Of a DNA stretch of 64,000 nt, positions 1 to 64,000 are shown piece by piece. Position 1 is the stretch's first letter. Each line of letters opens with the position of its first letter. The notes below the pieces were generated by a model, which was not told the origin of the DNA, searched no databases, and saw only the letters and a program-made list of their open reading frames with translations. Source of the stretch: Halanaerobiales bacterium (GTDB lineage: Bacteria; Bacillota; Halanaerobiia; Halanaerobiales; DTU029). The stretch is from NCBI GenBank assembly GCA_029981855.1, contig JARRCS010000005.1, positions 1 through 64,000 of the forward strand. Reading direction: 5' to 3'. Both the position numbers and the translations under genes were made by a program.

Positions 1-85
1 GCTTTTTTGTTTATTAATTTCTCCGCAATATTGTTTTAAATTTTAAATTCCGCAAACTATTCCGTTTTTATACCGCCCTTTTACA
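1..85 (-). mobile_element. Probable terminal end of an IS element (IS21-like), continuing left of the window
   Basis: Read on the minus strand, the bases after the last sense codon of the DctP gene begin TGTAAAAGGGCGG and carry repeated TTTGCGGAATTT / ATTGCGGAGAAATT motifs. To my memory this resembles the ends of IS21-family elements, which start with TGT and bear internal GCGGAA-type repeats. The body of the element would lie outside the window, so no transposase is seen. The assignment rests on motif resemblance plus the abrupt end of the neighbouring gene. Confidence 0.45.
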
Positions 86-938
86 CCGGTGTGGACACTT
101 TTTCAGCTTCTTTGGACCATAATACTCCAGCTTCTTTAGCTGCCTCAATAACTTGTTTTTGCTGTTCTTTTGTTAATTTGCCCCAAGCTTTCTTACTAAA
201 GGCCACTACATTATTTGTATATGCAAAATCCATCATAGAAAGATATTTCTGAACCTCATAAAAACGCTGGCCCTCTACATGTAATAAAGGATTATGCTGC
301 CCATCTACAACCCCACGTTCTAAAGCAACATAAAGCTCAGAAAAAGCCATAGGAATGGGTACTGCTCCTAGAGCTCTTAAAGCAGTACTATAAACTGGCA
401 CCTCTGGGCTACGAATTTTTAAATCTTTTAAGTCATCAGGAGTATCTATAGGTCGTACATTGTTAGTAACCTGCCTAAAACCATGCTCCCATAAAGCAAC
501 AGCTTTAACACCAGTAGTTTTACTTAAATTATCTAAGATCTTTTGCCCAATAGGACCATTATTTACAGCATTCGCATGTTCTCTTCCTCTAAATAGAAAG
601 GGAATTTCAAAAATTTGCATAGTGGGATAATAACTACCAAAAAGCCCTGAGGATACTATTCCAGCATCAATTGTTCCTAATACCATGCCTTCTACTAATT
701 CTCTCTCATCACCCAGGGTTGAAGAACCGTATACTTTCACTTTTACAGAACCATTAGTTTTCTCTTCAACCAGTTTCACAAAAATATCAGCAGCTCCTTG
801 CTGCGGACTAACAGGAGCACCAACATGTCCCATCTGAATAACAACTGAGTCCTTTGCAAAAACACTACCCGATATAACCAAAAGCATCAAAGAAAAAGCA
901 AACAGACATACAATTAACTTGTTACTTTTTTTAAACAT
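81..938 (-). pseudogene. dctP: TRAP transporter solute-binding protein DctP, C-terminally truncated
   Basis: This is an extracytoplasmic binding protein of a tripartite ATP-independent periplasmic (TRAP) transporter, which captures a carboxylate or acid-sugar ligand outside the membrane. A signal peptide covers about residues 1-28 (Lys-rich start, hydrophobic core, VFA-KD junction). Typical DctP blocks follow: GHVGAPVSP, GSSTLGDERELVEGM, RSPEVPVY and FSELYVALERGVVDGQ. A good AGGAGG site precedes the ATG. The protein is only 285 residues. Family members are usually about 320-340 and continue past the helix that ends here in VSTPV, so roughly 45 residues are missing. The stop coincides with the IS-like end. 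No DctQ or DctM gene follows inside the window. It lies downstream of the dtnK-pdxA2-dehydrogenase genes on the same strand, so a four-carbon sugar acid is a reasonable guess for the original ligand. Confidence 0.75.
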
Positions 939-1000
939 TTAAAATCCTCCTTTTTTTAAAATTTTGGTAATTACAACTTCCTACAAAATTTTAATTATAT

Positions 1001-1044
1001 TCCCCCCTCTATTTTTAATTAATCCCCCCTCTATTTTTAATTAA
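1001..1044. repeat. Perfect 22-bp tandem duplication
   Basis: Two adjacent identical 22-bp units (1001-1022 and 1023-1044), each TCCCCCCTCT followed by ATTTTTAATTAA on the plus strand. The duplication falls at the 3' end of a small minus-strand ORF and changes its reading frame. It looks like a recent slippage or repair event. Confidence 0.9.
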
Positions 1045-1188
1045 ATTCAGAACTCCTGAAATTTGATCTTTTACTTTTTGTGCATTTTTCTTGAAAAAAG
1101 GGTTTTCTACAAGAATAGATGTTGATGTAGCAAGATTTATATAAATTGCCGGATTTAAAATTGCACAAAAAGTTCCCTTAATATGCAT
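1015..1188 (-). other. Unidentified 57-codon ORF, possibly a gene remnant
   Basis: An open frame on the minus strand starts at ATG (1186-1188) and encodes 57 residues beginning MHIKGTFCAI and ending NLIKNRGGIN. The composition looks protein-like: a hydrophobic first half, then an amphipathic Lys-rich helix (FFKKNAQKVKDQISGVLNLI). I see no ribosome binding site before the ATG, so it is more likely the tail of a decayed gene than a functional one. The last half vaguely recalls the C-terminal helix of IclR-type regulators, but I cannot assign it. Its 3' end is altered by the 22-bp tandem duplication. It fills most of the gap between the dehydrogenase gene and dctP. Confidence 0.35.
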
Positions 1189-1278
1189 TTTATTTTATTG
1201 TTCCTATTGTACTAGGGCTCAAGCTAATTATACAAATGGAAATAATTAGATTTCCAGAGCTCTGAAATTGTAAAAAAT

Positions 1279-2313
1279 TTATATCTTAATAATAACCTTT
1301 CCTGCTTTACCTCCTTTTGCTGTCAGAATAGCTTTTTCCGTCTCATCTAAGCTAAACTCATGAGTTAGTATATCCCTAATATTTAATTTTCCAGATTGAA
1401 TCAGGCTATCTGCCAAATACCAGCTATCAAACATTTCCCTACCTGTAATACCATAAATTGTAGCCTCTTTATAGATAACATTATTAACTAAGTCCAGGGG
1501 AACTTCCTGAGAATGTAATCCTATTAGCGAAACACGTCCCCCTTTTCTCAATACTTCTAAACCGGTCTTTGTTCCCGATACAGAGCCACTCAGTTCTATA
1601 ACAACATCAGCCCCGAATCCGCCCGTCTTTTCTTTTATAATCTTAACAACATCATCTTGGGTCGGATTTAGGGTTACGATATTATCTCCCATTTTTGAAG
1701 CTAAATTTAAACGGTATTCACTAAGATCAACTACAAATACCTGACTCGCCCCTGATACACTTGCCACATTGGCAGCAAATAGACCTATTGGACCGGCACC
1801 GATTATTACCGTAGAAAACCCGGCAATCTTATCCTTTAATACCCCGTGCACCGCTATTCCGAAAGGCTCATAGACTGCACCTATCTCTGGAGGAGTACCT
1901 TCAGGGAGCTTCCAGGCACAGACTTCAGGTATTTTAGCATATTCAGCAAAAGCCCCATCAGTATGGACACCAACGATCTTCATATCCTGACAGATATGCT
2001 GTTTTCCTGTCTTACATAACCTGCACTCACCACAAGGAATATGAGTTTCAGCGGCAATTAAATCCCCCTTTTTGATAGAACTTACCTGCTCACCCACAGC
2101 CACAACTTCACCACAGAATTCATGTCCTATCACCATCGGATTTTTTGCATCTACATTTTCACACCAATCACTCCAGTTATATAAATGAATATCGCTACCA
2201 CATACTGCTCCTGCCTTAACCTTTATCAGAATTTCATTTGAGGATATTTCAGGTACCGGGATTTCCCGTATTTCAATGCCCTTATTGCGATTTGGTTTAT
2301 AAGCGGCTTTCAT
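1279..2313 (-). CDS. Zinc-dependent MDR-family alcohol/polyol dehydrogenase
   Basis: A 344-residue medium-chain dehydrogenase, NAD(P)-linked, of the sorbitol / L-threonine dehydrogenase type. Catalytic-zinc ligands are Cys38 (AVCGSDIH) and His63-Glu64 (GHEFCGEVV). The four structural-zinc cysteines are at 94, 97, 100 and 108 (CGECRLC...C). The nucleotide-binding GxGxxG is at about 172 (GAGPIGLF). Length and domain order are normal for the family. AGGAGG lies 9 bases before the ATG. It is the third gene of the operon after dtnK and pdxA2, with a 43-base gap, so it probably oxidises the hydroxyl of a C4 sugar acid or supplies the DtnK substrate. The exact substrate cannot be read from sequence. 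Confidence 0.85.
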   Translation of the reverse strand: MKAAYKPNRNKGIEIREIPVPEISSNEILIKVKAGAVCGSDIHLYNWSDWCENVDAKNPMVIGHEFCGEVVAVGEQVSSIKKGDLIAAETHIPCGECRLCKTGKQHICQDMKIVGVHTDGAFAEYAKIPEVCAWKLPEGTPPEIGAVYEPFGIAVHGVLKDKIAGFSTVIIGAGPIGLFAANVASVSGASQVFVVDLSEYRLNLASKMGDNIVTLNPTQDDVVKIIKEKTGGFGADVVIELSGSVSGTKTGLEVLRKGGRVSLIGLHSQEVPLDLVNNVIYKEATIYGITGREMFDSWYLADSLIQSGKLNIRDILTHEFSLDETEKAILTAKGGKAGKVIIKI

Positions 2314-2356
2314 TTAATCAACCTCCTCTTCAAAATATCTTTTTATTAAAAAAATA

Positions 2357-3376
2357 TTACTTGGCAAAATCTATTGCCATTTTTATTGCCTGGACCAGAC
2401 TCTCTTCATTTGCTCTTCCTTCTCCTGCTTTGCCAAAGGCAGTTCCATGGTCTACAGAAGTCCTTATAATAGGTAAGCCAACAGTTATATTTACACCACT
2501 TACCGAAGACCATTTATTGGTTTCCTTATTATACTTGAATGCAGTAACCTTCATAGGGATGTGCCCTTGATCATGATACATCACTACAGCAATATCATAC
2601 TGCTTACCCCTGACTTTTGAAAAGATTGTATCGGGAGGAACTGGCCCTTCAGCATTAATACCCTCTTCTTTAGCCTGATTGATAGCAGGTATAATTTCAT
2701 CTATCTCTTCAGTACCGAATAAACCCTGTTCACCAGCATGAGGATTCAATCCGGCAACTCCGATTTTAGGCTCATTTATCCCCAACTGCTTCATTGCCTG
2801 GTCAGCCAGGCGGATCACAGTTAGAACCCTCTCCTTCTTTACCCTATCACATGCCTCTCTAAGTGAAACATGGGTTGAAACATGAATAACCCGCATTTCT
2901 TCATCAGCCAGCATCATTGCATAATCATTAGTATTGGTCCTGTCAGCAAATATTTCTGTATGGCCGGCATACTTAAACCCGGCTGCATTAATTGCTTCCT
3001 TATGGATTGGTCCAGTCACCACAGCAGCAATCTTATTCTCAAGGGCCAGGTCAATAGCTTTAAAAATGTATTCTACAGAAGCCCTTCCAGCTGCTGCACT
3101 AACTTCACCGTATTTAAAATCATTAAGTCCAATATTATTAAGATCTAACAAATCAATCTTACCATATTCTCCTTTAACATCATTAATGTCATTAATTACA
3201 TTTAATTCAAGATTAGAAGGTATAAAGCTAATAGCATCTTCCATTACTACCTTGCTTCCTACTACAACTGGTTTACACCTTTGATAGATTTCTTCATAGT
3301 TTAAAGCCTTAACTGCAATCTCAGCTCCTATACCTGCAGGATCTCCCATTGTAATTCCGATTATTGGTCTTTGCAT
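2357..3376 (-). CDS. pdxA2: PdxA2-type 4-phospho-D-threonate/erythronate dehydrogenase
   Basis: A 339-residue member of the PdxA family. Enzymes paired with DtnK-type kinases oxidise and decarboxylate 4-phospho-D-threonate or 4-phospho-D-erythronate to dihydroxyacetone phosphate with NAD, unlike true PdxA of pyridoxal phosphate synthesis. The N-terminal GITMGDPAGIGAE, the GHTEIFAD loop and the metal-binding histidines in NPHAGE and YHDQGHIPMK are all present. The kinase gene immediately upstream (16 bases) favours the catabolic role. The ribosome binding site is unusual: GGAGGTG lies inside the last codons of dtnK, 25 bases before the ATG, and a GAAA-capped hairpin in between shortens the effective distance to about 9 bases. 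Confidence 0.87.
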   Translation of the reverse strand: MQRPIIGITMGDPAGIGAEIAVKALNYEEIYQRCKPVVVGSKVVMEDAISFIPSNLELNVINDINDVKGEYGKIDLLDLNNIGLNDFKYGEVSAAAGRASVEYIFKAIDLALENKIAAVVTGPIHKEAINAAGFKYAGHTEIFADRTNTNDYAMMLADEEMRVIHVSTHVSLREACDRVKKERVLTVIRLADQAMKQLGINEPKIGVAGLNPHAGEQGLFGTEEIDEIIPAINQAKEEGINAEGPVPPDTIFSKVRGKQYDIAVVMYHDQGHIPMKVTAFKYNKETNKWSSVSGVNITVGLPIIRTSVDHGTAFGKAGEGRANEESLVQAIKMAIDFAK

Positions 3377-3408
3377 TTTAAATGGTTTATTTCTAAACCT
3401 TCACCTCC
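3377..3408 (-). promoter_or_regulatory. Shine-Dalgarno of pdxA2 brought near its ATG by a hairpin
   Basis: GGAGGTG (3402-3408) is 25 bases from the pdxA2 ATG, too far for normal initiation. The bases between fold as GGTTTA-GAAA-TAAACC (3384-3399), a perfect 6-bp stem with a GAAA tetraloop that also contains the dtnK stop codon. Removing the 16-base hairpin leaves 9 bases, an ideal spacing. No other Shine-Dalgarno sequence lies near the start. The arrangement would couple pdxA2 translation to ribosomes leaving dtnK. Confidence 0.65.
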
Positions 3409-4718
3409 GCATTACCATAATTTATCAAATTTAAGGCTAGCTGATATAAGGTATCTTCTCCACCAAAACCACCAGCCTTTGTGATCAATTTAATATTTTT
3501 ATAATGTTTGTTATTGGCAAAGGACAGGGGAATTCCTGGTAAAAGTTCATCAAGAATAATTAAGCTATTAATCCCTAACTCCTTACAAACTCCAATTGCG
3601 GTATCTCCCCCTGTTAAAATCAGGTTTTCTACTCCAGCGGTTCTGACAATAGTAGCTGTAAGCCTGGCTAAAAAATCCCTGATAATTACCTCCAGTTCCC
3701 GAAATGAAATTTGCTCTTTTTTAATTAAGTTATTAGCACCCCCTTCCCCATTGTAAATGGGATCTGGATGCAATATCAGGTGTTTTCCCCCTTTTATAGC
3801 TCTTATTGCTTGATCTTTATATTCCAGAAACACACTTCTTTTGTTTCTTAAAACCCCTTTAAGGTCAATTTTCAAATAGGACACACTCATCATTTCTCTG
3901 TAATATTCAATCTGCTTTTCCATAATTTTGTTTCTGGTCCCTATAACTGTCAGGATAGGCTGGTTGCAACTACTTAATTTTTTTATCTTTCTTTTTTTAA
4001 CTTCATTTAAATCGACAAGGTAATTTGCTAGACCAGCTGAACCGCAATATAAAATTGAACCCTGGAATTTCCGGCTGCTGTTCATTATTTCCTTTAGATG
4101 GTGTTCAATCACCGCATCAATAATGATGATTTTTTTCCCTTCTTTATATAAGATTTCCAAACGGTTAAGAATTTCAGTTTCCCCTTTCATTACATCTTTC
4201 AATTCGATTAACCCTACCGGCAGCTGTGTCTGTTGCTGGATAAAGTGGGGAATATAAGTGCCTTCCCAGGGTTCAAGCTGACCACTAAAATACTGGCTGG
4301 TACCGAGGGGTTCATTATTAACAAGAAGGTAACCTCCAGCGGTTATTCTTTTGTTATGGGGAAAGCTAGGTGATATAATACATAAATCCTTATTTAAAAG
4401 CTCCATTAGAACTTCAATTTCTTTCCCGATATTCCCCCTTAGTGTCGAATCTATCTTTTTATAGAACAGGATATCACTCCTGTTTTCTAATTGTAACCTT
4501 TCAACAGCCTTACTAATTATCTGACCGGCCTGGTCTTCACTGAGGTCCCTTGTTTCAGTATCTACTACAAGAACATCTGCGGTATTTAAAATTCCAGATG
4601 TATCATTTTCATCTGAACATAAAGGATCGATATAAACCATGGTTTTTAAGCCCTGTTTTGATAACTGAACCCCGGAATCATTTGCACCTGTTAAATCGTC
4701 TGCCATTATGTATATCAT
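3393..4718 (-). CDS. dtnK: Four-carbon acid sugar kinase (D-threonate/D-erythronate kinase family)
   Basis: This 441-residue kinase belongs to the DUF1537 / four-carbon acid sugar kinase family, which phosphorylates D-threonate or D-erythronate at C4. The N-terminal substrate motif is ADDLTGANDSG. The C-terminal nucleotide-binding half contains LILTGGDTAIGVCKELG and a Gly-rich end, AGGFGGEDTLYQ. I chose the ATG at 4716-4718 because AGGTG lies 7 bases upstream and the protein then starts MIYIMADDL, as in relatives; a longer start six codons earlier has no better site. It is the first gene after the sigma-54 promoter and is followed by pdxA2. The pair is the known route from D-threonate or D-erythronate to dihydroxyacetone phosphate. 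Confidence 0.87.
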   Translation of the reverse strand: MIYIMADDLTGANDSGVQLSKQGLKTMVYIDPLCSDENDTSGILNTADVLVVDTETRDLSEDQAGQIISKAVERLQLENRSDILFYKKIDSTLRGNIGKEIEVLMELLNKDLCIISPSFPHNKRITAGGYLLVNNEPLGTSQYFSGQLEPWEGTYIPHFIQQQTQLPVGLIELKDVMKGETEILNRLEILYKEGKKIIIIDAVIEHHLKEIMNSSRKFQGSILYCGSAGLANYLVDLNEVKKRKIKKLSSCNQPILTVIGTRNKIMEKQIEYYREMMSVSYLKIDLKGVLRNKRSVFLEYKDQAIRAIKGGKHLILHPDPIYNGEGGANNLIKKEQISFRELEVIIRDFLARLTATIVRTAGVENLILTGGDTAIGVCKELGINSLIILDELLPGIPLSFANNKHYKNIKLITKAGGFGGEDTLYQLALNLINYGNAEVKV

Positions 4719-4767
4719 TGTTTTCACCTGGATCATTTTATTGGATTATAAATCTATAAATAATATA

Positions 4768-4785
4768 TTGCAAGGTACGTGCCAA
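4768..4785 (-). promoter_or_regulatory. Sigma-54 promoter for dtnK-pdxA2-dehydrogenase
   Basis: On the minus strand the sequence TGGCAC-GTACC-TTGCA matches the -24/-12 sigma-54 consensus (TGGCAC-N5-TTGCW) at every defined position. It lies about 50 bases upstream of the dtnK ATG. The next gene upstream encodes a sigma-54 activator, which is the expected partner. Confidence 0.88.
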
Positions 4786-4811
4786 CCGGAAATTTTTTTA
4801 AAGAACAAAAA

Positions 4812-4884
4812 AACAAATTGGCCTTCGATCATAATATTTTTTAAAGTAAATTCCTTAATACATAGTCATCCGTAAAATTATGAA
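4812..4884 (+). repeat. Intergenic repeat, copy 1 of a pair flanking the activator gene
   Basis: A 73-bp segment beginning AACAAATTGGCCTTCGATCA is repeated in the same orientation at 7301-7372. The first 40 bp match at 35 positions. The copies bracket the sigma-54 activator gene. Neither carries an evident ORF. Confidence 0.7.
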
Positions 4885-5017
4885 GAATAATTTCCTATAT
4901 ATTAAAAAAGAAGCCCATTCTATCTTTGAGCTTCTTTGTAAAATAATTATGCTTCTTTTAAAAATTGTTCTATTTTGATACGTTAAGATTTTCATATTGA
5001 AAAGTTTTTTTCCTTTT

Positions 5018-5178
5018 TGAAACGTAACGATTAACAAAAATAATAATCCATAAAATAGTAAATAATTTTCATTAATTCTTATTTAAAAGTTTAAAAAAAA
5101 ATATTTTTAAAAAAAGAAACGTTTTATATTTAAACACTTCTTTTTTTATATTGAAACATTGTTTTATAATGAAACACG
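5018..5178. promoter_or_regulatory. Candidate upstream activator sites (GAAAC repeats)
   Basis: Four GAAAC motifs lie between the activator gene and its probable target promoter: TGAAACG (5018-5024), GAAACG (5116-5121), the near-palindrome TGAAACATTGTTTTA (5152-5166) and TGAAACACG (5170-5178). They sit roughly 235-395 bases upstream of the sigma-54 promoter, a usual distance for enhancer binding. This is an inference from repetition and position. The rest of 4885-5210 is AT-rich with no gene I can support. Confidence 0.5.
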
Positions 5179-5210
5179 TCGGGAGTGGGTAAAAATATGT
5201 TCCCCCCGGG

Positions 5211-7133
5211 TCAATCAAGTTTCCGCCAGAGGGTAGTTCTACCTATTCCCAGTCTTTTTGAGGCTGCTGTTTTATTTCCATTTTCTTCTGCAATTACTTT
5301 TTTAATAATTAGTTTCTCAATTTCTTCCAGGCTCCTATCCAAGGGGATTACCATAGTGTTGGCAGGTGTATCTTGTTGAACATCTTTATTTTTATTGTAC
5401 CCCCCCCTGAAAGATGAAACCGTCTCTTGAACCAGGTCTGTTGTAATATAATTGCCTTTAGCCCTGATTATCAATCTTTCCATAGCGTTCTCCAGCTGCC
5501 TGATATTACCAGGCCAGTCATATCCCTTTAATATCTCCATTCCCCCGTTAGATATCCCTTTTATATCTTTTTTAATTTTATAACGATATTTATCCAGGAA
5601 AAAATTAACCAGTAAGGGGATATCCTCTTTCCTTTGCCGTAATGGGGGTAGATTAAGGTTAAGAACATTGATCCGGTAAAACAGGTCTTTCCTGAATTTG
5701 TTCTCAGCTACTAACTGATGGAGGTCTCTGTTGGTTGCAACAATTATCCTCACATCAACCGGAGTTATCCGATCATCACCTATTCTCCTCACTTTACGTT
5801 CCTGAATAACCCTTAACAGACGAACCTGAATATTGGGGGAAATTTCACCAATTTCATCAAGGAATATTGTTCCACCATGGGCCTGTTCAAATAGTCCAGC
5901 CTTTCCCTTTGTGGCACCGGTAAATGCTCCCTCTACATAACCAAATAATTCACTCTCCAGTAAGTTTTCAGGAATAGCTGCACAGTTAAAAGCCACAAAA
6001 GGTTTGTTTTTACGGGGACTGGCATTATGCACAGCTTGAGCAAAAAGTTCCTTTCCTGTGCCGGTTTCACCATAAATTAACAGGGGTGAATCAATCAGGG
6101 CATAGTCACGGGCCTCTTCAATTGCTTTTTTAATTATTGTACTTTGACCAATTATATCATCAAAAGTATTTTCAGCAACATGTCCCTTAAGATAAAGTTC
6201 TTTTCTGATCTTCTGCTCCATTTTTTGTATTCTTGATATTTCCTGACAGGTAGCAACAACCCCGATTATCTCATCACCAACCTCAATCGGTGTCACATTG
6301 GCAGCAATTTTTTTGTTACCGATAGTCCAGATCCTTTCTTTTTCGCTATTTCCCGCTTTAACTGCCTTAAGTAAATCTAATTCAGGAAGAACGGTATCTA
6401 TATTCTTACCGATAACTTTAAAGGCCTGCTTATTAAATATTTTTTCTGCCTGGGGATTAAATATGTCAATCTTTCCTGATTGATCAATGCTGATGATACC
6501 CTCATAGGCAGAGTCTATGATACTTTTAACACGCCTGGTCTTTTCCATTTCCCTCCGTCGAGCTCTGGCCACATTCTCTGCTTCAATTATGGCCCTGGTT
6601 AATGCTTCCCTTCCCGATTTTATTAGAAAGGTTTTCATCCCCAGTTCATTGGACATTTTGACTGATATATTATCCCCGACAACATAATCATAACCCTGAT
6701 CCCTAACTTCCTTTAACTTGCTTTTAATATAATCGGTATCATCATACCATTCTTCCTTCAGGGTAAAAACCTTTAAATCAATACCCATCATTTCTCCAAA
6801 TCCTTTAAGACCGTGGGTAAAAGGTTCAAATCCGATTAGAGCAATCTTTTCAGTCTCTTTACGAACAGTATATAAAATTCGTATCAGATCGAAGCCGCTA
6901 ACCTGAATATCAACCACTGGAATATCAATTACCTTTTTTTTAATTGCAATTGAAGTCCCACCCCGACTGATTAAAACATCATACCCCTTTTCTTCCAGCA
7001 TCAGGGCTTTCTTCACCCCGGCTTCCAGGTCACCGATTTCCACATGTATATCCTTTTTTAAATCATGACATATCTCTGTAAACAAATCTGCCAGTTTTTT
7101 ATAAGGGGCAATAAAAGCAATTGAATATTTCAT
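5211..7133 (-). CDS. Sigma-54-dependent transcriptional activator, PrpR type
   Basis: This 640-residue activator has the domain order of PrpR-family regulators. Residues 1-190 are a PrpR_N-like sensor that binds a small ligand. A PAS domain spans about 205-310. A sigma-54 AAA+ domain spans about 325-560, with Walker A GETGTGKE (355-362), the sigma-54-contacting GAFTGA loop (402-407) and Walker [11 protein letters not shown] Fis-type helix-turn-helix ends the protein ([20 protein letters not shown]). GGGGAGG precedes the ATG. It is divergent in role but on the same strand as the dtnK operon, with a sigma-54 promoter in the 490-base gap, so control of acid-sugar catabolism is the likely job. 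Ligand unknown; perhaps a C4 sugar acid or a phosphorylated intermediate. Confidence 0.9.
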
Positions 7134-7230
7134 CTATATCCTCCCCGCATATATTCCTTTATACAAAATACTTCGATATTCTTTTTCATCTTCCTGCTTA
7201 CTATTTTGCATTAACTTGTAGTTACATCTT

Positions 7231-7262
7231 TATCATAAAGATACAAATGTACCTTTATGATA
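7231..7262. promoter_or_regulatory. 32-bp inverted repeat upstream of the activator gene
   Basis: Arms TATCATAAAG (7231-7240) and CTTTATGATA (7253-7262) are perfect complements, and the 12-base centre contains the further palindrome TACAAATGTA. It lies about 100 bases before the activator start codon and has no U-run, so an operator, possibly for autoregulation, fits better than a terminator. Confidence 0.55.
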
Positions 7263-7300
7263 TAAATATACTTCCATTAATTTTAAAATAGCGTAATTTG

Positions 7301-7372
7301 AACAAATTGGTCCTCGGCCATAATATTTTTTAACGTAAATTCTTGATGTATAATCAGCCACAAATTATTAAA
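7301..7372 (+). repeat. Intergenic repeat, copy 2
   Basis: Partner of the 4812-4884 repeat in the same orientation, beginning AACAAATTGGTCCTCGGCCA. A shorter reverse-oriented match (GAGGCCAATTTGTTC) occurs at about 46852-46866 before argS. The remainder of 7263-7440 is AT-rich with no gene seen. Confidence 0.65.
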
Positions 7373-7492
7373 GTATAGTTTTTGTATTATTCAATTAATT
7401 TTATCATTTTAAAAGAATTTGTTAAATACCTGAGGGTGTTTTTTTTATGAGAGATATAAAAAAAACGGTAAATTCCTTTTTTTCTGGAAATA

Positions 7493-7525
7493 AGAAAACC
7501 CCCGGTTTTCAGGGGTTTTTTACCA
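7493..7525 (-). terminator. Terminator of the SNF2 helicase gene
   Basis: On the minus strand AAAACCCC-TGAAAA-CCGGGGGTTTT forms a GC-rich hairpin followed by a T-rich tract. It overlaps the stop codon of the helicase gene. Confidence 0.75.
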
Positions 7526-8996
7526 GTTTGTCCCTCAGTTTATTAAATTCCTCTTCCAGTTGGGTATCGGTCTCCGACTCTCCAATTATCTGCATAATAT
7601 CACTCTCCAGGGTTTTGACTTCCCCGGGGTCGATAATGTCTTCCATCTCACCGATAATCTTTTCAAAAAGATTAATTTTATCATATAAGAGCTTTAGAAT
7701 CTTCTCTTCAATGGTATATCTGGTAGCTAGGTTATAGATATGAACATCTTTTGTTTGACCAAGCCGGTGAATACGTCCAATCCTCTGTTCAACCTTCATT
7801 GGATTCCAGGGTAGATCATAATTAATTATCACATTACAGAACTGTAGATTTAATCCCTGGCTGCCTGCCTCGGTGCTGATTAAAACATCCTTCTGTTTCT
7901 GAAAAATGTGTTTAATCCATTCCTTACCGCTGGAACTGAATCCACCGTTAAATAGGATGGTACTATATCCCTGTTTCTCCAGAAAACGGGCAATATAGAT
8001 CTGGGTAGCCCTGTACTCGGTAAAGATAATAACTTGTCCATCTACTTCCTTTAAAATCCTCTCTACTTCTTTCATTTTGGCATTGATCTTGATCTTCTTT
8101 GCGAGTTCATAGATCTCAAAGAGAGTGGGTGAATAGTAATCCGTATTGGCCAGGGTCTGTAACAGGGCAAAGGAACTACTGCAGATCTCCCGCTGATAGG
8201 TTAAAAGGTTAAGGATACTCAATTTTCCAGCCCGGCGGCGCCTGTATTCGGTCTTGACATATTCGGTAACCCGGTTATACAACTTCCGCTCTTCCGGTGT
8301 TAAATTTACCACAACCTGATGGATATGCCTTTGGGGAAATTCTAGACCCGTATCATCATGAGTGTTTCTGATCATAACTTTTTCCAGCTCTTCTTTTAAA
8401 TCACCGCTATTTTTAACCATATGCTTGCCGACAACATATCTACTCTTAAAATCATCCAAATCATTATATAAATCAGGATATAAAATTGATATTAAATTAT
8501 ATAATTCCTCAAGATTATTTTGAATCGGGGTTGCCGTTAATAATAAGCAGTACTTTTTCTTAAGGCTGTTAACAAACTTCCAGTTTAAGGTATTTCGATT
8601 TTTCAGGCGGTGGGCTTCATCTACTATCACCATGTCAAAGTCAATCTCTCTTAGATACTGAGCATTGTTTTCCCTTTTAGCCATATCAAGGGAGGCTATC
8701 TGATGGTCCCAGTAATCCCAGGCTAGTCCTTTACGGTTAAAGAAAATATCGGTAATTTTCAGCTTATTTACCATCTCATTCGTCCACTGAAAACCCAGTG
8801 AGGCAGGAACAAGGATTAAAAATTTCTTTACCAGGCCTTTATCCATATATTCCTTAAGAATCATACCGGCCTCAATGGTTTTACCAAGACCAACTTCATC
8901 TGCCAGTATAGCCCGGCCATCAAGTTCATCAATAACCTTTCTGACGGTGGCATATTGATGCGGTAAAAGCTCAATATCTAATTTATCAAGGGCAAT
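7509..8996 (-). CDS. SNF2-family DEAD/H helicase (RapA/YqhH-like)
   Basis: A compact SNF2/Rad54-type ATPase of about 495 residues with little outside the two RecA domains. Counting from the GTG at 9003-9005, Walker A-like DEVGLGKT is at about 36-43, motif II DEAH at about 129, TATPIQNN follows as motif III, STEAGSQGLNLQ lies in lobe 2 and QRIGRIHRLGQ is motif VI. It most resembles stand-alone bacterial helicases such as YqhH, probably remodelling RNA polymerase or DNA complexes; no nuclease or methylase neighbour suggests a defence island. The start is odd: the only canonical in-frame start (GTG, 9003-9005) is inside the AGGAGGTG ribosome binding site, and the properly spaced in-frame codon is ATT (8994-8996). 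I use the ATT but the GTG cannot be excluded. Confidence 0.82.
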   Translation of the reverse strand: MALDKLDIELLPHQYATVRKVIDELDGRAILADEVGLGKTIEAGMILKEYMDKGLVKKFLILVPASLGFQWTNEMVNKLKITDIFFNRKGLAWDYWDHQIASLDMAKRENNAQYLREIDFDMVIVDEAHRLKNRNTLNWKFVNSLKKKYCLLLTATPIQNNLEELYNLISILYPDLYNDLDDFKSRYVVGKHMVKNSGDLKEELEKVMIRNTHDDTGLEFPQRHIHQVVVNLTPEERKLYNRVTEYVKTEYRRRRAGKLSILNLLTYQREICSSSFALLQTLANTDYYSPTLFEIYELAKKIKINAKMKEVERILKEVDGQVIIFTEYRATQIYIARFLEKQGYSTILFNGGFSSSGKEWIKHIFQKQKDVLISTEAGSQGLNLQFCNVIINYDLPWNPMKVEQRIGRIHRLGQTKDVHIYNLATRYTIEEKILKLLYDKINLFEKIIGEMEDIIDPGEVKTLESDIMQIIGESETDTQLEEEFNKLRDKLVKNP

Positions 8997-9060
8997 ATAT
9001 ATCACCTCCTCATTATTAAAATTCCATTTAGTTTTTTTCTTTATGTAGGTAAGTTTTGTC

Positions 9061-9441
9061 TTAGAAATTTATACCGATAATACCACCGATACTTCCGGCA
9101 ATTAATCCCAGGATTAACAGCAGAAATATATACCAGAAAGAAATAGGCATACTGATTGAACCCAGTAAAATAATGACAACCATGTAAATTAACCCGCTCA
9201 ATCCACCGTTTAACCAGCCGTTTTTCTCAACCCTTCTGGCAACATAAAACCCGATATAGCCGATAATTAAAAAGTTTTCCACTATTAAAACATTATTCCG
9301 GATATTTGTATCCAGACTGTAAATAAAGGACGAAAAGAGTGCCATTATTGTACTGATTATTATTAATATGATTATCCCAATGATAACACCCTTCAGAATG
9401 ACAGGGTTATTAATTGCCTTTTCCTCCTGATCATGAAACAT
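9061..9441 (-). CDS. Small four-helix membrane protein, TIGR04086/YrzE-like
   Basis: A 126-residue protein with four predicted membrane segments, about residues 18-42, 47-65, 75-95 and 100-125. The hydrophilic N-terminus is MFHDQEEKAINN and the C-terminus is glycine-rich (GSIGGIIGINF). Size and topology fit the TIGR04086 / YrzE-like membrane protein family of Firmicutes, whose function is unknown. GGGGGG lies 8 bases before the ATG. It is upstream of the helicase gene, with a 60-base gap, and downstream of surE. Confidence 0.7.
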   Translation of the reverse strand: MFHDQEEKAINNPVILKGVIIGIIILIIISTIMALFSSFIYSLDTNIRNNVLIVENFLIIGYIGFYVARRVEKNGWLNGGLSGLIYMVVIILLGSISMPISFWYIFLLLILGLIAGSIGGIIGINF

Positions 9442-9498
9442 AAAAAAACCCCCCTTCTAAAATTAAATATATTAAATTAGAGAGGGGATAATGCTATT

Positions 9499-10254
9499 TT
9501 ATTTCATTTTTTCCCGTAAGAGTTTAATCTGAGAAAAATTGGTTAGATTTAGTTGTAGAGGAGTAATCGAAATCCTATCTTTTTTCAAGGCCCAGATATC
9601 GGATTCTTCAGAGATATCTTCCTCGCTGATAACCCCGGTTAACCAGAAATACCTGTTTCCCATAGGATCTATCCTCTCCTCAAAACTATCTTCGTATTGA
9701 CTCTTTCCCAGACTGGTAATTGAAACACCTTGAATTTTCTCTTCCGGTAGATCGGGTATATTTATATTTAGTAACATAATTTCGCCAATTGAAAATATAT
9801 CGCTTTTAATAAAGTTATTAATAAACCTGGCACCATACTTAAAATCCCGATACTTTTTAGTTGCTAGAGAAACAGCAATAGAGGTATAACCCATCATAAA
9901 ACCTTCCATGGCGGCCGAAACGGTACCGGAATAAAGAACATCAAAACCGATATTAGGCCCATCATTAATTCCAGAGATAATCAGGTCCGGTTTGAAATCC
10001 GTTAATTTTTCCAGTCCTAATTTTACACAATCTGCCGGGGTACCATTTACTTTATAACCTGTCAGGCCGTCAATACCTAAATTTACCTCCTTGGCCCTGA
10101 GAGGGTCAATAATTGTAATAGAATGACTGGCAGCACTCCTTTCCCGGTCAGGTGCCGAAACCACTACCCTGTGCCCGCCTGCAAGTAGTACCTGGGCCAG
10201 GGTACGAATACCATCAGCATAAATACCATCATCATTGGTTAATAATATCTTCAA
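9499..10254 (-). CDS. surE: 5'/3'-nucleotidase SurE
   Basis: A 251-residue cytosolic metal-dependent nucleotidase / acid phosphatase that dephosphorylates nucleoside monophosphates. The N-terminal metal site [10 protein letters not shown] (Asp8, Asp9), SAASHS, the Asn ligand in [10 protein letters not shown] and the [13 protein letters not shown] block are all intact, and the length is standard. The start is TTG (10252-10254) with GAGGTGG a few bases upstream, giving the usual [10 protein letters not shown] opening. It stands at the head of the surE / membrane protein / helicase run. Confidence 0.95.
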
Positions 10255-10588
10255 TTTACCACCTCTTCACCAATATATACTATCGTCCGGCGACTAAGCA
10301 TAGATAGAGATTATTCTATATTAGGGCCGATAGACCAATTTCTTCTTTATATATGATATCAAAAAAAGCATAAAAATACTATTTCTTTTTTTGATAAGGA
10401 TACCTAAATTTTACTGCACCGGCCTTGATGGCCTAGTGTTGAAACCAACCATGCGTAAGTTATAGATGGTTTCTGCAATTGAAAACATCTATTTATTGTT
10501 TTTAATAGCTTAATAAAGTAATTCTGTATATTTTCAAGCAATATAAATATATTTGCCGTTATTAAGATTTTATAGCCTTAATCTCCCT
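10255..10588. other. Non-coding gap with a hairpin and one short repeat
   Basis: No gene is seen between surE and the tRNA promoter. The gap holds an 11-bp perfect inverted repeat (ATCAAAAAAAG at 10358-10368 with CTTTTTTTGAT at 10385-10395), which is too AT-rich to be a convincing terminator. It also holds one copy of the AACATCTATTT element at 10481-10503. Confidence 0.6.
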
Positions 10589-10617
10589 TTGACCTCAGGG
10601 TATATTTAATGTATACT
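10589..10617 (+). promoter_or_regulatory. Sigma-A promoter of the tRNA operon
   Basis: TTGACC (10589-10594), a 17-base spacer and TATACT (10612-10617) form a near-consensus vegetative promoter. Transcription would start about 25 bases before the first tRNA. Confidence 0.85.
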
Positions 10618-10649
10618 ATGTCTTGTCGTCAATGATTTGGGCATTGATT

Positions 10650-10726
10650 CGGGCTGTGGCGCAGTTTGGTAGCGCACCTGCTTTGGGAGCAGGGGGTCCT
10701 GAGTTCAAATCTCAGCAGCCCGACCA
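10650..10726 (+). tRNA. tRNA-Pro (anticodon UGG)
   Basis: A 77-base cloverleaf with acceptor CGGGCTG/CAGCCCG, anticodon stem CCTGC/GCAGG, loop TTTGGGA giving anticodon TGG, and T-arm GAGTTCAAATCTC. CCA is encoded. Confidence 0.97.
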
Positions 10727-10738
10727 TGAAAAGAACAA

Positions 10739-10814
10739 GCCCTCATCGTCTAGGGGTCCAGGACACCAGGTTTTCATCCTGGCGGCAGGGGTTCGAATCC
10801 CCTTGAGGGTGCCA
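10739..10814 (+). tRNA. tRNA-Glu (anticodon UUC)
   Basis: A 76-base cloverleaf with acceptor GCCCTCA/TGAGGGT, anticodon stem CCAGG/CCTGG, loop TTTTCAT giving anticodon TTC, and T-loop GTTCGAATC. CCA is encoded. It follows tRNA-Pro by 12 bases. Confidence 0.96.
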
Positions 10815-10817
10815 TAT

Positions 10818-10903
10818 GGAGGGGTGCCCGAGTGGTTAAAGGGAGCAGACTGTAAATCTGCCGGCGATTGCCTACAAAGGTTCGAATCCTTTCCCCTCCA
10901 CCA
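10818..10903 (+). tRNA. tRNA-Tyr (anticodon GUA)
   Basis: An 86-base class II tRNA with acceptor GGAGGGG/CCCCTCC, anticodon stem GCAGA/TCTGC, loop CTGTAAA giving anticodon GTA, a long variable arm and T-loop GTTCGAATC. CCA is encoded. Only three bases separate it from tRNA-Glu. Confidence 0.97.
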
Positions 10904-10913
10904 TTTATATTAA

Positions 10914-10952
10914 AATACCTCCGGTCACTTTTTACGCCCGGAGGTATTTTGT
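10914..10952 (+). terminator. Terminator of the tRNA operon
   Basis: AATACCTCCGG and CCGGAGGTATT are perfect complementary arms around a loop and are followed by TTTG and further T residues. It ends the three-tRNA transcript. Confidence 0.9.
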
Positions 10953-10984
10953 TCTAGTGGTCTAATAAAAGTTTGGAAAAAAGC

Positions 10985-11010
10985 AAAAAAACGGGATTGC
11001 CCCGTTTTTC
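10985..11010 (-). terminator. Terminator of rodZ
   Basis: On the minus strand AAACGGGG-CAAT-CCCGTTTTTTT forms a short GC stem with a seven-T tail directly after the rodZ stop codon. Confidence 0.85.
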
Positions 11011-11992
11011 AAAATTCAAACACCTTACTGGTAACCTCTCCACTTTTTCCCAGGGGACCAATAATCTCATTACCCTTTTTCACTTTAATTCCCCCGGCAT
11101 TACCCATTTTCATATATAGTTCTTTCTTACCCTTAAATTCTTTGACGTCTCCCTTTTCCAGAATTCCTTCAAAGACCTTTTTACCATCAACCTTAACCCG
11201 GAGCCAGCACCTTGCGGTTACAATAATTTGGATAGATTTCTCTTTTTCAATATTTTGAACCTCTTTATTCTCTTCATCTTCTACTATCCTGTTCTCTTTA
11301 ATTACTTCTATCTTGTTCTCTTCTTCTCTTACCGGTTTATTCTCCGAACTTTTCTGGAAAACAGGGATAGAGGATTTAACGGCATTATCTTTCTTTTCTT
11401 CTATTACATTATCTACATAATTCATCATATTATCCGCTTGTTCTTCCGTATCTTCAGCTTTCTGAGGTTCTTTTAGGATAGAATCTGTTGCTACAGAAGA
11501 TTGCGGAGTCTCTATTTTTTCAGATTTGGCCTTATCGGAAAAATCAGAATTAGATGACTGAGTACTATAGGTTTCACTTAATTCCTGAAGTCCATACTGG
11601 GAGTCGTTCAACAAAAAGACATTATAAACGACAAAAGCAATAACTAATAGCAGTATTATTACAATACTAACACTAAGTACCTTACTATGTAGAAAAAAGT
11701 TACCGTTATCATCATCAGATAATTCTATAGTCTGAGATTCCTCTTTTTCAAGCCGGGTCTCTTCTTTTTTTAATTGCTGATACTCTTCTGCTAATTTATT
11801 GCCATCTAGACCGAGCTGGTTGGCATATCCTTTGATAAACGCCCTGACATAAGCCTCTCCGGGAATTATATCAAAATTTTCTTCTTCTAAGGCTTGCAAA
11901 TACCTGGATCTAATTTTTGTTTTATTTTGAACATCCTTTAAAGTCCATCCCCGTTCTTTTCTGGCCTTTTTCAGTTTTTCACCTATGGACAA
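11009..11992 (-). CDS. rodZ: RodZ-like protein (HTH, membrane helix, DUF4115)
   Basis: This 327-residue protein has the RodZ plan. Residues 1-75 are a cytoplasmic Xre-type helix-turn-helix (LKKARKERGWTLKDVQNKT). A single membrane segment is at about 108-128 (VSIVIILLLVIAFVVYNVFLL). A long charged Ser/Glu/Lys linker and a beta-rich C-terminal DUF4115 domain (IVTARCWLRVKVDGKKVFEG...) follow. RodZ ties MreB filaments to the wall-synthesis machinery. The start is TTG (11990-11992) with GGGGG seven bases upstream. Its place after ftsK/spoIIIE matches the Bacillus order, where the rodZ homologue YmfM lies downstream of spoIIIE. Confidence 0.88.
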   Translation of the reverse strand: MSIGEKLKKARKERGWTLKDVQNKTKIRSRYLQALEEENFDIIPGEAYVRAFIKGYANQLGLDGNKLAEEYQQLKKEETRLEKEESQTIELSDDDNGNFFLHSKVLSVSIVIILLLVIAFVVYNVFLLNDSQYGLQELSETYSTQSSNSDFSDKAKSEKIETPQSSVATDSILKEPQKAEDTEEQADNMMNYVDNVIEEKKDNAVKSSIPVFQKSSENKPVREEENKIEVIKENRIVEDEENKEVQNIEKEKSIQIIVTARCWLRVKVDGKKVFEGILEKGDVKEFKGKKELYMKMGNAGGIKVKKGNEIIGPLGKSGEVTSKVFEF

Positions 11993-12055
11993 TCATATAC
12001 CCCCTTTCCCTAAAACCTTTTATGCCTTTTAAGAGCCTGGTCTGTTTTTCATTAA

Positions 12056-12108
12056 TTCGGTAAATTACTTTACCTTCAAACAACTACACATAAATGTTGG
12101 AGAGACGT
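12056..12108. repeat. 53-bp intergenic repeat, copy B
   Basis: A 53-bp segment containing CTTTACCTTCAAACAACT and ATGTTGGAGAGACGT matches 28834-28886 at 46 of 53 positions. It lies between the rodZ start and the end of the ABC permease gene. No ORF is involved. Confidence 0.85.
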
Positions 12109-12173
12109 ATCCTTAAGTAATAATTCTATAAACGAACTGTAAAATCCTTCTTTTTAGAGAAGAAATCGGTCCC

Positions 12174-13103
12174 TTATTCCTCCTTATCATAGGGTTCCCC
12201 ATCGGCGGCAGGTGGGGTAGCACTACCGATGATACCTGTCAGGGCAAAAATTGTTAAGATATAGGGTAGCATCAGTAAGAACTGTCGTGGAATAAAGGTT
12301 ATGCCAATTGTCTGGGCCAACATCTGTAATGCATCGGCAAATCCGAATAAGAGAGCTGCCAGCAATGCTCCATGAGGAGTCCATTTACCAAAAATCATAG
12401 CTGCCAGGGCGATAAACCCGCGACCGGCAGTCATATTCTCCACGAAGACATCAAGTAGACCGATAGACAGGCTAGCACCACCAATACCGGCCAAAAGTCC
12501 GCTCAATAAAACAGAGATGTAACGGATCCTCTTAACATTGATACCAACACTATCAGCGGCAGCCGGGTGTTCCCCGACAGACCGGACCCTTAAACCAAAG
12601 GGTGTTTTCCAGAGAACCCAGTAGGAAACAGCGACCAGGACTAAGGCAATATAAACGAAGGGAATATGATTGCCGATAATATCACCGATAACCGGAATAT
12701 CTTTGATCAGCGGAATCGCCCAGTTTTTTACCTTATTAACACTGGGGGATTGACCGGCATGTTTAAACATTGTCCTGAGCAGGAAACCTGTCAGGCCTAA
12801 AGCCAGAATGTTAATGGCCGTTCCACTGACAACCTGATTGGCCTTAAACTCGATGGAGACAACAGCATGGAGGGCGGCAATAATGATGCCAGCTATCATA
12901 GCTGCCAGTACACCTAACCAGGGGCTACCGGTCAAATAGGATATCGCCATAGCCGTGAAGGCACCGATCAGCATTATACCCTCCAAAGCAATATTGATTA
13001 CCCCTGACCTCTCAGAAAAAACCCCACCCAGAGCGGCAAAGATTAAGGGGGTGGCCATACGCAGGGTTGTACTTAATAAAGCAATGATATTATTGATTAA
13101 CAA
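12174..13103 (-). CDS. Nucleoside-type ABC transporter permease 2 (NupQ/YufQ-like)
   Basis: A 309-residue multi-spanning permease of the branched-chain-permease superfamily found in BmpA/Nup-type nucleoside importers. Family blocks are [18 protein letters not shown] near the start, [27 protein letters not shown] and [21 protein letters not shown]. The start is TTG (13101-13103), overlapping the end of permease 1 by 14 bases, so the two are translationally coupled. It is the last gene of the ATPase-permease-permease set. Confidence 0.87.
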
Positions 13104-14190
13104 GGCTGATTCCCCCTCTTCTTCTCTTTATCTTGCGGGCAATCAGGGTAAACATATACTCTGCTGCCACAAAGAAGATAATAATAGCCTGAATAATTTC
13201 GATTACTTCTTTCGGGACACCGGCAAGACTCTGCATCTGCATTGCCCCTCTGGAGAGAATTCCGAATAACAGGGCACTTAAGACAACACCACCGGGGTGG
13301 TTTTTCCCCAACAGTGCCACCGCAATTCCGGTAAAACCGTAACCGATAAAACCGAAGGGCTGGTAGGCCCGGTACTCCAGTCCCATTACCTGAACTGAAC
13401 CGGCTAACCCGGCTAAGGCCCCGCTAATAAACATAGCCAGAACCATATTCCGGGCAACACTGATTCCACCATATTCAGCCCCATCCGGATTAAGTCCAAC
13501 GGCCCTGACTTCATAACCGATAGTAGTCTTCCAGAGGAGATAATAGATAAGGGCCGCAGCAATTAAAGCAATCATAAAACCAAGATTAAGCCTGGAATGA
13601 GGCACGCGCCAGAGTCTAGCACTCTCAAGTATTTTGGGTGTTGCCGGTAAGGCCCCCGGTTTCATTAAAGGACCACCGATTAAATAGCCCGTGAAGTAAA
13701 GGGAGATATAGTTCATCATGATGGTTGTAATTACCTCATGGACGCCCAGGGTTGCCTTTAAATATCCGGCAAATCCACCCCAGACTCCTCCTAGTATAAT
13801 ACCGGCCAGGAGAGCCAGGGGAATATGGATAAACCAGGGAAGACTTATAACATATCCAACCCAGGCAGTGGCTGTATAGGCAATCAGAAACTGTCCATCA
13901 CCACCTATATTAAATAAACCGCATCTAAAGGCAAAGGCTACAGCTAAGCCTGTAAAGATAAGGGGAGTTGTATTTACCAATGTCTCATAGAATCCCCGTA
14001 AGCTTCCGAAGGAGCTGTTCCATAAAACTTGATAGGCCTGAAGTGGATTCTTACCGATTAACTTCATAAAGATTGCACCGATTAATAAACCGAAAATTAC
14101 TGCTATAACGGGCATCAATAATACAGAGATATAGTTTAGAAATGACTGCTGCCCTTTCCTCTCTTCAGCAATTGTCTTATCTCTATCCAT
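13090..14190 (-). CDS. Nucleoside-type ABC transporter permease 1 (NupP/YufP-like)
   Basis: A 366-residue permease with about nine to ten membrane segments and the family signature [24 protein letters not shown]. The conserved cytoplasmic loop [19 protein letters not shown] and the [19 protein letters not shown] block follow. The N-terminus is charged ([15 protein letters not shown]). It follows the ATPase gene directly, with GGGAGG inside the end of the ATPase gene. It pairs with permease 2 to form the membrane channel. Confidence 0.87.
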
Positions 14191-15735
14191 TTATGCTCCA
14201 CCTCCCATAGCTCTTCTGGTGCCGGCACCGGCCATGAGCAACCCTAGTTTCTCCTCAGTCGCCTCTTTTCTGTCTAAAATATCAACAATCTCCCCCTCAT
14301 AGATAACGGCAATTCTATCACTCAGAGAGAGGATTTCATCCAGTTCCAGTGAGATAAGAAGAACGGCTTTACCGGCATCCCTCTGTTCAATTATCCTTTT
14401 GTGGATAAATTCTATAGCACCTACATCAACCCCCCTGGTTGGTTGAGCAGCAATTAAAAGATCAGGATCCCGGTCAAATTCCCGGGCCAGTATTACCTTC
14501 TGCTGATTACCCCCAGAAAGGGATTTTGCCAGAACATCTTCATTCGGGGTTCTAATATCGAATTCCTTGATTAATCTCCTGACTTCTTTGCGGATTTTAT
14601 TGTAATTCATCTTAATCCCTCTAGCATAAGGAGGTTGATAATGATTACCCATTATTAGATTCTCATAGAGGGTAAAATCCAGCACCAGTCCGCGATGCTG
14701 TCTGTCCTCAGGTATATAGGAAACACCGGTTTCGATAATATCTCGCGTACTAAAATTAGTAATATCCTTACCCTTAAAGAGGATCCGACCTTCCTCTAGT
14801 TCCCTTAAACCGGTCAGGACCTCGGTTAACTCTGACTGACCATTACCGTCTACACCGGCAATACCGAGGATTTCACCCCTCCTGACACTGAAGGTTGTGC
14901 CGTTTAAGGCAAGAAGCCCCCTATCATTTTTAGCCTTAAGATTCTCGACCTCAAGAATAACCTCACCGGGATGAGCAGGTCCCTTCTCCACCCGGAGGAC
15001 AACCTCTCTCCCAACCATCATCCTCGCCAGGTCACTGGTAGTGGCCGAATCTGTAGAAACGGTATCGATAACCCTGCCCCTTCTGATAACAGTTACCCTA
15101 TCGGAGATTGCCTTTACTTCCTTTAACTTGTGGGTGATAAAGATAATCGATTTGCCCTCTTCAGTCAGGCTTTTCATTATTTCAATCAATTCCTCAACTT
15201 CCTGAGGGGTTAAGACAGCTGTGGGTTCATCCAGAATTAAGATATCAGCTCCCCGGTAGAGGGCTTTGAGGATTTCGACCCTCTGCTGCATACCAACAGA
15301 GATATCTTGAACCCTGGCCCGCGGGTCAACATTCAACCCGTATCTCTCCGATAATCTCTCCACATCCTCAATGGCCCTTTTTTCATCGAGCATTCCCCTT
15401 CTCCTGGGTTCGCTCCCCAGGACGATATTCTCAGCCACTGTAAAGGGAGGCACCAGCATAAAATGCTGATGGACCATACCTATACCATGCTCAATTGCTA
15501 TATTGGGACTGGTAACATCCACCTTTTCACCGTTGATATAGATCTCTCCGGCATCAGGCTGATAAAGTCCATAGAGACACTTCATCAAAGTAGTTTTACC
15601 TGCTCCGTTCTCACCTAAGAGGGCATGAATCTCACCCTTTTTAAGTTGAAAATCAACCGAATCATTGGCCAGGACTCCGGGGAATTCCTTGGTAATTTTC
15701 CTTAAATCTAAGGCCAATTCATTTTTTCCTGCCAT
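14191..15735 (-). CDS. Nucleoside-type ABC transporter ATPase (NupO/YufO-like)
   Basis: A 514-residue double ATPase. Domain 1 has Walker A GENGAGKTT (41-49), signature VGMQQRVEIL and Walker B ADILILDEPTAVLTPQE. Domain 2 has a degenerate P-loop GVDGNGQSE at about 290, SLSGGNQQKVILARE and a Walker B-like LLIAAQPTRGVDVG. This is the layout of sugar and purine-nucleoside importers. GGGGAGG lies before the ATG. No substrate-binding lipoprotein (BmpA/NupN) gene is adjacent; the gene upstream is ftsK. The substrate assignment comes from family resemblance only. Confidence 0.88.
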   Translation of the reverse strand: MAGKNELALDLRKITKEFPGVLANDSVDFQLKKGEIHALLGENGAGKTTLMKCLYGLYQPDAGEIYINGEKVDVTSPNIAIEHGIGMVHQHFMLVPPFTVAENIVLGSEPRRRGMLDEKRAIEDVERLSERYGLNVDPRARVQDISVGMQQRVEILKALYRGADILILDEPTAVLTPQEVEELIEIMKSLTEEGKSIIFITHKLKEVKAISDRVTVIRRGRVIDTVSTDSATTSDLARMMVGREVVLRVEKGPAHPGEVILEVENLKAKNDRGLLALNGTTFSVRRGEILGIAGVDGNGQSELTEVLTGLRELEEGRILFKGKDITNFSTRDIIETGVSYIPEDRQHRGLVLDFTLYENLIMGNHYQPPYARGIKMNYNKIRKEVRRLIKEFDIRTPNEDVLAKSLSGGNQQKVILAREFDRDPDLLIAAQPTRGVDVGAIEFIHKRIIEQRDAGKAVLLISLELDEILSLSDRIAVIYEGEIVDILDRKEATEEKLGLLMAGAGTRRAMGGGA

Positions 15736-15819
15736 TAATATCCTCCCCTCATAATTTACTCTAACTCTTCTAGCATTTTTGAAACCCTGATTTCACCGGC
15801 GATTATTATTTTCCTTAAA

Positions 15820-18033
15820 TCATTGACCTTTCTCATTATTTCCTTCGTCTTCACCACCGTTCAGGAAACTATCTAATTCATCTTCACTGATTAAAACCTC
15901 ACGGGGTTTACTGCCGGCATAAGGACCAACTATCCCGTCTTCCTCCATCATATCAATTAAACGGGCAGCCCTGGAATGGCCGATATGTAAACGTCTCTGA
16001 AGCATAGATATTGAAGCCCTGTATTTGACAACTAATTTAACGGCCTCTTCATAGAGTTCATCCTTTTCATCATTTAGTTCGATCTCAACTTCCTTAATTT
16101 CATCCAGACTAACCTTATATTCAGGATTGGCCTGATTTTTCACAAAATCAACCAGCATATTGATCTCATCATTATCGATAAAGGCGCCTTGAACCCGTAG
16201 AGGTTTTTGCATACCGGCAGGTGCAAATAACATATCACCCTTGCCCAGAAGTTTCTCGGCTCCACCCATATCAAGAATCGTCCTTGAATCTGTCTGAGAA
16301 GAGACGGCAAAAGATATCCTGCTGGGGATGTTCGCCTTAATCAGGCCTGTAATAACATCGACCGAAGGCCTCTGGGTAGCTATCACCAGATGAATTCCGG
16401 CAGCCCTGGCCATCTGAGCCAGACGGCAGATATTATCCTCTACCTCACTGGCCGATACCATCATCAGATCCGCTAATTCATCAATAATAACTACAATATA
16501 GGGTAACTGCTCCTCTGCTGAGGCCTTTTTATTATAAGAAGTTATACCCCGGGTACCGCTGGTAGAAAAAAGTTCATAACGGTTCTCCATCTCATCTATT
16601 ACCAGTTTCAAAACATTGGCAGCTTTCTTCGGGTCGGTTACAACCGGGGCAAAGAGGTGGGGTAATCCCTGATAATTGCTCAGCTCAACCTTTTTCGGAT
16701 CGATCAGGAGTAATTTTACCTCTTCAGGAGTGGCTTTAAAAAGAATACTAGTGATAATGGTATTGATACAGACACTCTTACCTGATCCCGTTGCTCCTGC
16801 TACTAGTAGATGGGGCATCTGAGTTAGATCGGCAACAATTGGTTGTCCATCGATTCCCATTCCTAAAGCTAAAGACAACTTACTCCTGGACTTTTTAAAT
16901 TCCTTGGAAGCCAGGATATCCCTGAGGCGGACCAGGATATTCTGCTGATGAGGAACCTCTACCCCGACAGCTGCCTTACCCGGAATCGGTGCCTCTATCC
17001 TGACATCCGGGGCAGCCAGAGCCAGAGCAATATCATCTGCCAGACTAACTATCCTGCTGACCTTAACCCCTGATGCAGGTTGTAGCTCATACCTGGTAAT
17101 TGTCGGGCCATGATTAACCTTAATTACCCTGGCATTAACACCAAAGCTCTTTAAGGTCTCTTCCAGTACCTCGGATTTATTACCCGGCTTTTTCCTTTTA
17201 TGACTGGAATCCTTTAACAAGTTTAGCCCCGGTAGCCTATAGCTAATTACATCATTACCTTGCTGTTTTTCTTTCTTAATTTTCTTACCCTCTCCTTTCA
17301 CTGCTTCTTTCTCTCCAGGTTCTTTAGTCTCTATCTTGACAGCAGCTACTTCCTCAGAGGGGTAAGCGGCAAAAAGATCCTCTTCATATTCCCCTTCAAT
17401 AACATCTTCTTCAAGTTCTTCCACTATATCACTCTCAAGATTTTCTTGCTTTTTGTGCTTAAATTTTAAATGCAGGCTTTTAATGGGAGAAAGGATAATA
17501 TTTTTTATTTTTTCCAGAATTGACAATAGTAAAATATCAGACCAGAGGAGAATTCCGATTAACATAAAAGCGGCTAAGATTACATATGTACCCGTATAGC
17601 CGAATAATTTTAATAGAAACCAGGTATAGACTCCTCCCAGAAAACCACCGCCCTCTCCCATTAAGGCATATTCTAAGGGGAATTCCGGATAGATATAGGT
17701 ATGGATCAGGGCCATGGAGGTCAGATAGCATAAGATAAAACCTATTAAACGGCTACTAAATTTAAGCCCTTTTAAACGGATTAAAGTCAATCCCCATAAT
17801 AAAAGAAGCAATGGGATTATATAAGAACCTACACCAATTAATAATTGATAGGCTTCAGACAGTTTTCTACCAACAATTCCGGCTGTGGAGGTAAAGAGGG
17901 AGAGAGCACTTAATATGCTCAGGGCAATGAGTAAGATACCAAGTATCTCATTTTTTCTCTTCTCCACCATCTCATTATCTAACCCCCCATCTCTTCCTAT
18001 CTCTTTTTCCTTTTCTACGGAATTTCCGGTCAC
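15820..18033 (-). CDS. ftsK/spoIIIE: DNA translocase FtsK/SpoIIIE
   Basis: A 737-residue DNA pump that clears chromosome ends from closing septa and, in spore formers, packs the chromosome into the forespore. Four or five membrane segments span about 30-175, then an acidic linker to about 250. The RecA-like motor has Walker A GATGSGKS (413-420) and a Walker B at VVIIDELADLMM. A C-terminal gamma winged helix contains LQRRLHIGHSRAARLIDMME. The start is GTG (18031-18033) with AGGAGG 7 bases upstream. Position next to ylzJ and tepA matches spoIIIE of Bacillus. Whether it serves division, sporulation or both cannot be told from sequence. Confidence 0.95.
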   Translation of the reverse strand: MTGNSVEKEKEIGRDGGLDNEMVEKRKNEILGILLIALSILSALSLFTSTAGIVGRKLSEAYQLLIGVGSYIIPLLLLLWGLTLIRLKGLKFSSRLIGFILCYLTSMALIHTYIYPEFPLEYALMGEGGGFLGGVYTWFLLKLFGYTGTYVILAAFMLIGILLWSDILLLSILEKIKNIILSPIKSLHLKFKHKKQENLESDIVEELEEDVIEGEYEEDLFAAYPSEEVAAVKIETKEPGEKEAVKGEGKKIKKEKQQGNDVISYRLPGLNLLKDSSHKRKKPGNKSEVLEETLKSFGVNARVIKVNHGPTITRYELQPASGVKVSRIVSLADDIALALAAPDVRIEAPIPGKAAVGVEVPHQQNILVRLRDILASKEFKKSRSKLSLALGMGIDGQPIVADLTQMPHLLVAGATGSGKSVCINTIITSILFKATPEEVKLLLIDPKKVELSNYQGLPHLFAPVVTDPKKAANVLKLVIDEMENRYELFSTSGTRGITSYNKKASAEEQLPYIVVIIDELADLMMVSASEVEDNICRLAQMARAAGIHLVIATQRPSVDVITGLIKANIPSRISFAVSSQTDSRTILDMGGAEKLLGKGDMLFAPAGMQKPLRVQGAFIDNDEINMLVDFVKNQANPEYKVSLDEIKEVEIELNDEKDELYEEAVKLVVKYRASISMLQRRLHIGHSRAARLIDMMEEDGIVGPYAGSKPREVLISEDELDSFLNGGEDEGNNEKGQ

Positions 18034-18066
18034 TGGAACACCTCCTAATATTTACTTCTACATTAT

Positions 18067-18846
18067 CTATAATAATCCTGCAAGTAAAATAATTATAAGA
18101 CCCAGTGCCCAACAATAATAAGAAAATACTAACAGACTCCCACTTCTCAAGACGTGGAGCAGGTATTTAATAGCCAGGTATCCCGATACAGCTGCCGAAA
18201 TGGTTCCGGCTATAATTAACTCCCAGGTTAAACCGGTTAAACCCACTATCAGAACATCCTTAAGCTGTAATAATCCGGCACCCAGGATAACCGGTATAGC
18301 AATCAAAAAGGAATAGCGGGCTGCCGCATCCCGGTCTAGACCCTGCAGGAGGGAGGCAACTATGGTACTCCCGGAACGGGAGATTCCCGGTATAGCAGCG
18401 AAGCCCTGGGCAACACCTACTATAATCGCATTATAGCCCTTCATCTCATCCAGACCCCTGCTGGCCTTACCCAAACGTTCAGCCAGATAGAGTAAAAACC
18501 CAGTTATTAATAGCATATACCCGACAATCAGAACAGAGGAAAATAATTTTATAATAAAATCCTCAAAGAGGATTCCGATTAGTCCTGTGGGAATAATACC
18601 GATTAAAATAAGTAAACTCAACCGTCTTTTTTCCTTTTTAAATAAGAGGATATCGCGGATATCCTTCCGGAAGATAATCAAAATCGGTATAACCGTACCG
18701 AAATGAAGAAAAACATCAAGGGTCAATTGCTCTGTCTCTATACCGAAGAGGGTTTGTACAATAACCAGATGGCCCGAACTGCTAATCGGTAAAAACTCAG
18801 TTAAACCCTGAATTAGTCCCAGGATAATAACTTTAATCATTTCCAT
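18067..18846 (-). CDS. uppP: Undecaprenyl-diphosphatase UppP (BacA)
   Basis: A 259-residue membrane enzyme that recycles undecaprenyl diphosphate for wall synthesis. The two catalytic blocks are present: QGLTEFLPISSSGH near the N-terminus and PGISRSGSTI in the middle. About eight membrane helices are predicted. I start at the ATG at 18844-18846 because AGGAGG is 10 bases upstream; a 14-residue longer frame has no site. It lies between the Na/Pi cotransporter and ftsK, with 33-38-base gaps. Confidence 0.95.
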   Translation of the reverse strand: MEMIKVIILGLIQGLTEFLPISSSGHLVIVQTLFGIETEQLTLDVFLHFGTVIPILIIFRKDIRDILLFKKEKRRLSLLILIGIIPTGLIGILFEDFIIKLFSSVLIVGYMLLITGFLLYLAERLGKASRGLDEMKGYNAIIVGVAQGFAAIPGISRSGSTIVASLLQGLDRDAAARYSFLIAIPVILGAGLLQLKDVLIVGLTGLTWELIIAGTISAAVSGYLAIKYLLHVLRSGSLLVFSYYCWALGLIIILLAGLL

Positions 18847-18884
18847 AATATAATTCCTCCTGAAATAAATTTGCCTATCACCTA

Positions 18885-19802
18885 TCATAGTTTCTTAGGC
18901 CTTAAAAAACTGACAAAAGTATCAAAGAAAGGTAGAAAGATTAGTATATTAAAGATATTAAACAGGGTATGGGCATTGGCAATCTGTCTTAACAGGTTTT
19001 GACTGGTCAACATTACCAGGTGATTAAATATCCCCAGAAAAGGTAGAATGGCGATAACCCCTATCAGGTTAAAGAGAAAATGCCCCCGGGCAAGAGATTT
19101 TGCCAGCCTGCTACTATTGAAACTTGCTAGAAAGGCGGTGATACAGGTGCCTATATTACTTCCCAGGGCAATAGCTATAGCTGCAGGTAAGGTGATTAAA
19201 TTATTGCGGGCCAAGCTTACCGTAATCCCGGTTACTGCACTACTGCTCTGTATAATTCCAGTAATGATAACACCCAGAAGAATCCCCAAAAGATAATTAT
19301 CTCCGCTAAAGGCAAGTATTTTAGTAATTAGTCCGGAAACGGCAGGATTTTGAAAATAACCGGTCATCATATTCAGGCCAGCAAAAACAACCCCGAAGGA
19401 GGCCAGAGCCAGACCGGCATCTACCAGTTTATTCCTGAGCATAAACCCTATAATCATAAAAAAAAGGCCGCTAATAATTAAATAGGGAAATAAAGCTATA
19501 ACCGGAAAAGAGATGATCTGTACGGTGAAGGTAGTACCAATATTTGCCCCCAGCATAATTCCAATAGCCGGCTTTAACTGAAGGAGACCTGCTTCAATCA
19601 GGCTAATTACTATTATGCTTACCCCGCTACTGCTCTGCAGAATGGCGGTTACAACAACCCCGCTAAAGATACTGAGAAAAATACTATTTGAAAGCCTCTT
19701 TAAGGCCAGTTCAACCTTTGTTGATGCTACCCTACCAAGCCCTCTTTTACTACCTTCTAAACCCAGTAAAAATAAGAAGAGACCGGATAAAAAAATAAGC
19801 AT
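18885..19802 (-). CDS. Na/Pi-cotransporter family protein (PF02690)
   Basis: A 305-residue membrane protein with two copies of the QSSS signature that marks the inverted-repeat core of type II sodium/phosphate cotransporters: AILQSSSGVSII near residue 55 and GIIQSSSAVTGI near 185. LGANIGTT and LGSNIGTC follow the respective repeats. The PhoU-like cytoplasmic tail found in longer bacterial members is absent. AAGGTGATG precedes the ATG. It could carry phosphate or regulate another anion. Confidence 0.85.
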   Translation of the reverse strand: MLIFLSGLFLFLLGLEGSKRGLGRVASTKVELALKRLSNSIFLSIFSGVVVTAILQSSSGVSIIVISLIEAGLLQLKPAIGIMLGANIGTTFTVQIISFPVIALFPYLIISGLFFMIIGFMLRNKLVDAGLALASFGVVFAGLNMMTGYFQNPAVSGLITKILAFSGDNYLLGILLGVIITGIIQSSSAVTGITVSLARNNLITLPAAIAIALGSNIGTCITAFLASFNSSRLAKSLARGHFLFNLIGVIAILPFLGIFNHLVMLTSQNLLRQIANAHTLFNIFNILIFLPFFDTFVSFLRPKKL

Positions 19803-19870
19803 AGTTATATCATCACCTTAAATATAATTGGACTAATAAACCTCAAATAGATAATTCACGAGATGCTATC

Positions 19871-19890
19871 GCAACATCTATTTGTGGTCC
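19871..19890. repeat. Short intergenic element AACATCTATTTGT, copy C
   Basis: GCAACATCTATTTGTGGTCC shares its core with 34783-34803, and more loosely with 10481-10503 and the reverse strand of 28834-28886. It lies in the 145-base gap after ylzJ, which holds no gene. Confidence 0.5.
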
Positions 19891-19947
19891 ATAAATATAA
19901 CTATGCTTAACAACCTTATTTTATCATCTAGAGAGCAATTTTGGCAA

Positions 19948-20172
19948 CTATATCTGCAAACTTGTTTTAATTATTGTACCCGGCATGATATCATCCCTGA
20001 GATAAACTGCTGGATCGGAACTGATAACCCGGGAAACCCTGACCTGCTGGGCATCAATTCTTTCAACCAGCAAGGTAATCCCATCACTGGTTGTTATCTC
20101 TTCATATTCAGGGTTAAAATCGTCCCAGTCAGCAAAAATACACTCGCCGGTATAGAGAGAGTAGTTAATCAT
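19948..20172 (-). CDS. ylzJ: YlzJ-like protein
   Basis: A 74-residue protein starting [14 protein letters not shown] recognise it as YlzJ-like from its opening (h-x-Y-S-x-Y), its DGITLLVE and [14 protein letters not shown] blocks and, above all, its position between tepA and spoIIIE, as in Bacillus. Function unknown. The ATG (20170-20172) overlaps the tepA stop by 8 bases and has GGGGAG upstream, so the two are coupled. An upstream extension of eight codons is open but has no ribosome binding site. Confidence 0.8.
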
Positions 20173-21022
20173 TATTACTCTCCCCTCTCTCCTCAATTAA
20201 GGAGCGTAATTTCAGCAGGGCCTTGTCCAATCCCCCGACTTCATCAATGATTCCATCATCTACGGCATCTTTTCCGATGAGCACAGTTCCAACATCCCGT
20301 ACCAGTTCCCCGGTCCGAAACATTAACTCGCGGAAACGCTCCTCAGATATCTTAGAGTGTTCTGTTACAAAACGAATAACCCTGTCCTGCATCTTATCCA
20401 GGTATTCATAGGTCTGAGGAACCCCGATAACCATCCCCGTTAATCTGATGGGATGTACCGTCATACTGGCTGTGGCAACGATAAAGGAATAATTTGTGGC
20501 AACAGCAATCGGTACACCAATACTATGGCCACCCCCTAAAACTAAAGAAACGGTAGGCTTATTCATACTACTGATCATCTCAGAGATAGCCAAACCGGCC
20601 TCAATATCCCCGCCGACCGTATTTAAAATAATTAATAAACCCTTAATTTTAGGGTTTTCCTCTACTGCCACCAGCTGGGGAATAACATGCTCATATTTGG
20701 TAGTTTTGTTCTTGGGAGGCAGGATAAGATGGCCCTCTATCTGACCGACAATCGGAATGATGTGGATATCACTCTGTACATCAGTAGGTGGATTATTCTC
20801 ACCCAGCTGTTTTAAAGCCTTAAGATTTGTTGGTTCCAGATTTTTCTCCGGTTGCCCTGGTTTCTGTCCCGGCTGATTGGGAGAATAGCCTGGTGCCGGT
20901 GGTTCATCCGGTCTTGCCGGTCCGGTTGGGCCTGGATTCGTTCCTGGGGTGGGAGTAGCAGGTGCAGCTGGATCTATTGTTGGTGTTCTGGGGTTTCTGG
21001 GATTATCATCATTATTAAACAT
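20165..21022 (-). CDS. tepA: TepA-like ClpP-family serine protease
   Basis: A 285-residue protein of the ClpP/crotonase fold. Residues 1-65 are a Pro/Gly-rich, low-complexity extension, longer than in Bacillus TepA. The protease domain has the nucleophile Ser167 in GGGHSIGVP, a candidate catalytic His190 in MTVHPIR and the oxyanion/handle region [14 protein letters not shown]. Bacillus TepA was described as a translocation-enhancing protein and has been linked to germination protein turnover. It probably acts in the cytosol, since no signal peptide is visible. It lies between the pyr operon and ylzJ. GGGAGTGAT precedes the ATG. Confidence 0.88.
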
Positions 21023-21096
21023 TTATATCACTCCCTGAATTATCTTTCAAGGAATAGTATTAACAACCGGCAGGGATAATATGTATACAAATCGAC

Positions 21097-21666
21097 TTAT
21101 CTACTTCCCGGTTTGGTAAAGGGAATACCCTTTTTACATAAAGGGCAATCATCTGCCGGATAAGACTCAATATTTAAAGTCAGCAGGGGCTTAAAGGGGT
21201 AATTAAAAGAAGCCTTTCCCCCACTCCGATCAATAATTGAGCTAATGCCGATAACATTTATCCTCTCCTCTTCCAGAAGATTGATTACCTCCTGCACCGA
21301 ACCACCGGTGGTAACAACATCTTCAACAATTAATACCCTTTCAGCTGGATTTAGCTTAAAATTTCGTCTTAATGTCATCCTCCCTTCTCTCCGTTCGGCA
21401 AAGATTGCCCTACATCCCAGGGCCTGCCCTACTGCATATGAAACAACAATACCCCCGATGGCAGGTCCTATAACAACATCTATCTTCTGATCACTCCAGA
21501 GTCTGGCAATCCCCTCTGCCAGTTCACTGGCATAACTGGGGTACTGTAATACCTGAGCACACTGTAAATACTTACCTGCATGCCTGCCGGAACTCAGTAA
21601 AAAATGCCCATCCTGCAATACCCCTGTTTCTTTTAGTATCTCGATTATTCTTTCTCTTTTAAGCAT
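21097..21666 (-). CDS. pyrE: Orotate phosphoribosyltransferase
   Basis: A 189-residue enzyme that joins orotate to PRPP to make OMP, the fifth step of UMP synthesis. The PRPP-binding loop is VLIVEDVVTTGGSV, preceded by AIFAERREGRMTLRR (the catalytic flexible loop). The C-terminus carries a CPLCKKG motif, as in the longer PyrE group. Start ATG 21664-21666 was chosen for AGGAGG eight bases upstream. It is the last gene of the pyr operon. Confidence 0.95.
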   Translation of the reverse strand: MLKRERIIEILKETGVLQDGHFLLSSGRHAGKYLQCAQVLQYPSYASELAEGIARLWSDQKIDVVIGPAIGGIVVSYAVGQALGCRAIFAERREGRMTLRRNFKLNPAERVLIVEDVVTTGGSVQEVINLLEEERINVIGISSIIDRSGGKASFNYPFKPLLTLNIESYPADDCPLCKKGIPFTKPGSR

Positions 21667-21680
21667 CTCATTAACCTCCT

Positions 21681-22595
21681 TCATAATGCCTGTCCTATTA
21701 AATCCTTTATCCTTTTTATCTCCTTTTCTATCATATATTCTTTAATCTCTTCGATTATTCTAGCTACGGCCCCTGGATCAATTAGGGTGGCTGTACCTAC
21801 GGCTACCGCACTGGCGCCAGCCAGGATAAACTCAATGGCATCCCGACCGGTCATGATTCCCCCCATACCGATAATCGGTATTTTTACCCTGCTGGCAACC
21901 TGATAGACCATTCTTAAAGCCACTGGTTTTATTGCCGGACCGGATAAACCACCAAAGGTATTTCCCAGTAAAGGACGTTTATCGTCTATATCAATAGCCA
22001 TGGCCAGCAGGGTATTAATCAAGGAAATTATATCCGCACCTCCAGCTACAGCTGCTTCAGCCATCTCCACGATATCGGTAACATTTGGTGTTAATTTAAT
22101 AATCACCGGCCCCGGATAATTTTCTTTAACCCTATAGGCAACTCTGTAGACAAGTTCACTATCCGTACCGAAAGCCATCCCTCCACCTGCCAGATTAGGA
22201 CAGGAGACATTTACCTCAAGTCCTGCAATCTGAGGATAGGGGGCCAGTTTTTCAGCCAGAAAAGCAAAATCATCTAAGGAATGACCCGAGATATTTACCA
22301 AAACAGGGACATTTAATTTCCCGATGACACTTAATTTTGTGGCAAGAAATTCCTCCAGGCCCGGATTCTCCAGACCGATTGAGTTTAATATGCCGGCCGG
22401 TGTTTCGGTAATACGCGGGGCAGGATTTCCCACTGACGGTTTGATAGTTAAACCCTTTACGGTAATTGCGCCCGGGATATCAGGATCCAGATATTCCTTA
22501 AGCTCTTCTCCGTACCCGCAGGTTCCTGAAGCGGTAATCACCGGGTTCTTTAACTTTAGGGAGGCAAGTCTGGTAGTCAAATCCAGCTCAATCAT
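21681..22595 (-). CDS. pyrD: Dihydroorotate dehydrogenase B, catalytic subunit
   Basis: A 304-residue FMN flavoprotein of class 1B that oxidises dihydroorotate to orotate and passes electrons through PyrK to NAD. The catalytic cysteine sits in EVNVSCPNLAGGG. The FMN phosphate site is IGMGGIMTGRDAIEFILAGA. The chosen ATG (22593-22595) overlaps the pyrK stop by 8 bases and has GAGGAGGTGG upstream; a longer open frame upstream runs inside pyrK. Pairing with pyrK confirms the 1B class. Confidence 0.95.
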   Translation of the reverse strand: MIELDLTTRLASLKLKNPVITASGTCGYGEELKEYLDPDIPGAITVKGLTIKPSVGNPAPRITETPAGILNSIGLENPGLEEFLATKLSVIGKLNVPVLVNISGHSLDDFAFLAEKLAPYPQIAGLEVNVSCPNLAGGGMAFGTDSELVYRVAYRVKENYPGPVIIKLTPNVTDIVEMAEAAVAGGADIISLINTLLAMAIDIDDKRPLLGNTFGGLSGPAIKPVALRMVYQVASRVKIPIIGMGGIMTGRDAIEFILAGASAVAVGTATLIDPGAVARIIEEIKEYMIEKEIKRIKDLIGQAL

Positions 22596-23352
22596 CAAAG
22601 ACCACCTCCTCAAGGGAAAAAACCGGACCTTCCTTACAGACCCTCTGATTACCTTTATTTGTTTTATGGACACAGGAAAGACAGACACCTATCCCGCAGG
22701 CCATTCTCTCCTCCAGAGAAACCTGACCCGGAATCCCTTTTTTTTGGGCTATTACCTGAACCTCCCTGAGCATGGCTTCAGGGCCACAGGCAAATAAATA
22801 GTCCGGCTGAGTGTTATCTTTCTGCCAGAGATCGACTACCGTTCCCTGGAAACCGGCACTTCCATCCATGGTAGCAACTGCAAATTCTATATCTGCTTGC
22901 CTGAACCGGGCTATAAAATACTCCATCTCTTCCTTATTTTTACCGCCGATTAAAACTTTAAGCAGATTTTGCTTTGCCAGCCTCTTAGCCAGGAAATATA
23001 GAGGAGCGATACCCATACCACCACCAATAATCAGAATTTTCCGGGAGACAAAATCCAACTTAAAACCTTGACCCAGCGGTCCAAGAAGATCCAGCTTATC
23101 ACCGGTTTTATAATCTGTAAGAATCCTAGTTCCCTTACCCACCACCCGGTAGAGTAGATAAATATCTTTCTCATCACTAAGATCATGGATGCTGAAGGGA
23201 CGCCTAAGTAAGGGGTCAAAACTTAAATTATCTCTACCTATCTTCAGATGAACAAACTGACCCGGAAAAATAGAATCAGTAAGCTCAAGTGCTCTTATCT
23301 TAAGGAGATAGTAGTCATTACCAACCCGCTGATTGCTTTTCACTTCAACCAT
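22588..23352 (-). CDS. pyrK: Dihydroorotate dehydrogenase B, electron-transfer subunit
   Basis: A subunit of about 254 residues with an N-terminal FAD domain (PLLRRPFSIHDL), a central NAD domain (LIIGGGMGIAPLYFLAKRL) and a C-terminal [2Fe-2S] cluster with four cysteines in CGIGVCLSC...C. It links PyrD to NAD. I prefer the ATG at 23350-23352, 7 bases after GGTGAT; a start five codons earlier is also possible. Confidence 0.93.
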   Translation of the reverse strand: MVEVKSNQRVGNDYYLLKIRALELTDSIFPGQFVHLKIGRDNLSFDPLLRRPFSIHDLSDEKDIYLLYRVVGKGTRILTDYKTGDKLDLLGPLGQGFKLDFVSRKILIIGGGMGIAPLYFLAKRLAKQNLLKVLIGGKNKEEMEYFIARFRQADIEFAVATMDGSAGFQGTVVDLWQKDNTQPDYLFACGPEAMLREVQVIAQKKGIPGQVSLEERMACGIGVCLSCVHKTNKGNQRVCKEGPVFSLEEVVFDD

Positions 23353-23439
23353 CAATCCGATCACCATCCTTTTCCTTAAAACATTAATATAAATCCTTAA
23401 TGTAATCTAATGGGAGTGCCACGTGGTAAAACCATCCAT

Positions 23440-24351
23440 CTATTTGTAAGATAATACCTCGTTAATCTCATCCCTCATCTTAACTGCAGCTGTCCTGGCA
23501 GCCAGGGCATATTCCTCTTCCGGAAATTGCAGGTCCCGGTAGGCAAAAATTATACCTCTAGCTGAATTAACCAGGGCCCCGGTTCCGTCAGCGTTAAACC
23601 CGTAAACAACATCACCGGGCTTACCACCCTGAACCCCGTAACCCGGAATCAGAAAAAAACAGTAAGGTAGTTGTTCTCTGAGTAAGTGTAATTCTTTGGG
23701 GTATGTTGCTCCTACTACCGCCCCCAGGTTGGAGAAGCCATTTTCTCCCCTGATACTACTTCCCCACTTATTAATTAAATCCCCGACAGCCTGAAATACC
23801 CTCCTGCCGTCTTCCAATCTAAGATCCTGTATTTCCGCTGCAGTTGAATTGGAAGTCCTTAGCAGGGCGAAGGCCCCTTTGGCCGGATCTTTAATAAAAG
23901 GCTTGATACCATCGAAACCGAGGTAGGGGTTGATGGTTATGGCATCAGCTGTAGAAAGTTCTTGCTGCCCTTCAAAACCTAGATAAGCCCTGGCATAGGC
24001 CTGGGCCGTTGAGCCGATGTCATTCCTCTTGGCATCCAGAATAACCAAGAGCCCCTTCTTACGGGCGTATTTTATCGTTTCCCGTAAGGCGGTAATCCCG
24101 TGGCTCCCGATTAATTCATAGAAGGCAATCTGCGGTTTAACGGCTACAGTAATATCGGCCACCTGATCGATTATCTTTTTGTTGAAGGTCAGGATAGCCT
24201 TTCCCCAGGCCTCTGAATGATCCATCGCCTCTTTTAAGGCCTGATCAATTAAAAATGAAGGTACAAGATCAGGATGGGGGTCAAGGCCAACACATATATG
24301 ACTCTCTTTTCTTCTGATTTCATCTATTAACCGGTCAATAAATAATTTCAC
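23440..24351 (-). CDS. pyrF: Orotidine-5'-phosphate decarboxylase (long type)
   Basis: A 303-residue enzyme that decarboxylates OMP to UMP. It belongs to the long (about 270-310) PyrF group. The catalytic Lys-Asp array is in VILDAKRNDIGSTA, and phosphate-binding residues lie near PGYGVQGGKPGD. The start is GTG (24349-24351) with GGGGTGG five bases upstream; it overlaps the end of pyrC by 17 bases. The 87-base gap after it precedes pyrK and carries a weak version of the CATCTATTTGT element. Confidence 0.94.
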   Translation of the reverse strand: MKLFIDRLIDEIRRKESHICVGLDPHPDLVPSFLIDQALKEAMDHSEAWGKAILTFNKKIIDQVADITVAVKPQIAFYELIGSHGITALRETIKYARKKGLLVILDAKRNDIGSTAQAYARAYLGFEGQQELSTADAITINPYLGFDGIKPFIKDPAKGAFALLRTSNSTAAEIQDLRLEDGRRVFQAVGDLINKWGSSIRGENGFSNLGAVVGATYPKELHLLREQLPYCFFLIPGYGVQGGKPGDVVYGFNADGTGALVNSARGIIFAYRDLQFPEEEYALAARTAAVKMRDEINEVLSYK

Positions 24352-25633
24352 TTTGACCACCCCGGTCATCATAGACTATCTTTCCCTCAACCATTGTTAA
24401 AATTACCTTTCCTCTTAATTTCCAGCCGACAAAGGGCGTATTTTTACCCTTTGATTTAAAGGCGGCAGGTTCTACCTCCCACTCTCTGGCCGGGTCGAAA
24501 CAGGTCAGATCTGCCCTGGCCCCCTCTTTTATTCCCTCAGCATCCAGTCCAAGGATCCGGGCCGGGTTAGCCACCATCAACTTCACCAGATCCCGCCAGC
24601 CGATTAACCCCTGCCGGATCAGCCGGTCATGAATCAGAGCTACAGCAGTCTCCAACCCTGAAATACCACTGGCAGCGTAATCATACTCACCCAGTTTATC
24701 CTCAAAGGTATGTGGTGCATGGTCGGTGGCGATGACATCAATAAGGCCTTCCTTGAGACCCTGCTTTAATTTATCAACATCTTCCTGACTACGCAGTGGT
24801 GGGTTTACTTTGGTATCGGGGTTATAACCCTTGACGGCCTCATCGGTGAGAATTAAATGATGGGGTGTAACTTCAGCCGTAATCTTTAGCCCCTTTTCCC
24901 TGGCCCTGGCAACCAGTTCAAGCCCTCTAGCAGTACTCAAGTGGGCTATATGGAGTCTGGCACCCGTCAGTTCTGCCAGCAAGATATCTCTGGCAATCAT
25001 CACCTCTTCTGCTACGGCTGGTACAGGTTTTAGTCCCAGGATGGTTGAATAATATCCTTCATTCATCACCCCATCTCCCGCTAAATTCAGGTCTTCACAG
25101 TGATCAATGATCGTCAGGCCGAAGCTTACGGCATATTCCATCGCCCTTCTCATAATCTCACTGTTCATCACCGGATTACCATCATCTGATAAGGCTGTTA
25201 CCCCGGACCTGGCCAGAAAACCTATCTCGGCAAGCCTTTCCCCCTGGCAGTCTTTAGTTATGCTACCGACGGGGATTACTTTGACAACGCCTGCTTCAGC
25301 CTTTGCTTTAATATATTCAATTGTAGCCGGGTTATCAGCAACTGGGTCAGTATTGGCCATACAGGCAATAGTAGTAAAACCACCTGCTGCTGCAGCCTCA
25401 CATCCGGTTTTGATTGTTTCTTTTTCTTCAAAACCGGGTTCCCTCAGATGGGTATGCATATCGATTAAACCGGGTAGAAGAATTGTCTCTTTAAGATCGA
25501 TAACCTCACAGTTGTTTTCCCGTATTTCTCTCTTTATCTTTCTTATCTTGGAATCTTCGATTAAAAGATCATATTTGCCCTCAAGCTGATTGATAGGATC
25601 GATGACCAGGGCATTCTTAATTAAGGTCTTCAT
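24335..25633 (-). CDS. pyrC: Dihydroorotase
   Basis: A 432-residue zinc amidohydrolase of the long (class I) type that closes carbamoyl aspartate to dihydroorotate. Metal ligands appear in [10 protein letters not shown], the DHCED histidine, HIAHLST and IATDHAPH. The start ATG overlaps the pyrB stop by 17 bases, with GGAGGG nine bases upstream. It probably forms a complex or coupled pair with PyrB. Confidence 0.95.
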
Positions 25634-26558
25634 CTTTGAGATCCCTCCCTGCTAATAGATAGAGCAAAGCCATCCTGATAGCTACCCCGTTGGTTACCTG
25701 TTCGGTAATAACCGATTGATCCCCATCGGCAACAGAACTCTCAATTTCAATTCCCCGGTTCATGGGGCCAGGGTGCATGATTAATACATCCTTAGATAAC
25801 CCGGATAATCTCTCATCATTTATACCGTAAAACTGCCTGTATTCCCTGATAGAGGGAAATAGCCCCTTAGCCTGGCGTTCAAGTTGAATCCTGAGGATAT
25901 TTACCACATCAACCCCTACTAAAGCCTTATCCAGGTCTGTAAAGACTTTTACTCCCATTTTGGAAATCTCTTTTGGGATCAGTGTTGCCGGTCCGGTTAC
26001 TCTAACCTCTGCACCCAGTTTAGTCAACCCCCAGATATTGGAACGGGCTACCCGGCTATGAGCTATATCCCCTACAATTAGCACCTTTAACCCCTGAATC
26101 TTTCCCAGTTTTTCCTTAATGGTATACATATCAAGTAAAGCCTGGGTAGGATGGGCATGGGCACCATCACCGGCATTAAGTACACTCGCTTTAATCTTTC
26201 TGGCTAAAAACTCGGCAGCACCGGCAGCACTATGCCTGATAACCACAACATCCGCCCCCATAACCTCCAGCGTTCTGGCCGTGTCTAACAGGGTCTCCCC
26301 CTTGGCAACACTACTGGTAGATTTTGAGATACTCATTACATCCGCACTCAGTCTTTTAGCAGCCAGGTCAAAGGAAGATTTCGTTCTGGTGCTGGGTTCA
26401 AAGAACAAATTGACGATGGTCTTTCCTCTTAAGGTAGGAACCTTTTTAACACTACGGGTAAAGATCTCCTTCATGGCTTTAGCGGTTTCCAGTATCTCAT
26501 AGATTTCGTCTGCCTCTACATTATACAGACCAAGAAAATCCTTCCTTTTCAAACTCAA
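25617..26558 (-). CDS. pyrB: Aspartate carbamoyltransferase, catalytic chain
   Basis: A 313-residue enzyme that joins carbamoyl phosphate to aspartate. The carbamoyl-phosphate loop [18 protein letters not shown] is at about 54, with [12 protein letters not shown] near 138 and [12 protein letters not shown] near 267. The start is TTG (26556-26558) with GGGGGG six bases upstream. No regulatory PyrI chain follows. It is the first structural gene after two tandem attenuators. Confidence 0.95.
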
Positions 26559-26590
26559 ATTAAACCCCCCTTATAAATTCTTTAGGCATT

Positions 26591-26666
26591 AAAAAACCTT
26601 TTTACCAGCTAACTGATAAAAAGGTTGCACAAAAAATTATGCCGCCCTTACCAGCCTCACTGGACT
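26591..26666 (-). promoter_or_regulatory. PyrR-type attenuator 2 (binding loop plus terminator)
   Basis: The minus strand holds AGTCCAGTGAGGCT (26653-26666), an exact match to the PyrR binding-loop consensus ARUCCNGNGAGGYU. It is followed by a terminator with perfect 10-bp arms AACCTTTTTA / TAAAAAGGTT and a T tail (26591-26625). UMP-bound PyrR would favour the terminator and stop transcription before pyrB. Confidence 0.9.
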
Positions 26667-26737
26667 GATTTCAAGGGTAAACTATTGGCCTTTCGTATTA
26701 AATTATCGTATTAAATTTTTTAAAAATAAGGGTTAAT

Positions 26738-26828
26738 GAAAAACCCCCTTACTGACCGGCAAGAGGGTATATAAAGGAATATATTAACGTTATAATAAAT
26801 CAATCTCCCTTACTAATCTCACCGGACT
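26738..26828 (-). promoter_or_regulatory. PyrR-type attenuator 1 (binding loop plus terminator)
   Basis: AGTCCGGTGAGATT (26815-26828, minus strand) is a PyrR-type loop. The following hairpin CCCTCTTGC / GTAAGGGGG runs into TTTTT (26738-26768). It is the first of two tandem attenuators in the pyr leader. PyrR itself is not encoded in the window. Confidence 0.88.
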
Positions 26829-26858
26829 AGTTTAAAAGGAACATATTCATTTAAATTA

Positions 26859-26887
26859 AATATATCAGAAATAATAATTCCTGTCAA
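26859..26887 (-). promoter_or_regulatory. Sigma-A promoter of the pyr operon
   Basis: TTGACA (26882-26887), a 17-base spacer and TATATT (26859-26864) on the minus strand. Transcription would start about 25 bases before the first PyrR loop. Confidence 0.9.
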
Positions 26888-26943
26888 GTAAAATGAGTAT
26901 ATCCGATAGGCCAAAGTCCGGTGATATTCTCCTAGAAAGAAAA

Positions 26944-26978
26944 AAGAAATCGAGCAGAGGGATTTCTCCCCCTACTCG
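26944..26978 (-). terminator. Terminator of rnj
   Basis: On the minus strand ATCGAG ... CTCGAT encloses a second GGGGGAGAAATCCCTC stem and is followed by TTCTTTTTTC. It separates rnj from the pyr promoter. Confidence 0.8.
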
Positions 26979-26982
26979 ATTA

Positions 26983-28659
26983 CTAGACCTGCATGATGAT
27001 TGGAAGAATCATTGGATTGCGTTTTATTTTTTTGTAAATATAATTATTTAACGAGTCACGAACTGTATTCTTCAGTACTGACCATTCGGTTATATTATTC
27101 TTCTCACATTCCTTAAGAGCCTCTTCTACACGGGAAGTAGCTTCGGCAATTAACTCTTCAGATTCTCTGATATAAACAAAACCACGGGTTACGATATCAG
27201 GTCCGGATAAAATCTTTCCTTGCTGGTCTATGGTTATTACTACAATAATTATACCATCTTCAGATAGTACTCTGCGGTCACGGAGAACGATATTACCAAC
27301 ATCACCTACCCCCAGTCCATCAACAAAAACCTGGCCTGACTGGATACTATCATCCTTTTTCACTTCTTTTTCCGTGAACCTAATCCTGTCACCGACCTCG
27401 GCAATATAGATATTTTCTTTAGGTATACCTACATCCTCAGCTAGTTTAGCATGGTGGTAAAGATGTCTATACTCCCCATGGACGGGGACAAAGAACTTCG
27501 GTTTAACCAGGTTTAGCATCAGCTTTAACTCTTCCTGGCTGGCATGTCCGGAGACATGAACACCAGAGATATCCTCATAGATAACATTAGCTCCACGTTT
27601 AAAAAGCTGGTTGATGGTTTCGCCGATAAATTTCTCATTACCCGGTATGGCAGAAGCTGAGATAATTACCGTATCGCCATTCCTGATATTAATATGATAA
27701 TGATCACCTCTGGCCATCCTGGTTAAGGCAGCCATCGGCTCCCCCTGACTACCTGTTGTTAAAAGCACAACCCGGTTATCAGGCAGGCTGGAACAATTTC
27801 TGATATCAACGATCATATCCTCCGGAATGGTAAGATATCCCAGATTCCTGGCAATCTCGATATTATTGATCATACTCCTCCCGGTAAAGGCCACCTTACG
27901 GTTATACTTAAAGGCAGCATCAATAATCTGCTGGATCCGGTGAATATTAGAAGCAAAGGTAGCGACAACGATCCTTTCCCTTGCACTTCTAAAGATCTCA
28001 TCGATGGTACTTCCGACAAACTTTTCCGAGAGGGTAAATCCTTCTCTCTCGACATTAGTACTATCAGAAAATAGTGCTAAAACACCGGGAGATTTATCGC
28101 CAAGCTCGGCTAATTTATGAAAATCGGCAACCTCTCCATCGATGGGGGTCTGATCAAATTTAAAATCACTAGCATAAATAATTGGACCTAAAGGGGTATG
28201 AATTGCCAGAGCACAGGTATCGGCTATACTATGATTAACCCGGATAAAATCAACCTTAAAATTACCGATTTGAACAGAACATCCAGGGTTAACAACCTTA
28301 AGACGGGTTCCCTTGAGTAATTTGTGCTCGCTCAGTTTAACTTCCAATAACCCGAGGGTAAGTTTAGTTCCATATACCGGTACATTTACATCCTTTAACA
28401 AGTAAGGTAATGCTCCGATATGATCCTCATGACCATGGGTCAAAACAATACCCTTAACCCGGTGACTGTTTTGCTTAACATACGAGAAATCGGGAATAAC
28501 CAGATCAATACCCAGTAAATCATCTTCCGGAAACATTACACCGGCATCTATGATCAGGATCTCATCATCGACCTCTACTAGCATCATGTTTTTACCGATC
28601 TCTCCAACCCCACCGAGTGGAATCATTACAACTTCCTTTATTTTATTTTTATTCGACAT
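26983..28659 (-). CDS. rnj: Ribonuclease J
   Basis: A 558-residue metallo-beta-lactamase / beta-CASP RNase with 5'-3' exo- and endonuclease activity in mRNA decay and rRNA maturation. The metal motif HGHEDH is at 75-80, SDSTNVEREG and the beta-CASP blocks ASAIPGNEK and GHASQEE follow, and PVHGEYRHL is present. GGAGGTG precedes the ATG by 13 bases. The position after dapA and before tepA matches rnjB of Bacillus, so it may be the RNase J2 counterpart, but the intact motifs mean it could equally be the only RNase J. Confidence 0.95.
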   Translation of the reverse strand: MSNKNKIKEVVMIPLGGVGEIGKNMMLVEVDDEILIIDAGVMFPEDDLLGIDLVIPDFSYVKQNSHRVKGIVLTHGHEDHIGALPYLLKDVNVPVYGTKLTLGLLEVKLSEHKLLKGTRLKVVNPGCSVQIGNFKVDFIRVNHSIADTCALAIHTPLGPIIYASDFKFDQTPIDGEVADFHKLAELGDKSPGVLALFSDSTNVEREGFTLSEKFVGSTIDEIFRSARERIVVATFASNIHRIQQIIDAAFKYNRKVAFTGRSMINNIEIARNLGYLTIPEDMIVDIRNCSSLPDNRVVLLTTGSQGEPMAALTRMARGDHYHINIRNGDTVIISASAIPGNEKFIGETINQLFKRGANVIYEDISGVHVSGHASQEELKLMLNLVKPKFFVPVHGEYRHLYHHAKLAEDVGIPKENIYIAEVGDRIRFTEKEVKKDDSIQSGQVFVDGLGVGDVGNIVLRDRRVLSEDGIIIVVITIDQQGKILSGPDIVTRGFVYIRESEELIAEATSRVEEALKECEKNNITEWSVLKNTVRDSLNNYIYKKIKRNPMILPIIMQV

Positions 28660-28765
28660 TAATTAAAAAAAGCACCTCCATCATCTTTCTCCGAACGCTA
28701 ATCCAAATCATCTTCCAAATGGTCCCGTTCATATACCCGTTACATATATTATAACTGTTAACCTA

Positions 28766-28793
28766 AAAAAAAACAAGCACCAAATGGTGCCCG
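28766..28793 (-). terminator. Terminator of dapA
   Basis: GGCACCA / TGGTGC arms around a two-base loop on the minus strand, followed by TTG and nine T residues. It ends the dap transcript before rnj. Confidence 0.9.
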
Positions 28794-28833
28794 ATTAATA
28801 ACATCTACACCTTTTAATTAATGCCTCACTCTG

Positions 28834-28886
28834 TTCGGCAACTTGCTTTACCTTCAAACAACTGCAAATAGATGTTGGAGAGATGT
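28834..28886. repeat. 53-bp intergenic repeat, copy D
   Basis: The second copy of the 12056-12108 repeat, 46 of 53 bases identical and in the same orientation on the plus strand. It sits between dapA and the rnj terminator region. Its reverse strand contains the AACATCTATTTG core seen elsewhere. Confidence 0.85.
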
Positions 28887-28911
28887 TTGGAAATTTTTTG
28901 TTAGTATAAGC

Positions 28912-29793
28912 TTAAACAAGGTCATAACCCTTGAGGATATTTCTTAAGACCTCTCTTTCAGAATGATTAAGCTCAATCAGAGGCGGACGTAGTCCCCCAA
29001 CCTCCATCCCTATCATATTAAGCGCAGCCTTAACAGGAATAGGGTTGGTTGTAATAAATATACCTGTAAAGATAGCTCCTAGATACTTATTAAGCTCAAT
29101 GGCCCGGCTGACATTACCTTCCTTAAAGGCCCTGATCATCTCTTTGATCTCCTTGCCTACCAGATGGGACGCCACACTGACAACCCCCTGACCACCAACA
29201 GAAAGAATTGGGAGGGTCAGATTATCATCACCACTATAGACATAAAAATCATCTGGCAAGGTCCTTGTTAAATCTGCAACCTGGCCTAAATCTCCACTTG
29301 CCTCCTTAATGGCAATTATATTATCTATCTCTGCCAGTCTATTAACGGTTTTCACATCAATGTTTCTGGAGGTACGGCCAGGTACATTATAGAGCATGAT
29401 CGGCAGTGAGGTCTCAGCGGCTATCGCCTTAAAGTGCTCATAAAGCCCTGACTGAGGTGGCTTGTTATAGTAGGGCACCACTAACATCACACCATCTACA
29501 CCGATCTCTTCGGCCTTTCTTGTCATCTCAATACTTGCCGCAGTAGAGTAAGAACCAGTACCTGCTATAACGGTAGTTTTATCTCCTACTTCATCAACAA
29601 CCGCTTCTAAAATCGCTATCTTCTCCTCAGTTATCAGGGTTGGAACCTCTCCCGTAGTACCAAGGACAACCAGTCCATCTGAACCATTTTCAATCAGGTA
29701 AGATGCTAATTCCCTTGTTTTCTTAAGATCAACCCCTTTTTCCTTATCAAAGGGGGTAACCATCGCCGTAAGAACCTCGCCAAAATCTCTCAC
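28912..29793 (-). CDS. dapA: 4-Hydroxy-tetrahydrodipicolinate synthase
   Basis: A 293-residue aldolase that condenses pyruvate with aspartate semialdehyde. The Schiff-base lysine is in IAIKEASGD (about 162), the catalytic tyrosine in [10 protein letters not shown], and GTTGEVPTL binds pyruvate. The start is GTG (29791-29793) with GGAGGG seven bases upstream. It follows dapG by 14 bases. Its product feeds lysine, diaminopimelate and, via DpaAB, spore dipicolinate. Confidence 0.96.
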
Positions 29794-29807
29794 TTTTTAT
29801 CCCTCCA

Positions 29808-31022
29808 TTAATCTTCTAGTTTAAAGGCATCATGTAAGGCATTCAATGCCTCCTTTTCAAACTCTCTTTTGATCAGACATGAGATAGTGGTATGGGAATC
29901 TGTAGTCTGATAAATAGCGATATTTTTTTCAGTTAATGCCTCTACTAGCCTTGACATAACCCCGGGTCTCCCGGTCATACCTCCACCAACTACAGAAACC
30001 TTAACAAAATCATCGGCAATCTCAAAATTAAAATCATATTCCTTTAAAATACTCTCAACCTTCTCCTTGACCCTGGATTCAACTATAAAGGAGATTGCCC
30101 CCGGACGAATGTTGATAAAATCAACACTGACCCCGTGGTTGGCCAGGATTTTAAAAACAATTAGTCCGGTAGCATATTCAGCGGGTTTCTCCGGAGTAAT
30201 CTTGACAAAAACTATGTTATGGCGGCTGGTAACACCTGTAACCGGCCGGTCTCCCTTAATGCCGCGCATACCCTGATTATGAATCAGGGTACCACCACCA
30301 TTATTATTAAAAGTAGACTTAACCTTAATGGGAATCCCTTCCCTCATGGCAATTTCAGCAGCCCGGGGGTGAATAACTCTGGCTCCCTGATAGGCCAGTT
30401 CACACACCTCATTATAACTGACCCTGTCTAAGATGCGCGCATTCTCAACCATATTGGGGTCGGCGGTCATAACACCATCTACATCGGTATAGATTTCAAT
30501 ATAGAGGGCTTTGACAGCGGCAGCGATAACACTGGCAGTGGTATCACTACCTCCGCGCCCCAGGGTAGTTATCTCTCCTTCTGTACTCATTCCCTGAAAA
30601 CCGGCAACTACGGGCACCTTCCCCTCATCCATTATTTTCAGAATACGTTTCGGGTCTACCCTGGTAATCTCCGACTCTCCAAAATTGTTATCGGTAATAA
30701 TACCAGCCTGAGCGCCCGTCAGGGCAACGGCCTTGATACCGGCCTTCTTTAAGGTCTGAACCATAATAACCGAGGAGATGATTTCCCCACAGGACATCAA
30801 CAGGTCCTTTTCCCGGGGCTGAATATCAATATGAATATCCTCCGCCATTTTAATTAATGTATCGGTAGCATAAGGTTTACCGGCCCTCCCCATTGCAGAT
30901 ACAACCACCACCGGGGAATACCCGGATTCTATTGCTGAATTAATATGCCGGGCCGCAAGCCCCCTTTTTTCAGCCGTATCCAGAGAAGTTCCGCCGAACT
31001 TCTGCACTATAATTTTCATCAT
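29808..31022 (-). CDS. dapG: Aspartate kinase (DapG type)
   Basis: A 404-residue aspartokinase that opens the aspartate pathway. N-terminal KFGGTSL, VVSAMGRAGKPYATDTL and GRGGSDTTASVIAAAV mark the kinase domain. Two ACT domains form the C-terminal third, the usual site of feedback control. Size and the asd-dapG-dapA order match Bacillus DapG, the DAP-sensitive isoenzyme. GGGAGG precedes two adjacent ATG codons; either could be used. Confidence 0.95.
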   Translation of the reverse strand: MMKIIVQKFGGTSLDTAEKRGLAARHINSAIESGYSPVVVVSAMGRAGKPYATDTLIKMAEDIHIDIQPREKDLLMSCGEIISSVIMVQTLKKAGIKAVALTGAQAGIITDNNFGESEITRVDPKRILKIMDEGKVPVVAGFQGMSTEGEITTLGRGGSDTTASVIAAAVKALYIEIYTDVDGVMTADPNMVENARILDRVSYNEVCELAYQGARVIHPRAAEIAMREGIPIKVKSTFNNNGGGTLIHNQGMRGIKGDRPVTGVTSRHNIVFVKITPEKPAEYATGLIVFKILANHGVSVDFINIRPGAISFIVESRVKEKVESILKEYDFNFEIADDFVKVSVVGGGMTGRPGVMSRLVEALTEKNIAIYQTTDSHTTISCLIKREFEKEALNALHDAFKLED

Positions 31023-31032
31023 TAACCTCCCG

Positions 31033-32037
31033 TCAGGCTTGAATCAGTCTTTCTGCTATCTGTACGGCATTTAGTGCAGCCCCCTTACGAAGATTATTGC
31101 CTACAATCCACATACTGATACCCTTCTCAACGGAGATATCTTCCCTTAACCGTCCAACAAGAACATCGTCATCTTCTTCAGACATCAGGGCTAAAGGATA
31201 AAGTAGGTTCTCGGGGTCATCAACAACCTTTACCCCTTCTGCCGCAGTTAAAAGCTCCTTTACCCTGTCAACACTAATTTTCTTTACGGTCTCTATATTA
31301 ACCGCTTCGGAATGACCGTAAAAAACAGGAACCCTGGCTGCGGTCGCCGTTACTGCTATCTTCGGATCATGGAGAATCTTTCTTGTCTCCCTAACCATCT
31401 TCATCTCTTCCAAAGTATAGCCGTTTTCTTCAAAGACATCGATATGGGGCAGTACATTGAAAGCGATCTGGTAAGGATAAACACTGGCCTCAAGTTTCTC
31501 GCCTTTAAGATATTGTTCTACCTGTTTATTTAATTCATCAATAGCCTTCTTTCCCGTTCCGGAAACAGCCTGATAGGTACTGACGATAATCCGCTTTATT
31601 CCTACCTCATCATAGATAGGCTTTAAAGCAACAACCATCTGAATGGTTGAACAGTTGGGATTAGCAATAATTCCCTGATGATCAAGGATATCTTCGGGGT
31701 TGATTTCAGGAACGACCAGCGGCACATTATCTTCCATTCTGAAGGCATTACTATTATCAATAACGATAGCACCCTCTTTGACCGCCATCGGCGCTATCTC
31801 CCGACTGGGGCCACTACCTGCACTAAATAACGCTATATCTATATTATGAAAGACACCGGGTTTTGTTACTTCAACTACCAGTTTTTCTCCTTTAAAACTA
31901 ATCTCAGTCCCGGCTGAGCGCTCGGTAGCTAAAAGCCTTAAATTCTTAACCGGAAAATCCCTTTCTGCAAGCACCTTTACCATCTCACGACCTACAGCCC
32001 CAGAAGCACCTACAACTGCTACATTATAACTACTCAA
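31033..32037 (-). CDS. asd: Aspartate-semialdehyde dehydrogenase
   Basis: A 334-residue NADP enzyme reducing aspartyl phosphate to aspartate semialdehyde. It has GASGAVGREMV at the N-terminus, the catalytic cysteine in NPNCSTIQMV (about 128) and a typical dimerisation domain. The start is TTG (32035-32037), six bases after GGGAG. That Shine-Dalgarno is the 3' arm of a long-range stem in the leader, so translation may be controlled by RNA structure. dapG follows by 10 bases. Confidence 0.95.
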   Translation of the reverse strand: MSSYNVAVVGASGAVGREMVKVLAERDFPVKNLRLLATERSAGTEISFKGEKLVVEVTKPGVFHNIDIALFSAGSGPSREIAPMAVKEGAIVIDNSNAFRMEDNVPLVVPEINPEDILDHQGIIANPNCSTIQMVVALKPIYDEVGIKRIIVSTYQAVSGTGKKAIDELNKQVEQYLKGEKLEASVYPYQIAFNVLPHIDVFEENGYTLEEMKMVRETRKILHDPKIAVTATAARVPVFYGHSEAVNIETVKKISVDRVKELLTAAEGVKVVDDPENLLYPLALMSEEDDDVLVGRLREDISVEKGISMWIVGNNLRKGAALNAVQIAERLIQA

Positions 32038-32040
32038 ATT

Positions 32041-32130
32041 ACTCCCTGGTTTTAAAACCTATGCTAACTTAAGCATAGTCGTAGTCTTCACAGGATATAA
32101 TTTTCCTGTTTTCCAACCACCAACCAGGTT
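32041..32130 (-). promoter_or_regulatory. Structured leader of asd, unidentified riboswitch-like element
   Basis: The transcript can fold as a three-way junction. P1 pairs ACCTGGTT (32122-32129) with AACCAGG (32045-32051). P2 is CAGGA...TCCTG (32091-32108). P3 is a 7-bp perfect stem CTATGCT / AGCATAG (32059-32078). P1 includes bases next to the GGGAG ribosome binding site, so its formation should hinder asd translation. It does not look like the lysine riboswitch or any other class I know. Confidence 0.55.
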
Positions 32131-32167
32131 TTTCACCACCTTTCTTAAAAAATGTTCGTCTAGTTTA

Positions 32168-32196
32168 ATTGTAATACATTTGTTCGTAAATGTAAA
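32168..32196 (-). promoter_or_regulatory. Sigma-A promoter of asd-dapG-dapA
   Basis: TTTACA (32191-32196), a 17-base spacer and TACAAT (32168-32173) on the minus strand. It places the start of a roughly 125-base leader at about 32161. Confidence 0.8.
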
Positions 32197-32324
32197 GGGG
32201 ATTTATAATTCAATTTTATGCCTTTACAGAAAAATAGGAAGTCGTTTGAGATTTGTTAGCTAGATCGTGAACAAAGCTAACACACTATACATATATTTTA
32301 CCACAAGCAGAATAATTTGCAAAA

Positions 32325-32918
32325 TTAAATTCCCCTGTATTCTATTAAAACCGGCTGGATCTGTTTGAATTCCAGGGCATATTCGGCCGCATCTTTAATC
32401 AAATCAAATCTAGAGATTAGAGAATTTTTCTTTCCCGTTGGATTATCCTGACCAAAGGGAACAAAGAAAATATTTTTAGTATTAAGTAAAATACCTAAAT
32501 TTTTAGCATTAAGTCCGAGGCCATCATTGGTGGCAATGGCAAGTAAAACCGGTCGGTCATTTCTGAGATGGGCCTTGGCAGCCATAACAACAGTCTCATC
32601 GGTAATTGCATTGGCTAGTTTAGCTAATGTATTTCCCGTACAGGGGGCGATAATTAATAAATCCAGTAACTTACCGGGACCAATCGGCTCTGCCTTAACA
32701 ATAGAATCTATTATTGGTTTCTGGGTTATCTCCAGTATTTCCTTTAACCATTTACTTGACGGTCCAAATTTTGTATCCCGGGTTAAGATTGCATCAGATA
32801 TTATCGGAGTAACATCTGCCCCGGTTTCAACAATCTCCTTTAGTACGGGGAGCGTTTTTTCCAGAGTGCAGTGGGAACCGGTAATCGCAAACCCTATCCT
32901 CTTATCCCTCAAATCCAT
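32325..32918 (-). CDS. dpaB: Dipicolinate synthase subunit B
   Basis: A 197-residue flavoprotein-like subunit (SpoVFB) that, with DpaA, oxidises dihydrodipicolinate to dipicolinic acid in the mother cell. The phosphopantothenoylcysteine-decarboxylase-like fold shows GFAITGSHCTLEK, LLIIAPCTGNTLAKLANAITD and GLGLNAKN. Start ATG 32916-32918 was chosen for GGAGGTG six bases upstream; an in-frame GTG three codons earlier lies inside that site. It follows dpaA by about 19 bases. Its presence implies the organism can, or recently could, sporulate. Confidence 0.95.
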   Translation of the reverse strand: MDLRDKRIGFAITGSHCTLEKTLPVLKEIVETGADVTPIISDAILTRDTKFGPSSKWLKEILEITQKPIIDSIVKAEPIGPGKLLDLLIIAPCTGNTLAKLANAITDETVVMAAKAHLRNDRPVLLAIATNDGLGLNAKNLGILLNTKNIFFVPFGQDNPTGKKNSLISRFDLIKDAAEYALEFKQIQPVLIEYRGI

Positions 32919-32937
32919 ACTCTGCACCTCCTTTACT

Positions 32938-33801
32938 TTAGCCCGTGACCTTTAACAGGTCAGGTATGACTTCAGCCAGAATTTCTCCGGCGGTCCGGGG
33001 AGCAACCTTTCCCGGCAGACCAAGAGCTAATTGAGCATTAATTCCCAGCTCTTTAGCGGCTGCAAAATCCGTTCCCCCGGGTGATGAAGCCAGGTCGACA
33101 ATTAACGCATCTCTCTTCAATAGAGAGATATACTCCCGGGAAAGGATCAAGGCAGGAACAGTATTAAACAGGATATTCATCTCCGGCAGGTAGTCTTTTA
33201 GTTTATCATATGTAATCATCTTGATTCCCAGGTCCTTACCTCTGGCAATAGCAGCCCTGTCTCTCGTAACAGCATAGGAGTCTGCTCCCAGTAACCTTAA
33301 ACGCCAGGCCAGGGTTAGTCCTACCTTGCCCAGACCAAGCACAAGGGTTTTACTCCCGAAGATAGTATAGTCTGTCTCTTCGATGGCGATCTTAATTGCC
33401 CCTTCAGCTGTAGGAATGGCATTGAGAATTGCTACCTCATCCAGGTGGGCCAGTTCAACATATTTGATCCCTTTTGTTTCCATCATCCTCTTTAAAAATG
33501 GCCGGGCAATCCCGATTACAAATAGGGTATCCCGGGAAAATAGATTAAAGAAATCTTCATCTAGCCTTACCTTTTTATCGATAAAGGTAGCTTTCAAATA
33601 CCCCTCCTCATCAGTTCCGGACATAGGAGCAATAACCATATCTGCACATTTAACAACCTGCTCAATCTCGTCAAAATAGGTTATCCAGGGTTCTTCCTTC
33701 TCCGGAGATTTTTTTAGTACCCTGAGATTAAAGCCCTTACTGGCCAGAAGACTGATCAAGACCTCTTCCCTTTTATCTCCACCTATAATTCCAATCTCGA
33801 T
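32938..33801 (-). CDS. dpaA: Dipicolinate synthase subunit A, probably non-ATG start
   Basis: A 287-residue Rossmann protein (SpoVFA). From the first in-frame ATG (33759) the protein would lack its N-terminal strand. Translating upstream gives EIGIIGGDKREEVLISLLAS, which aligns with the conserved opening of SpoVFA (KIAVIGGD). No ATG, GTG or TTG occurs in frame between the dapB stop and this stretch. An ATC codon (33799-33801) lies exactly 8 bases after GGGAGG, and an ATT comes two codons later. Other motifs: VLGLGKVGLTLAWRL (second nucleotide fold), FNTVPALIL and LASSPGGTDFAAA. I infer initiation at ATC; a sequencing error in the start codon is the alternative. Confidence 0.88.
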   Translation of the reverse strand: MEIGIIGGDKREEVLISLLASKGFNLRVLKKSPEKEEPWITYFDEIEQVVKCADMVIAPMSGTDEEGYLKATFIDKKVRLDEDFFNLFSRDTLFVIGIARPFLKRMMETKGIKYVELAHLDEVAILNAIPTAEGAIKIAIEETDYTIFGSKTLVLGLGKVGLTLAWRLRLLGADSYAVTRDRAAIARGKDLGIKMITYDKLKDYLPEMNILFNTVPALILSREYISLLKRDALIVDLASSPGGTDFAAAKELGINAQLALGLPGKVAPRTAGEILAEVIPDLLKVTG

Positions 33802-33834
33802 CGGAAATTCCTCCCTTCCAAAAAGGATACAATA

Positions 33835-33862
33835 TACTATATGTAAAAAGGTTAAAGAAGGT
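33835..33862 (-). promoter_or_regulatory. Sigma-K-like promoter for dpaAB
   Basis: The minus strand has ACC (33860-33862), 16 bases, then CATATAGTA (33835-33843). This fits the mother-cell sigma-K pattern AC-N16-CATANNNTA. It lies in the dapB-dpaA gap, about 34 bases before the inferred dpaA start codon. In Bacillus the dipicolinate synthase operon is transcribed by sigma-K. Confidence 0.6.
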
Positions 33863-33887
33863 GCAGAAAATATAGGTATAATCCTAT

Positions 33888-34688
33888 TTAATCCATTATC
33901 TTCTCGAGACCGTAGACAAGCCCCCTAATCTCCGAAATCTTCTTTAAAGCAAGTCTAACCCCGGGCATAAAAGACTTTCTGTTATAGGAATCATGCCTGA
34001 TTGTCAGGCTCTGCCCTTCAGCCCCGAAGATAACTTCCTGGTGAGCTACCAGACCGGGCAAACGCACACTATGAATTCTGATACCATCGAGTTCCCCACC
34101 CCTGGCACCAGTTAGTTTTTCAATCTCCTCTATCCCCTCTTCAGAACCGCTCTGATCCCTCTCAGCATTTATCAATTCGGCTGTCTTGAGAGCCGTTCCA
34201 GAAGGGGCATCTATCTTCTGGTTATGATGGAGTTCAATAATCTCTACATCCTTGAAATGCCTGGCCGTCTCAGCCGCAAAACGCATCATCAATACAGCCC
34301 CGATAGCAAAATTGGGTACAATTAAGGCCCTGGTATCATTTTCTTTTGTCCATTGATCAATCTTTTTTAAATCAATCTCGGTAATACCGGTAGTGCCAAC
34401 AATCATATCTACCCCGTGAGATAGGCCGGTCTCAATATTGTCCATTACCACCCTGGGGCTGGTAAAATCAATAATGACATCGGGCTCGGTCGATTTAATC
34501 GCCTCCGCTAGATCACCATAAATTAAAACCTCAGGGCCTTCCAGGGCCAGCAATTTTAAAATATCTTCTCCAGTATGTTTAAGATCACAGGCTCCAACTA
34601 AAAGCTCATCTGTTTCATTGACTACAGTTTTAACTACCTCCTGTCCCATACGTCCGCAAGCACCGTTAACTAAGACCCTTTTATTCAT
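33888..34688 (-). CDS. dapB: 4-Hydroxy-tetrahydrodipicolinate reductase
   Basis: A 266-residue NAD(P)H reductase of the DAP pathway. It has GACGRMGQEVV at the N-terminus, DFTSPRVV, VGTTG, the catalytic ELHHNQKIDAPSGTA and a C-terminal RHDSYNRKSFMPGV. AAGGAG lies before the ATG. It heads the block; dpaA follows after 86 bases that appear to hold a separate sporulation promoter. Confidence 0.96.
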   Translation of the reverse strand: MNKRVLVNGACGRMGQEVVKTVVNETDELLVGACDLKHTGEDILKLLALEGPEVLIYGDLAEAIKSTEPDVIIDFTSPRVVMDNIETGLSHGVDMIVGTTGITEIDLKKIDQWTKENDTRALIVPNFAIGAVLMMRFAAETARHFKDVEIIELHHNQKIDAPSGTALKTAELINAERDQSGSEEGIEEIEKLTGARGGELDGIRIHSVRLPGLVAHQEVIFGAEGQSLTIRHDSYNRKSFMPGVRLALKKISEIRGLVYGLEKIMD

Positions 34689-34731
34689 AAAAAAAACTCC
34701 TTTCTAAATTCATATTCAACAGTGTAAAGAT

Positions 34732-34759
34732 ATTATAACATTAATTTCTATAATTTAAC
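34732..34759 (-). promoter_or_regulatory. Candidate promoter of dapB
   Basis: TG-T-TATAAT, an extended -10 (TATAAT at 34732-34737), with a weak -35 GTTAAA (34754-34759) 16 bases upstream on the minus strand. It lies about 45 bases before the dapB start. Confidence 0.5.
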
Positions 34760-34782
34760 AGGCTTTATACTGAAAAACACCG

Positions 34783-34803
34783 GAAACATCTATTTGTAGT
34801 TTT
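34783..34803. repeat. Short intergenic element AACATCTATTTGT, copy E
   Basis: GAAACATCTATTTGTAGTTT in the dapB-glgP divergent gap shares AACATCTATTTGT exactly with the copy at 19871-19890. Confidence 0.5.
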
Positions 34804-34908
34804 TAACATAGCATTTATCAAATTTCTTCAAGCTAACGAGTATAAAATATCCCTCTATAAATCACAATAAAAAAGAAATCGGTTGTAAGGAGGTTAAACC
34901 AGACAAAC

Positions 34909-36543
34909 ATGACACAGCATAAAGAACGAGTAGCATATTTTTGTATGGAATACGGGCTTGATCAGAGGCTTCCCCTCTATGCCGGAGGTTTAGGAATACT
35001 GGCCGGTGATTTCTTAAAAGCTGCCAGAGAAATAAATGCCCCTATTATAGGGATCGGGATCCTCTGGTGGCAGGATTATACCCAACAGTTTATTAATGAC
35101 GAAGGATATCCCTATGATACCTACCCTACACATGAGTATAAATACGTTGAAGATACAGGTGTAACAGTAAATGTTCAGATTGGGGGTAATGATGTTGAAT
35201 GCCGGGTACATAAAACAGAAAAGTTTAATAATGCCCCCCTCTATCTACTCGAAACTGGTAGACCCGGGAGTAAATTTGGCTGGATAACCGATAAGCTCTA
35301 TTCCGGGAACGATTATGATAGAATAGCCCAGGAGATAGTCTTGGGTATCGGTGGAGTCAGGGCGCTGAGAAAATTAGGTATTGAGGTAGATATATACCAT
35401 TTTAATGAAGGCCATGCTGCCTTTGCCGGGTTTGAATTACTCAGGGAAAAGATGCAGGAACAGAATATGTCCTTTGAACAGGCATTAGAGAAAACAAGGA
35501 AAGAGATAGTCTTCACAACTCATACACCGGTTCCGGCCGGCAATGAATCCCATGATTTATATCTAATGGAGGAAATCGGGGCAAATAACGGGTTAACCCA
35601 CGAGCAATTAAAAAAGCTCGGGGGAGAGCCCTTCAATATGACCGCTGCCTGCCTGCATATGTCCTCTCTTGCCAACGGGGTCTCGGAAATCCATGGTGAA
35701 ACAGCAAGAAGAATGTGGAGTCACCTTGAAAACTCGGCCCCGATTATCTCCGTCACCAATGGAGTATATGTCAAAACCTGGCAGGACCCCGCTATCAGTG
35801 AGGCCTTTTTCAATAACGGCGACCTCTGGGAAACCCATCAACAGGCAAAAAAGAGATTAATCGACTTTATTGCCGAAAGAACCGGTGCTCGAATGAAACT
35901 TGATAATCTTATAATCGGTTTTGCCCGCAGGGCTGCCCCCTATAAACGCAGTGAGCTAATCTTCAGGGATACCGATAAGATAGACGATCTCTTAAAAACC
36001 GGTAAGATACAGATGGTCTTCTCTGGAAAAGCCCACCCTAACGATCATTATGGTAAGGATATTGTGGCCACTCTTGTTAAGATGGATAAAAAATACAAGG
36101 ATAATGTGGTCTTTTTAGAAAATTATGATATGGAGATATGTAAATACCTGATTCAGGGTTCTGATGTCTGGCTCAATAATCCCAAGAGGCCGATGGAGGC
36201 CAGCGGAACTTCAGGTATGAAGGCGGCTATGAACGGGGTTTTAAATCTAAGCGTCCTGGACGGCTGGGTAGCGGAAGGCCCGGAACATGGTGTTGATGGA
36301 TGGATCCTTGATGAGGTCTTCTCGGATTTTGAAGATAAGTTAAGTGAAGATGAAAAAGACCTGCGCGCTTTATATAAAATCCTCAGGGAAGAAGTTATAC
36401 CGATCTATTATGAAGACCGTAACAGGTGGGTGGAGATGATGCGAGCCAGTATTGCCATGTCCCACAGAAAATTCTCAGCAATCAGGATGCTTGAAGACTA
36501 CTATGGATTAATGTACAGAAAGAAAGAACCTGCCCTGGTCTAA
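34909..36543 (+). CDS. glgP: Alpha-glucan phosphorylase (short GT35 type)
   Basis: A 544-residue PLP-dependent phosphorylase releasing glucose-1-phosphate from glycogen or maltodextrins. N-terminal YFCMEYGLDQRLPLYAGGLG, the central HTPVPAGNESHD and the PLP-site block RPMEASGTSGMKAAMNGV are all intact. It is of the short group (about 540-550 residues) rather than the 800-residue classical enzymes. AAGGAGG lies upstream of the ATG. It is a single-gene unit convergent with the methyltransferase gene; no other glycogen gene is near. Confidence 0.93.
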   Translation: MTQHKERVAYFCMEYGLDQRLPLYAGGLGILAGDFLKAAREINAPIIGIGILWWQDYTQQFINDEGYPYDTYPTHEYKYVEDTGVTVNVQIGGNDVECRVHKTEKFNNAPLYLLETGRPGSKFGWITDKLYSGNDYDRIAQEIVLGIGGVRALRKLGIEVDIYHFNEGHAAFAGFELLREKMQEQNMSFEQALEKTRKEIVFTTHTPVPAGNESHDLYLMEEIGANNGLTHEQLKKLGGEPFNMTAACLHMSSLANGVSEIHGETARRMWSHLENSAPIISVTNGVYVKTWQDPAISEAFFNNGDLWETHQQAKKRLIDFIAERTGARMKLDNLIIGFARRAAPYKRSELIFRDTDKIDDLLKTGKIQMVFSGKAHPNDHYGKDIVATLVKMDKKYKDNVVFLENYDMEICKYLIQGSDVWLNNPKRPMEASGTSGMKAAMNGVLNLSVLDGWVAEGPEHGVDGWILDEVFSDFEDKLSEDEKDLRALYKILREEVIPIYYEDRNRWVEMMRASIAMSHRKFSAIRMLEDYYGLMYRKKEPALV

Positions 36544-36623
36544 GCGGGTAGTTTTCCGACTTTTTTCTTCAGGTATCCGAAATAATTGGTACCCCAGACC
36601 CCTGCAATGATCTATTTTTTCAT
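36541..36623 (-). other. Short frame with in-frame TAG after a strong ribosome binding site
   Basis: GGGGAGG, five bases and ATG (36621-36623) open a frame reading M-K-K-stop and then, in the same frame, IIAGVWGTNYFGYLKKKVGK to a stop at the end of glgP. It looks like the start of a small protein interrupted at codon 4 by TAG. Probably a decayed fragment. Confidence 0.3.
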
Positions 36624-36668
36624 TGTATCCTCCCCATATGATTTCCCGATGTTTGCCGAAAATAACTG

Positions 36669-37811
36669 TTATCGTGCCCTGGGCGGCCAGGGGCCATAGT
36701 ACTGGTAATACTGGCACTCAATACCACCATTATACAGTTTCCTTCTCTTACTGGCCCTTTTGCCAAAGATAGACTCAAAATTAGGGTGTGAGGTCAGAAT
36801 GTAATAAGACCAGGTGTCCAGTTCCTGAAATTTTCTACCCATCTCCCGGTAGAGTTCCTCGACCTCCACCCGGTCACTTAAGCGCTCCCCGTAGGGAGGG
36901 TTAGTGATAATATAACCGTATTTACGTCTAGTACTAAATTCGGCAAAGGGTTTAGTCTGGAAATGGATTGTATCTTCAACCCCCGCCTTACGGGCATGAT
37001 AACGGGCAATACCTATAACCTCATCATCTTTATCAGTCCCCATAATCAAGCGCGGCTCAAGCTCAGCTTTAATTGAATCCCGGGCCTCTTCCCGAGTTTC
37101 CCCCCACAAACTTTTACCAATATTCGGCCAGTCTTCAGAGGCAAAGTTTCTCTTTAAACCCGGGGCGATATTTCTGCCAAGCATAGCTGCTTCAATGGGA
37201 ATCGTCCCTGAACCGCAGAAAGGATCAATTAAAATCCGGTCTTCATCCCAGCGGCTTAATTTAATCATGGCTGCAGCCGGGGTCTCCTGTAGAGGAGCCC
37301 CGGTCGTTAACTCACGGTAACCCCTCTTATGCAGGCCTTCACCACTGGTATCGATGGTCAGGGTAACCCTGTCTTTTAATAGGGCAACCTGAACCTGGTA
37401 GAGGGGGCCATCCTCATCAAACAAATCCCGGTGATACCGCTCCCTCATGTTATCCACAATAGCCTTTTTGGTAATGGACTGGCAGCTGGAAACACTGTAT
37501 AACTCCGACCTGACCGATTTACCCTGGACGGGAAAACGGGCATTTACGGGCAGCCAGTCAGACCAGGGTAAGGCTTTGGTCTTTTCGTAAAGCTCATCAA
37601 AATCGGTGGCTGTAAACTCACCCATCTTGAGCAAGACCCGCTCGGCAGACCTCAGCCAGAGATTGGCCCGAGGGATAGTCTTGAGATCTCCCTTAAAGGT
37701 AACTTTACCGTTCTCCACCCCGGTTATCTCACAACCCAGATCCCTGACCTCTTCCTTAACAATAGCCTCCAGGCCAAAGGTAGTTGTAGCAATTAGTTCA
37801 ATTTCTTTCAT
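36669..37811 (-). CDS. Class I SAM-dependent RNA methyltransferase, THUMP-containing (RlmL/YpsC-like)
   Basis: A 380-residue methyltransferase with an N-terminal ferredoxin-like/THUMP RNA-binding region (about 1-160) and a Rossmann methyltransferase domain. DPFCGSGTIPIEAAMLGRN binds SAM and ITNPPYGERL is the NPPY catalytic motif of base N-methyltransferases. It resembles RlmL / YpsC proteins that modify 23S rRNA at N2 of guanine. It starts 4 bases after the stop of the GNAT gene, with AAAGGAG about 14 bases upstream of the ATG, so coupling is likely. Confidence 0.9.
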   Translation of the reverse strand: MKEIELIATTTFGLEAIVKEEVRDLGCEITGVENGKVTFKGDLKTIPRANLWLRSAERVLLKMGEFTATDFDELYEKTKALPWSDWLPVNARFPVQGKSVRSELYSVSSCQSITKKAIVDNMRERYHRDLFDEDGPLYQVQVALLKDRVTLTIDTSGEGLHKRGYRELTTGAPLQETPAAAMIKLSRWDEDRILIDPFCGSGTIPIEAAMLGRNIAPGLKRNFASEDWPNIGKSLWGETREEARDSIKAELEPRLIMGTDKDDEVIGIARYHARKAGVEDTIHFQTKPFAEFSTRRKYGYIITNPPYGERLSDRVEVEELYREMGRKFQELDTWSYYILTSHPNFESIFGKRASKRRKLYNGGIECQYYQYYGPWPPRAR

Positions 37812-37815
37812 CCGG

Positions 37816-38361
37816 CTAGTCTGTTCTCCTTTCCTGCCATTCCTCTTTCAGGATCCCGTAAAGGTATTCGTCAAAGTACCTTCCATCCCGGAAATACTTC
37901 TGTCTACGTATCCCCTCTTTTTTAAAGCCAACCTTTTCGTAGGCACGCTGCGCTCTTTTATTATAACTCCAGCAGACCAGTTCAATTCTATTTAATCTCA
38001 ACTGATTAAAACCAAAATCAAGAAAGAGTTCCAGGGCTTCACTTCCCAGTCCTTTCGAGGTCTGATCGAGGTCTCCGATCACTATCCCCAGTTCACCGTA
38101 ACCGTTCTTTTCGTCGAGGTTAACAAAATCCACCTGACCGATATACTCCCCTGTCTCCCTATCGGCAATAATAAAGCCCTTCCATTCCTTGGACATGGCC
38201 CTCTCCAGGAAATCTCTGGTCTGCTTCTCCGACTGAGGGTAGAGGAAGATATCAGATAGATATTTGACTATTTCCGGATTGTTAACCCACCTTCTAATAT
38301 GTTCAAAATCACTCTCTCTGTATTCCCTGAGCATAACCCTTTCCCCATAGATTCTCGGCAT
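37816..38361 (-). CDS. GNAT-family N-acetyltransferase (RimJ/RimL-like)
   Basis: A 181-residue acetyltransferase. The N-terminal RLREYRESDFEHIRRWVNNPEI-like start is typical of RimJ/RimL or SpeG-type enzymes. The acetyl-CoA site lies in LGSEALELFLDFGFNQLRLNR-type sequence (about 120-140), followed by NKRAQRAYEKVGFKKEGIRR. The substrate may be a protein N-terminus, a polyamine or a small molecule. GAGGTG precedes the ATG. It forms a pair with the methyltransferase gene and may include the small ORF upstream. Confidence 0.87.
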   Translation of the reverse strand: MPRIYGERVMLREYRESDFEHIRRWVNNPEIVKYLSDIFLYPQSEKQTRDFLERAMSKEWKGFIIADRETGEYIGQVDFVNLDEKNGYGELGIVIGDLDQTSKGLGSEALELFLDFGFNQLRLNRIELVCWSYNKRAQRAYEKVGFKKEGIRRQKYFRDGRYFDEYLYGILKEEWQERRTD

Positions 38362-38439
38362 AAATATACACCTCTCTTACCAATTTTAGCTTAAAGCTGG
38401 CTTAAATAAATCATCAATCTGCTTCTGAAAGCCATTAAA

Positions 38440-38544
38440 TTACCGTCTACCGTTTTTAGAGTAAGTTATCCTTTTTAGATCTTCAACCAGAACTTTCTTT
38501 GTTACCGGATATTTGCTCCTGGAAATAGTATCCTTTTCACTCAT
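38440..38544 (-). CDS. Small ORF, 34 residues, unidentified
   Basis: GGAGG, six bases and ATG (38542-38544) open a 34-codon frame beginning MSEKDTISRSKYPVTKKVLV and ending YSKNGRR. It is strongly basic and hydrophilic with no membrane segment, and it does not overlap any other gene. Good ribosome binding site, ideal spacing and protein-like composition argue that it is translated. It lies 78 bases upstream of the GNAT gene on the same strand. I do not recognise the family. Confidence 0.6.
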   Translation of the reverse strand: MSEKDTISRSKYPVTKKVLVEDLKRITYSKNGRR

Positions 38545-38685
38545 TATTTTCCTCCTTCAGACTAAAGCAAATTGAACTATGTTATAATTCACACAATCTA
38601 TTCTAATGCATATACTATACAGGTAGAACAAAGCTCCCTTGATACATATTTAACAAATCAATATTTTAAGAATAGGAGGTTAACA

Positions 38686-39597
38686 ATGATAAGCAGGTAC
38701 ATACTTATCGCTTTAATTGCCTTTTCCTGTGAATCGATAGACTCATCTCTGGGGATGGGGTATGGCACCTTATTAACCCCGATCCTTTTATTTATGGGAT
38801 ACCAACCACTGGAAGTAGTACCACTTGTACTCTTATCAGAATTTATCACCGGTATCTTATCAGCTATAATGCACCATAAAAAAGGAAATGTTAATCTTAA
38901 GATTGGTTCAAAGGCCTTCAAGGTCGCACTGGTACTGGCTGCCTGCAGTATCATTGGTACCATCAGTGCAGCTTATCTTGCTCTGTCCGTATCTAAAACT
39001 ATTATCAAAGGCTATATAGCCTTTCTCTTACTGGGAATTGGTATCTCCACCTATCTCTCTGTTAATAAAAAACTATCCTTTTCCTGGGCCAAGATATTTT
39101 TTCTTGGAACTATAGCCTCCTTTAACAAGGGTTTGAGTGGTGGTGGCTACGGTCCTCTGGTTACCGGCGGACAAGTCTTAGCTGGATTAAAAAGTAAAAA
39201 TGCTGTAGGGATAACCTCCCTATCTGAGGGATTAACCTGTTTGATTGGAGTCCTTTCTTACTTCCTGCTAAATTCCAACCACCTGAACTGGTATTTGGGT
39301 TTGGCCCTGATCTCAGGTGCAGCCCTTTCAATCCCGGTAGCGGTAAATGTTGTTAAGATACTTAATGAAGATAGTTTTAGAAAGGTATTATCCCTTTCCA
39401 TACTAACCCTGGGGTTATTCACCTTCTTTAAGACTTTTCATTATCTGGTCGTCTTTAAAAACCTACCGTTAATTATCGTTTCCATAATAGTTACCATTCC
39501 CTTTGCCTATAAGTTGGGAAAAAAAAGAAACTATGGAGAAAGAAAAGAAACTGTTAAAGAAACAGTCAAAGAAACAGTCAAAGAGGTCATCCAATAA
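38686..39597 (+). CDS. TSUP-family sulfite/anion exporter (TauE/SafE)
   Basis: A 303-residue membrane protein with about eight helices in two repeats. The first repeat contains SSLGMGYGTLLTPILLFMGYQP and the second FNKGLSGGGYGPLVTGGQVLAG, the TauE/SafE signature blocks. These permeases move sulfite, sulfonates or other small anions. The start ATG 38686 has AGGAGG seven bases upstream; an upstream in-frame extension is not preceded by a site. The C-terminus ends in a short repetitive tail with three KETV units encoded by near-identical 12-bp repeats. Confidence 0.87.
   Translation: MISRYILIALIAFSCESIDSSLGMGYGTLLTPILLFMGYQPLEVVPLVLLSEFITGILSAIMHHKKGNVNLKIGSKAFKVALVLAACSIIGTISAAYLALSVSKTIIKGYIAFLLLGIGISTYLSVNKKLSFSWAKIFFLGTIASFNKGLSGGGYGPLVTGGQVLAGLKSKNAVGITSLSEGLTCLIGVLSYFLLNSNHLNWYLGLALISGAALSIPVAVNVVKILNEDSFRKVLSLSILTLGLFTFFKTFHYLVVFKNLPLIIVSIIVTIPFAYKLGKKRNYGERKETVKETVKETVKEVIQ
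39556..39590 (+). repeat. 12-bp tandem repeats at the TSUP gene end
   Basis: GTTAAAGAAACA, GTCAAAGAAACA and GTCAAAGAGGTC follow one another and encode VKET, VKET, VKEV. The tail is hydrophilic and probably cytoplasmic. Confidence 0.75.
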
Positions 39598-39598
39598 C

Positions 39599-40204
39599 TT
39601 ACTCGATGATTAAAATTCCGGCTTCTTTCATCTCTTTAAGAGCATCATCAATATCATTCGGGGTAGCCCCTACACCTCTGGTAGCGGTTAAAATCAACCT
39701 TGTCTTAAAACCTGCCCTGACGTCATCAAGGGCTGAAAACCTGACACAGTAATCAAGGGCTAATCCGCAGACATCAACCTCAGTTATATCCAGTCCTTTT
39801 AATAAAGCAGCTAAACCGAGATCTGTTCCATTATTCTCGCGAAAGGCCGAATAACTATCAACCTCAGGGTCGGTACCCTTCCGGATTATATAATTAAAAT
39901 ACTCTGTCTTGATCTCCCGGTGAAATTCCGCCCCGGGCGTCCCCTGCTGACAGTGAACCGGCCATAAAAGGGGGCCGATACCCTTACCATTATTGAAGGG
40001 TGTGTAGGGGTCTTTACCCTGATTAACAGCAAAGCTTTTATGGTTCTCGGGGTGCCAGTCCTGAGAGGCCACTATAACCTTGTAATCCCCTGATTCCAAT
40101 AAGCCATTAACCCGCGCATTAATCCTGCTTGCCTCCGGTACCGGTAAAGCACCATCTTCATAGAAATCATTCTGCAGGTCTACTACCAGTAAAGCCCTGG
40201 ACAT
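39599..40204 (-). CDS. pncA: Nicotinamidase
   Basis: A 201-residue cysteine hydrolase converting nicotinamide to nicotinate for NAD recycling. The catalytic Asp is in VVDLQNDFYEDGALPVP, metal-binding Asp/His in ASQDWHPENH, the Lys in RKGTDPEVDSYSAF and the nucleophilic Cys in GLALDYCVRFSALD. Start ATG 40202-40204 has GAGGAGGG seven bases upstream. The gene is convergent with the TSUP gene, with the two stops adjacent, and lies 13 bases after the acylphosphatase gene. Confidence 0.94.
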   Translation of the reverse strand: MSRALLVVDLQNDFYEDGALPVPEASRINARVNGLLESGDYKVIVASQDWHPENHKSFAVNQGKDPYTPFNNGKGIGPLLWPVHCQQGTPGAEFHREIKTEYFNYIIRKGTDPEVDSYSAFRENNGTDLGLAALLKGLDITEVDVCGLALDYCVRFSALDDVRAGFKTRLILTATRGVGATPNDIDDALKEMKEAGILIIE

Positions 40205-40217
40205 TATATATCCCTCC

Positions 40218-40499
40218 TCAAAATCGAACCTGAAAAGTGTCAAACTCATCTTTGATCTCTTCATTCAGTACCCTTACATTATCCACCCTGGCCCATCTGG
40301 GGCCCTTTTTAATTAATTTAAGCATCTGCTCTACATCATTTTTATTACCGACAAAGACGGCTTCAACCCTGCCGTCATAAAGGTTCCTTACCCAGCCTTT
40401 CAGACCCAGCTCTCTAGCCTTAGTTAAGACAAAGTGCCGGAAACCTACTCCCTGCACCCTACCTGATATGTAGACATGTTTCCTTACTTCTTCCGTCAT
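40218..40499 (-). CDS. acyP: Acylphosphatase
   Basis: A 93-residue enzyme hydrolysing acyl phosphates. The signature GRVQGVGFRHFV carries the catalytic arginine, and GWVRNLYDGRVEAVFVG contains the catalytic asparagine. Length is normal. It probably shares a transcript with the nicotinamidase gene, though their functions are not obviously linked. Confidence 0.94.
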   Translation of the reverse strand: MTEEVRKHVYISGRVQGVGFRHFVLTKARELGLKGWVRNLYDGRVEAVFVGNKNDVEQMLKLIKKGPRWARVDNVRVLNEEIKDEFDTFQVRF

Positions 40500-40589
40500 A
40501 TCCTTCCCTCCAGCAGTCTGTACTTACCTGTTTTTACATTTGCCCTCAACTGTTCCACAGCAAAAAAAGAACATATATTAAATTGAAAA

Positions 40590-41915
40590 TTACTCTACGA
40601 TAAAATTAGGCACGGTAAAGCATTCTGCTATCGAGCCGATTATATTCCTTCTCCCGGCCCTGGTATATAATCCTGCTAATTGCTGATTATAGAGAAATAA
40701 GCCGATTAAATAACCAAATTTTTCAAAATGGAGGGTCTCATCATCTACCGAAGCCATCTCGAGGCGGGGAATATCAATAAATTCCTGAACCAGATAATCC
40801 TCACAGGCAGCCTTCTTCAGTAGCTCCTTCCACTCTTCTTCAGAGTAATCACGCCCGATATAGACCCCGTGGGAGGCAGCTTTATCAAAGGGTTTCAGCA
40901 GGAGGTGATCCTTATCTGCTATAACCTCCTGAAGTAGATCCCGGTTATAATAATCAAAGACCCTGGTGAACGGTATATGCCTTTTGATAAATTCGATCTC
41001 CTCCCCATCTAAAAAGGAAACCTTCTCCTCATCATGCAGGATAGCAAAAATTATCTTATTATGAATAACCTGAGAGACCAGGCCCCCGACAACGCAGACA
41101 GCCCCTTCCCGGTAGGCCTGAATGAAATCCCGGATCTTATCTGCCTCCTCGATCAGCCGGACGGTTGTTGCCCGCCGGTAGATGAGATCTATCTCTAAAT
41201 CACCGTAAAACAACCTGCCTCCACTATATTTCAACTCCCGCGGGTCACAGATGACGGTCCGGTATCCCCGCTGGCTGAATCTCTTTTGAAACTCCTTAAA
41301 CTCATAGATGGTTCCCTCTCCCTCAAAATCCATGATGGCGATATTTGGTTTATCATCTATCCCCTGATTAAACTCTTTATAGTTCTCAATTATGGCGTCA
41401 ATCCAGGAATGGAAGAGTTCAAAACCCCTAAACTTATCTTTCTCACCTATCTCGGCCAGGGCTGCTGATTCCTTAATTACACGCTGTAAAACCCTGACCT
41501 CATTCATGGCCGAAGAGCCATCTGCATTCAGTTCACAGAACTTACTATTCTTATTAAAAGGATAGAACAGGTCAAACCTGGCCATGGGAAACTCTATCTC
41601 ATAACCGGGGTCAACCAGGATCAACTCTTCCATTAATGCCGGAAAGCCGAAGTACCGCCTGAAAGCGGGATTTTGTCGGTATTCCTGAATGACCTTTTTT
41701 AGGATCCTAATCAGGGTTGAACTTAAATACTTAAGTTCTTCAAGATCCTCCCGGGTTAAAAATAGGGCCTGATAGAGAAACTTTACCGGTTCACCTTTAT
41801 AGATTGCTGTCGAATTATCTACTTTATCTTTGGCCAGAAGATAGTCCCGGTAGTACCTCCGGGGGTCCTCTTTTATTATTTGCTGAAACTCCTGAAAATA
41901 CCTGTTAGCCTTCAT
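40590..41915 (-). CDS. Circularly permuted ATP-grasp ligase (glutathionylspermidine-synthase-like)
   Basis: A protein of about 441 residues whose C-terminal motifs match circularly permuted ATP-grasp enzymes: FLDGEEIEFIKRHIPFTRVF, DHLLLKPFDKAASHGVYIGR and EDYLVQEFIDIP. The N-terminal part has NKNSKFCELNADGSSAMNE, reminiscent of the substrate region of glutathionylspermidine synthase-like proteins. Such enzymes form amide bonds using ATP. I start at ATG 41913-41915, preceded by GGAAGG; it is then 5 bases after the stop of the glutamate-cysteine-ligase-like gene. Partnership suggests it extends a gamma-glutamyl compound. Product unknown. Confidence 0.72.
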   Translation of the reverse strand: MKANRYFQEFQQIIKEDPRRYYRDYLLAKDKVDNSTAIYKGEPVKFLYQALFLTREDLEELKYLSSTLIRILKKVIQEYRQNPAFRRYFGFPALMEELILVDPGYEIEFPMARFDLFYPFNKNSKFCELNADGSSAMNEVRVLQRVIKESAALAEIGEKDKFRGFELFHSWIDAIIENYKEFNQGIDDKPNIAIMDFEGEGTIYEFKEFQKRFSQRGYRTVICDPRELKYSGGRLFYGDLEIDLIYRRATTVRLIEEADKIRDFIQAYREGAVCVVGGLVSQVIHNKIIFAILHDEEKVSFLDGEEIEFIKRHIPFTRVFDYYNRDLLQEVIADKDHLLLKPFDKAASHGVYIGRDYSEEEWKELLKKAACEDYLVQEFIDIPRLEMASVDDETLHFEKFGYLIGLFLYNQQLAGLYTRAGRRNIIGSIAECFTVPNFIVE

Positions 41916-41920
41916 TTGCC

Positions 41921-43204
41921 TCAACCTTCCTTCAACTGGCACCAGGATAAGGCCTCTTTTTTGCCCAGCTCAAGATTGTTCAGGGTTTTCTGTCTGGGGG
42001 TTAGACCTGCTTTTACCATCTCTTCAATTGCAGTCAGATACTTCTTATCTTCATCCCTTAATCCCCTTCCGGCCATCACCAGCAGTTCCTTAAATTTGCC
42101 AAATAAAGGTCTCCCCGCAAAGCTAGCCTTAAGACCATGCCTCTCGATCTCCTGTCTAATCTCCAGCATCACCCTCCCGGTAAAACTTTTTGCCTCCCCG
42201 TAGAGTATATCCAGATTTCTTTTATTATATAACAAACCCTGCCAGAAGGCTAGGTAACCCAGAGAATAGGGGTAAGGAAGGGAGTCCCCCATACGGATCT
42301 CTATGTATTTCTTAAGCCTAACATCAGGAAAGACCATCGACAAGAGATGTTCTATCTCCTCATCATTACCGGGTTCAAAAATATCTTTCACCAGGCTTTT
42401 TCCGACATAAACCAACCTGTCCCCCTTTTCAATTATCATCGCCGGCCGGTTGAGCAAATATTCAGCATAGCTTGCATAACCGAAATCTTCAGCAAAGACC
42501 CCTTCCACCAGACCACACCTGTCCCGGTCACAATTATTCCAGATGACTAATCTAATAGTTCTTCTGCTGAGCCTCCCTTCAAAAAAGGGGGCATTATCAA
42601 AGATAGCATAGATTAAGGGAGCTAGATAATAGCTGATCTGCATCTTCCTCTTAAAATCTTCCTCGCTCTCATAATCCAGGTTTGCCTGAATAGCTGCCGT
42701 ACCCTTCATCATATTATGGGCATATTTCCCCCTGGTTTTAAAATACTGATACATATACTGATAACGTTTTTTGGGTAAAAGGGGAATATCCTTAATCAGA
42801 CTCTCCGGCTGGTATCCAACCGCCAGCATTACCTTATTACCCCTCCTGAGAATTGGGAGCAGTTCCTCTAAAAAATCCCTGTAAACCCTGTCAACCTGGC
42901 CGATAGTTTCTTGAGGAAGGATACTCAACTCCAGCTGACCACCGGGTTCCAGGGAAATTGATGCCTTCTCTCCTTTCAGTCCAATCACTTTTCCCGCTTC
43001 ATAGAGGGGCTTCCAGGTAGAACCTGCCAGTTCATTAAGTATTCCTTCTATCCCCTGCTCCCCGTAATAAGGCACAGCCTTCAACGACTTCTCTTCTAAG
43101 ATAAAATGCTCAATCTCCATCCCCACTCTAAAATCGGCGGGAGATTTTTCCCCTGATTTAAAATAATTGACCAGGGCTGTTAGTTGCTGCTGATATCTCG
43201 ACAT
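41921..43204 (-). CDS. Glutamate-cysteine ligase-like protein (GCS2-type)
   Basis: A 427-residue protein resembling plant/alphaproteobacterial-type glutamate-cysteine ligases and EgtA. It shows RVGMEIEHFILEEKSLKAVPYYGEQGI near the N-terminus, SISLEPGGQLELSILPQ and IEIRMGDSLPYPYSLGYLAFW. These blocks bind ATP-Mg and the glutamate side chain in the family. It should make a gamma-glutamyl amide, classically gamma-glutamylcysteine. Start ATG 43202-43204 has AAAGGA seven bases upstream. With the ATP-grasp gene it makes a two-gene unit that does not look like normal GshA-GshB or GshF, since the second ligase is not a GshB. Confidence 0.75.
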   Translation of the reverse strand: MSRYQQQLTALVNYFKSGEKSPADFRVGMEIEHFILEEKSLKAVPYYGEQGIEGILNELAGSTWKPLYEAGKVIGLKGEKASISLEPGGQLELSILPQETIGQVDRVYRDFLEELLPILRRGNKVMLAVGYQPESLIKDIPLLPKKRYQYMYQYFKTRGKYAHNMMKGTAAIQANLDYESEEDFKRKMQISYYLAPLIYAIFDNAPFFEGRLSRRTIRLVIWNNCDRDRCGLVEGVFAEDFGYASYAEYLLNRPAMIIEKGDRLVYVGKSLVKDIFEPGNDEEIEHLLSMVFPDVRLKKYIEIRMGDSLPYPYSLGYLAFWQGLLYNKRNLDILYGEAKSFTGRVMLEIRQEIERHGLKASFAGRPLFGKFKELLVMAGRGLRDEDKKYLTAIEEMVKAGLTPRQKTLNNLELGKKEALSWCQLKEG

Positions 43205-43348
43205 TGTATTTTCCTTTCTATTCATCTTTACTAAAATAATATCATATATCTGTCCTTAAAGGGTATTATATATCAAGGTATTATATATCTATATTATAGA
43301 TATCTCGGCATTTCCCTGCAATGGTTTAGAAAAAATTAGGCAATAATG

Positions 43349-43675
43349 TTAAATTGTTAACTCAATAATGGCCTTTAGTTGCAGATGATTAACAACTCCC
43401 TCAGAGGTAATTAAAACAAGCTCTTTTTTCACAGGATCATAGCTCTTAACCCTACCCTGGAGACTATGATACCTTTTATCCTGGTAACAGACTATACTAA
43501 TAGGAGTATTTTCATGTATAGATTTATCCAAAAGCAAATTCATCTCTTCCAGTTTCTGTTCATCCAGTTCAGGTCTGGGTAAGTCATTTTCACCGGAAAA
43601 CAATTCCTTTAACTTCTCTTTATGGTCTACTAACATCAGACTAGACCATTTAATATTACCCCGGTCCTTAATCAT
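43349..43675 (-). CDS. YolD-like protein
   Basis: A 108-residue protein that opens MIKDRGNIKWSSLMLVDHKE, close to the YolD-family start (RG-x-IKW, then M-L-P/V-x-H). The C-terminal part (LQGRVKSYDPVKKELVLI, then a beta strand ending AIIELTI) also fits. YolD proteins often lie beside Y-family DNA polymerase genes and are tied to the SOS response, but none is next to this gene. I use ATG 43673-43675, eight bases after GGGGGG. A LexA-like box overlaps its promoter region. Confidence 0.72.
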   Translation of the reverse strand: MIKDRGNIKWSSLMLVDHKEKLKELFSGENDLPRPELDEQKLEEMNLLLDKSIHENTPISIVCYQDKRYHSLQGRVKSYDPVKKELVLITSEGVVNHLQLKAIIELTI

Positions 43676-43693
43676 TGCCGGCACCCCCCTTAC

Positions 43694-43707
43694 AAAACAA
43701 ATGTTCT
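43694..43707 (-). promoter_or_regulatory. LexA/DinR-like box upstream of yolD
   Basis: On the minus strand AGAACATTTGTTTT resembles the Gram-positive SOS box (CGAAC-N4-GTTCG, with one arm perfect at GAAC and the other GTTT). It lies 7 bases downstream of the -10 element, a position where a repressor would block initiation. Confidence 0.5.
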
Positions 43708-43713
43708 ATGTTT

Positions 43714-43742
43714 ATTTTAGCATACACTAGTTCTAATTACAA
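43714..43742 (-). promoter_or_regulatory. Sigma-A promoter of yolD
   Basis: TTGTAA (43737-43742), 17 bases, TAAAAT (43714-43719) on the minus strand. Confidence 0.65.
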
Positions 43743-43763
43743 TAGTGTAGTATAAATTCACTT

Positions 43764-43792
43764 TTGAATAACTTGCATAATTAAGGTATAAT
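43764..43792 (+). promoter_or_regulatory. Sigma-A promoter of the deacetylase gene
   Basis: TTGAAT (43764-43769), 17 bases, TATAAT (43787-43792). It is divergent from the yolD promoter, with 21 bases between the -35 boxes, and gives a leader of about 105 bases. Confidence 0.85.
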
Positions 43793-43842
43793 AAAATCAC
43801 GGTATGTATGCTGGTTGGAAGAACAAATTGGAGGTTTCAGTC

Positions 43843-43869
43843 ATGCCGGAGATTATGTTATCTACATAA
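43843..43869 (+). other. Eight-codon upstream ORF with its own ribosome binding site
   Basis: In the deacetylase leader GGAGG, eight bases and ATG open the frame MPEIMLST followed by TAA. The spacing is ideal. It may be a leader peptide or chance; no codon run for one amino acid is present. Confidence 0.35.
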
Positions 43870-43905
43870 CACAGTTTTCTAAAGATTAAGGAAAGGAGCC
43901 ACTAA

Positions 43906-44619
43906 ATGTTAAAGAAAGGTATTATCCTGGTCCTCACCCTTTTAATGCTGCTTTTGATTCCTGTCAGTGTTTTTGCCCAGTTTAAACTAATCTTAAACTT
44001 TGATGATGGTTACTGGGGGGTTTATGAAAATGCCTTTCCCCTACTGCAGAAGGCTGGTATTCCTGCCGTGGTCTTTATGCCCACAAATCTTATCGGTAAA
44101 GAAAAGCATCTCACTCTTAAACAGCTTATTCAGTTGAAAAAGGAGGGTTGGGAGATCGGTTCTCATACGGTTAATCATCCAAACCTTGCAGAACTAACAA
44201 CAGAAGGTCTGAAATATGAAATTATTAATTCAAAATTATACCTACAGGAAAAGGGACTGATAGACGGTTCCTATGCCAGTTTCTGTAGTCCGATGACCGT
44301 CTGGAATAATCAGATAAAAGAAATTGTCAGGGCAAATTACCGGGTTGCCAGGGCTAAAAGACTGTTTGTTTTTGATAAGGAAGTCCAAGTAGAGGCCTTA
44401 CTAAAGGTCATTTTAAAAACCACCAGAATTACCGTGATCCAAAAATGGATTGAAGAGGCAATTAGACTTGATCAACCGTTAATTCTCATCTTCCATGAAG
44501 TGGCCGGGGGAGGTAACGAATATTATTTCCCGCCGGAAAAATTTGCCCAGCTTATACCTCTGATTAAGAAATATGATATTGTAACCCTGCAACATTTGTT
44601 GACAGAAAAAGAGAAATAG
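43906..44619 (+). CDS. Secreted polysaccharide deacetylase (NodB domain)
   Basis: A 237-residue carbohydrate esterase family 4 protein with a signal peptide (about 1-24, LLLIPVSVFA-QF). The catalytic blocks are LILNFDDGYWG (motif 1, the Asp pair), GWEIGSHTVNHPNL (metal-binding His-x3-His), SFCSPM in place of the usual R-x-P-Y motif 3, and FHEVAGGG near the C-terminus. It probably removes acetyl groups from peptidoglycan or another surface glycan outside the cell. AAAGGAG is seven bases before the ATG. Confidence 0.88.
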   Translation: MLKKGIILVLTLLMLLLIPVSVFAQFKLILNFDDGYWGVYENAFPLLQKAGIPAVVFMPTNLIGKEKHLTLKQLIQLKKEGWEIGSHTVNHPNLAELTTEGLKYEIINSKLYLQEKGLIDGSYASFCSPMTVWNNQIKEIVRANYRVARAKRLFVFDKEVQVEALLKVILKTTRITVIQKWIEEAIRLDQPLILIFHEVAGGGNEYYFPPEKFAQLIPLIKKYDIVTLQHLLTEKEK

Positions 44620-44681
44620 ATCCCTGGGGAAATTTTTTATTCTATTTTCGTGATCCCGATGGAAAGTTCATGAAAAAAACT

Positions 44682-44720
44682 AAGGTGCCGGGAGTGGATT
44701 CTCGGCACCTTTGATTTTCT
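44682..44720. terminator. Bidirectional terminator between the deacetylase and 5'-nucleotidase genes
   Basis: Perfect arms AAGGTGCCG (44682-44690) and CGGCACCTT (44703-44711). The plus side is followed by TGATTTTCTT. The minus side is followed by AGTTTTTTTC, so it serves the convergent genes in both directions. Confidence 0.85.
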
Positions 44721-44785
44721 TATTAAGTCGACAAATATGTGCTGGCTTTAATACTAGAAGATATATTAAATCTTTAAGATAGTGG

Positions 44786-46450
44786 TTATTTTACCGGGAT
44801 TAATATCTCCTGTCCTGCAAAGATCAAATCGGCATCCTTTAAGTTGTTCACCTTAACTAAATCCTCTACTGTAACATCGAATTTCAGGGCAATCTCCAGT
44901 AAGGTATCGCCGGAACGGACTGTATAACTATATTTATCACCGGACTGTTCAACAGCTATGATCCTACCTTCAACCTTCGGGGCAACTGTTCCATGTTCCT
45001 TAATGTAATTCATAACTACTTCTTCAAGGCCTCCGGCCTCCTGGACGGTTGCTGCATCCTTAAACATGGTATATCCGTCACCACCGGCTGCCATAAAATC
45101 ATTGGTAGCTACCCGGTATGTCTTATCATAATCTACAGGTTCTCCACCGATCTCAAGTTTTACTACCCTCTCACCTGCCGGGCGTGAAGGAGCGAAGATA
45201 AAGGACATGCCACCAACCTGTGGGAACTGTCCTTCTTTAGCAGGATAGGCAGAGATTCCGTGTTCAATGGCATCTAATATTACCGAGCCCTTCAATTCCT
45301 TGACTACCACAAAATTACCGAAGGGTAGGACGGTAATAACCTCTCCCTTAGTTACCTCGCCTTTACCTATTGAGGCCCTGATACCTCCACCATTGGTAAT
45401 AGCTACATCGGCATCGACTGTGTCAAGCATGGCATCTGTGATTAGGTTACCCAGATTGGTCTCGCCGGTCCTAACATTCTCCCTCTCACCATCAAGGTGG
45501 ACGGCAGTTTTACCTACAACAACAGAGGTTATTTTTTCAATCTCAGCCTTAATCTGATCAATAACCTTCAGGATTTCGGTGTCCTTCTCGGTATTAGCGG
45601 TATCTTCCTTGGTAATAAGTCTTGCCTTCTTTGCAATAACCTTTCCATCCTCTACGGTCAGATTGACAACCCCCAGATTCTTATCATATTCACCGGCCAT
45701 GACGATCAGGGTATCCCCTACCCTTTTACCTTCTTTCAGGGCATGGTGACTGTGCCCATCAACTATCAGGTCAATACCGGGTACCTCTTTTGCCACCATG
45801 GCACTGGTATATTCACTACCCTCAGATAAGCCCAGGTGGGTAAGGGCAATAATAACATCGGCTTTATCCTTTAATTGATCTACCATTACTTTAGCAGCCT
45901 TTACAGGACTTTCAAACACCAGGCTCTTAACATTCTTAGGATGGGTTTTATAGGTTGTCTCAGGGGTAGCTAGTCCAAAGATTGCTACCTTAACCCCACC
46001 GACTTCTTTAATTACATAAGCATCCAGAAAGGGAGAGTCATCCTCATACTTAATATTGGCAGCCAGAATAGGGAAATCGGTCATTTCATTTAATTCCAGC
46101 AGACGTTCCTTGCCGAAATTAAAGTCATGATTACCGGTAGCCATGGCATCATAACCTATAGCATTCATGATTTTAACTATACTTTCGCCCTCAACCAGGT
46201 TAGCGATAGTCTGACCGTGAAAGGTATCCCCGGCATCTAGCAATAAAAGATTGGGGTTTTTAGCCCGTTCTTCTTTCACCAGGGTACTTAATTTGGCAAA
46301 CCCCATACCAGCGTATTTACCTTCCTCTACCCTGCTGTGGGTATCATTGGTATGTAGAATTGTAATCTCAACCTTTTCAGCCATAGCCAGAGAAGAGACC
46401 AGGACCAGGACCATTACCAACATTAAGCTCGTTAACAGTCTTTTCCTCAA
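44786..46450 (-). CDS. Secreted 5'-nucleotidase/2',3'-cyclic phosphodiesterase with C-terminal LysM
   Basis: A 554-residue exported metallophosphoesterase of the UshA/YfkN type. A signal peptide covers 1-24 (LVSSLAMA-EK). The metallophosphatase domain has ILHTNDTHSR, DAGDTFHG, TGNHDFNFG, ALTHLGLSEG and VDGHSHH. The 5'-nucleotidase C-terminal domain has NGGGIRASI and GGDGYTMF. A LysM domain covers about 508-553 (YTVRSGDTLLEIALKFDVTV) and should bind peptidoglycan. The start is TTG (46448-46450), nine bases after GGAGGTG. It likely scavenges nucleotides at the wall. Confidence 0.92.
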   Translation of the reverse strand: MRKRLLTSLMLVMVLVLVSSLAMAEKVEITILHTNDTHSRVEEGKYAGMGFAKLSTLVKEERAKNPNLLLLDAGDTFHGQTIANLVEGESIVKIMNAIGYDAMATGNHDFNFGKERLLELNEMTDFPILAANIKYEDDSPFLDAYVIKEVGGVKVAIFGLATPETTYKTHPKNVKSLVFESPVKAAKVMVDQLKDKADVIIALTHLGLSEGSEYTSAMVAKEVPGIDLIVDGHSHHALKEGKRVGDTLIVMAGEYDKNLGVVNLTVEDGKVIAKKARLITKEDTANTEKDTEILKVIDQIKAEIEKITSVVVGKTAVHLDGERENVRTGETNLGNLITDAMLDTVDADVAITNGGGIRASIGKGEVTKGEVITVLPFGNFVVVKELKGSVILDAIEHGISAYPAKEGQFPQVGGMSFIFAPSRPAGERVVKLEIGGEPVDYDKTYRVATNDFMAAGGDGYTMFKDAATVQEAGGLEEVVMNYIKEHGTVAPKVEGRIIAVEQSGDKYSYTVRSGDTLLEIALKFDVTVEDLVKVNNLKDADLIFAGQEILIPVK

Positions 46451-46552
46451 ATTATAGCACCTCCATTTAAATTTATAATTACTAATTCTATAAAAAATGG
46501 CAAAATCCTCTCTATTGTTATGTTAAAAAAATATTAAAGATTACTTAAATCC

Positions 46553-46581
46553 TTGATAAAAACCACATTATATGGTATATT
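46553..46581 (+). promoter_or_regulatory. Sigma-A promoter of argS
   Basis: TTGATA (46553-46558), 17 bases, TATATT (46576-46581). It starts the T-box leader. Confidence 0.85.
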
Positions 46582-46599
46582 TAAATAAATCAAGTAAAT

Positions 46600-46838
46600 T
46601 CTATGAAAGGGAGAGTAGGTTATATTTACCGTTATAGCGAACCGGGGATGGTGAAAGCCCGGTACGTAAATATATCTGAAGCGCACCCTGGAGAAGCTTG
46701 CCGAAATCCATAAAGTAGGACAGGCCGTTTTAATCCCTGCGTTAAAGGGGAAGAGTGGGTATTGGCCGAACCAGTACCAATAAGAGTGGCAACACGGGAA
46801 TTAACTCTCGTCTCTAATCAGGGATGAGGGTTTTTTTA
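46600..46838 (+). promoter_or_regulatory. T-box leader, arginine-specific
   Basis: Stem I runs from GAGAGTAGG (46611) through an apical GGGGATGGTGAAAGCCC. The specifier region TGAAG-CGC-ACCCTGGAG places the Arg codon CGC at 46682-46684. The T-box sequence AAGAGTGGCAACACGGG (46782-46798) is followed by a terminator, CTCGTCTCT / AGGGATGAG then seven T (46807-46838). Uncharged tRNA-Arg should pair with both sites and allow transcription of argS. Confidence 0.93.
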
Positions 46839-46906
46839 ATAATTATAGTCAGAGGCCAATTTGTTCATTCAATTTATTTAACTTATTCGAATAGGAAGGA
46901 GATATT

Positions 46907-48610
46907 ATGATGCTCGATTTTAAAGAAGAACTGGCAAAACTGGTTAGTAGCAAATTTGATTCATTAAAAAAAGAAGATATTTTAGAGCTGATAGAGATTC
47001 CGCCTCAGGAGGATATGGGGGATTATGCCCTGCCCTGTTTTAAATTAGCTAAACTCTTCAGAAAGGCCCCGAATCTGATAGCCGAAGAAATTACAGAGAG
47101 TATCGGTAATAATCAATACTTCGCAAGTATTAATAACGTCGGAGCCTATGTCAATTTTTTTGTTAACAGAGAAGTAATGGCCAGAACGGTCCTGGAAGAG
47201 ATCCTGGATAAAAAGGAGGAATATGGTTCGGCTAACCTGGGTAAGGGGCAGAATGTGGTTATCGATTATTCTTCACCGAATATAGCCAAACCCTTCCATG
47301 TTGGCCATCTGCGTTCCACCGTTATCGGTAATTCCCTTTATAAGATCTACGAGTTTCTGGGTTATAATTGTATCGGAATCAACCATCTAGGAGACTGGGG
47401 GACCCAGTTCGGTAAGATGATTGCTGCCTATAAGAAGTGGGGGAATGATGAAGAAATCAGGCAGGAACCGATTCAGACCCTCTTAAAGCTCTATGTTAAG
47501 TTTCATGAGGAAGCCGAAAAGAACCCTGAGCTTGAGAATGAAGGAAGAGAATGGTTTAAAAGACTCGAGGACGGTGATCAGGAAGCAGAAAGACTGTGGA
47601 AGTGGTTCGTCGACCTCAGTTTGCAGGAATTTAACAAGATCTATGACCTGCTGAAGATAAAATTCGACTATAATACCGGCGAGAGTTTTTATAATGATAA
47701 GATGGAAGAGGTGGTAAGGCTTTTAAAGGAGAAAAAACTACTGAAAAAGAGTCAGGGTGCCTATGTTGTTGATCTGGAGGATTATGATATGCCGCCCTGT
47801 CTAATCCTGAAAAGTGATGGTGCTACCCTGTATCCGACCAGGGATATCACGGCAGCTATCTACCGTAAAAAGACCTTTAACTTTGTCAAGGCTCTCTATG
47901 TAACGGATTACTCCCAGAGTCTCCATTTTGCCCAGTGGATGAAGGTGATCGAATTAATGGGTTATGACTGGGCGGACCAGCTGGAACATATTCCCTTCGG
48001 ACGTGTCAGTAGTGAAGAAGGGGCTTTACAGACCAGAAAGGGTAATGTAATCCTTTTAAAGGACCTGTTAAATAAATCGATTGAAAAGGTCAGAAAAATC
48101 ATCGAGGAGAATAACCCTGAGCTTGATAATAAGGATGAAGTAGCCAAAAAGGTCGGTATCGGAGCGGTTATCTTTAATGATTTGAGTAATTCCAAGATTA
48201 AGGACATAGTTTTTAACTGGGACAGGATGCTGAGCTTCGATGGTGAGACAGGCCCCTATGTTCAGTATACTCATGCCAGGGCTACCAGTGTTCTGGAAAA
48301 GGCCACTTACCGGGTTGAAAAAATAAAGGATTACTCGCTGCTCACCGAAGAAGAGGCAGTTAATATGATCAAACTACTCCAGCAATTCCCGGAGATAGTC
48401 ATTAAGGCCATGGAAAGAAATGAGCCCTCCTTTATTACCAGGCATATTATTGATATTGCCCAGGCCTTTAACAAATTCTACCACGAATACCCCATACTGG
48501 TTGACGATAGGGAGGTTCAGCAGGCCAGATTACTTCTGGTTTACGGGGTGAAAACGGTCTTAAAAACAGGTCTGGCCCTTTTAGGGATCGAGGCCCCGGA
48601 TAAAATGTAG
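46907..48610 (+). CDS. argS: Arginine-tRNA ligase
   Basis: A 567-residue class I synthetase. It has the HIGH-type motif HVGH in KPFHVGHLRSTVIG (about 130). The KMSKS position is occupied by TRKGNVILLKDL, as usual in ArgRS. A DALR-type anticodon-binding C-terminus contains YVQYTHARATSVLEKA. AAGGAGA precedes paired ATG codons. Its T-box leader carries an Arg specifier, which supports the call. The gene ends two bases from the convergent MFS gene, with no terminator visible between. Confidence 0.96.
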   Translation: MMLDFKEELAKLVSSKFDSLKKEDILELIEIPPQEDMGDYALPCFKLAKLFRKAPNLIAEEITESIGNNQYFASINNVGAYVNFFVNREVMARTVLEEILDKKEEYGSANLGKGQNVVIDYSSPNIAKPFHVGHLRSTVIGNSLYKIYEFLGYNCIGINHLGDWGTQFGKMIAAYKKWGNDEEIRQEPIQTLLKLYVKFHEEAEKNPELENEGREWFKRLEDGDQEAERLWKWFVDLSLQEFNKIYDLLKIKFDYNTGESFYNDKMEEVVRLLKEKKLLKKSQGAYVVDLEDYDMPPCLILKSDGATLYPTRDITAAIYRKKTFNFVKALYVTDYSQSLHFAQWMKVIELMGYDWADQLEHIPFGRVSSEEGALQTRKGNVILLKDLLNKSIEKVRKIIEENNPELDNKDEVAKKVGIGAVIFNDLSNSKIKDIVFNWDRMLSFDGETGPYVQYTHARATSVLEKATYRVEKIKDYSLLTEEEAVNMIKLLQQFPEIVIKAMERNEPSFITRHIIDIAQAFNKFYHEYPILVDDREVQQARLLLVYGVKTVLKTGLALLGIEAPDKM

Positions 48611-48612
48611 TC

Positions 48613-49860
48613 TTAGGGGCACGATTTATCCTTAACCAAACGCCTCCTCTCCACCGTAAACCAGAAGATAATCAGGAAGGAAGTAGCGGCTAACATGATA
48701 AAAAAGCTAGTTGACCAGATATTTCTTAGCGGATAGTACTCGGTAAAGATTCCGGCCAGTTTCGGGGCAAAGGCATACCCCGCTCCTGATAAAAACATAA
48801 AGAGCGAATTAAACCTGGCCCGGTGGCTGACAGGAGCCTGGGAGGCTATATAGACATTGACATTGGTTGCCTCCAGAATCTCACCTATTGTCCAGATAAA
48901 GGTGGAAAAGAAAAAGAGGGGTAGGGTATTGATAAAATAGATCATTCCAAAACCAATAGCAAATAAAAACCCGGCAATAATTGTATTGAGTAATGGTTTT
49001 AATTTGACCGTTAGCCCTGTTACCAGGATGGTAAATACTATCACCACCAGGGCATTGAAACTGGCATTCATTCCGTAAAATGCCGGGCCCTGATCACCGA
49101 ATACCTCGTTCATTTGTATAGGCAAAGAGAAAAAACTCTGGGCGTAAACCAGGCGGTAAAAGATTAGGATCAGGCTGAAGAAGATTATCGCTGGCCGCTT
49201 CAGCAGAACCTTAAAGATCGAACCACTCTCCGCCCTCTCCAGCTCTGGCAGCTCTTCTTCTGACTTCTCCTCAACAAGATCTTTAGTCTCCGGTACCTTT
49301 AGGCCGATCAGGGTTATGGCAATTAGGGCCGTAGCAGCATCGCCAATAAAGAGAAGGGGGAGGTAATGGTTAAACAAGAAACCTGCTATCATAGGTCCGA
49401 TGGCATAGCCCGTATTCCAACCCAGGTAAAGAAGGGAGAAGGCCCTTTTCCTCTCCTCTCCCTTAGTGAGGTCAGTTACCATAGCAGTAAAAGCCGGGTT
49501 AACTGCTCCGCTGAAGACAGAGGTCATGATCAGGAAAAAGATGATTACCCTGCTCTCACCCAGAAAGGCCGGAGGAATTAACATTAGGGCCGTCAAACTA
49601 GCCGAGATAATATATAACCTTTTTCTTCCGAAACTATCAGCTAGTTTTGCTCCCAGAAACATACCAGGAACCGTTGCCATACTGGCCAGGGTAACATATG
49701 ACCCTGCCTCATTAGCAGATAACCCCAATTTTTTAGTTAAAAACATAGTTAAAAAGGGGAAGACAAAGGCCCCCATAGAATTTATAACCTGGGCAATAAA
49801 GATTATATAGATACTTTTATCCAGTCCGTGATAAGTTTTAAAGATATTCTTCACAGTCAT
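48613..49860 (-). CDS. MFS transporter (drug or metabolite efflux type)
   Basis: A 415-residue major facilitator with 12 predicted helices. The loop 2-3 motif GAKLADSFGRKRLYIISA and motif C-like GWNTGYAIGPMIAGFLF (helix 5) suggest an exporter. The central cytoplasmic loop is acidic (EEKSEEELPELERAES). The C-terminal half has a second GFLFAIGFG-type segment. Substrate unknown. It lies eight bases after the pepV gene, so both may share a transcript. Confidence 0.87.
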   Translation of the reverse strand: MTVKNIFKTYHGLDKSIYIIFIAQVINSMGAFVFPFLTMFLTKKLGLSANEAGSYVTLASMATVPGMFLGAKLADSFGRKRLYIISASLTALMLIPPAFLGESRVIIFFLIMTSVFSGAVNPAFTAMVTDLTKGEERKRAFSLLYLGWNTGYAIGPMIAGFLFNHYLPLLFIGDAATALIAITLIGLKVPETKDLVEEKSEEELPELERAESGSIFKVLLKRPAIIFFSLILIFYRLVYAQSFFSLPIQMNEVFGDQGPAFYGMNASFNALVVIVFTILVTGLTVKLKPLLNTIIAGFLFAIGFGMIYFINTLPLFFFSTFIWTIGEILEATNVNVYIASQAPVSHRARFNSLFMFLSGAGYAFAPKLAGIFTEYYPLRNIWSTSFFIMLAATSFLIIFWFTVERRRLVKDKSCP

Positions 49861-49867
49861 TTTCCCT

Positions 49868-51271
49868 CTAATCTTTAGCCAGTTCTATAATTGCATTGGC
49901 ATAGATCTTGGCATTAAGTATCAGGTCATCGATGGAGATATATTCGTCCCTCTGATGGGCAAGTTCTACCTGGCCGGGAAATAGAGGGCCAAAGGCAACA
50001 GCCCTTTCAATTGCCCGGGCATAGGTACCTCCACCTATTGTTATGGGCTCTCTCCTATCACCGGTAAACTCCTGATAGACCTTCATTAGCTTAGTTACCA
50101 GTGGATCATCTTTGGGAACATAAAGGGGCTCCATATGTTCACCCTCTTCAAGTTCAACCCCGGTACCTTCCAGTTCGGCTCTAATACCTGTAAAGACCTC
50201 CTCTTTAGAGAGGGTAACAGGGTAACGAATATTAACTGTAATTTCTGCACCTTTATTATCAAGCCGGATCATCCCCACATTAAAGGTTAAAGGGCCTGAT
50301 AGCTCATCCCGGAGTTCACAGCCGATTGATTCTCCGTGGTACTCCATCCCGATCTTCTCATTATAGAAATCAATAAACCTGCCGATATCGTCTTCAGCTA
50401 GATCCAGGGTTTTAATAAAGACTAACAGCTGGGAGATAGCATTCTGGCCGTCTTCCGGCAAGCTGCCGTGGGCCGAGATACCGTGGGATTTAATGATAAT
50501 TTCTTCCCCCTCTTCATCTAACTCCAGTTTATACCCGGTTTTCTCGCTAAATTTGCTCAACTTTTCACTTAATTCTTCCGGGTAATCCGTCCTTAAATGA
50601 GCCTCACAGTAATCGGGCACCATATTAGGGGCATTTCCGCCCTGGATAGAGTTTATAATAAATTTTCCATCCCCCTGATTATTAAACCTGGCTTTCAGCT
50701 TAAAGGTCAGAATCCCCTTCTCTCCATGGATAACCGGAAACTCGGCATCAGGGCTAAAAGCAAAATCAGGGGTTTCTTCGTGTTCCAGGTAATACTTTAA
50801 ACCCTTCCAGCCGCTCTCCTCATCGGTGCCAAATATCAGCCTGACCCTCTTTCTTAACTCTATCCCGCTATCCTGAACGGCCTTCAGAGCATATAAAGCA
50901 GCTACCGCCGGCCCTTTATTATCTATCGCCCCCCGACCATAAATTTTATTATCAACAATCTCGGCACTATAAGGTGGATAGGTCCAATCCCTGCCTTCGG
51001 GAACTACATCCAGATGACAGAGAATACCCAGGATTTCTTCACCCCGGCCAATCTCCACATGGCCAGCATAGTTGTCAATATTTTTATTCTTCAACCCCAG
51101 AATATCGGCTAGTTTCAGTGCAGTCTCCAGGGCCTCCTTCACCCCTTCACCGAAGGGCATTCCCTCCTTAACCTCAGCTTCTACACTCTTAATCTGGACC
51201 AGCTTCTGAGTAGATTTTACAATATCATCCTTTAACTGATCAATCCTTTTATTTACGGCTTCATTCATCAT
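49868..51271 (-). CDS. pepV: Dipeptidase PepV (M20 family)
   Basis: A dizinc peptidase of about 467 residues cleaving dipeptides and possibly beta-Ala or Xaa-His substrates. Metal motifs are ILCHLDVVPEG, YGRGAIDNKGPAVAALYAL and FGTDEESGWKGL (catalytic Glu pair). HGISAHGSLPEDGQNA contributes to the dimer-like lid domain, and GGGTYARAI and LAHQRDEYI follow. GGGGG lies five bases before the ATG at 51271. It is part of a peptidase cluster with pepF. Confidence 0.93.
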   Translation of the reverse strand: MMNEAVNKRIDQLKDDIVKSTQKLVQIKSVEAEVKEGMPFGEGVKEALETALKLADILGLKNKNIDNYAGHVEIGRGEEILGILCHLDVVPEGRDWTYPPYSAEIVDNKIYGRGAIDNKGPAVAALYALKAVQDSGIELRKRVRLIFGTDEESGWKGLKYYLEHEETPDFAFSPDAEFPVIHGEKGILTFKLKARFNNQGDGKFIINSIQGGNAPNMVPDYCEAHLRTDYPEELSEKLSKFSEKTGYKLELDEEGEEIIIKSHGISAHGSLPEDGQNAISQLLVFIKTLDLAEDDIGRFIDFYNEKIGMEYHGESIGCELRDELSGPLTFNVGMIRLDNKGAEITVNIRYPVTLSKEEVFTGIRAELEGTGVELEEGEHMEPLYVPKDDPLVTKLMKVYQEFTGDRREPITIGGGTYARAIERAVAFGPLFPGQVELAHQRDEYISIDDLILNAKIYANAIIELAKD

Positions 51272-51290
51272 CTTTACCCCCAATCTATAA

Positions 51291-51440
51291 TTTTATTACC
51301 TGGTCACAAAAAGAAAAAAGGATTTAACTCATATTAGAGCAGCTTATCAGCTTGAAAGAAAGATCGGTTCTCAGCACAAAAAACTGGTTACAGGTATTAT
51401 CAATCACGGCAACATTGCAATTGAAACTATCCAATCTTAG
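51291..51440 (+). pseudogene. Transposase remnant (TnpB/IS605-like), tentative
   Basis: The plus strand between pepV and pepF is open without a start codon for about 49 codons and reads ...TKRKKDLTHIRAAYQLERKI, continuing GSQHKKLVTGIINHGNIAIE and ending ETIQS. The pattern (basic region, amphipathic helix, H-x-L-V-x-x-I-I then G-N-x-I-x-I-E) resembles the segment before the catalytic Glu in TnpB-type transposases. The stop is reached just inside the end of pepF. It has no start, partner ORF or terminal repeats, so it is a relic if real. Confidence 0.4.
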
Positions 51441-53233
51441 CTTAAGGCCTCCATTTTATCGACAAATTCAGCGAAGGTCCCTATAGCAGCCTCGATGGGA
51501 GCTGATGAAGTCAGATCAACACCGGCTTTCTTTAAAAGATGTAGTGGATAATCCGAATCCCCACTCTTTAAGAAATTCAGGTACCTCTCTACGGCTCCAT
51601 CTTCTTTCTGCAGTATCTTACCGGCCAGTGCAGTAGCAGCCGAAAAACCGGTGGCATACTTGTAAACATAGAAATTATAATAAAAATGGGGAATCCTAGC
51701 CCATTCCAGGTCTATCTCATTATCAACAACTATCTCCGGTCCGTAGTACTGTATATTTAAATCATGGTAGATCTCTTTAAGCAACTGAGGGGTCAGCGGG
51801 TTACCCTTTTCCGCCTCTTCATGAATAATCTTCTCAAACTCGGCAAACATGGTCTGCCTGAAGACCGTACCCCTGAACTGTTCTAAATAGTGATTAATTA
51901 AAAACCTCTGCTCATTCTCATCATCGGTATGATCAAGCAGGTAATTAATTAACAGGGTTTCATTTAAGGTAGAAGCTACTTCAGCGACAAAGATCTTATA
52001 GTTAGCATAAACAAAGGGCTGATTCTTATTTGAATAATAACTGTGCAGAGCGTGACCCATTTCATGAGCCAGAGTAAAGACATTATCCAGATTATCTGTA
52101 TAATTTAATAAAACATAGGGATGTACCCCATAACAGCCCGATGAATAGGCACCTGATCTCTTTCCTTTATTCTCATAGACATCAATCCAGCCCGAATTAA
52201 AACCCTCCCTGAGAATACCAAGATATTCATCTCCCAGGGGTTTTAACCCTTGAAGAACCTTTTCTTTAGCCTCGACAAAGGGAATCTTCATCTCAACTTC
52301 CTTAACCAGCGGGGCATAGATATCATACATGTGGAGTTCATCTAGTCCCAGAATCCTTTTTCTTAAAGAGATATAACGGTGCATAGGCTCAAGGTTTTCT
52401 TTAACGGTGTTGATCAGGTTGTTATAGACAGCAACCGGAACATTATCATCATCCAGGGAGGCCTCCAGGGCAGAGTTATATTTTCTGGCCCGGGCATAGA
52501 AAATATGGCCCTTAACAGCTGTACTCAGGGTAGTAGAAAAGGTATTGATAAATTCAGCGTACTTACTGTAGAGTCCCTTAAAGGCATCCTCCCTGACCCG
52601 CCGGTTTTTACTCTGCATAAACTCTATGTAGCGGCCGTGGGTTAATCTGACCTCTTCCCCCTCCTCATCCTTAATCGTCGGAAAGGTAAGGTCAGCATTA
52701 TTAAGCATGCTGAATATGTTATCAGGGCCCTGAGTTACATCCCCGGCCATAGCCAGTAAACGTTCTTCACTGGCCGAAAGATAATGCTCCTTCTGCCTTA
52801 AGGTATTATCCAGCAGATGCCTGTATAGCTCCAGTCCTTTAGTATCTTCAATATACCTCTCAACCTCTTCCCGGGAAAGAGTTAATATTTCAGGGACCAT
52901 AAAGGAGGTAGTACTGGCTACCCGGTTATATAAAGACTGGGCCCTGTTAAATAAGGCTTGATAGGTCTGATTACTGGTATCTTCATCCTGTCGCATATGC
53001 GCATAGGCATATAACCTGCTGACAACCTCCTGAATATCCATGATTAAGTCTAAACCCTTCAGGAGAACCTTGCCGGAGCTTACCAGTCTACCCTGATAAT
53101 CCCCGACCTTTTCTAGCAACTCCTCAACCTTTTTAAAATCCTTCTCCCACTCTTCATCCGAATTATAAATATCCTCCAGATCCCACTTATACTCGTCATC
53201 AATCTCACTTCTTAAAGGTAATTCCTTTGCCAA
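51437..53233 (-). CDS. pepF: Oligoendopeptidase F
   Basis: A 598-residue cytosolic zinc metallopeptidase (M3B) hydrolysing short peptides. The HExxH zinc site is LAHEMGHALHSYYS at about residue 385, and the downstream Glu ligand is in FVAEVASTLNE. The N-terminal helical region RSEIDDEYKWDLEDIYNSDEEWE-like is typical. The start is TTG (53231-53233), directly abutting the TAA of ogt, so translation is probably coupled; the ribosome binding site GAGAGG lies within ogt. Confidence 0.94.
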   Translation of the reverse strand: MAKELPLRSEIDDEYKWDLEDIYNSDEEWEKDFKKVEELLEKVGDYQGRLVSSGKVLLKGLDLIMDIQEVVSRLYAYAHMRQDEDTSNQTYQALFNRAQSLYNRVASTTSFMVPEILTLSREEVERYIEDTKGLELYRHLLDNTLRQKEHYLSASEERLLAMAGDVTQGPDNIFSMLNNADLTFPTIKDEEGEEVRLTHGRYIEFMQSKNRRVREDAFKGLYSKYAEFINTFSTTLSTAVKGHIFYARARKYNSALEASLDDDNVPVAVYNNLINTVKENLEPMHRYISLRKRILGLDELHMYDIYAPLVKEVEMKIPFVEAKEKVLQGLKPLGDEYLGILREGFNSGWIDVYENKGKRSGAYSSGCYGVHPYVLLNYTDNLDNVFTLAHEMGHALHSYYSNKNQPFVYANYKIFVAEVASTLNETLLINYLLDHTDDENEQRFLINHYLEQFRGTVFRQTMFAEFEKIIHEEAEKGNPLTPQLLKEIYHDLNIQYYGPEIVVDNEIDLEWARIPHFYYNFYVYKYATGFSAATALAGKILQKEDGAVERYLNFLKSGDSDYPLHLLKKAGVDLTSSAPIEAAIGTFAEFVDKMEALS

Positions 53234-53734
53234 TTATCTTTTCATCCTCTCTATATTTTTTTCATGTTCCAGCAGCCATCTCTTCCGCCATAGACTTCCG
53301 GCATAGCCGGTCAGTCCCCCATCAGCTCCTATAACCCTGTGACAGGGTATAATTATAGGTAGGGGATTTTTACTGCTGGCCATCCCAACAGCCCGGGCAG
53401 CCCCGGAGTTGCCGATTGACCGGGCAATCTCACTATAGGTACGGGTTTCGCCATAGGGAATTTTAAGCAGTTCCTGCCAGACCCTGATTTGAAATTCAGT
53501 CCCCTTGAGGATCAACGGGAAATCAAATTCCTTCCTTTTACCGGTAAAATACTCATTAAACTGTTGAAGAATAAGCTTACAGTTTTCACAGGTTTTCCGC
53601 TGGGATAATGGTGACCTAATAATATTTTCCTCATCACCGGTAAAATCTATCCGGATTATTCCCCGGGTTGTAAAAAAGATATTCAATAGACCTAAGGGTG
53701 AAGGATAATGAAAATTAAAGGTCTCCTCCATCAT
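53234..53734 (-). CDS. ogt: Methylated-DNA-[protein]-cysteine S-methyltransferase
   Basis: A 166-residue suicide repair protein taking alkyl groups from O6-alkylguanine. The active site is PIIIPCHRVIGADGGLTGYAG, with the PCHR cysteine. YGETRTYSEIARSIGNSGAARAVG forms the helix-turn-helix with the arginine finger. The ATG pair overlaps the stop of the FAD enzyme gene by 4 bases, with GGGGGGAG upstream. Confidence 0.95.
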   Translation of the reverse strand: MMEETFNFHYPSPLGLLNIFFTTRGIIRIDFTGDEENIIRSPLSQRKTCENCKLILQQFNEYFTGKRKEFDFPLILKGTEFQIRVWQELLKIPYGETRTYSEIARSIGNSGAARAVGMASSKNPLPIIIPCHRVIGADGGLTGYAGSLWRKRWLLEHEKNIERMKR

Positions 53735-55638
53735 TCTCCCCCCCTGATATTCCTTAATCTTGCCGGAAGCGGGTATTTTTTTAAAAAATCCCCGATGATG
53801 ATATAGGCTTCTTTTCTGCTTAACAAACGGTCCGAGCGAACTGTCTCCTGAATAAAGCTGGGAATCAAACCAAGTTCTACTGCCCGCGGGTAATACTCAT
53901 CTGGAGACATCTCCGAGACCCTCTTGCTGACTGCCACAAGTAACAGCAGGGCAGCCTGGTTCCTACTTAAAGGCTTTTCACTACTCATCGTCTCCAGACC
54001 ACCTGGAACCCATTCATATAAGATAGGAGCCTCTCTCCTCTTCAAACCTTTAACTATCAGATGGGCAAATTCCCGCCCGGAGATACCTTCCTCCAACCGG
54101 AAATCATTCTTATATCCTGCTATTACCAGCCCCCAGGAGAGTAGTTCCTCCAGGTAAGGCAAGAGTATTTCATCATTAATAAGTCCCCGGTTACCTCTCG
54201 CTAAAAAGTAATCAACAGTCTTCCTAATCTTAAGCTCGCTTTGAATCTGCTTGATTAGTTCAGCTCTAGCAGGTATCTCTCTTAATTCTATTCCCCGGGC
54301 CAGGGAGATGGCTGCCGCTATCCCGGCGGCCTCTCCGGTCGTCATCCCTGTCGGTAGCACCCGGGCACTGGCAGCCGCCAGGGAGCTATAGCCACTGCTT
54401 CTGCCGACAACTAATAGATTGTTAATCCGTTTTGGAATTAGAGAGCGCAACGGTATCCCGTAAACCTCGGGATTAAATAAGACGAACCCATCATACTCCG
54501 GGGTAGATGCCTGATAATCAAGAGGATAGGAGGAAAGGGCTACTGTATCTGCAAAAATACGGTTGGCCAGCAGATCCTCAACCCGGAGTTGATACTCTGC
54601 CAGTATATGCCTCCCTTCCCTGACATATAACTCAGCAGGTGATTCAAGGAGTACTGCCTCTTTAAAGCCCCCCAGATTATCCTGTAGAAATTCTAAGACA
54701 TGCTCTGCCTCCTGCTGTCCCCTCCGGTAGGCCTCTGCCAGTGAATCCCTATCAGTCGGGTTAACGTTAAAGATTAACATGGAGTTAATATATACTTCAG
54801 CTCTATTATTAACCTCTTCAATAACGATGTTCAATCCCCTGAGCTTAATATTCTGATCCTGTGGTTGATAGAGCCGGCCTATCTTCACAAATCCCCAGGC
54901 ATGATCTCTGTTAATAAAGGAAGGACCGAATTTTTGGTTCGCAACATCCCTCTTTAAGCTATTCCAGTCAATATTACCCATATGTAGTATCAGTGTTACG
55001 GCCATATGGCGGTCGGGCAGACCTATATCTGCCCCGCCTTTAAAATAGGGCACACCGGCCTTGACAGCCAGGTCAGCATCCTGACTGGCATCGATTACCC
55101 GGTCAACCTTTAACACCCGAACCTTATCCCCTCTCTCAATTACTATCTCCGTAATCTTTCCTTTATTCAGGCTAATCCCGAGTAATCTTGAGTTATTATA
55201 TACCTGCAAATTTTCCTCAGCAGCCAGCATCTCCTGAAAGACCCGGGTAGCCTTCCCGATGGAAAAGGAGATACCACCACCTACCCTGTGATGCCATTCA
55301 CTAAATAAACCCCTGTTGAGATTACGGCCGTCAGGGCCATAATTAATATCCAGATAATTTAACCCCCCATAAGTCATTAAACCACCGGGGGTTTCCCTCT
55401 CCATAATCAGCAGGGTCCTGACGCCCTGCCGGGCGGCAGCAACTGCTGCCATAACACCTTCGGGTTCTCCCCCATATACAACCAGCGGAAAGGAACTCCG
55501 GCTTACAGATCCTATGCCTGTAGTATCTGTTGCCCCGACATTTCCGGCTGTTCCAGTGTTAGCATTTATAACCTTTGCATTTATAAATAATAAACCTATA
55601 ACTATTAACGCAATTACCCGGTAGAGTTTTTTTTGCAT
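53731..55638 (-). CDS. Exported FAD-dependent oxidoreductase with SLH-like C-terminus
   Basis: A 635-residue protein. The signal sequence covers about 1-27 (RVIALIVIGLLFINAKVINA). The FAD domain (PF12831-like) begins LVVYGGEPEGVMAAVAAARQ and contains RDVIDASQDADLAVKAG-type and VVGRSSGYSSLAAASARV blocks. From about 500 three degenerate SLH-type repeats appear: WGLVIAGYKNDFRLEEGISG followed by REFAHLIVKGL, then SRNQAALLLLVAVSKRV, then AVELGLIPSFIQETVRSDRL followed by SRKEAYIIIGDF. These would hold the enzyme at the wall or S-layer. Substrate unknown. GGGGG precedes the ATG. Confidence 0.78.
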   Translation of the reverse strand: MQKKLYRVIALIVIGLLFINAKVINANTGTAGNVGATDTTGIGSVSRSSFPLVVYGGEPEGVMAAVAAARQGVRTLLIMERETPGGLMTYGGLNYLDINYGPDGRNLNRGLFSEWHHRVGGGISFSIGKATRVFQEMLAAEENLQVYNNSRLLGISLNKGKITEIVIERGDKVRVLKVDRVIDASQDADLAVKAGVPYFKGGADIGLPDRHMAVTLILHMGNIDWNSLKRDVANQKFGPSFINRDHAWGFVKIGRLYQPQDQNIKLRGLNIVIEEVNNRAEVYINSMLIFNVNPTDRDSLAEAYRRGQQEAEHVLEFLQDNLGGFKEAVLLESPAELYVREGRHILAEYQLRVEDLLANRIFADTVALSSYPLDYQASTPEYDGFVLFNPEVYGIPLRSLIPKRINNLLVVGRSSGYSSLAAASARVLPTGMTTGEAAGIAAAISLARGIELREIPARAELIKQIQSELKIRKTVDYFLARGNRGLINDEILLPYLEELLSWGLVIAGYKNDFRLEEGISGREFAHLIVKGLKRREAPILYEWVPGGLETMSSEKPLSRNQAALLLLVAVSKRVSEMSPDEYYPRAVELGLIPSFIQETVRSDRLLSRKEAYIIIGDFLKKYPLPARLRNIRGGE

Positions 55639-55719
55639 TTATTTATCCCCCTATAACATCCAACTAATTACTTTTGCATTTAGCATCTTTTTTCATAGAT
55701 CTTTTGATATTACCAACCT

Positions 55720-57111
55720 TTAAAATTTAGCATTACCAGGTGTCCGCGGGAAGGGGATAATATCCCGAATATTACTCATACCGGAGATATACATCAAAAG
55801 TCTCTCAAAGCCCAGTCCGAAACCAGAGTGGGGTACTGTCCCATACTTACGTATATCTAAAAACCAGCGGTAATTATCAATATTCATACCGTTTTCTTCC
55901 ATTCTCCTTGCTAAAACATCATACCGTTCTTCTCTCTGACTGCCGCCGATTATCTCACCAACCTGAGGTACCAGACAGTCAACGGCAGCAACGGTCTTAT
56001 TATCATCATTAAGCCTCATGTAAAAGGCCTTGATATCCTTAGGATAATCAGTTACCATAATCGGTTTCTTAAAGTGCTTTTCGGTCAGATAGCGCTCATG
56101 CTCTGACTGCAGATCTATCCCCCACTCTACCGGATACTCAAAATCGGCATCTGCCTTTTTAAGGATCTCAATTGCCTCGGTATAGGTAACATGCCCGAAA
56201 TCAGCCTCAGCAATCTCCTTAATCGTTTTAATTCTACCCTTATCTATCCATTTATTGAAAAAGGCCATCTCTTCCTCAGCCTCCTCCAGGGCATAACGGA
56301 AAAGGTACTTGATAAAGTCTTCTATAATAACCATCATCTCCTTCAGGTCACAAAAGGCCATCTCCGGCTCTATCATCCAGAACTCAGCGGCATGGCGTGA
56401 AGTATTGGAATTTTCTGCCCTAAAGGTAGGACCAAAGGTATAAACATCTCCCAGGGCACAGGCCAGAAGTTCCGCCTCCAGCTGGCCGCTAACGGTTAAA
56501 CCAGCCTTTTCCCCGAAGAAATCCTGGCTAAAATCGACCTTACCTTCCCCGGTTAGTGGTGGGTTCTCCGGATCAAGGGTGGTTACACTGAAGACTTCCC
56601 CGGCCCCCTCGGCATCACTAGTAGTGATAATAGGGGTATGGATGTATTGAAAACCCCTCTCCTGAAAGAATTTATGGACGGCATAGGCCATTTTATTCCT
56701 GAAACGGTTTACCACCCCAAAGGTGTTAGTTCTCGGTCTCAGATGGGCAATCTCCCGCAGGAATTCAAAGGAATGGCGTTTTTTCTGCAGCAGATAATCG
56801 GCAGGAGATTCACCGACAATCTCAATCTCCTTTGCCTTCATCTCAATACTCTGTTCCCTACCTTCAACCTCCTCCAGATAACCAACAATCCTCAGACTGG
56901 CTCCGGTGTTAATCTCATCTAAGGGAAATTTTCCCGGTTCTAGAATGACAATCTGGAGATTGAACAGGGTACTCCCATCATTTATCTCTAAAAAGGCAAT
57001 ATTTTTCGATACCCTCTTGGTTCTCACCCAGCCGAGAACAATTACATCAGAGTAATCACCAATATTTTTAGCAAGGATATCCTTTATCTTTGTTCGCTTA
57101 AAATAGTCCAT
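55720..57111 (-). CDS. asnS: Asparagine-tRNA ligase
   Basis: A 463-residue class IIb synthetase with an N-terminal OB-fold anticodon domain ([22 protein letters not shown]-type start). Motif 2 is [20 protein letters not shown] and motif 3 [12 protein letters not shown]. The residues [14 protein letters not shown] and the AsnRS-type length separate it from AspRS. Start ATG 57109-57111 has AAGGAGG seven bases upstream; an extension upstream has no site. No T-box is visible in the leader, only a perfect 7-bp hairpin GCACAGA/TCTGTGC (57148-57166). Confidence 0.95.
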
Positions 57112-57147
57112 GTAGTGTTCCTCCTTATTTAATGTAGAGTAAATTAT

Positions 57148-57166
57148 GCACAGATGAATTCTGTGC
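57148..57166 (-). other. Hairpin in the asnS leader
   Basis: GCACAGA / TCTGTGC around a 5-base loop, 37 bases before the asnS ATG. No T-run follows, so it is not a standard terminator. The surrounding 57167-57328 stretch is AT-rich and holds no gene that I can see. Confidence 0.5.
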
Positions 57167-57328
57167 CTTTGTAAAATTTCCCCATTTTTTAAACACATCG
57201 CAAAAAAAGTATTTTGAGTAATTGTAAATACAAAAACAGAGAAATCATTAGATATAATTTTAGGTTTTCCATTAATATATTTCGTTATTAATCTTTAAAT
57301 ACCTTTTTAAAAGGCAAAGAAATTATAA

Positions 57329-57356
57329 AAGGATAATGCAGTGAACATTATCCTTC
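57329..57356 (-). terminator. Terminator after glpP
   Basis: AAGGATAATG / CATTATCCTT arms with a 7-base loop on the minus strand, followed by TTATAATTTC. It ends the glp transcript before asnS. Confidence 0.75.
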
Positions 57357-57409
57357 AATTATAGTTAAAGTATTTTTTTCTTTTGATAGATTATAGCCAA
57401 AAAGCAATT

Positions 57410-57976
57410 TCACCATTCCCATAACTCCTGATTACTGGTAGAGACCGCCATTATACCCTTTTCCAGTAAGTCCTCTACCTCTTCCCTTCTGCGGATTAAC
57501 CCCCCGGCAATAATCGGGCAGGATAATTTATGCTCAATATGGTCAATAAAATAGGGGGCCGCTATCCCGGGTAAAATCTCTACAGCATCGGGCTGGTTAT
57601 GTTCCAGGATGTGTTCACCGGTTCTTAAGGCGGCAGAATCAAGCAGAAACAGGCGTTGAATAGCCATTAATCCTTCATTTCTGGCTGCCTTGACCAGATT
57701 GCTCTTAGTGGTTACAATCCCATCACAGAGATTATTGATAGCGAGATACCTTATACCCTGCTTATCCCGGCCGATCCCTTCAACTAGATCTATATGCAGG
57801 AAGACCAGTTTATCATGCTCCCGGGCCTTTTCCATAATCACCGGTAGGGCAAAGATATCACCATAGAGGATAAAGAGGGCAATAACGCTGCTCTTTACTG
57901 CTCTATCCAGAGATTCATAATTTCTTAGCCCGGCAATAACCGGGTGTTTTTTAAAATAGCGCTTTAAATGCTCCAT
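57410..57976 (-). CDS. glpP: Glycerol-responsive transcription antiterminator GlpP
   Basis: A 188-residue TIM-barrel-like RNA-binding regulator. Blocks HPVIAGLRNYE, FLHIDLVEGIGRDKQGIRYL, GIVTTKSNLVKAAR, QRLFLLDSAAL, VEILPGIAAPY and CPIIAGGLIRR define the family. In Bacillus GlpP with glycerol-3-phosphate binds the glpD leader and prevents termination. Here it is the last gene of the cluster whose leader contains a long terminator hairpin, the presumed target. Confidence 0.92.
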   Translation of the reverse strand: MEHLKRYFKKHPVIAGLRNYESLDRAVKSSVIALFILYGDIFALPVIMEKAREHDKLVFLHIDLVEGIGRDKQGIRYLAINNLCDGIVTTKSNLVKAARNEGLMAIQRLFLLDSAALRTGEHILEHNQPDAVEILPGIAAPYFIDHIEHKLSCPIIAGGLIRRREEVEDLLEKGIMAVSTSNQELWEW

Positions 57977-58010
57977 TGATATCCCATCCTAACGAATATA
58001 TTCCCGCAGC

Positions 58011-58403
58011 TTAAGCCGTTATCCTGGCCCTATCAGAAGTCTCCCTTTTAACATCCCTGGTTGCCACCAGATCTACACCTGTCTCCAGAAAATTTTTTCT
58101 GATTACCTGGCCGGTATAGACCGGGGCTTCAACCTCAATCCTGGCAATCTCTCTCATTGCCGGTAATAATAACTTCTTTGGTATAGGAGCAGCGGTCTTA
58201 ACCGGTACTAAGGGAAGTTCTCCTCCTTTAACCCTGACAGTGGTCGGTAAAATCCGAGTCGGATTCTCAAATTCCTTACGGGCATGTTCCTTTCCTACAG
58301 GACAGGAAAACCCTGAGATCTTTTTGATCTCCCCCCTCTCACTTTCCACCTTCATTCTGCAGCCTTTGGGGCAACCAATACATATAATAGTAGTTCTAGA
58401 CAT
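58011..58403 (-). CDS. DUF1667 (COG3862) zinc-finger/Fe-S-like protein
   Basis: A 130-residue protein with an N-terminal cysteine cluster IICIGCPKGCRMKV and a further Cys in ISGFSCPVGKEHA, four cysteines in all, fit for a metal or Fe-S centre. The C-terminal half contains VKTAAPIPKKLLLPAMREI. This family regularly accompanies GlpA-like and NAD/FAD oxidoreductase genes and probably forms a third subunit. I start at ATG 58403 after GGTGAGGG. It lies five bases after the stop of the oxidoreductase gene. Confidence 0.85.
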   Translation of the reverse strand: MSRTTIICIGCPKGCRMKVESERGEIKKISGFSCPVGKEHARKEFENPTRILPTTVRVKGGELPLVPVKTAAPIPKKLLLPAMREIARIEVEAPVYTGQVIRKNFLETGVDLVATRDVKRETSDRARITA

Positions 58404-58408
58404 AACCC

Positions 58409-59680
58409 TCACCTTCCTTCTTTTTCAATGGAGATTTTTATCCTGCTCATATTTTCATCTATCAAGGCTTCCGGCAGAAAGACTGTAACCATTTCACCCG
58501 GAGTCACTATCTCCCTTTTATAGGCAAGTAGTACCTTGCCAGTTCCATCCCTCAGTTTTATTTTGACATCCTTGCCTGGTTCTTTCACCCGCATAAATAG
58601 CTTAATCCTTTTTCTATCTTTATCCCGGTAATCAATCCTATGGGGTACAATATATCTAACATTCTTTCCCGGTTCCAGGCGAACCGGTTGGTCTCGCCAT
58701 TCTCTTTCTCCCTTCAGGTATTTACTTACAGCCCGGCCGGCAATCTCCCCCTCTTCGGTTACAAAATCAACGAGGTCATGCACCTGCAGGACATTACCGC
58801 AGGTAAAGACCCCTTCAACTTGCGTCTCCCTGACCTCATTAACAACCGGTCCACCGGTAACTCCATCCAGATCAATGCCTATCTCCCTGGTTAACTCATT
58901 CTCGGGGATTAAACCAACAGATAAAAGAACTGTATCACATTTAATCTCCTCTTCAGTCCCGGGAATAGGCCTTAATCGATCGTCAACCTGAGAAACTATT
59001 ACACTCTCAACCCTCTTCTTGCCGTTAATACTAGTAATAGTATGTCTCAGTTTAAGTGGTATATCAAAGTCATCCAGACATTGGACCTTATTTCTGACCA
59101 ATCCTGAAGAATAGGACATAATCTCGAGAACGGCCTTCACATCAGCCCCCTCCAGGGTCATCCTTCTGGCCATAATTAAACCTATATCACCTGAGCCGAG
59201 AATAACAACCTCCCTACCGGGCATATACCCCTCAATATTTACATACCTCTGGGCAGTCCCGGCAGTAAAGATACCTGCCGGTCTATCTCCGGGTATCAAA
59301 ATTGCCTCTCTCGTCCGTTCCCTGCATCCCATAGCCAAAACTATTGCCTTAGCCCTGATAGTTAATAAGCCTTCTTCCCTGTTTAGGGCCAGAACCTCCT
59401 TATTCTTACTTATCTTAATAACCATTGTTCCGGTTTTTACCTTTATCTTACTCCCTTTTAACCTTTCAATAAAACGACCGGCATATTCAGGACCTGTCAG
59501 CTCTTCCTTAAAATATTCTAGGCCGAAACCATTATGGATACACTGCTGTAATATACCTCCGAGATATTTATCTCTCTCCAGCAGCAGAATATTCTCAATG
59601 CCGCTATTTTCTGCCTCCAGGGCTGCCGCAAGGCCTGCCGGCCCTCCGCCAATAACCACCAGATCATAATTAAATCTCAT
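58409..59680 (-). CDS. NAD/FAD-dependent oxidoreductase of the glycerol-3-phosphate cluster
   Basis: A protein of about 423 residues with a two-dinucleotide-binding fold. The FAD site is LVVIGGGPAGLAAALEAE, the NAD site VVILGSGDIGLIMARRM, and the final FAD block VFTCGNVLQVHDLVDFVTEE. MGCRERTREAILIPGDRP is a hallmark of the HcnB/thioredoxin-reductase-like group seen beside GlpA homologues. It probably moves electrons from the GlpA-like subunit to NAD or another carrier. It overlaps the glpA-like stop by 11 bases; ATG 59680 was chosen. Confidence 0.87.
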   Translation of the reverse strand: MRFNYDLVVIGGGPAGLAAALEAENSGIENILLLERDKYLGGILQQCIHNGFGLEYFKEELTGPEYAGRFIERLKGSKIKVKTGTMVIKISKNKEVLALNREEGLLTIRAKAIVLAMGCRERTREAILIPGDRPAGIFTAGTAQRYVNIEGYMPGREVVILGSGDIGLIMARRMTLEGADVKAVLEIMSYSSGLVRNKVQCLDDFDIPLKLRHTITSINGKKRVESVIVSQVDDRLRPIPGTEEEIKCDTVLLSVGLIPENELTREIGIDLDGVTGGPVVNEVRETQVEGVFTCGNVLQVHDLVDFVTEEGEIAGRAVSKYLKGEREWRDQPVRLEPGKNVRYIVPHRIDYRDKDRKRIKLFMRVKEPGKDVKIKLRDGTGKVLLAYKREIVTPGEMVTVFLPEALIDENMSRIKISIEKEGR

Positions 59681-61172
59681 CACCATCACCTGCTCTCCTG
59701 ATCAGTTCCTTACTACAGGCCTTTAAGATCTCCGAGCCGGCACCCTTCTTGGTAACCTCAAGGGGTGAGATACCCAGTACTTTAGAGAGGATCTCCACCA
59801 CCCTGGGACCGCAGAAACCACCCTGACAGCGGCCTGCTCCGGCCCTCGTTCTCCTTTTGATGGCATCAAGTGACCTGGCAGGTACCGGCCGGTGGATTGC
59901 CCTGATTATCTCACCCTTTGTTACTCGTTCACAGCGGCAAATCATCTCTCCATAGTCGGGGTTTTCCTTAACTAACTTCTGCCAACCATCAAGATTTCCA
60001 GTTTCATACTCTTCATTGAAGATAACAGGAGTAGGTAGTGTTTCCTGAAAGTCTTCTTTTAAATGAATCTCTTTTCCAGGAGCAACCTCTCCAAGGGTCT
60101 CTTTTACCAGTTCAACAACCATCTCTGCAATTGCCGGAGCTGAGGTCAAGCCAGGCGACTGAATACCGGCCACATGAATTAAACCCCTGACCCTATTTGA
60201 AGGACCGATGATAAAGTCCTCATCCTCCGCTGCAGCTCTTAATCCGGAGAAGGAGGTGATCACATCACTTCTGGAAAGCCCGGGAACTAGTTTCCTGGCT
60301 CCGGAATAGACCTCATCCAATCCCGATGCTGTTGTTGCCGGGTCATCCCTTTCATCAACATCATGAGAATTGGGACCAAGTAGAAGATTGCCGTGAGTGG
60401 TGGGGGTTACCAGTATTCCTTTTGAAACCTTACTGGGAATGGGAAAAAGGACATGATTAACGAAATTACCCCAGTTTTTATCTAAGAGGTGATACTCCCC
60501 CTTACGGGGTCTAATATTAATACTATCATCTCCTGACATGGCTGCAATCTTATCGGAATATAGACCGGCTGCATTAATTACAACCTGAGTCTTTATTTCT
60601 CCCCTGTTAGTTTTAACTCCTGTTACCTTACTGCCTTCTGTCACTAAATCTACTACCTCTGTCTCAAGTAAGACCTTAACTCCATTGATGACAGCATTAT
60701 CGGCCAGGGCAATGGTAAACTCATAGGTTGATATTATACCTGCAGTCGGTGCATAGAGGGCATATTTAGCTTCAGGGTTTAAATTAGGCTCTATTACAAA
60801 CAATCTTTCACCTTGAATAATCTCCAAACCCCTGACGCCAAGCCTTTCACCATTCTCCTTTTCCCTCTTTAGCACCTGCAAATCTTTCTCATTAAAACCA
60901 ATAACCAGGGAGCCGATCCTTTTGAAAGGCACCTTTAGATCGGCTGCTAGTTTATCAAACATAGGATTAGCCTTTACATTAAGCTTTCCTTTCAGGGTTC
61001 TTGCATCGGCATTATACCCTGCATGAATTATTCCCGAATTTGCCTTACTGGTTCCCATGGCCACATCATCTTCCTTTTCCAAGAGAACTATATCCAGATT
61101 ATAACGGGCCAGTTCCCTGGCTATGGCTGAACCGGTCACACCTCCACCGATAATAACTATATCTGCCTTCAT
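59670..61172 (-). CDS. glpA: Glycerol-3-phosphate dehydrogenase, GlpA-like, with [2Fe-2S] domain
   Basis: A 500-residue flavoprotein. The N-terminal FAD/DAO domain starts VIIGGGVTGSAIARELARYN. GTSKANSGIIHAGYN and RPRKGEYHLLD follow. Residues about 405-460 are a BFD-like [2Fe-2S] domain with cysteines in MICRCERVTKGEI and GRCQGGFCGPRVVEIL. It oxidises glycerol-3-phosphate to dihydroxyacetone phosphate. No GlpB or GlpC is present; the next two genes encode the other likely subunits. Leader control by GlpP antitermination is expected. Confidence 0.9.
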   Translation of the reverse strand: MKADIVIIGGGVTGSAIARELARYNLDIVLLEKEDDVAMGTSKANSGIIHAGYNADARTLKGKLNVKANPMFDKLAADLKVPFKRIGSLVIGFNEKDLQVLKREKENGERLGVRGLEIIQGERLFVIEPNLNPEAKYALYAPTAGIISTYEFTIALADNAVINGVKVLLETEVVDLVTEGSKVTGVKTNRGEIKTQVVINAAGLYSDKIAAMSGDDSINIRPRKGEYHLLDKNWGNFVNHVLFPIPSKVSKGILVTPTTHGNLLLGPNSHDVDERDDPATTASGLDEVYSGARKLVPGLSRSDVITSFSGLRAAAEDEDFIIGPSNRVRGLIHVAGIQSPGLTSAPAIAEMVVELVKETLGEVAPGKEIHLKEDFQETLPTPVIFNEEYETGNLDGWQKLVKENPDYGEMICRCERVTKGEIIRAIHRPVPARSLDAIKRRTRAGAGRCQGGFCGPRVVEILSKVLGISPLEVTKKGAGSEILKACSKELIRRAGDGDEI

Positions 61173-61209
61173 TTTCTTCCCCCTCTCTCAAAGAAGAAAG
61201 CACTTCATG

Positions 61210-61276
61210 AAAAAAGAGAACCATTCATTAACATTAAGAAGGGTATACTTTACCCCCGGTTAACGAAATGGTTCTC
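61210..61276 (-). promoter_or_regulatory. GlpP-responsive terminator/antiterminator in the glpA leader
   Basis: Long arms GAGAACCATTTCGTTAAC (61259-61276) and GTTAATGAATGGTTCTC (61216-61232) pair almost fully, with an inner GGGTAAAGTATACCC stem, and are followed by six T on the minus strand. A terminator in the leader of a glp operon that encodes its own GlpP is the classical antitermination target. Confidence 0.82.
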
Positions 61277-61328
61277 TCTTATAATCTCTACCATTTTCAA
61301 TATGAAATTTTACTTTTAACTTAATTTA

Positions 61329-61357
61329 ATTATAACCTATTAATACAAGTAATGCAA
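61329..61357 (-). promoter_or_regulatory. Sigma-A promoter of glpA-...-glpP
   Basis: TTGCAT (61352-61357), 17 bases, TATAAT (61329-61334) on the minus strand, giving a leader of about 150 bases that contains the attenuator. The stretch 61358-61553 up to the glpK stop holds no gene that I can support. Confidence 0.85.
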
Positions 61358-61553
61358 CTGTTATTGTTTTGATAGACTATTTGAAGCAGTTTTGTCATTG
61401 CCAGCACCCTTTTTGTGAATGTCAAGTGCTTTTTTACAAATTTTCTAAATAAGATTTTACACCTAAGATTTTCCAAAAATGGATTCTCTGTGTGTCAATC
61501 TATAGCTGTCACCGTGTAAATTTATGACCTCACCATTTATGTTTACTACCAAA

Positions 61554-63870
<2,317 letters not shown>

Positions 63871-63905
63871 AACCACACCTTCGCTTAAAATTTAAATCTA
63901 AATAA

Positions 63906-63935
63906 ATAATATCATAAAACTTTATCAACTGGCAA
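63906..63935 (-). promoter_or_regulatory. Sigma-A promoter of the HAD-glpK unit
   Basis: TTGCCA (63930-63935), 18 bases, TATTAT (63906-63911) on the minus strand, about 35 bases before the HAD start codon. The plus strand end at 63990-64000 shows GAAAGGGGG, which may be the ribosome binding site of a divergent gene beyond the window. Confidence 0.65.
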
Positions 63936-64000
63936 AGAACATTTTCTCACAAAATGGGATAATGAACATATATTATAGTAGATTCAATTATGAAAGGGGG

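Follow-up and report, generated by a model that had tools for sequence, protein, structure and literature searches.

Conserved weak start codons are predicted for the dipicolinate synthase gene dpaA in Halanaerobiales

The dpaA gene of the considered Halanaerobiales genome is predicted to start at an ATC codon placed at the proper distance from a very strong Shine-Dalgarno box. Comparison of genomes shows that the position of this start, the lack of canonical codons that could replace it and the use of weak codons are conserved in three families of the order. Dipicolinic acid is the spore-hardening compound, DpaA is one half of its synthase, and the Halanaerobiales considered here are salt-loving spore-formers. 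The window is the entire analysed stretch of 64,000 nucleotides. The elements of the start site are as follows.

32938..33801, minus strand: dpaA (spoVFA), dipicolinate synthase subunit A, 287 codons counted from ATC (NF006162, PF16924).
33799..33801, minus strand: proposed ATC start codon of dpaA; no in-frame canonical alternative, weak codons at this site in nine genomes of the order.
33810..33815, minus strand: Shine-Dalgarno core GGGAGG within GGAAGGGAGG, 8 nt 5' of ATC, pairing energy -15.7 kcal/mol.
33888..34688, minus strand: dapB, the 5' neighbour of dpaA, with a canonical ATG start that was compared across the order (TIGR00036).

The first-pass annotation had placed ATC exactly 8 nt after GGGAGG and had noted the lack of in-frame ATG, GTG or TTG between the dapB stop and the strand EIGIIGGD. 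Both statements were borne out, the former by reading the minus strand, where the spacer is AATTTCCG, and the latter by a frame scan. The codons following ATC are GAG ATT GGA ATT ATA GGT GGA GAT, and the opening of the gene reads IEIGIIGGD. The dapB gene ends upstream of dpaA with TAA at 33890-33888. The dpaA frame remains open for 41 codons 5' of ATC, up to a stop codon at 33927-33925 inside dapB, and from this stop to the conserved first strand it contains no ATG, GTG or TTG. The product matches the profiles NF006162 (338 bits, cut-off 261) and PF16924 (DpaA_N, 90 bits), and scores 280.8 bits against TIGR02853, under the cut-off of 319.65. Among non-canonical start candidates in a 426 kb sample of the genome (321 genes), the dpaA site has the strongest Shine-Dalgarno pairing.

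The first canonical codon in the dpaA frame is TTG at 33759, corresponding to residue 15. It is preceded by a moderate Shine-Dalgarno box (-5.9) and is picked by ordinary ORF calling. Translation from this codon would yield DpaA without its first strand and without the GGDxRE motif, which is present here and invariant in the alignment. Moreover, genomes G001 and G005 have no canonical codon downstream of the Shine-Dalgarno box before residue 59, and the stretch 5' of TTG is conserved as protein: in the first 14 codons, differences at codon positions 1, 2 and 3 are 0.24, 0.12 and 0.48, a pattern of protein-level constraint. A downstream start is thus very improbable.

The dpaA gene was found in 10 of the 38 genomes of the order that were searched. 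An alignment of DpaA N-termini from relatives, proposed in the first-pass annotation, shows the weak codon retained in nine of these ten genes, spanning seven genera and three families and including Halothermothrix orenii. The codon is ATC in the present genome, ATT in four, ATA in two and CTG in two. In all nine it lies 7-8 nt past a strong Shine-Dalgarno box, and no canonical codon with its own Shine-Dalgarno box occurs 5' of it. In contig L032 of a Halanaerobiales metagenome-assembled genome, the leader, with ATT, is that of G004, and the two were counted together. The tenth dpaA (G017) is very divergent and has either TTG adjoining the strand or ATG eight codons 5' without a Shine-Dalgarno box.

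That the upstream frame is open for 41 codons in this genome could point to a sequencing or assembly error, or to a start further 5' in a different frame, followed by a frameshift. However, the site recurs in nine separate genomes, two of them single-contig, with different weak codons at one position and a constant spacing of 7-8 nt. In G001, which is a single contig, and in G010 there is a stop just five codons 5' of the weak codon (ATT in G001). G001 is the sharpest case, as its frame has no canonical codon from this stop up to residue 59. Such an artefact is hardly conceivable.

The flanking genes do not share the weak start. The part of the locus 3' of dpaA is as follows.

32325..32918, minus strand: dpaB (spoVFB), dipicolinate synthase subunit B; best start ATG 32918 with a strong Shine-Dalgarno box (TIGR02852).
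28912..32037, minus strand: lysine-pathway genes asd, aspartokinase (dapG-like) and dapA, 3' of dpaB.

The assignment of dpaB, directly 3' of dpaA, is based on TIGR02852 and NF006161 scores above the cut-offs and agrees with synteny; its start in the ORF list is GTG 32927, versus the preferred ATG 32918. The asd gene served as a homology query, whereas aspartokinase and dapA were named from translations and gene order. In genomes with weak-start dpaA, both dapB and dpaB start with ATG, TTG or GTG. Therefore the weak start belongs to dpaA and not to the locus or the assemblies. The first-pass annotation had also stressed that dpaA is embedded in a lysine-pathway block. Indeed, dapB adjoins it, but there is nothing special in this arrangement: dapB is found 5' of dpaA in most Bacillota examined, many of which have dpaA with an ATG start, and a special dapB-dpaA location can be ruled out.

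In this genome the interval from dapB to dpaA contains no called terminator, only a weak 5-pair hairpin 3' of dapB. In H. orenii (G012, L008) a terminator-like hairpin AAAGGCCGTAACAGGCCTTTTTATTTTT, absent here, was read by eye 3' of dapB; thus genera may differ in how far read-through has to be blunted. Two further candidates for regulation in the leader were rejected. The dpaA leader folds no better than shuffled sequences (z +0.43), arguing against RNA structure masking the ribosome-binding site. A riboswitch was rejected too, as all Rfam matches in the window lie elsewhere:

46594-46818, plus strand: T-box leader.
26589-26680, minus strand: PyrR binding site.
10650-10900, plus strand: three tRNA genes.

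The spoVFA-spoVFB operon of other Bacillota has in common with this locus the gene pair itself, asd downstream and the sigma-K-type promoter. It differs in the start: in the other Bacillota dpaA loci read, ATG, GTG or TTG is situated 2-8 codons 5' of the weak-codon position, and Halanaerobiales alone were seen to have the weak start. The DpaA proteins of other Bacillota commonly have about seven extra residues before the first strand, which were lost in the order. In the DpaA tree, the order is split from canonical-start relatives by one branch (support 99/94). Within it the weak codon changed at least four times, never to ATG or GTG. The median Shine-Dalgarno pairing is -14.7 kcal/mol for weak-start dpaA versus -11.9 kcal/mol for canonical dpaA starts, with p 0.0003 that is only a guide, since related sequences were counted as independent.

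These observations bear on the possibility that the AUC start is real, but has no regulatory role: the ancestral ATG was lost, a strong Shine-Dalgarno box happened to precede an internal isoleucine or valine codon, and weak initiation is tolerated, as a modest amount of DpaA suffices. Indeed, the weak codon aligns with an internal Ile/Val codon of relatives with the longer N-terminus, and such codons give the best score in about 1% of the genes sampled, which is partly noise. On the other hand, a single substitution would turn ATC, ATT or ATA into ATG, but although the codon changed at least four times, ATG is found in none of the nine genomes; the Shine-Dalgarno box of dpaA is strengthened as if in compensation; and the flanking genes keep canonical starts. 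That the codon did not revert to ATG and that the Shine-Dalgarno box seems to compensate for it argue for selection, without proving regulation. We regard a start without regulatory role as the main rival reading, possible though less likely than the mechanism proposed below.

The promoter region contains the following element.

33835..33862, minus strand: sigma-K-type promoter (TGC)ACC-N16-CATATAGTA; consensus match, sigK present in the genome.

The ACC is at 33862-33860, followed by 16 nt and CATATAGTA at 33843-33835. The sigma-K type proposed for it initially is supported by shuffling, by conservation across loci and by the presence of sigK. When the upstream region was shuffled 500 times (first-order), a match of this quality was never reached; for three relatives with CATATACTG, the shuffle test alone gives only about 0.1. 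In most Bacillota loci examined, dpaA is preceded by a GCAC(C/T)-like element and, after a spacer of 15-17 nt, by CATATANT(A/G). Among 96 other loci, 37 match all six fixed -10 positions and have a good -35 element, and most of the remaining ones carry CATATANTG. Of the 38 genomes of the order, those with a sigK match above the curated cut-off are precisely the ten that have dpaA. The promoter also precedes dpaA genes with ATG starts. As judged from these comparisons, it is well supported, but ancestral and ordinary. The -10 region is situated within an imperfect inverted repeat (A/T)TACATATAgTATATTGTAT (positions 33825-33845 of the window, minus strand), whose right arm TGTAT recurs just after the -10 element in most genomes of family f1 and in H. 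orenii. This repeat is a possible candidate operator.

The mechanism that we consider rather probable is as follows. The dpaA transcript would start at its own predicted sigma-K promoter and have a short leader of about 25 nt. The start at AUC (33801-33799) would be weak, opposed by IF3 and offset by the Shine-Dalgarno box, with DpaA limiting and sigma-K providing the timing and the cell type. The initiator tRNA should decode AUC as methionine, giving MEIGIIGGD. By analogy with infC, sigR and the S. aureus genes considered below, initiation at AUC, AUU, AUA or CUG would be several-fold below that at AUG and opposed by IF3, so that initiation of DpaA is probably IF3-sensitive, and the extra-strong Shine-Dalgarno box would make the weak codon workable. 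As dpaB has a canonical start with a strong Shine-Dalgarno box, DpaA is expected to be the limiting one of the two subunits. Stray read-through from dapB in growing cells would then yield little DpaA. The promoter by itself would confine transcription to the mother cell late in sporulation, and the start codon would set the dose of DpaA and its sensitivity to IF3. Hence the suggestion that promoter and codon together restrict the synthase to the right cell and time would hold for the promoter, but not for the codon, which alone gives neither.

Weak starts elsewhere in the genomes were assessed with a start-site score made for this analysis, the best start being counted at a margin of at least 1, in samples of 826 kb (this genome), 800 kb (H. 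orenii), 400 kb and 400 kb. In this genome, ATT, ATC, ATA or CTG is the best start in 9 of 680 genes (1 to 4 for control codon sets), and in H. orenii in 8 of 539 (4 to 5 for controls). The respective values for two genomes outside the order are 3 of 372 (0 to 1) and 9 of 377 (4 to 5). Thus weak starts are a small minority of about 1%, in part noise, and nothing indicates that start-codon choice is relaxed in general.

The infC gene, the textbook case of a non-canonical start, served as a positive control and has ATC across the order shortly after AGGAGGTG or GGAGGTG. Two other genes with conserved weak starts were identified.

L190:15718-16587 (also L271), minus strand: NAD kinase gene nadK, ATT start.
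7511-8996 of the window, minus strand: SNF2-like helicase, 495 codons, apparent ATT start 6 nt after GAGGAGGTG.

The ATT start of nadK is conserved in family f1 and H. orenii, and most members of f3 have ATG; in some genomes, ATG or TTG three codons 5' is a possible start. Since the infC ATC and the nadK ATT occur in the order in non-sporulating members as well, a sporulation-only reason for weak starts is insufficient. Similarly, as nadK keeps ATT having no role in sporulation, the dpaA codon may have no specific role in the control of sporulation. The helicase starts with ATT or ATA in six genomes (this one, G001, G003, G004, G006 and H. orenii) and with ATG in G017. The search of the order revealed it in nine of the ten genomes that carry dpaA and sigK and in no others, which suggests a sporulation-linked gene. 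It is conceivable, although rather doubtful, that dpaA and the helicase belong to an IF3-gated set in sporulating Halanaerobiales, whose weak starts would tie sporulation output to the state of the translation machinery. A further best start at ATT, after AAAGGAGGTG, was observed in a gene for a DagR-like sigma-54 activator with PRD domains (L153:11152-13929, minus strand), where an in-frame GTG 9 nt upstream is an alternative.

To our knowledge, few bacterial genes have conserved non-canonical start codons. Having no usable ATG, GTG or TTG and a weak codon at the Shine-Dalgarno spacing, dpaA is, by sequence comparison, a probable member of this already known class. With infC, encoding IF3 and starting with AUU, AUC or AUA, it shares the strong Shine-Dalgarno box, the spacing of 7-8 nt and conservation of the weak codon across the order. 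However, infC regulates its own repressor through IF3 autoregulation, whereas no feedback is known for dpaA, whose product is an enzyme of sporulation.

In Streptomyces, repression of the GTC start of sigR by IF3 was shown experimentally (PMC5472188). Like dpaA, sigR has a conserved non-canonical codon and an extensive ribosome-binding site (AGGAGGTG in sigR), and the output of two partner proteins from one operon is uneven, as would be the case for dpaA. The gene and the codon are different, and control by IF3, experimental for sigR, is predicted for dpaA. In S. aureus, cvfC1 (AUU), ccpN (AUA) and citZ (AUA) yield about 10-30% of the AUG output, and the selection of non-canonical starts is predicted to be guided by extended Shine-Dalgarno boxes (PMC13009471). 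These genes resemble dpaA in the AUN start with an extended Shine-Dalgarno box, conserved for cvfC1 and ccpN. Their starts were mapped by ribosome profiling and have no link to sporulation, whereas the dpaA start is predicted from sequence comparison. Finally, the inefficient AUU start of E. coli pcnB limits expression, according to Binns and Masters (2002) as cited in PMC13009471; pcnB is unrelated to dpaA, and the limitation is of the kind proposed here.

No report linking dipicolinate synthase with its start codon, or describing a conserved non-canonical start of a sporulation enzyme, was found in the open-access literature searched. The combination of a weak codon with a very strong ribosome-binding site, apparent for dpaA, is a rarely documented translational brake, and infC, dpaA, nadK and the SNF2-like helicase make a short list of weak-start genes in one order. 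If the start is confirmed, gene-calling rules limited to ATG, GTG and TTG truncate DpaA across the order. It would also predict an unequal supply of DpaA and DpaB, and would mean that in these bacteria dipicolinate synthesis is subject to translational control of dose above the control by sigma-K.
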